20,268 nucleotides of DNA from a virus: positions 1-20,268 of IMG/VR virus record IMGVR_UViG_3300020478_000090. One strand, 5' to 3'. Shown here piece by piece: positions 1 to 20,268 of this stretch. Within the stretch, counting starts at the first letter, position 1. The number at the start of each line of letters is the position of its first letter. The notes below the pieces were generated by a model. It was given only the letters and a program-made list of their open reading frames with translations. It did not search any database and was not told the origin of the DNA. Position numbers and translations under genes: made by a program.

Positions 1-1675
1 TAGCTTGTATACCTGCAACAGTAGTTATGTTACCGCTAATACCTGCTACAGTTGTTACTTCAGTAGCTTTAGGTGTTAGTCTATGGAACTTGAATGTTGG
101 TCCAGCTGCATACTGTGCGTCTGTTTGGGCTGTTGTTTCAACTAGGACCCCAAATCCAGAACTAAGTGTTGTACTACCGCAGTCTGTAATTGTTGCATTA
201 ACTGAATGATTTGTTAATGTTCCTGATGGTATAGTGCATGTACCACCACTAGGTGTATATGTTGCACTTAGTGTACCTATGGAAATAATAGTACCTGTAC
301 GATCTGCTGTTACGGCATTATTTGCTTCTGGATGAGCTGCAGGTATAGCAGCTTCATTAACTAAAGGTACAAAACCACCTACATCATCAACTATATCAAT
401 AATTCTATCATTAATGGCTGCTGTTGTCGCAATAGTAGTATCGTTATCTGGGAATGTATCCCCGTCTTTAATCGTCTCACCTGTACTTACATTGAAGTAC
501 CTAGCGTCTGATGCTGATGTAGTGAAGAACGATGTATCGTTAGCAGTAGCTGCAGCTTGTTCAGCAGCAGTTACAACCGTTGCTGCATTTAGCTTATCTG
601 AAGTTATCTGTCCAGCAGCGATATGCTCGTTATCAATTGATCCATCAACGTATTGATCACTGTCTACTGAGTTAGCTGACATGTGAGCTAAATCGATGGA
701 CCCGTCAACATACTGATCACTATCTACTGAATTAGCAGACATATGCTCTAGATCGATAGATCCAGCGGCGTAGTGCTGACTGTCTATCTGATCATTAGCG
801 ATGTGAGCTGAGTCAATACTACCATCGACATATTGATCACTGTCAATAGAGTTTGCTGACATATGCTCTAGATCGATAGACCCTGCAGCATAGTGCTGAC
901 TGTCTACTGCATCATTAGCAATATGAACTCCATCAATAGACCCGTCTACATATTGATCACTATCAACTGAGTTAGCTGACATATGTTCTAGATCAATAGA
1001 TCCAGCGGCATAATGCTCTGAATCGATAGCGTCGTTTTCTATCTTAGTTCCATCTATGATGTCTGCTGCTAGATGTACTCTATCAATAGATCCATCTACA
1101 TAATGATCAGAATCAATAACGTTAGTACTAGCTGTAGTGACTACTGTACCTGTTTCATTAGGTAGAGTGATAGTCCTGTCAGCTGTAGGATCAGTGACTG
1201 TTAACGTAGTTTCATGAGCATTTTCGTTAGCCCCTTCAAAGATAACATCTACTTCTTTACCTAGTTTTAGGTCACCAGACATCGTACCTAGACCGCCTGT
1301 GTCTAGGTATCGACTTACTACCTCTTGTGTAGTGTATAGGTTCTGGGTGAAATTATCATTCAGATCAGCAGATCTAATCGCTGAACCTGGGTAGAAGGTT
1401 GCGGTTAGATCTGAATCACTTGTTTCTCTGTATATTCTTAGTTTATCTGTCTCTATTAGTGCAGTGCCTAAAGTAATTGAAGTTGTGGCTTGTGTGTATT
1501 CAGTTGCTCTTTCAGACGCATCACTACTAAAGCTAGTAACTTTAGTTAAAGTTGTTACTGTTCCATCAGCAACAGTCTTAGTAGCTTTTACGTCGTCTGC
1601 CTTCATATATGGGAATGTGAACGAGTGGGGACCAACGGTCGTGTTACTCGTTATTGTATTTTCAGTTGTAGCCAT
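1..1675 (-). CDS. Tail fibre protein (T7 gp17-like), N-terminal part, 3' end outside window
   Basis: The frame is open from the ATG at 1675 to the window edge: 558 codons and no stop, so the C-terminal receptor-binding tip is not visible. Residues about 1-120 resemble the T7 tail fibre N-terminal anchor domain, which attaches the fibre to the tail tube: SFTFPYMKADDV near the start, then DKLRIYRETSDSDL and FYPGSAIRSADLNDNF. Residues about 125-182 hold a segment (ETTLTVTDPTADRTITLPN) that recurs in marine phage fibres. Residues 185-360 are a long decapeptide repeat, annotated separately. Residues 361-558 are Thr/Ala-rich with a repeated TTVAGI motif. The start follows the gp16-like stop codon by 4 nt and has no clear Shine-Dalgarno site. 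The anchor-domain assignment is confident. Receptor specificity cannot be judged. Confidence 0.88.
   Translation of the reverse strand, partial: MATTENTITSNTTVGPHSFTFPYMKADDVKATKTVADGTVTTLTKVTSFSSDASERATEYTQATTSITLGTALIETDKLRIYRETSDSDLTATFYPGSAIRSADLNDNFTQNLYTTQEVVSRYLDTGGLGTMSGDLKLGKEVDVIFEGANENAHETTLTVTDPTADRTITLPNETGTVVTTASTNVIDSDHYVDGSIDRVHLAADIIDGTKIENDAIDSEHYAAGSIDLEHMSANSVDSDQYVDGSIDGVHIANDAVDSQHYAAGSIDLEHMSANSIDSDQYVDGSIDSAHIANDQIDSQHYAAGSIDLEHMSANSVDSDQYVDGSIDLAHMSANSVDSDQYVDGSIDNEHIAAGQITSDKLNAATVVTAAEQAAATANDTSFFTTSASDARYFNVSTGETIKDGDTFPDNDTTIATTAAINDRIIDIVDDVGGFVPLVNEAAIPAAHPEANNAVTADRTGTIISIGTLSATYTPSGGTCTIPSGTLTNHSVNATITDCGSTTLSSGFGVLVETTAQTDAQYAAGPTFKFHRLTPKATEVTTVAGISGNITTVAGIQA
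596..1123 (-). repeat. Decapeptide tandem repeat in tail fibre (30-nt unit, 120-nt higher-order unit)
   Basis: About 17 consecutive ten-residue units cover fibre residues 185-360. Position 1 is usually H, Q or K. Position 2 is Y, I, L or M. Positions 7-8 are ID or VD. Two alternating flavours occur, for example QYVDGSIDLA and HMSANSVDSD. Four decapeptides make a 40-residue (120-nt) superunit beginning HYAAGSIDLE. It is seen at 896-1015, 776-895 and 656-775; the last copy has its final 20 residues replaced by a different 20-residue unit. Nucleotide copies are similar but carry synonymous changes. The regular period fits a rigid trimeric beta-structured shaft, which is inference. Confidence 0.9.
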
Positions 1676-1679
1676 AGTG

Positions 1680-4600
1680 CTATCTAGTTGACTTTAGTAA
1701 TTCATCAATTTGTGATTGTACTCGGGCGGCTTTTTGGTTTGATCCTCTCTTCAGTAGTCCTCTCTTATTCTTCTCTAATACATCTAGAGTTGCATAAGAC
1801 TGATTCTCTAACTGTAAGGCACTCCAAGCTGCTTTGAACGCAGCAGTATGTATACGGTCTAATTCTTTGTGGATATAAGAGTCACTAATTGGGAACTCTT
1901 TCTGGCTTCTCTTACCTCTTGCGTTTACATAGTTCTTAGTATAGCTACCACGTTGATCTGCAGCCATCAGTTTCTTCATTTGTAACTGTAGTCCGCCATG
2001 CTTTGCTACCCAATTGTTGACAAAGTGACGTTCTCTAGCTGTCAGTTTATGTCCTGTTAGTCTGTTAACACGTAATGTATTAAGGTTATTCCAACCTGTA
2101 TTCAGTAACCACTGTCTCCATGGTTCAGTACCACCATTACTCTTGAAGAAAGGTAGTAAACCATTAAGAGCCGCTGTCATAGGCTCATGGTAATTGATTG
2201 GTTGTCCTGTATATACATCAAGTTGATCCATTAACTCATCACTATCAGCAAATAGGAACTTACTGTAGTTCTTATGGAATGACATTATATCATTCTCAAC
2301 ATCTTTCAGTTGTGGACTGATGATATTATTCAAGATGCTACGTGAACCTGACCAGTAGAAAGGTACTAATGGGTCTGTCCAACCTGCAATAAACTTGTTT
2401 ATGGCACGTTCATCTCGTCCTATAATAGCTGCAAGTGGTGCCATACCACTAAGGAATGTCTGATTAGTTACATTCATGGTTAGTGCATGAGCAATCTTGA
2501 GGAAGCCATCTTCCATCCAATGTGAATCAGCTCGTTGTCCATTCCAAACGACATCAGCTGTTAGTGAAAGTACTTGCTGATAAGGTTCTAAACCTTTATA
2601 GCTGTACCATATACCATTTAATCTGATGCTGTTAGGTTTCCAACCAATAGCCATCATCTTGCGTTTCTCTGAAGCTTCTACTGGACCATTACCAGTTAGA
2701 TCTCCATTGACTGCCATCAAAGCTGCACCCATTACAACAGCAGATCCCATGATTTGACGTCCGCGATACTCTGCTTGAAGAGATTTAAGTGCTGCAACAG
2801 GATCACTTACATCAGTGATACCATGTGTACGTAGCACTTCTAGTACTTCTTGTGGTGTACTAGCAGTAAACGCTCTGTTACCTTTACCAATTGCTTCTGG
2901 TAAAGCACTTAATGGGTTATATGACCAAGCCATCTTAAAGCCATTTACACCAGTTCGTGGGAACATGAATATAGGTTTTAGGATAGGTACTCTAGCTATT
3001 AGAGTCTCTAAATCTTTAACTACTTTACTGTCTAAGTTAAGAGCTATTTCCTGTGAAGCATGCTTTGCTGCCTCATCTGTTAGCAGTCCAGTCCTGTCAA
3101 ATGCGTTATCATAGAGTTGTTTCTGTAGCTTATCGAAGTCACCTTGCCTGATTACACCATTAGTACTGTCAAGTAATTTATCATACGCTTTAGCTCTGGC
3201 CATACCGCTAGCCATCATGGAGTTCGTAAACCCATCAATAGCATGCAGTGCATTGATACCCCAACGATTGATACTCAAATTATTATACCAAGATGTGAAT
3301 CTTGCCATGTTAAGTAGTGCTAGTTCAGCATTCTTACCTTGAGCACGCCATCCTTCAGCCATGCTATCTAGTACTTCAAAGTTATCACTAGGAGCAAACT
3401 TGACATCATGACGACCACGCATCATAGCTTGTTCTGGGTTAGCTACTGCAAAGCTCCACTCCTTCGCCATATGTTTGAATGCACGTTGGAAGTTCTCAAT
3501 GACACCACCATATGTATATAAAGCTCTCTTAACTATAGCTGCAGCAGATGCATCACCTGTTACTGCTTTAAACGCAGAACCAGTTAACACTGAAACAGGC
3601 TTACCTACTGTAAGTATAGTGTTACCAGCAAAAGCTCTTAGAGGTGCTAGACCATTCAGCATGCTATTGTAGCGTATACCATGTATACCTTGTACTAATA
3701 GACTCTTAACTGCTGGGTCATTATCCCAAATCAATTTAGATAGGCTTACATTCTGTTCTGCCCATCTATGTAGTTTTAGTAGGTCATCTACATTACCTTC
3801 TGTCAGATCATATGCTTTAATGAATGCCTTCAGGTAGTCAGGTTCAACCACAGCTATACGCTGCATTTCCTCTACAAATTTACCAGCAGAAGTTTGAGCA
3901 TCAGCTAGATTCTTAGCGAACCCTTCTTGGAACTCTTGAAGTTGTTTTACGTTAAAGTTCTTACTCTTAGCCATATCCAACAGGTTACCAGTATAGCCCC
4001 ATAGGTACCGTACTGCACGTGTTTCTTTAGCTACAAGTGCAAGATTCTCGAATAGTGTGCCTTGTTGTCTTGATGTCTCCAGTACTCCATCTAATATATC
4101 TGCTGCCTTAGCACTGCTAGCTACTGTGTCAGCAGCTTGCCTTACTGCTAGTGCAGATGCTCTGATGCGATCTGGATCTAAATCTCTTAATACCTGCCTT
4201 ACAGCTGCCTCATAGATAAGGAAGTCATCAGTATCTAGGAACTCAGCTCCTTTCAACACCTTCCTCTTTAAGTCATTTACAGCAGCAGCAAACTGCTTAG
4301 GTTCTAAGTTATGTATATCTCTAGCAACTTGATCTACAGCAGCTTGGAATTCTTCAGGTACTACTTTCCAAGTACCTTCAATCATTGCTTCCATATCCTT
4401 ACCAGGAGTTACAGCAGCAACAATCTCATCTAGGATCTCTCCTCTTTCTGTACCCTCTGCAGCGTTGAAGAATTTACGCATACCTTTAGTGGACATAACA
4501 GCCCTAGCACGTCCGTTAGTAGTGTTCAGGTTATGTTGTATCCTATGGTGATCATAGACTGCTCCTAGAGGGTCTGCGGCACCACTGTTAGCTACTGCGC

Positions 4601-5879
4601 GTGCCTGTGCTTCTGCAGGATCATGTATGATTGGATCATATTCACCTTGATTGGTTTGTATATTCTCAGCAGCTTCGTCAGCTAATGAGTTATTACGTAC
4701 TTTAGCGCCTTCATCAATGTGTCTAGTTACTGAATCAAGTGGTAGTTCATCTACTTCTGTACGTTTCCGTAGTTCAACTAGCTCAGCTAATCTTGCTTCA
4801 TCTGCTTCACCTAGTTCATCAAGTAAACCAAGTTGATCAATCTGATCGTCTATAGCTTTAATTGCAGGACTTCTCGCCTGCATTGCAATCTCATCAGCAT
4901 TCCTTGTTAACGCTGCAGCAGCTTCTTCTGTCTTAGGTGTTACTACTAGGCCAGGGTCCCATTCAATCCGTGTGCCTGGTGCTACAGGTTCTTTTGCTGC
5001 TTTCCATCTTTCTACATCATATTTATGTACCCATGAAGCCTCAAATGGATTCTTCTTAGGCATATTCTTGTAGTAGGATCTTATTGCAAAGATACCTGTT
5101 ATAAGTTCACCAGCTGCGGCAAAACCCATGTTCTCCCATAGCTGATACTTACGCCTTTCATCAGGTCCAGCGCCTTCTCTTGTAGCCCAAGGTATGTTCC
5201 AACCAAAAGCATCATTCAATGCCTTAGCTGCGTTCTCATCTTCAGCAGTTGTGGATGCTGCAACAATAGTTGTGTCAATACCTAATCGTGCTGCGATTGC
5301 ACCTGTTGTCTTAACTGCTGCTGGTAGTCCTGCGGCCCATGGTGCAGCAGCTAGTCTAGGTACAACAGCTTGTGGTGCTAATATTGAAGGTAAGACAACA
5401 CCTGATATCTGACGTACAGCATGATGTGCTCCGTTGTCAGATTGTGGGTTATGTTTATGCCAGAAGTTATCTGCTGCTTCTGTTGCTTGCTGAATAGGAT
5501 TCGCTCCTTGAACACCATCTCCAGCTAATTCGTCCCAACCTGATTGAGTGGAACCGATAATTGATCCGATGTTCCTACCAAGTCCAAAGACAGTATCACC
5601 TAGACCTTGTAGTACAGAGATCTTTGAGTCTAAAGAGCCTTGTCGATCATCTATGGTTTGTTGTAGCCAACTCTTGTTATCTTCCTCATACGCATCAAGT
5701 TGAGCTTGTGCTTGTTCTGAAGCACCTGGTGTGAAGTCAGGGCCAGCTTTACCGGCAGCTGAAGGTATGAACTGAGAGGCAGCTTCTGCGGCTGCCTGCT
5801 CCTCTCTATAGCTCTCAGCTACTTGATCGTAGAAACCCTGATCTCTATTTGCCTCTTCTCTTACTCGTGAGTATGTCAT
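1680..5879 (-). CDS. Internal virion protein D (T7 gp16-like), ejected core protein
   Basis: A 1399-residue protein (T7 gp16 is about 1318) occupies the gp16 position between the gp15-like protein and the fibre. Such proteins sit in the internal core and are ejected to form a DNA-translocating channel across the envelope. The N-terminal 130 residues are Ala/Gln/Glu-rich. Hydrophobic stretches lie near residues 155-200 (GVVLPSILAPQAVVP and following) and near 1040-1055 (MGSAVVMGAALMAVNG). The C-terminal 60 residues are basic and helical. I see no lytic transglycosylase Glu motif at its N-terminus, where T7 gp16 carries one; that domain is in the upstream gene here. I chose the ATG at 5879, whose A is the last base of the upstream TGA stop (TGATG coupling). 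An in-frame GTG three codons upstream, at 5888, is possible. Function is assigned by position, size and hydrophobic pattern. Confidence 0.82.
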   Translation of the reverse strand: MTYSRVREEANRDQGFYDQVAESYREEQAAAEAASQFIPSAAGKAGPDFTPGASEQAQAQLDAYEEDNKSWLQQTIDDRQGSLDSKISVLQGLGDTVFGLGRNIGSIIGSTQSGWDELAGDGVQGANPIQQATEAADNFWHKHNPQSDNGAHHAVRQISGVVLPSILAPQAVVPRLAAAPWAAGLPAAVKTTGAIAARLGIDTTIVAASTTAEDENAAKALNDAFGWNIPWATREGAGPDERRKYQLWENMGFAAAGELITGIFAIRSYYKNMPKKNPFEASWVHKYDVERWKAAKEPVAPGTRIEWDPGLVVTPKTEEAAAALTRNADEIAMQARSPAIKAIDDQIDQLGLLDELGEADEARLAELVELRKRTEVDELPLDSVTRHIDEGAKVRNNSLADEAAENIQTNQGEYDPIIHDPAEAQARAVANSGAADPLGAVYDHHRIQHNLNTTNGRARAVMSTKGMRKFFNAAEGTERGEILDEIVAAVTPGKDMEAMIEGTWKVVPEEFQAAVDQVARDIHNLEPKQFAAAVNDLKRKVLKGAEFLDTDDFLIYEAAVRQVLRDLDPDRIRASALAVRQAADTVASSAKAADILDGVLETSRQQGTLFENLALVAKETRAVRYLWGYTGNLLDMAKSKNFNVKQLQEFQEGFAKNLADAQTSAGKFVEEMQRIAVVEPDYLKAFIKAYDLTEGNVDDLLKLHRWAEQNVSLSKLIWDNDPAVKSLLVQGIHGIRYNSMLNGLAPLRAFAGNTILTVGKPVSVLTGSAFKAVTGDASAAAIVKRALYTYGGVIENFQRAFKHMAKEWSFAVANPEQAMMRGRHDVKFAPSDNFEVLDSMAEGWRAQGKNAELALLNMARFTSWYNNLSINRWGINALHAIDGFTNSMMASGMARAKAYDKLLDSTNGVIRQGDFDKLQKQLYDNAFDRTGLLTDEAAKHASQEIALNLDSKVVKDLETLIARVPILKPIFMFPRTGVNGFKMAWSYNPLSALPEAIGKGNRAFTASTPQEVLEVLRTHGITDVSDPVAALKSLQAEYRGRQIMGSAVVMGAALMAVNGDLTGNGPVEASEKRKMMAIGWKPNSIRLNGIWYSYKGLEPYQQVLSLTADVVWNGQRADSHWMEDGFLKIAHALTMNVTNQTFLSGMAPLAAIIGRDERAINKFIAGWTDPLVPFYWSGSRSILNNIISPQLKDVENDIMSFHKNYSKFLFADSDELMDQLDVYTGQPINYHEPMTAALNGLLPFFKSNGGTEPWRQWLLNTGWNNLNTLRVNRLTGHKLTARERHFVNNWVAKHGGLQLQMKKLMAADQRGSYTKNYVNARGKRSQKEFPISDSYIHKELDRIHTAAFKAAWSALQLENQSYATLDVLEKNKRGLLKRGSNQKAARVQSQIDELLKSTR

Positions 5880-8596
5880 CAGTACCACCTCTGTAATGTT
5901 GTCTGTACTTCAGGTAGATACTTCTTATACGTTCCTTTACTGTATACTGTCCAAGCGTTCAACCCTTGACTATCGTAAATGGCTTTAGCTGCTCTAGCAT
6001 TTGTCAGCGGATCGAATAATTGTCTGTTATCAGTCAATCCTAAATTCTTCCTCCTACTCGGTCCTAATGTATCTATCATGTTGATCTGCCATAGTCCGTA
6101 AGAATTGTCTCCAGTATTTCTGTTAGGGTTATGTGCTCCAGCATCTCCACCAGATTCACCAGCACTAATTGCTATCATTACTGGTATCAGTTCTCGTGGG
6201 AAACCGACTGCTGATAGTAATTCAGCGCGTTGCTGTATACTAACCCTTCTAGGTTGACCACTTTCAGTAGTAGATTGTAATTTAGCTGTGTCTATGGGAT
6301 TTTGTTCCCAACTCACCTGTTGGAATCCAGGATTTAACGGGCCTCCTCCAATACCCATGTGCCTTGCGGGTTGTCTAAACTCTTGGTGTAATCCAGCGTT
6401 TGCTACGTCATTAGCTACACTGCTATTATGTATAATCACTTGTTGTACTCCTTTGCTGTGGCGGTTTAATTCATCTCTAGTCAACACTTCATTCTCACGA
6501 GGACGGTTTAAACCATACTCTTCGGCGTGTATATCTAGAATTTCACTTGCTGGTATACCTGTCTTTATCGACAACTTCCTGCCTATAGTACTGTTCTCAA
6601 ACGCTCGTACATCCCACTCTCCATTGTGATAAAATGTTAGAATCTTATCACGTGCTATAACAGCATCATATGTTCCTTTACGTATTCCATTTATCCTCTG
6701 TTCAGGGCTGACTCCAGGTGTATCGTTCAATGCATCTATAGCTAAAGCGACATAAGGTGGTGCATTAGTTTTTGTTGTGAAGTGGGGAAGCGTTCTATCT
6801 TGGTTACGTACCTGAACCTCTTCATTTGTAACAGGATCTCTCACAGTAGGGCTGCTTAACTTAGTATAATGTGGTTTAGTATCTAACCATGCTACGGTTG
6901 CTTCTGTAGCATCCTGCGAGATGTCTGGTATATTACTATCATTAGCTCCAACACCACGAGTCTTTACTAGTTTCGTAAACTCGTAGTGATACCTCATCTT
7001 CACTCTCTGCGTTAACTGCTCATAACCAAGGTTATCATTAAGATTTTCCTTGTCTCCCAATACAATCTCGTTTGCTGGATTATTCTGTATCTTAGCTAAG
7101 ATAGAGTTTACTGCTTCTTTCTGTCCAGCATCATAGTTTGCTTTATACCTTTCTTCAACTTGGTTAGCTTTCAAGCCACCAGTGGATAGTGTTTGTGATA
7201 TAACATTCTTAATGCTATCTCTAGTGAGACCATCATTCTTCATCCTCTCTTCCCACTGAGGAAGAGGCATGCTTAATGAGCCATTCTGACCATCTGGAGA
7301 GAAGAAGAAATCTACTTCCCTTTGAATAGCTTTATTCTGTGCTTGTTGGTTTATTTTTCTATCTAACTCCAATGCATTATATTCTTGCCTTCTAGCTTCA
7401 TCTAGCAATGAATCAAGTTTTAACTGTCTCCACTGACCACCTTTACCTCCATTAGCGTCGATAAAGTCTTGTACATTTTGTGAGCTAATTGTACCTTCCT
7501 TTAAACCTTTCTCCATCCAGTCGGTTATCAGGTTGAATGCAGTGTTATAATCTGGTTTACCTGTTACCGTATCTAAATTCTCGTAAGCAAGAGTATTGAA
7601 TATAGATTTTAAGCCAGGCACTCCTTCATCAAACCCATTCTGAAACCTAATGGCGTTATGAGTTTCTAACCTATCATCGTTATATTGATTTAATTGTGCG
7701 TAATACCTTCCTAATTCTTGAGCTTCTACTTTCCTTATATTCTCACCAATACTTCCAAGTATTCCTGGCACTTGATCAGTAATACTGATCTGATGTTTCT
7801 CCAAGAAATGGCCGCGCATCTGCATCTGTGCTGCAGCAAATTCAGCAGGGTTATGACCTCTACGTATCTCTCCCCAAGTTTTCGTAACACCACCATCTAA
7901 CACAATCTCCATGGATTGGTTAGCAGGATCTTCAAAGAAAAGTGGGTAAAGGCGTGCTGAGTTGTGGGCAAAGGCAGTCATAGCTGCCATATCTCTTTCA
8001 CCGTATAGATCGATGATTGATAACATCTCTTCTGTAGAGATATCTACTCCAAGCTTAGCAGCTTCATGCCTAGCAAATATCTTAGCTTCAAGTGTGTTAG
8101 ATGCTATTAGTTCTCTATTCTCTGCCCACTTAGCAGCTGTTGCCCCTGATATATTCTTATCAAGTATCAGGTTGGATGTAGTTTTATTCCTAAAGATCTT
8201 CTCTTGTTCAACATAGCTACCCACCATTTCTGCTAAGGCGGGTGCCATCTCCATTAGAGAACCTAAACCTTGAGCTTGTTTAGGTCCAGGGTTACCTCTA
8301 CTTGCTTGTAAAGCCTCGAACTGAGCAAGTGCGTTTTCCTGTTCTTGCTCGAAAATTAAAGCATAATTATCTTGAGCAAGTTTCCAGTTCTCTTTAAGGT
8401 TTGCTCTTTGTATCTTATACTTGTTGTTTAGAGCACTGATTTTCGTTGCTGCTTGTTCTTTAGCTAGTTTTGCATTGGCGTTTAATGCTTCTATTTTATC
8501 AGAACCTTTCTTTAGCTCCTTTTGAGCCATCTTCTCGATAGGGAGTGCTAAGTGATAATCACTATACCCTCTATCTCTTGCATAAAAATTTGCCAT
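5879..8596 (-). CDS. Internal virion protein C (T7 gp15-like) with C-terminal lytic transglycosylase domain
   Basis: This 905-residue internal core protein (T7 gp15 is about 747) is largely helical and charged. Residues about 20-90 form a coiled-coil-like segment rich in Lys, Glu and Gln. Residues about 785-905 are a soluble lytic transglycosylase (SLT, goose-lysozyme-like) domain. The catalytic Glu is at 814 in SAGESGG, followed by GDNSYGLWQINM (residues 829-840), then the AAKAIYDSQGLNAWTVYS region near the C-terminus. The domain should cleave peptidoglycan when the core is ejected, opening a path for DNA. The ATG at 8596 follows a GGAAGA element. The stop overlaps the gp16-like start by one base. 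The transglycosylase assignment is strong from motifs. The gp15 label rests on order and size. Confidence 0.88.
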   Translation of the reverse strand: MANFYARDRGYSDYHLALPIEKMAQKELKKGSDKIEALNANAKLAKEQAATKISALNNKYKIQRANLKENWKLAQDNYALIFEQEQENALAQFEALQASRGNPGPKQAQGLGSLMEMAPALAEMVGSYVEQEKIFRNKTTSNLILDKNISGATAAKWAENRELIASNTLEAKIFARHEAAKLGVDISTEEMLSIIDLYGERDMAAMTAFAHNSARLYPLFFEDPANQSMEIVLDGGVTKTWGEIRRGHNPAEFAAAQMQMRGHFLEKHQISITDQVPGILGSIGENIRKVEAQELGRYYAQLNQYNDDRLETHNAIRFQNGFDEGVPGLKSIFNTLAYENLDTVTGKPDYNTAFNLITDWMEKGLKEGTISSQNVQDFIDANGGKGGQWRQLKLDSLLDEARRQEYNALELDRKINQQAQNKAIQREVDFFFSPDGQNGSLSMPLPQWEERMKNDGLTRDSIKNVISQTLSTGGLKANQVEERYKANYDAGQKEAVNSILAKIQNNPANEIVLGDKENLNDNLGYEQLTQRVKMRYHYEFTKLVKTRGVGANDSNIPDISQDATEATVAWLDTKPHYTKLSSPTVRDPVTNEEVQVRNQDRTLPHFTTKTNAPPYVALAIDALNDTPGVSPEQRINGIRKGTYDAVIARDKILTFYHNGEWDVRAFENSTIGRKLSIKTGIPASEILDIHAEEYGLNRPRENEVLTRDELNRHSKGVQQVIIHNSSVANDVANAGLHQEFRQPARHMGIGGGPLNPGFQQVSWEQNPIDTAKLQSTTESGQPRRVSIQQRAELLSAVGFPRELIPVMIAISAGESGGDAGAHNPNRNTGDNSYGLWQINMIDTLGPSRRKNLGLTDNRQLFDPLTNARAAKAIYDSQGLNAWTVYSKGTYKKYLPEVQTTLQRWY

Positions 8597-8620
8597 TTAT
8601 TCTTCCGTAGAAGTTAAAGT

Positions 8621-9913
8621 TTACATAATACCCATAGCACCACCGATGGCCCCTAGGCCTGCTCCGATTCCAGCAAGGTGTGGTATTCCAGTAGCTGCTC
8701 CTAGAGCAAATCCTTGCATAGCTCCACCGACAGCACCTCCAACTGCGTTACCGCCACCACCACTAGTTCCGCCAGCATACCCAACACCTTCAACTGGTTC
8801 TGGTCCGTAGATAGGAACCATTGGATCTAGTATCACTGCTCTGGGAACTGCCTCTGGTACAGGAGGCGCAGGCATAAGCTCTGGTTTCGCCATTCTCTTA
8901 GCGTCTGCTGCTAAGTTTGCAGCGAATTGATCGTGTTCTACCTTCTTGAGCGTATGGTCATAAGCACGCATGATGCTTAGTTTTGACGCTGCATCTTGCT
9001 GTTCTTGTAATGCTTGACTTTGATTTAAAACATCTATATCACTGTGGAATTTATTCTCAGATACTTGGAAGGCAGCTTCATCAAATTGCAAGTTTGTATC
9101 CAACCCATACATAGATAAGTTGTAAGCTGAATCTGCTCTAGTAACACCATCTCTTAAAGCTGCTGCTGCTCTACCTGCTTCTGCTACAATAGATTGATAA
9201 GCCTTTGCTGCTGACCGTCCTGAGACACCTCTAGCTTCTGCTTTACCTTGAGCTTGTAGTTTCTTCACGAACAGTTCTTGACTGTCGAAAGCAGCTTTAG
9301 CTCTGTTAGCTTGATTCTTTAGTGTCGCCTCTTCCTTTTGGATGTCAGTAATTTTTCTACTTTTCTCTATGCCTAATTGATTTTGCTGACGTTGAAACTG
9401 TAGATTCTTACGTTTCTCTTGAAACCCTAAATTAGCTCTAGCTGCTGAGAAAGCTAACTGCTCTTGACGTTCTCTGTTTACATTGGCTGCATTCTCATAT
9501 GCTAGTCCTGCTGCTCTCTGGTTTAAACCGATCTGTGCTCCGTAGAGTTGTTCGGATTTATTGAAGGCAGCTACTTTGGAGTTATATTTAATCTTCCGAA
9601 TTTTCATCTCATGACTCCAAGCCTCAGCTCTCGCCCTATCTTGGAAGTCAGCAATTAGACCTTGGTTGTAACGAGCGACTTCGTTAGAGACTAACGTCTG
9701 CTCATAGTTACGATCTATAGTTAAATTATTATAGTCGTAAAGATCCATTTGATAGTCGTGTACCTCTTCAGCACTAGCAGCACCGCCAGAATCACCACCT
9801 CCTCCACCTTTAGACTCCAGCCCCATCAAGGCAGTGTCGAAAGTATTTCTATATACATCTCCTGGTGGTAGCATTGAATCCAGATTAGGATTCATGATGT
9901 CGAAACTATTCAT
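8621..9913 (-). CDS. Internal virion protein B (T7 gp14-like)
   Basis: A 430-residue protein in the gp14 position, longer than T7 gp14 (about 196). Residues about 50-345 are a long Gln/Ala/Glu/Arg-rich helical region with coiled-coil character. Inside it is a QGKAEARGVSGRSAAK motif near residue 220, typical of gp14-type internal core proteins. The last 55 residues are a Gly/Ala-rich hydrophobic tail (GGGGNAVGGAVGGAMQGF and on), able to enter a membrane. T7 gp14 is ejected first and forms the outer-membrane pore. A Gly/Ser-rich linker lies near residues 36-45. The ATG at 9913 overlaps the end of the upstream gene by 8 nt, so the two are probably translationally coupled. The assignment is from motif, composition and gene order. 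Confidence 0.82.
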   Translation of the reverse strand: MNSFDIMNPNLDSMLPPGDVYRNTFDTALMGLESKGGGGGDSGGAASAEEVHDYQMDLYDYNNLTIDRNYEQTLVSNEVARYNQGLIADFQDRARAEAWSHEMKIRKIKYNSKVAAFNKSEQLYGAQIGLNQRAAGLAYENAANVNRERQEQLAFSAARANLGFQEKRKNLQFQRQQNQLGIEKSRKITDIQKEEATLKNQANRAKAAFDSQELFVKKLQAQGKAEARGVSGRSAAKAYQSIVAEAGRAAAALRDGVTRADSAYNLSMYGLDTNLQFDEAAFQVSENKFHSDIDVLNQSQALQEQQDAASKLSIMRAYDHTLKKVEHDQFAANLAADAKRMAKPELMPAPPVPEAVPRAVILDPMVPIYGPEPVEGVGYAGGTSGGGGNAVGGAVGGAMQGFALGAATGIPHLAGIGAGLGAIGGAMGIM

Positions 9914-10367
9914 GTTTCTTAGCTCTTCTCCTACGTTTACGTTGTTGTTTTGGTTTAACAGGCTTTGATATCACTGCGTACTCATGTTCCCATTTAAGTT
10001 TTTCAGCTAGACCTTTCCTAGCCCAAGCTTCTAAAGCAGTACAGTCACAGGCTAAAGCGAATTCCTCTAAAGTACTTAGATGGTGGTACCAGACATTCAT
10101 GCCGTGACCTGTTTCAGTGGAGCAAGCTATAATCCGTAAAACCTTATTCTTAGGATAGTGCACTACTTCTGTTAGAATTGCTCCAGCAATATCAGTATCA
10201 ACTCCTATCCACAGTTGTTGGCGTCCATTAAGTATTAACCTAAGTGCATCCGTAGATGTCATACTACCTAAATAGTCATAAGCTAGAGCCTTCTCTATTA
10301 GAGGTCTAGCTTGTGGCCATACATCTTGAACGTCTTCTGTCTTAACTAGTATTAATTGGGTGGTCAT
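9906..10367 (-). CDS. GNAT-like protein in the gp13 position
   Basis: A 153-residue protein between tail tubular protein B and the gp14-like gene, where T7 encodes gp13 (138 residues; needed for virion morphogenesis, GNAT-like fold). The layout suits a small GNAT-type fold. There is a central IAGAILTEVVHYPKNKVLRII strand pair, then the segment ETGHGMNVWYHHL at the usual acetyl-CoA loop region, and a late ALEAWARKGLAEKLKWEHEY that resembles the family's closing helix and strand. A canonical acetyl-CoA loop (Q/RxxGxG/A) is not obvious, so it may not be an active enzyme. The C-terminal 15 residues are strongly basic (KQQRKRRRRAKKHE) and could bind nucleic acid. It starts 4 nt after the tail tube B stop. 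The fold call is moderate; the role is by synteny only. Confidence 0.62.
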   Translation of the reverse strand: MTTQLILVKTEDVQDVWPQARPLIEKALAYDYLGSMTSTDALRLILNGRQQLWIGVDTDIAGAILTEVVHYPKNKVLRIIACSTETGHGMNVWYHHLSTLEEFALACDCTALEAWARKGLAEKLKWEHEYAVISKPVKPKQQRKRRRRAKKHE

Positions 10368-10371
10368 TTAA

Positions 10372-13164
10372 TCAAGTTCGTCTATAGAATCGTGGTGAAT
10401 ACTGTCCTTCCCACATCATAGATGTAAGGGAGACAGGGAATGGAGAATCACTAAAGACTCTCATGTTAAAGTTTTCTGCTCGTTGGTGTATAGGTACAGT
10501 AAATATATTCTCTTCTACTAGTGGCACATCATCTGCTAGGTACTGACCTGCATCTGAAGATGGTTGTACATCATACCAAGTGTCAGTAGTGATAACTATC
10601 TTCTGTGCAGGAACAGCTTTCCAACCATTAGATACACCTGCATCTTCTGCTGCTGTAGGAGCAGTAGTGAAAGTAACAGTACTATGTGTATCTGTAGACG
10701 TTACTGCGTAGGCTGTAGAAGCCTGTCTAGCACCATCTAAAGTAACCTTAATACCATTCTCCTCTTTCAGTAGGAATGGAACCTCATAGCCCTTTCCTGA
10801 TGTACCTGCTTTAGCGTCAGCTACTGTACCTTCCCAAATCTCTCCGCTGTATCCTTTACTCTTAACTTTAAAGCTACATACGCTAGATAGTCCAAGAGCA
10901 AACTTCATACGTGCAACAGTTAGAGATGCAGTATAATCTTTCAAGGTTCCTTCTGGATTCATCTTGAAATATGTCTTTGGCAGCTCTACGTTGTAGTTAT
11001 ACTTATACCCTACAATTACATCAGCAGCAGTTAGCCCTGATATATTTTTCTTTGGTACTTCAAAGTAAGGGCTAGCTGTTGTATGGTCTTGACCTGTAGG
11101 TCTATCTGGTGTGATGGTGAATCCAGATTCTGTTACACCTGCAAAGTTAGTAGTACCATTACCTGCGATAACAAGTACTGGTGTTAAAGTTGCGTTATCT
11201 TTCATACCCGTAGGTAGATAACATTTGGTTAACTCATTGGCAGAATCATAGGTCATGGAACTTACAGCTCCATATAGATCCATGTGTGGATTAACTTGTT
11301 GTCCATCACTAGTAATGATGATCTTCTCTTCTGGAGTCTGTGTTAGACTTGCACTAGATAGTATATACTTACCTTTGTATTCTACTACTGCCCACATAGT
11401 ATCAGAATCTACAGCAGCATGTTGTATGTTTCCCGGGAAATCCCATCTAAACCATGATTGCATTACAGTTTTCTCACCTACAGAATAGGTTTTATGTAGG
11501 TACATGGTATTATCTAGCGGCCCATACAGAGCGATTAGAAAGTTCTGTGGACTTGTCAGTAAATTAGTTACTGTATCCGGTATCCATTCTGAAACAATTC
11601 TACTAATGTCATCTACAATAGGACTCTCTTCAGCACCTCTAGTTCTCATACCGAATACACGGGAGTAACTAGGAGTCTTACTGACAAAGTTAATATGAGT
11701 ACCTACGTCAACAGGATCTATAGTAGAATCCATTTCATAGTTTGAGATTCCTCGTACAACTGCTGATGATGGTGTTAATATTTCTGCATCAGAAAATAGG
11801 ATGAACTGCTGATTCTTACTGAATAGTACCAAACCTTGAGCAGTTGGTACAATAGCATGTAGAACCGCTGGTCTGATAGTTGAACAGTTAATGTCAATTG
11901 GATCTGAAGCTGTTTGAGTTAATGCAGTAGCATAGTAGAAGTCATAGAATTCACCTGACTTACTCATAGCTACATTATCTTCAGACAGTATACCTAACCT
12001 ATTGTTGTGGAAGAATGTCTGTTGTATCTTAACTCCTACGAAACTAGGATCTGGATTAGTATCTTCATCGCCTACTTTTCTATCAACCCAATCAGCCTTT
12101 TCGAATACAAATACATTTGCAGCTGTATTACGTAGTTGATGTGGTAGTGTACTACTATCCATTCCCGGTGCGACAGTTGGATCTATTGTTTCAGTCCAGT
12201 AACCAGCACCTTTATCACCATTTTCAGCTACAAACTTACTCCAATAGGTGTCCTCTGCTGACCCTTCTGATGAGTTGATGATCTTCACTATCCTATTATG
12301 GACACTTTCAGTAGGTAGGTCAGCAACTACACTAACTTGTTTACCGAAGCTTCTGATTGTAGCGTTACCTTGATTATCTATTGCTGCTACTTCTATTGCT
12401 TCAGGCTTACCAGCTGAGTCTACATAAGATAATTCTAATGTAGCTTCTAACTGTTTAGTTGTTAGTGTGCCTGAAAGAGATAGAGCATCAAGATCACTCT
12501 TCAATTCAGAAAGAATTTTCTCAGCAGTGTTTACTAGCTCTCCACCAGGTCCAGCTGGTGGTACTGCTTCTTTCTCAATGGTAGTGTATGAAGCAGTGTG
12601 AGTTGTACTACCTATCTTTACTGTTACTTTATATAGGCAACTATATTTAACCTGATATAGTCTTACAGTAGCTTTGTCTCCCAGTATGTAAGCGTCGTTT
12701 GCAGCATTATTTGTTGGAGCAGCTTGCTTTGCTACAACTTTAGTTTTGTTTGTAATGACAGAGTTGTCTTGTACTGTCAGTATGTCATAATTATCTCGTG
12801 TCGTATCTAGATAGGTGACTCCATCAGGATACGTTACATCACATTCTGTACCACTAGAATTCCATATCCTAATAGGATCAGTTGTAAATCCTGTAGTATC
12901 TTTATCTAATATACAACCTATATATTTCTCTTCATTATCTCGTTTGATGAAGAACCACTTACCATTAGCTAGGTCTGGTGAACTTGTATTGGATGATTCA
13001 TATAGAGTCTTGATGAACTTAAGTCCTGGTCTCTTCCTTAATCCAAATGTAGGATCAGGGTAGGCATTGAGACACTCTCGTACCTGACCAGGAAGTTTCT
13101 TTTGATCCGTTTGTTTTGATACCCCGCCTAAGTAACTGGGTATTAGTTGAGTGACTGCTGCCAT
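10372..13164 (-). CDS. Tail tubular protein B (T7 gp12-like nozzle)
   Basis: A 930-residue protein (T7 gp12 is about 794) forming the distal tail nozzle beneath the tail tube A ring. The N-terminus carries the family signature: QLIPSYLGGVSKQTDQ near residues 6-21, then RECLNAYPDPTFGLRKRPG, where incoming tail subunits contact the adaptor. The middle contains FSKNQQFILFS and SYSRVFGMRTR, typical of the gp12 beta-propeller region. The C-terminus has the common ...MWEGQYSPRFYRRT ending. The ATG at 13164 shares its A with the upstream TAA stop (TAATG), indicating translational coupling with tail tube A. The extra length compared with T7 lies mainly in Thr/Val/Ser-rich insertions at about residues 150-260 and 690-860. 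The assignment is secure. Confidence 0.93.
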   Translation of the reverse strand: MAAVTQLIPSYLGGVSKQTDQKKLPGQVRECLNAYPDPTFGLRKRPGLKFIKTLYESSNTSSPDLANGKWFFIKRDNEEKYIGCILDKDTTGFTTDPIRIWNSSGTECDVTYPDGVTYLDTTRDNYDILTVQDNSVITNKTKVVAKQAAPTNNAANDAYILGDKATVRLYQVKYSCLYKVTVKIGSTTHTASYTTIEKEAVPPAGPGGELVNTAEKILSELKSDLDALSLSGTLTTKQLEATLELSYVDSAGKPEAIEVAAIDNQGNATIRSFGKQVSVVADLPTESVHNRIVKIINSSEGSAEDTYWSKFVAENGDKGAGYWTETIDPTVAPGMDSSTLPHQLRNTAANVFVFEKADWVDRKVGDEDTNPDPSFVGVKIQQTFFHNNRLGILSEDNVAMSKSGEFYDFYYATALTQTASDPIDINCSTIRPAVLHAIVPTAQGLVLFSKNQQFILFSDAEILTPSSAVVRGISNYEMDSTIDPVDVGTHINFVSKTPSYSRVFGMRTRGAEESPIVDDISRIVSEWIPDTVTNLLTSPQNFLIALYGPLDNTMYLHKTYSVGEKTVMQSWFRWDFPGNIQHAAVDSDTMWAVVEYKGKYILSSASLTQTPEEKIIITSDGQQVNPHMDLYGAVSSMTYDSANELTKCYLPTGMKDNATLTPVLVIAGNGTTNFAGVTESGFTITPDRPTGQDHTTASPYFEVPKKNISGLTAADVIVGYKYNYNVELPKTYFKMNPEGTLKDYTASLTVARMKFALGLSSVCSFKVKSKGYSGEIWEGTVADAKAGTSGKGYEVPFLLKEENGIKVTLDGARQASTAYAVTSTDTHSTVTFTTAPTAAEDAGVSNGWKAVPAQKIVITTDTWYDVQPSSDAGQYLADDVPLVEENIFTVPIHQRAENFNMRVFSDSPFPVSLTSMMWEGQYSPRFYRRT

Positions 13165-13793
13165 TATCTGTAAAGTGCGTGATAAGGTTGATAGCTCTTA
13201 TAATAGTTTCGTCCTTGTGGGTGTCCGAAGAAAGTATAGTCTCCTTGATTAGTTTCATACTCTAAAGCCATAGCTCTACAGTAAGCTTCCTTCTGTTGTA
13301 ACATTTGGTATTGACCTTGATCACCTACAATTCTACTAGAGACTAGTGTAGCTGCTCTAGCTGTAATATAGTCTTGGATAGGTCTAGGTAAGTCAACCCA
13401 ATCGAACAGCCAAACAATATCTAATGTTAGTTTTCCATTGGCTTCACTAGTTATCTCATAAGTGTGGTTGTATCTGTCGTACAGTTTACCGTCACGTCTG
13501 ACTACACTCTTGTCAAAGCTAGCTTGATCTTGAGTTAAGTCTACCTGCAGCATATTGTTCGGGATAACATATTCTTTATTTGAATCTGTTGTGAATTTAT
13601 CGTACGCATATTCTGTGTTGAATGTCCAGCCTTCAGCCTGTACTTCTCGTGATACATTCAGCAATGTATCGTAAGCAATCGCAACGTCCGGGTTGGTTTG
13701 GTCGAGAGTGGTGACAGGCGCCTGACCAACTGACGCTAGTATTTCGTTGACTGCTGGTAATTCTTGTGTAGCGTTAGTGGTAGGAATTGGCAT
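13164..13793 (-). CDS. Tail tubular protein A (T7 gp11-like adaptor)
   Basis: A 209-residue protein (T7 gp11 is 196) that forms the ring joining portal and nozzle. The N-terminus PTTNATQELPAVNEILASVG, followed by QAPVTTLDQTNPDVAIAYDTLLNVSREVQAEGW in two parts, is the classical gp11 opening. Further family features are WLFDWVDLPRPIQDYITARAA and a C-terminal DYTFFGHPQG segment. I chose the ATG at 13793, not the longer in-frame start at 13898. The longer form would add 35 residues overlapping the capsid gene and translating through the terminator hairpin. No strong Shine-Dalgarno site precedes the chosen ATG, which sits 11 nt after the T-run of the terminator. It couples to tail tube B through TAATG. 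Confidence 0.92.
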   Translation of the reverse strand: MPIPTTNATQELPAVNEILASVGQAPVTTLDQTNPDVAIAYDTLLNVSREVQAEGWTFNTEYAYDKFTTDSNKEYVIPNNMLQVDLTQDQASFDKSVVRRDGKLYDRYNHTYEITSEANGKLTLDIVWLFDWVDLPRPIQDYITARAATLVSSRIVGDQGQYQMLQQKEAYCRAMALEYETNQGDYTFFGHPQGRNYYKSYQPYHALYR

Positions 13794-13804
13794 AATGTAT
13801 GGAT

Positions 13805-13830
13805 AAAAAAAAGGGAGACCGAAGTCTCCC
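13805..13830 (-). terminator. Rho-independent terminator behind the capsid gene, UUCG loop
   Basis: Read on the minus strand the sequence is GGGAGAC, TTCG, GTCTCCC, then eight T. This is a perfect 7-bp GC-rich stem closed by the very stable C(UUCG)G tetraloop, followed by a T-run. It lies 12 nt after the capsid stop. T7 has its T-phi terminator in the same place, between genes 10 and 11, so partial termination here would give more capsid than tail mRNA. No T-run flanks it on the other strand, so it acts on minus-strand transcripts only. Confidence 0.93.
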
Positions 13831-13842
13831 GTGTATAATAAA

Positions 13843-15006
13843 TTAGAATGCAGCAGCGCCTGTTGCGCCTGCATCTGCACCTGCGATGAGTTCAACACAA
13901 GCAGCAGGGTTCAGATAATCAGCTCCCATAGCCAAACGGCCAAGGATGATATCACCTTGATACATGATTGAAACGTCACCATTAGTAACTTGTACTTGAG
14001 GACCGATAGCTTCGACAACACCTGCAGCTTCACTCTGGAAGATAAGTCCACAGGAGTGCTTGAATTCAGTCTCCTCACCATACTCGTTATTGATACCGGC
14101 TACATCAGCAGCAGCATCTTCTACAGCAGCTTCTACGTGTGAGCCAGTTCTACCTGGATCAGTTGCACCTGGATTGTCAGCAGCAGCAGTACCGTACTTA
14201 ACACCGTACTTACCAAAGAACGGGATGTTCATTGACTTGTAGATCTTAATGCCTGCAATTTCAAGGATTCCTTGAGCACCTTGCAGTGCGGTTCCTTGTA
14301 CATCGCGGTTGACAAGACCATTAGAACCTACAGCTTGAATCAATTCATAATATTGTCTTGGGCTCAAGACGGCCACTCTCCCTTGGCTACTTACTCCTTT
14401 CTCGTCAAGAGCAGCAGCAGCGTCATAGAATCCATTTACCAATGCGGTGTCGCTGTATGCAGCGGAACCATCAGTAGCGCCAGAGGCTGTAAGACGGATC
14501 TGTGTTCCACCTGGTTCAACTTTATTGGTAGCTGATACAGGGTGAGCAGCACGTGCACCACGAGTGATAGCACGGAAGATCAAGCGGTCATATTTCTCTG
14601 CAAGAGCGAAGCCAATCTTCTTGGCGATCTCTCCGCGGAGTTCGTAGTGAGCAAGAGTCTCATCGAGTTCGTATACAAACGCGCTGGAAATGAGGAGATC
14701 ATCCATTTGGATAGTCTTCTCAGCTACTGGCAGTGCGTTCTCTGTTCCCAAAATCGGCTCACCCGGCGCATGATAGGCTGCACTCATGCGACCCGTATAG
14801 ATGAATTGTAAAGATTTGCCGTTCTTAAGGGTACGCTTCGTGACTAGATCACGGGCAATTGTATTAGTCTGGAACCCTTTAAACATCTCACCTGAAAAGA
14901 GCTTGAGATAAGTTCCGTACTTAGTATCATAAGCAGTACTCAGCGCCAACGGAGTTGAGGCGGTACTATTAATCCTACCGATGGCGGTAGTTAAAGCGTT
15001 AGCCAT
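13843..15006 (-). CDS. Major capsid protein (T7 gp10A-like)
   Basis: A 387-residue HK97-fold capsid subunit (T7 gp10A is about 345). The order portal, scaffold, capsid, tail tube A is as in T7. Family features seen are the N-terminal region with YLKLFSGEMFKGFQTNTIA, then TGRMSAAYHAPGEPILG (the E-loop region), VLSPRQYYELIQAVGSNGL in the middle, and the ending ILGRLAMGADYLNPAACVEL. The last 15 residues are Ala/Gly-rich. Base composition of this gene is noticeably richer in G and C than its neighbours, as expected for a highly expressed gene. The ATG at 15006 has no Shine-Dalgarno site; it has an A-rich leader with AACAATACA at -24 to -16. The assignment is secure. Confidence 0.95.
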   Translation of the reverse strand: MANALTTAIGRINSTASTPLALSTAYDTKYGTYLKLFSGEMFKGFQTNTIARDLVTKRTLKNGKSLQFIYTGRMSAAYHAPGEPILGTENALPVAEKTIQMDDLLISSAFVYELDETLAHYELRGEIAKKIGFALAEKYDRLIFRAITRGARAAHPVSATNKVEPGGTQIRLTASGATDGSAAYSDTALVNGFYDAAAALDEKGVSSQGRVAVLSPRQYYELIQAVGSNGLVNRDVQGTALQGAQGILEIAGIKIYKSMNIPFFGKYGVKYGTAAADNPGATDPGRTGSHVEAAVEDAAADVAGINNEYGEETEFKHSCGLIFQSEAAGVVEAIGPQVQVTNGDVSIMYQGDIILGRLAMGADYLNPAACVELIAGADAGATGAAAF

Positions 15007-15162
15007 TGTTAGTTAAAGAAATGTATTGTTTACTTTCTCACGTGAAATTTTTTGATCAGTTTTTTTTGTGGTCTATCCCACCGTCTAGACGGCAAAAGGT
15101 ATCCTCGTAAGGGCTAATGCCAATGAAGGAGAGGTCCGACTCTGAGGTGCCTCTCCTCCTAT
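15007..15162 (-). promoter_or_regulatory. Structured, A-rich 5' leader of the capsid gene
   Basis: 156 nt without a gene. Reading on the minus strand it holds an AGGAGG that is not followed by a usable ATG, a hairpin at 15125-15159, the 12-bp palindrome CCGTCTAGACGG at 15081-15092, runs of eight and six A separated by CTGATC, the palindrome TCACGTGA, and AACAATACA just upstream of the capsid ATG. I see no convincing host -35/-10 pair. Whether a phage RNA-polymerase promoter lies here cannot be decided without comparing other intergenic regions of the same genome. Confidence 0.5.
15125..15159 (-). promoter_or_regulatory. Ten-base-pair RNA hairpin between the 26-residue ORF and the capsid gene
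   Basis: On the minus strand GGAGGAGAGG pairs with CCTCTCCTTC (nine Watson-Crick pairs and one G-U) around a 15-nt loop. No T-run follows, so it is not an intrinsic terminator. It buries the only AGGAGG of the leader. Possible roles are an RNase III processing site or an mRNA stabiliser for the capsid message, as T7 has processing sites between late genes; that is inference. Confidence 0.6.
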
Positions 15163-15243
15163 CTACTTTCGTTTAGTAGACCAAGTCATTTCCATACCAA
15201 ATCCTAGTAAGAATACTAGGAAGAGTATGTACAAAAGTTCCAT
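15163..15243 (-). CDS. 26-residue membrane microprotein
   Basis: A 26-codon ORF whose ATG directly follows the stop of the beta-barrel-like gene (TAGATG, no gap). The protein starts MELLYILFLVFLLGFGME: a single hydrophobic segment of about 15 residues (3-17). A short polar tail ends in TKRK. It is a probable single-pass inner-membrane peptide. I do not recognise a family. The tight junction with the upstream gene and the hydrophobic-then-basic layout support it being real. The AGGAGG 4 nt after its stop belongs to the capsid leader hairpin. A small holin or spanin-like partner of the secreted upstream protein is conceivable but not shown. Confidence 0.6.
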   Translation of the reverse strand: MELLYILFLVFLLGFGMEMTWSTKRK

Positions 15244-15603
15244 CTAGAAGGCCCACTTAAGACCAGCTTTGGTTCCGTAGTTGTTGTTGTCGTCATCAGT
15301 TGTGATGAAACTAATTTCTCCATAAACTGACACAGCTTCGGTTGCCGCAAAGGAACCGCCTACTTTACCAGATAGCTCAGTATTAGCATCCTCTCCATCA
15401 ACAGAGACAATAGCTGGACCACCTTGTAGGTAGTAACTAGCTGCTCCTGCAGACCCTTCGTAACCTACGTGTAGGTCAGTGACTGATCCACCGTAGTCTG
15501 ATCCATTCCATCCACTGTTGATTTCTGTGTTGACATATGGGCCAGCCATTGCAGGTGTCGCAGAGAGGGCAGACAGTGTGGCAAGTGCAATAAATGATTT
15601 CAT
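15244..15603 (-). CDS. Small secreted outer-membrane beta-barrel-like protein
   Basis: A 119-residue protein. Residues 1-20 are a textbook signal peptide: MKS, hydrophobic FIALATLSALSATP, then the AMA cleavage site before GPYV. The mature 99 residues are a series of amphipathic beta strands with alternating polar and apolar residues and Gly turns (LHVGYEG, YYLQGGPAIVSV, VSVYGEISFI). It ends YGTKAGLKWAF, the aromatic C-terminal pattern recognised by the BAM machinery. Only about six strands fit, fewer than the eight of Lom/Ail-type barrels. The ATG at 15603 is preferred over 15672, because the longer form puts 23 Lys/Asn-rich residues before the signal peptide and overlaps the 16-residue ORF. 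There is no Shine-Dalgarno site; AACAATACA stands 15 nt before the ATG. Phage-encoded proteins of this kind can alter the host surface, for example in superinfection exclusion. The role here is unknown. Confidence 0.78.
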   Translation of the reverse strand: MKSFIALATLSALSATPAMAGPYVNTEINSGWNGSDYGGSVTDLHVGYEGSAGAASYYLQGGPAIVSVDGEDANTELSGKVGGSFAATEAVSVYGEISFITTDDDNNNYGTKAGLKWAF

Positions 15604-15634
15604 TTGTTTTAGTTTGTTTGTATTGTTGTTCGCT

Positions 15635-15685
15635 TTACTTTTTCCTCGTGTACTTAACGCCACGATAGACATAAGTGACGGTCAT
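15635..15685 (-). CDS. 16-residue basic microprotein with YRGVKY motif
   Basis: The ORF encodes MTVTYVYRGVKYTRKK and stops. A good Shine-Dalgarno site (AGAGGAAAAACT, then ATG) precedes it, one of the few clear ones in the window. The xTYxYRGVKY core resembles the start of DUF4278 proteins of cyanobacteria and cyanophages, as I recall that family. Here nearly nothing follows the core, so it would be a minimal version. It lies between the 22-residue microprotein and the beta-barrel-like gene, directly downstream of a strong hairpin whose last base abuts the Shine-Dalgarno site. Function is unknown. Confidence 0.6.
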   Translation of the reverse strand: MTVTYVYRGVKYTRKK

Positions 15686-15697
15686 AGTTTTTCCTCT

Positions 15698-15731
15698 ATG
15701 ATGTGATCCCCGTTCCCTGATCACACGTCAT
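15698..15731 (-). promoter_or_regulatory. RNA hairpin abutting the Shine-Dalgarno site of the 16-residue ORF
   Basis: On the minus strand ATGA-CG-TGTGATC, a 10-nt loop AGGGAACGGG, then GATCACA-TCAT. This gives a perfect 7-bp inner stem and a 4-bp outer stem separated by a two-base CG bulge. The next bases are the AGAGG ribosome site. No T-run follows, so it is not a terminator. It could set mRNA stability or processing, or control access to the ribosome site. Confidence 0.7.
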
Positions 15732-15759
15732 GCGTCAGCCTAAGCTGATGAACGGACGC
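15732..15759 (-). promoter_or_regulatory. Second hairpin between the 22- and 16-residue ORFs
   Basis: On the minus strand GCGT ... CAGC TTAG GCTG ACGC: an inner 4- to 5-bp stem with a TTAG loop and an outer GCGT/ACGC stem, with an unpaired CCGTTCAT bulge on one side. It immediately precedes the longer hairpin and starts just behind the stop of the 22-residue ORF. It is weaker than its neighbour, and its biological meaning is uncertain. Confidence 0.45.
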
Positions 15760-15761
15760 CA

Positions 15762-15830
15762 TTATTTTTTAGGGGGACGACCCTTCTTTGTTCCGTAAGT
15801 TCCTTTTCCTTTGGGCATAATTTTCACCAT
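15762..15830 (-). CDS. Lys/Gly-rich microprotein MPKGKG type (18 or 22 residues)
   Basis: From the ATG at 15818 the product is MPKGKGTYGTKKGRPPKK. From an in-frame ATG at 15830 it gains MVKI in front. I recognise this pattern (MPKGKGTYG..GRPPKK) from tiny hypothetical proteins that recur in cyanophage genomes and that gene callers often miss. Nine of the 18 residues are Lys, Arg or Gly in a flexible context. A nucleic-acid or capsid-interior binding role is plausible but unproven. The 15830 start overlaps the end of the upstream 42-residue ORF by 7 nt, which favours coupling. No Shine-Dalgarno site is visible for either start. The stop lies 3 nt before the hairpin pair. Confidence 0.75.
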   Translation of the reverse strand: MVKIMPKGKGTYGTKKGRPPKK

Positions 15831-15952
15831 AACATATCATAGGCAAACCCATCAGTCATAGATACCGTCTGCAAAGTTTGCATGATACCTATTAAAACTG
15901 ATAGGAAGCCAGCTAGCATCAGGCCTATACCCAATGCTCTTAAGTTTTCCAT
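15824..15952 (-). CDS. 42-residue single-pass membrane microprotein
   Basis: The ORF starts MENLRALGIGLMLAGFLSVL and continues IGIMQTLQTVS to a polar end MTDGFAYDMLW. Residues about 7-25 form one transmembrane helix with small residues (GxGLMLAGF). Its ATG comes one base after the stop of the 23-residue ORF (TGACATG), and its end overlaps the next ORF. It is therefore the middle link of a coupled chain that starts with the scaffold gene. I do not recognise a family. It is not a high-light-inducible protein, as the chlorophyll-binding ExxNGRxAMxGF motif is absent. A holin-like or membrane-docking role is speculation. Confidence 0.65.
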   Translation of the reverse strand: MENLRALGIGLMLAGFLSVLIGIMQTLQTVSMTDGFAYDMLW

Positions 15953-15953
15953 G

Positions 15954-16025
15954 TCAATAAGCTAATAGAGAGAGGTGGATACCTAAGCATGTGAACATAC
16001 ATAGGTGTAATAACCTTCCAATCAT
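15954..16025 (-). CDS. 23-residue hydrophobic microprotein
   Basis: A 23-codon ORF that starts 2 nt after the scaffold stop (TAACAATG) and ends one base before the next ATG. It begins MIGRLLHLCMFTCLG and ends HLSLLAY: nearly all hydrophobic, with one Arg, two Cys and two His. It would span or lie in a membrane. No Shine-Dalgarno site is visible, so translation would depend on ribosomes finishing the scaffold gene. No family is recognised. It is short enough to be chance. The exact fit between two neighbouring reading frames, with no unused bases, is the main support. Confidence 0.45.
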   Translation of the reverse strand: MIGRLLHLCMFTCLGIHLSLLAY

Positions 16026-16027
16026 TG

Positions 16028-16786
16028 TTAGAATTTTACATCAGAACGTTCGAGTTTGTCTGCTACCTCCTTTCGGTATGCAGGATCCCTTTCGTATCTA
16101 GGGTCATTCATAGCTTCAATCACTTGAGCTTGACTCTTGAACTTACCGCCTTCATTGGACGCAGCTTTACCTGTAAGCATTCTACCTTCTGTTCCTGACT
16201 CATCGTCATAACGGTACTTCATAGCTTGTACTGCAAAGAAGCAGGAAAGTGGATCACCACGTTCCATGACTGTATCATACATGTCAATCTCTTCCTTGTT
16301 CAAGGAATTCTGAGCCCAACCCATCATAGATTCGTAATCCTTTTCACCGCCAGCAATCTCCTTTAGTTGTGTGACTTGCTGATCTGTGATAGTATCTTGA
16401 TTGTTGTTAGCTCTATACTCAAGGTGCATCTGAGCTAAAGCTTTTGGATCCATCTTAGATAGTTCTTCAATGGTAGATTCCTGAAGGTTTTCAGCTTTAG
16501 CTTGATCCCAAAGACGTTCTAGTATATCTGAAGAGTCAGGCTCTTCATCTTTAGATTCATCAGTAGCTTCTACCTCTGGAGTTTCTTCCCCATCTTTTCC
16601 TAGCTTACTTTGTAATTCAATGTAAGCTTTCTCTAACTCTTCTGCATCTTTAAACTTACCAGCTAGTAGTTCCGCCTGATCAGACTCTAACTTCTCACCA
16701 ACCGCTAAGGAGTCCTGCTCTTCTGCTGTAAGCTCACCAACTACTTCAGTTTGTGGTGTGTTATCAATTGTTAATGTTTCTGCCAT
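16028..16786 (-). CDS. Capsid assembly scaffolding protein (T7 gp9-like)
   Basis: A 252-residue acidic, mostly helical protein (T7 gp9 is about 307) directly between portal and the capsid block. It directs prohead assembly around the portal and leaves the shell before DNA packaging is complete. Seen: GKFKDAEELEKAYIELQSKLG near residues 44-64, in the place typical of this family; a very acidic stretch at about 68-88; and the C-terminal basic segment DPRYERDPAYRKEVADKLERS. That segment matches the helix-turn-helix that binds the inner capsid surface in scaffold proteins. The ATG at 16786 follows the portal stop after 6 nt. Its end is coupled to the 23-residue ORF. The assignment by order plus motifs is firm. 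Confidence 0.9.
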   Translation of the reverse strand: MAETLTIDNTPQTEVVGELTAEEQDSLAVGEKLESDQAELLAGKFKDAEELEKAYIELQSKLGKDGEETPEVEATDESKDEEPDSSDILERLWDQAKAENLQESTIEELSKMDPKALAQMHLEYRANNNQDTITDQQVTQLKEIAGGEKDYESMMGWAQNSLNKEEIDMYDTVMERGDPLSCFFAVQAMKYRYDDESGTEGRMLTGKAASNEGGKFKSQAQVIEAMNDPRYERDPAYRKEVADKLERSDVKF

Positions 16787-16792
16787 AGTTTA

Positions 16793-18349
16793 TTAGGGTG
16801 ATTGTTGTTGCTCTGCTTGCATAGCCATTTGCATTTCAGCCTGTGCTTGTTTCTGTTCTACAGCTGCCATAGCTGGAGCATTCTGTTGTTCCTGCATAGC
16901 CATTTGTTGTTGCATCTGTTGCTGTTGTTCACCTTGCATCTCTTGCATACTCTTCACTAGGTTGAGTACGTCGATACCTGATGCAGCTGCTAGACGTTTG
17001 ATAACTTCATCAGGATTGATGAACTGCATCATAGCTTCTGGTCCTACTGTCTGTGCAATAGTCTGCATAAACATTGTAAGACTCTCTCTGTCCTGGCCAC
17101 GACCAAGAGCATTGATACCTGCTACGATAGTAGGCTTAACTATATTCCTTGGTATACGTGGGATAGATCCACTCTTCTGCATGACAGAAAGCTTACGATC
17201 AAGGTATGGTACTAGGAACTCAACAGTTAGAAGGGAGAATAGTCCACCAAGCTGTTGCTCTAGTTCCATCTGTGTCATCCTTACCTCTTCAGCAGTCGTA
17301 CGTTCCGACTGTCTAACAGAGAGGATGAGGAATGCCTCAGCTAATCTCTTCTCGATAGTACCTATTTGTTGATAGGCAGTAGCGAAGTCATTTCCTTTGG
17401 CAACTTGAACAACGCCGATATCATCAGGTCTTCCCTGAATGATTGCACCGTTCCCAGCTGCCGCTAGAGTGGCTGGTTTAGTACTCGATGATGGTGATAC
17501 AGTAAAGACTACTTTAGCAGCTGCTGCAGAGCCTTCTACGAGGGCCTGAGAGAGTGCTTCAAGGGACTTAAGATCCCCCATGAATTCCTCTACCCTACCT
17601 CTACCATAATCCTCACCATCTACTACATTGAATCTCAGGGGAAGCCAAGGTGTAATACTAAGCGGAGCTTTACCTTGCGATTTAGGAATGACTTTATCGA
17701 AAACTTCTTGATGCCAAACAATTTTGTTACCATTTACTTTAGCATGGGTGTACACATCACAGTCTTTATTGTCGTCATCACTAGCACCATCTATATCATC
17801 TGTCTTGATGCTGGGGATTAACTCCTCAATGGTCTTTCTGTTAATCCTTTCTTTTGTTACGATCTCAATAACATTGCCGTTACCATCTCTATCTACTACG
17901 TAACGGCTGAGGGGAAATAGTTTAAGTCCATCTTTACCCATGAAGATGAGAGCATTACCAGTAACAACCAAGTGTTTCATTGCTTGGTGTACAGTGACTC
18001 TATCATCAGATGCAGCGATGGATTCAAGGATAGTCCGCTCTACCTTAGCAAAGGCTAAGTCTAGTTCAGACTTAACCTCTGGTCCATAGTCACCTAACTG
18101 TGACTCATCTACTTGCAGCTTAAAGAAACTAGTCTGTGGTGGTAGTAGACTCATCATTAGCTTAGCACTTAAGGTGACTACACCTTTAGCACCGACTGAT
18201 TGCCAAGGTGTCTTGGTCTTCTTGTACCCTACCTTGTCATCAATTTGATCGATGAGATAAGGTATGGTTAGTTTAGCAGCTTCATCTGCTGTGTTTAAGT
18301 ATTGAGATCTAGTACTTGATAGTACATCGTATCTTGTTTTAGCTGTCAT
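16793..18349 (-). CDS. Portal protein / head-tail connector (T7 gp8-like)
   Basis: A 518-residue protein (T7 gp8 is 536), the dodecameric channel through which DNA is packaged and ejected and on which capsid and tail assemble. Family features include an N-terminal RSQYLNTADEAAKLTIPYLI, TPWQSVGAKGVVTLSAKLM and LLPPQTSFFKL near residues 43-78. There is an LKHLVVTGNALIF-like segment near 120, PWLPLRFNVVDGEDYGRGRVEEFMGDLKSLE in two parts, and LAEAFLILSVRQSERTTAEEVRMT near 340-365. The last 50 residues are a Gln/Met/Ala-rich tail (QQQQMQQQMAMQEQQ), probably the crown facing the inner core. The start at 18349 lies 12 nt after the preceding stop. The assignment is secure. Confidence 0.94.
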   Translation of the reverse strand: MTAKTRYDVLSSTRSQYLNTADEAAKLTIPYLIDQIDDKVGYKKTKTPWQSVGAKGVVTLSAKLMMSLLPPQTSFFKLQVDESQLGDYGPEVKSELDLAFAKVERTILESIAASDDRVTVHQAMKHLVVTGNALIFMGKDGLKLFPLSRYVVDRDGNGNVIEIVTKERINRKTIEELIPSIKTDDIDGASDDDNKDCDVYTHAKVNGNKIVWHQEVFDKVIPKSQGKAPLSITPWLPLRFNVVDGEDYGRGRVEEFMGDLKSLEALSQALVEGSAAAAKVVFTVSPSSSTKPATLAAAGNGAIIQGRPDDIGVVQVAKGNDFATAYQQIGTIEKRLAEAFLILSVRQSERTTAEEVRMTQMELEQQLGGLFSLLTVEFLVPYLDRKLSVMQKSGSIPRIPRNIVKPTIVAGINALGRGQDRESLTMFMQTIAQTVGPEAMMQFINPDEVIKRLAAASGIDVLNLVKSMQEMQGEQQQQMQQQMAMQEQQNAPAMAAVEQKQAQAEMQMAMQAEQQQSP

Positions 18350-18361
18350 CTGATTTATTCA

Positions 18362-18988
18362 TCATGGGTTTACTGTTCCTCCACCTGCACCAGCAACTGC
18401 TGCTGTATTCAATGCGTTGAAATATTCACGTTTCCATTTACCTGTACCTCTCCCTTTTTTCTCTTCTTTAGGTTTATCAGCTTGTTGTATCTCAGCTGTA
18501 CCACCTGTACCAACTACATAACTAGAGCTTCTACCTACTTGCGGTTCTGGTCTATTAGCCATTTCTTGTAGTTGCCTCATGTAATCCAGCATTTGATCAC
18601 GCTCTGCTTCAGCACGCATGTCCATTTGGTACTGTCGTTCAGCTCCGCTCGGTAAGAACATACCTCCAGCGGCAGCACCTTGTTTAATCTCTTGAGGTGT
18701 ATAGCCAGCCAGCTTAGCCTTTGAGTAGCCTATAAATCCTAAGTTACCTCCTGGGCCTTGGAATTGACCCATTGGATTCTTAGGTGAGTACATGCCAGGC
18801 ACACCTTTCATAGGTCCACCGCCTGCAAAGAACTGTCCAGGTGCGTTGTTGATACCAACACCTTTGTTCAGTAGTTGTTGTATAGCTACTTTAACTTGCG
18901 TAGGGCTGTGGGTCTTAGTCCCCATTGTCCAAACGTTTGACCCTATTGTCCCTGCAGGACTTAAATATTGTTCTAGAAAATTTGCCAT
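18362..18988 (-). CDS. Protein of unknown function before portal (T7 gp7.3 position)
   Basis: A 208-residue protein that I do not recognise by sequence. The N-terminal half is Gly/Pro-rich (FFAGGGPMKGVPGMYSPKNP), followed by a charged helix (about 115-145, with ERDQMLDYMRQLQEMANR). The basic, Gly-rich end is KGRGTGKWKREYF ... AGAGGGTVNP. It sits where T7 encodes gp7.3, a virion protein required for tail or host-range function. The closing basic then GGG pattern is reminiscent of gp7.3 (ends with SSGGGINI), though the protein is twice as long. The start at 18988 is well supported by AAGGAGG seven bases upstream and by TAATG overlap with the preceding stop. The strong ribosome site suggests a structural or high-copy product. 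Confidence 0.6.
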   Translation of the reverse strand: MANFLEQYLSPAGTIGSNVWTMGTKTHSPTQVKVAIQQLLNKGVGINNAPGQFFAGGGPMKGVPGMYSPKNPMGQFQGPGGNLGFIGYSKAKLAGYTPQEIKQGAAAGGMFLPSGAERQYQMDMRAEAERDQMLDYMRQLQEMANRPEPQVGRSSSYVVGTGGTAEIQQADKPKEEKKGRGTGKWKREYFNALNTAAVAGAGGGTVNP

Positions 18989-19722
18989 TAAGTTGCCTCC
19001 TTAGTTACTACTCCTTCTGGGTTGTCAGCTATCCATACTGCTGCGTCAATCCAAGGGTTTCCCTCAGCAGCTGGTTTAAGTTCGTCATAGTGATCAGGTG
19101 AATCTTTGAATGTAAAGTATTCTTCTTTGATTGCCACTGGTCCTGGGGGAGGTTGATCTAAACCTAAGATAGTGTAGATGTTACCTTCCGGGAATCCCCA
19201 ATCCTTAGCATTAGGTCCGCCTCCACTGTAACCATCTCTTGATGCAACATCCTCTACAGTTTCCAGTAACCACTCCTGCATATCATTAAGGTAAGATTCA
19301 AAACCTTCATGAGTTATACCCCAATCATATGGGTCCTCAGTAAACTGGCCACTCACTACAGCGCCAAGATTTACGTCATCTGGCACCGGTTCACCAGTAT
19401 ACGGATTTATTGGTGTCCCAGGAGGACTGGTATCTTCTGGCCTTACGTAGAGATCTTCTTCACCTATTTCATTCATGAAGTCCGCTTTGAAGTCCTCCCA
19501 GTTTATATCTAAAGCACCGGCAGCAGCTTCATACAATGGGTTATCCAATGCTTCCCATGCATTTACCTTTTCTATCCTACCATCGTAGTCCTGCCAATCA
19601 GCAGGTAATCCTGCCTCTTGACCTCTGGTGACATCACCCTTAACTGGTGGTGTGAATGGTACCATCCCCATGTCATCAGCGTTAGGATCTTGTGGCCTCC
19701 ATACCATCTCCGGCCAACTCAT
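18988..19722 (-). CDS. Acidic protein of unknown function
   Basis: A 244-residue soluble, acidic protein with no signal peptide or membrane segment. It is rich in Pro, Asp, Glu and Trp; examples are WPEMVWRPQDPNADDMG at the start and FTEDPYDWGITHEGF in the middle, and IDAAVWIADNPEGVVTKEAT closes it. Long Pro/Gly-containing stretches suggest extended or disordered segments. No enzyme motif is recognised. It lies between the nrdB-linked small gene and the gp7.3-position gene. It overlaps the former by 4 nt (ATGA) and shares one base with the latter (TAATG), so the three form a coupled set read into portal. A GAGGAAGAG element precedes the ATG. The gene order suggests a late structural or morphogenesis protein; nothing more can be said. 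Confidence 0.7.
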   Translation of the reverse strand: MSWPEMVWRPQDPNADDMGMVPFTPPVKGDVTRGQEAGLPADWQDYDGRIEKVNAWEALDNPLYEAAAGALDINWEDFKADFMNEIGEEDLYVRPEDTSPPGTPINPYTGEPVPDDVNLGAVVSGQFTEDPYDWGITHEGFESYLNDMQEWLLETVEDVASRDGYSGGGPNAKDWGFPEGNIYTILGLDQPPPGPVAIKEEYFTFKDSPDHYDELKPAAEGNPWIDAAVWIADNPEGVVTKEAT

Positions 19723-19910
19723 TTCTCTTCCTCCATTCGTTTAATTAACCATTGAATTACTGACTGTTGGCCAGCGTTGTACATTATTTGTGACATTGTA
19801 TCCGTCGGGATAGGTGTCGAGGGTGGAAAGACCTCCTGAAGTTCAGTCAGGAGGTACGTATCAAACTGAGGACCGTAGATGGCCTCAAGCATATTGCGGG
19901 AGGTTGACAT
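19719..19910 (-). CDS. Small conserved-looking protein downstream of nrdB
   Basis: A 63-residue protein if the ATG at 19910 is used. The segment LEAIYGPQFDTYLLTEL, followed by DTMSQIMYNAGQQSVIQWL, resembles short hypothetical proteins that I recall in T7-like marine phages (pattern ...DxxxxIMYxAGQxSVxxxI). Its function is unknown. Three starts are possible: 19979 (86 residues, 95-nt overlap with nrdB), 19910 (63 residues), and 19892 (57 residues, 8-nt overlap). The conserved-looking part begins only at MLEAIYGPQ, so the longest form is unlikely. No Shine-Dalgarno site separates the other two. The end overlaps the next gene by ATGA. Probably cytoplasmic, with a helical C-terminus. Confidence 0.65.
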   Translation of the reverse strand: MSTSRNMLEAIYGPQFDTYLLTELQEVFPPSTPIPTDTMSQIMYNAGQQSVIQWLIKRMEEEK

Positions 19911-20268
19911 TGCTATGTTCGAAGAACGCTGGCATTCTTGCTCTCTGTGTGTCGGAAAGCTCTGGGGCTTTGCCGTCATACATTAATCGATCGCTTGAAT
20001 CCAGCCAGAATTTTTTGTCCAAATATTTGTCGGTAGTATTTATACCTAGAGGCTCCATAATCCAATTAATGGTGGCCTTCCTAAGCTTATCCAAACTTGG
20101 ACTAGGAGATAGGCCCATATCTCTACATACAAGACTATTAGCGGCCACGTGAATCTGTTCATCTCTTGAAATATCTGCAGATACGGTCCTTAAACCAGCG
20201 TCACCGTTAAACCTAAAAAAAGGGAGTAGTACAAAGAAAATTGCACGCTCGGCAACAAGTGCTTTGAG
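19885..20268 (-). CDS. nrdB: Ribonucleotide reductase class I beta subunit, C-terminal 127 residues
   Basis: The 5' part lies beyond the window; the frame is open from the right edge to the stop at 19885. Two metal-ligand helices of the class I small subunit are visible. One is ALVAERAIFFVLLPFFRF, whose Glu aligns with E. coli NrdB Glu204 by pattern. The other is VSADISRDEQIHVAANSL, whose ExxH matches the Glu238/His241 pair. The enzyme supplies dNTPs for phage replication together with an alpha subunit, presumably encoded upstream. Marine T7-like phages commonly carry such genes just before the structural block. The C-terminal end (HSNVNLPQYA) lacks the acidic tail of E. coli NrdB. The radical-bearing Tyr region is outside the window, so the cofactor type cannot be judged. 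Confidence 0.82.
   Translation of the reverse strand, partial: LKALVAERAIFFVLLPFFRFNGDAGLRTVSADISRDEQIHVAANSLVCRDMGLSPSPSLDKLRKATINWIMEPLGINTTDKYLDKKFWLDSSDRLMYDGKAPELSDTQRARMPAFFEHSNVNLPQYA

Follow-up and report, generated by a model that had tools for sequence, protein, structure and literature searches.

Three microprotein genes that follow the scaffold gene in a T7-like marine cyanopodovirus, probably translated by coupling to its stop codon

Small phage holins and single-gene lysis proteins are tiny membrane proteins with a single helix, and AT-hook DNA-binding peptides of the HMGA type are basic, with a GRP core and flanking lysines. In experiments with E. coli and Haloferax, translation reinitiation was possible at stop-to-start distances of the kind described below and was nearly abolished at about 20 nt (PMC10666635). 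A glutamine-II element of Prochlorococcus is reported to activate expression upon glutamine binding, and host versions precede DUF4278 genes (review, PMC6316151). Glutamine riboswitches have also been reported in T4-like cyanophages and other marine myophages.

The window, which is the whole stretch of DNA that we analyzed, is a viral record of 20,268 bases carrying the late genes of a T7-like marine cyanopodovirus on the minus strand. Its major capsid protein shares up to 75% identity with the counterparts in Prochlorococcus and Synechococcus podoviruses, and the region that aligns to its scaffold gene is annotated as capsid assembly or head assembly in cultured cyanopodoviruses. Read along the minus strand, the interval from the scaffold stop (16028) to the capsid start (15006) begins with ORFs of 23, 42, and 18 codons, in that order; a glutamine-II riboswitch comes next, then an ORF of 16 codons, the Phage_OMP gene (119 codons), an ORF of 26 codons, and, last, a structured RNA leader that belongs to the capsid gene. 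The features are as follows.

16028..16786, minus strand: scaffold (capsid assembly) gene, 252 aa, with relatives in 76 IMG/VR loci
15954..16025, minus strand: micro-ORF 1, 23 aa, MIGRLLHLCMFTCLGIHLSLLAY, hydrophobic, conserved in 15 IMG/VR loci
15824..15952, minus strand: micro-ORF 2, 42 aa, one predicted transmembrane helix (residues 6-24) and an acidic tail, in 19 IMG/VR loci
15819..15830, minus strand: in-frame upstream extension MVKI, which gives a 22-aa version of micro-ORF 3 and a 7-nt overlap, out of frame with MPKG in 8 relatives
15762..15818, minus strand: micro-ORF 3 with its corrected start, 18 aa, MPKGKGTYGTKKGRPPKK, net charge +7, AT-hook-like GRPPKK, in at least 120 IMG/VR stretches
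15701..15757, minus strand: glutamine-II riboswitch aptamer, RF01704, 48.5 bits versus a gathering score of 33, E 3.2e-9
15635..15685, minus strand: downstream peptide of the riboswitch, 16 aa, MTVTYVYRGVKYTRKK, conserved in relatives
15244..15603, minus strand: Phage_OMP beta-barrel protein, 119 aa, PF24653, E 1.1e-46, phrog_417
15163..15243, minus strand: hydrophobic micro-ORF, 26 aa, MELLYILFLVFLLGFGMEMTWSTKRK, starting directly behind the OMP stop, conserved in relatives
15068..15159, minus strand: candidate structured RNA leader of the major capsid gene, with 86 to 91% DNA identity to several cultured cyanopodoviruses

Our reading, to which we assign a probability of about 0.72, is that three genuine microprotein genes form a cassette docked next to the scaffold stop in this T7-like cyanopodovirus, with coupled translation, an exchangeable cargo slot, functions of the kinds proposed below, and a riboswitch downstream.

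Coding and translation of the three microgenes

The initial annotation had placed three tiny ORFs of 23, 42, and 22 codons behind the scaffold stop, and all three are present on the minus strand, with the junctions that it quoted. The scaffold ORF ends in TAA, followed by CA and the ATG of the 23-codon ORF (TAACAATG), so that micro-ORF 1 starts 2 nt past the scaffold stop. The 23-codon ORF ends in TGA, followed by C and the ATG of the 42-codon ORF (TGACATG), a start 1 nt past the stop of micro-ORF 1. The 42-codon ORF (15824-15952) ends in ATGGTGA, and the ATG of the 22-codon ORF (15762-15830) lies inside this sequence, overlapping the stop by 7 nt. These last boundaries are not conserved. In eight relatives that have both genes (L096, L097, L099 to L103, and L105), the overlap start, ATGG(TAA), does not share the reading frame of the Lys/Gly peptide; the internal ATG (MPKGKG...), in contrast, is conserved in relatives, at 5 nt (window) or 6 nt (most relatives) past the 42-mer stop. 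Because the overlap ATG is out of frame in these eight, the true start of the third gene is very probably the internal ATG at 15818, which gives a product of 18 residues; the MVKI extension (15819..15830) is probably not used as a start, and we have replaced the 22-aa version with the 18-aa one.

The relatives that entered the pN/pS sets were fetched through a neighboring gene and never through the ORF under test; a first dN/dS estimate for the three genes, with sequences picked by protein pattern, was dropped. On these short alignments (54 to 126 nt), and with neutral simulations run on an approximate tree, pN/pS was 0.215 for the 23-mer (11 distinct sequences), 0.309 for the same gene after the divergent L112 homologue was added, 0.110 for the 42-mer (7 sequences), and 0.092 for the 18-mer (21 sequences). 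Values as low were reached in 0 of 1,000 neutral simulations in each of the first three cases and in 0 of 500 for the 18-mer. The annotated frame is the only stop-free forward frame in all three sets, and each ORF keeps its frame, start, and stop in relatives. Judged by these comparisons, the 23-, 42-, and 18-codon ORFs are conserved genes that evolve as protein-coding sequences. The initial annotation had named two observations that would speak against the ORFs, namely, relatives losing the start or stop codons and substitutions free of codon-position bias, and the ORFs withstood both; the dN/dS-type test that it proposed showed purifying selection on all three. Its suggestion that they fall below gene-caller limits yet are real genes is thus supported by in-frame recurrence in relatives and by purifying selection.

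When the three peptides were used as tblastn queries on 50,697 annotated phage records, no match was obtained, and nothing was found there with a longer relative of the 18-mer either. This blank reflects a limit of very short or low-complexity queries, because the same or a near-identical peptide of 18 to 19 residues can be read directly in P-SSP2, P-SSP10, 9515-10a, and NATL2A-133. Among these cultured phages, P-SSP2 has the same 18 residues starting 2 nt past the scaffold stop, and in 9515-10a, P-SSP10, and NATL2A-133 the peptide is 19 residues long and its ORF overlaps the scaffold stop (TAATG); cultured S-SBP1 has a 27-residue form overlapping the hli stop. All of them are unannotated. Searches of Pfam, PHROG, and PDB sequences with the micro-ORFs gave no match, and the functional statements made below are therefore drawn from composition and neighbors.

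The spacing of the genes points to coupled translation in several ways. First, among 36 distinct ORFs that come first past the scaffold stop, the distance was −1 nt in 16 and +2 nt in 14 (30/36). These ORFs are mutually unrelated and include the 23-mer, hli, psbA, the Lys/Gly peptide, and proteins of RlpA-like DPBB and DUF6321-like type, among others; the scaffold stop codon is the docking point for whatever gene comes next. (A distance of −14 in L007 came from a spurious ORF, and the 23-mer of that locus sits at +2.) Second, the 42-mer starts 0 to 1 nt past whatever precedes it in nearly all loci. Third, each start inside the cassette is 0 to 6 nt from the preceding stop. These stop-to-start distances fall within the range of about −8 to +10 nt taken from PMC10666635 and are kept in relatives. 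Reinitiation after scaffold translation, which the initial annotation had favored, is likely to be the mode by which the micro-ORFs are translated, because relatives retain the −1/+2 spacing even where the gene behind the scaffold differs.

The lack of Shine-Dalgarno sites, also noted in the initial annotation, holds for the first two ORFs and fails for the 18-mer, whose start has GGTGA, a sequence not kept in relatives. We rejected a missing site as proof of reinitiation and regard it as weak evidence, because the scaffold, portal, and capsid starts in the window likewise have none. In the coupled scheme, ribosomes finishing the abundant scaffold protein would reinitiate at the first micro-ORF without need of a Shine-Dalgarno sequence and would then be passed down the chain, gene to gene, by termination-reinitiation. 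The fixed docking distance suggests a way to swap accessory genes in without a ribosome-binding site of their own.

A variable slot and possible roles of its microproteins

The gene that precedes the 42-mer varies: it is the 23-mer in some loci, the RlpA-like gene in five, and a protein of 133 to 141 residues in another five. Several relatives' loci lack the 18-mer, and each of the three genes occurs without the others. Because the predecessors vary and the 18-mer can be missing, the three genes do not make up one obligatory module; they are a mixed set of small genes that share a variable slot. The slot acts as a cargo position with occupants (the 23-mer, the RlpA-like gene, hli, psbA, the Lys/Gly peptide, and others) exchanged between phages. 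In L009/L113, L012, L015, L097, L099, and L102, the position immediately after the scaffold stop is taken by an RlpA-like DPBB gene (98 aa) in place of the 23-mer.

The 23-mer occurs in a narrow group only, and many phages with the same slot do not have it. Its hydrophobicity is moderate (KD19 1.74, and 0.88 in the divergent L112 homologue), consistent with a small membrane-associated peptide. The 42-mer has a KD19 maximum of 2.34 over residues 6 to 24 and glycines at 8, 15, and 22, and we infer that it is a single-pass accessory protein of the inner or thylakoid membrane. A host origin was considered and rejected, the sole cellular match of interest (Roseovarius, L245) being a different small ORF; that match is nonsignificant at that collection's size, with the scaling estimated by hand. 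A separate record filed under a Dehalococcoidia MAG (L244; 6,627 bases) is equal in length to the viral contig of L004, has a 100% identical 42-mer, and is probably a misbinned virus contig.

The strongest alternative is a lysis module, with the 42-mer as a very small holin or single-gene-lysis-like membrane protein acting with a peptidoglycan-active partner and with the 23-mer assisting. The 42-mer has the predicted transmembrane helix (at least one) required of a holin, its single helix is strongly hydrophobic, and its three glycines were counted in favor as well. An adjoining endolysin, also expected of a holin, has a possible counterpart in five relatives (L097, L099, L102, L104, and L113), where the 42-mer lies directly 3′ of an RlpA-like DPBB gene (PF03330, E 6.5e-22), and in S-B28, a cultured relative, this interval contains a gene with the annotation lytic transglycosylase. 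The RlpA-like neighbor in the five relatives makes lysis by the 42-mer a serious rival. However, the window and most relatives have no RlpA-like partner beside the 42-mer, which elsewhere comes behind unrelated proteins, and the slot sits within morphogenesis genes. In addition, the phage RlpA-like sequences have Thr at the residue that we take to be the catalytic Glu of RlpA. On balance, the module as a whole seems unlikely.

More doubtful still is the idea that the hydrophobic peptides are small subunits of a photosystem or another membrane complex, comparable to the hli and psbA products encoded in this interval in cultured relatives. The peptides are tiny and single-helix, as small photosystem subunits are, but a PDB sequence search with the 23-, 42-, and 26-mers found no credible match to photosystem or cytochrome b6f subunits; the only PsaO line had an E of 5.6 with 8 residues covered.

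The 18-mer is the widest-spread part of the chain. A DNA pattern search of IMG/VR matched at least 120 stretches, and chance matches are negligible because the pattern fixes about 28 bases. Genes related to the window's proteins or to psbA, hli, or RlpA accompany 32 of the 126 18-mer loci examined and are missing at the other 94, around which terminase large subunit is the commonest named PHROG family and head, portal, and tail proteins rank next (76 neighboring ORFs). The 18-mer is probably useful to virions, because it is spread over many marine phages near head and packaging genes. Its AT-hook-like GRPPKK tail may bind nucleic acid and act around head filling or packaging. The AT-hook likeness (the GRP core) was judged by eye; no Pfam family, AT-hook models included, matched up to an E of 5, no PDB sequence matched, and the 18-mer is not filed as an AT-hook member. 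S-RIP2 (L002:1405-1707) encodes a fusion of the GTYG start motif with a DUF6321 protein (PF19846), and the peptide thus also occurs as the N terminus of larger proteins. A bolder and tentative proposal is that several unrelated kinds of marine phage encode, within their head and packaging regions, a tiny unannotated GKGTYG...GRPPKK protein that binds DNA and serves in the virion or in packaging. In cyanopodoviruses, this factor would be made together with two membrane microproteins from a reinitiation dock at the scaffold stop, in proportion to the scaffold, and the chain would feed into a glutamine riboswitch.

The riboswitch and the genes leading to the capsid

The RF01704 aptamer (15701-15757), absent from the initial annotation, starts 4 nt past the micro-ORF 3 stop. 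Of 20 related loci scanned, 19 had a match above the gathering score, as did 9 of another 10 cyanopodovirus loci (the tenth match was a tRNA). The riboswitch is also present in 11 of 13 annotated cyanopodovirus records (10 cultured phages and the uncultured S28-C3). By glutamine level, it would probably gate the next genes, those for the 16-mer, the outer-membrane-like protein, and the 26-mer, and its place in the same operon would tie late phage expression to host nitrogen status.

The chain of small genes extends past the first three ORFs, with the 16-residue peptide behind the riboswitch and the hydrophobic 26-residue peptide, both before the capsid gene. When longer relatives of the 16-mer were compared with the end of DUF4278, the best score was 21.6 bits against a Pfam gathering score of 25.3, which is below the cutoff. 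The 26-mer (KD19 1.92) shows mostly synonymous change, with a pooled dN/dS of about 0.12 in a set chosen by protein pattern. The leader that follows is noncoding, roughly 90 nt long, and kept in several cultured cyanopodoviruses and many contigs. Two-sided changes occur at 14 of its 25 predicted pairs (68 cells versus 21 in shuffles; 0/500). With no family match in an Rfam search of 15068-15159, the leader is a candidate for a new structured RNA element in the capsid mRNA.

A conserved ORF of 32 to 45 codons (MLLLVAAFIEGVHVTKHDYYD...) occurs in 15 related loci (L005, L006, L008, L012, L096, L097, L099, L104 to L109, L111, and L007). Its last 8 to 9 codons lie inside the aptamer and its stop is at the CGCATGA of the aptamer; before the aptamer, its pN/pS is 0.19, and loop-length changes in the aptamer keep its frame. 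The window does not have this ORF. Translation and riboswitch folding may interact, because a conserved ORF runs into the aptamer in these loci. One could go further and regard the micro-ORFs as translation devices that keep ribosomes moving to the riboswitch and alter its folding, with the peptides secondary. Such a role is improbable. The 18-mer stop 4 nt before the aptamer and the frame-keeping MLLLVAAFIEGVHVTKHDYYD ORF in 15 related loci are in line with it, but the overlapping ORF is absent from the window, and all three peptides are strongly conserved in amino acid sequence while synonymous sites change freely, which shows that the peptides themselves are selected. Last, that the ORFs arose by chance within an AT-rich spacer, as their very short length and lack of a family match might suggest, is contradicted already by the comparative data (frame, start, stop, and amino acid conservation across many loci, with a constraint reached in 0 of 500 to 1,000 neutral simulations) and can be dismissed.

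In some of the most abundant phages of the ocean, then, the scaffold-to-capsid interval, although well studied, holds conserved genes of 16 to 45 codons that are absent from annotations, including those of cultured model phages. A literature search of a partial collection found nothing on these microgenes, which is weak evidence of novelty.

Comparison with known systems

The closest genomic parallel is the hli-psbA slot of P-SSP7, where photosynthesis genes occupy the same position, the scaffold-capsid interval of cyanopodoviruses, and hli overlaps the scaffold stop by 1 nt. The slot of the window differs in that it holds three microproteins and a Phage_OMP gene and neither hli nor psbA. In its translation, the cassette resembles known termination-reinitiation systems (PMC6728339, PMC10666635), with stop-to-start distances of −1 to +6 nt, which experiments have found to be efficient. 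It differs from them in being a chain of three microgenes, in keeping the −1/+2 distance though the docked gene changes, and in that the coupling is deduced from sequence. The riboswitch is like other members of the glutamine-II (downstream-peptide) family RF01704 in having an aptamer above the gathering score followed by a short YRGxxY peptide ORF, whereas its position, in the middle of a phage morphogenesis operon and directly behind a microgene chain, sets it apart. The likeness to small holins and single-gene lysis proteins lies in a tiny, single-helix 42-mer that stands beside a peptidoglycan-domain gene in some relatives; however, no sequence relation to those proteins was found, and the neighbors of the 42-mer are variable. 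Finally, the 18-mer shares with AT-hook peptides of the HMGA type a basic character and a GRP core with flanking Lys, whereas the GRPPKK form and the N-terminal GKGTYG part are peculiar to it.
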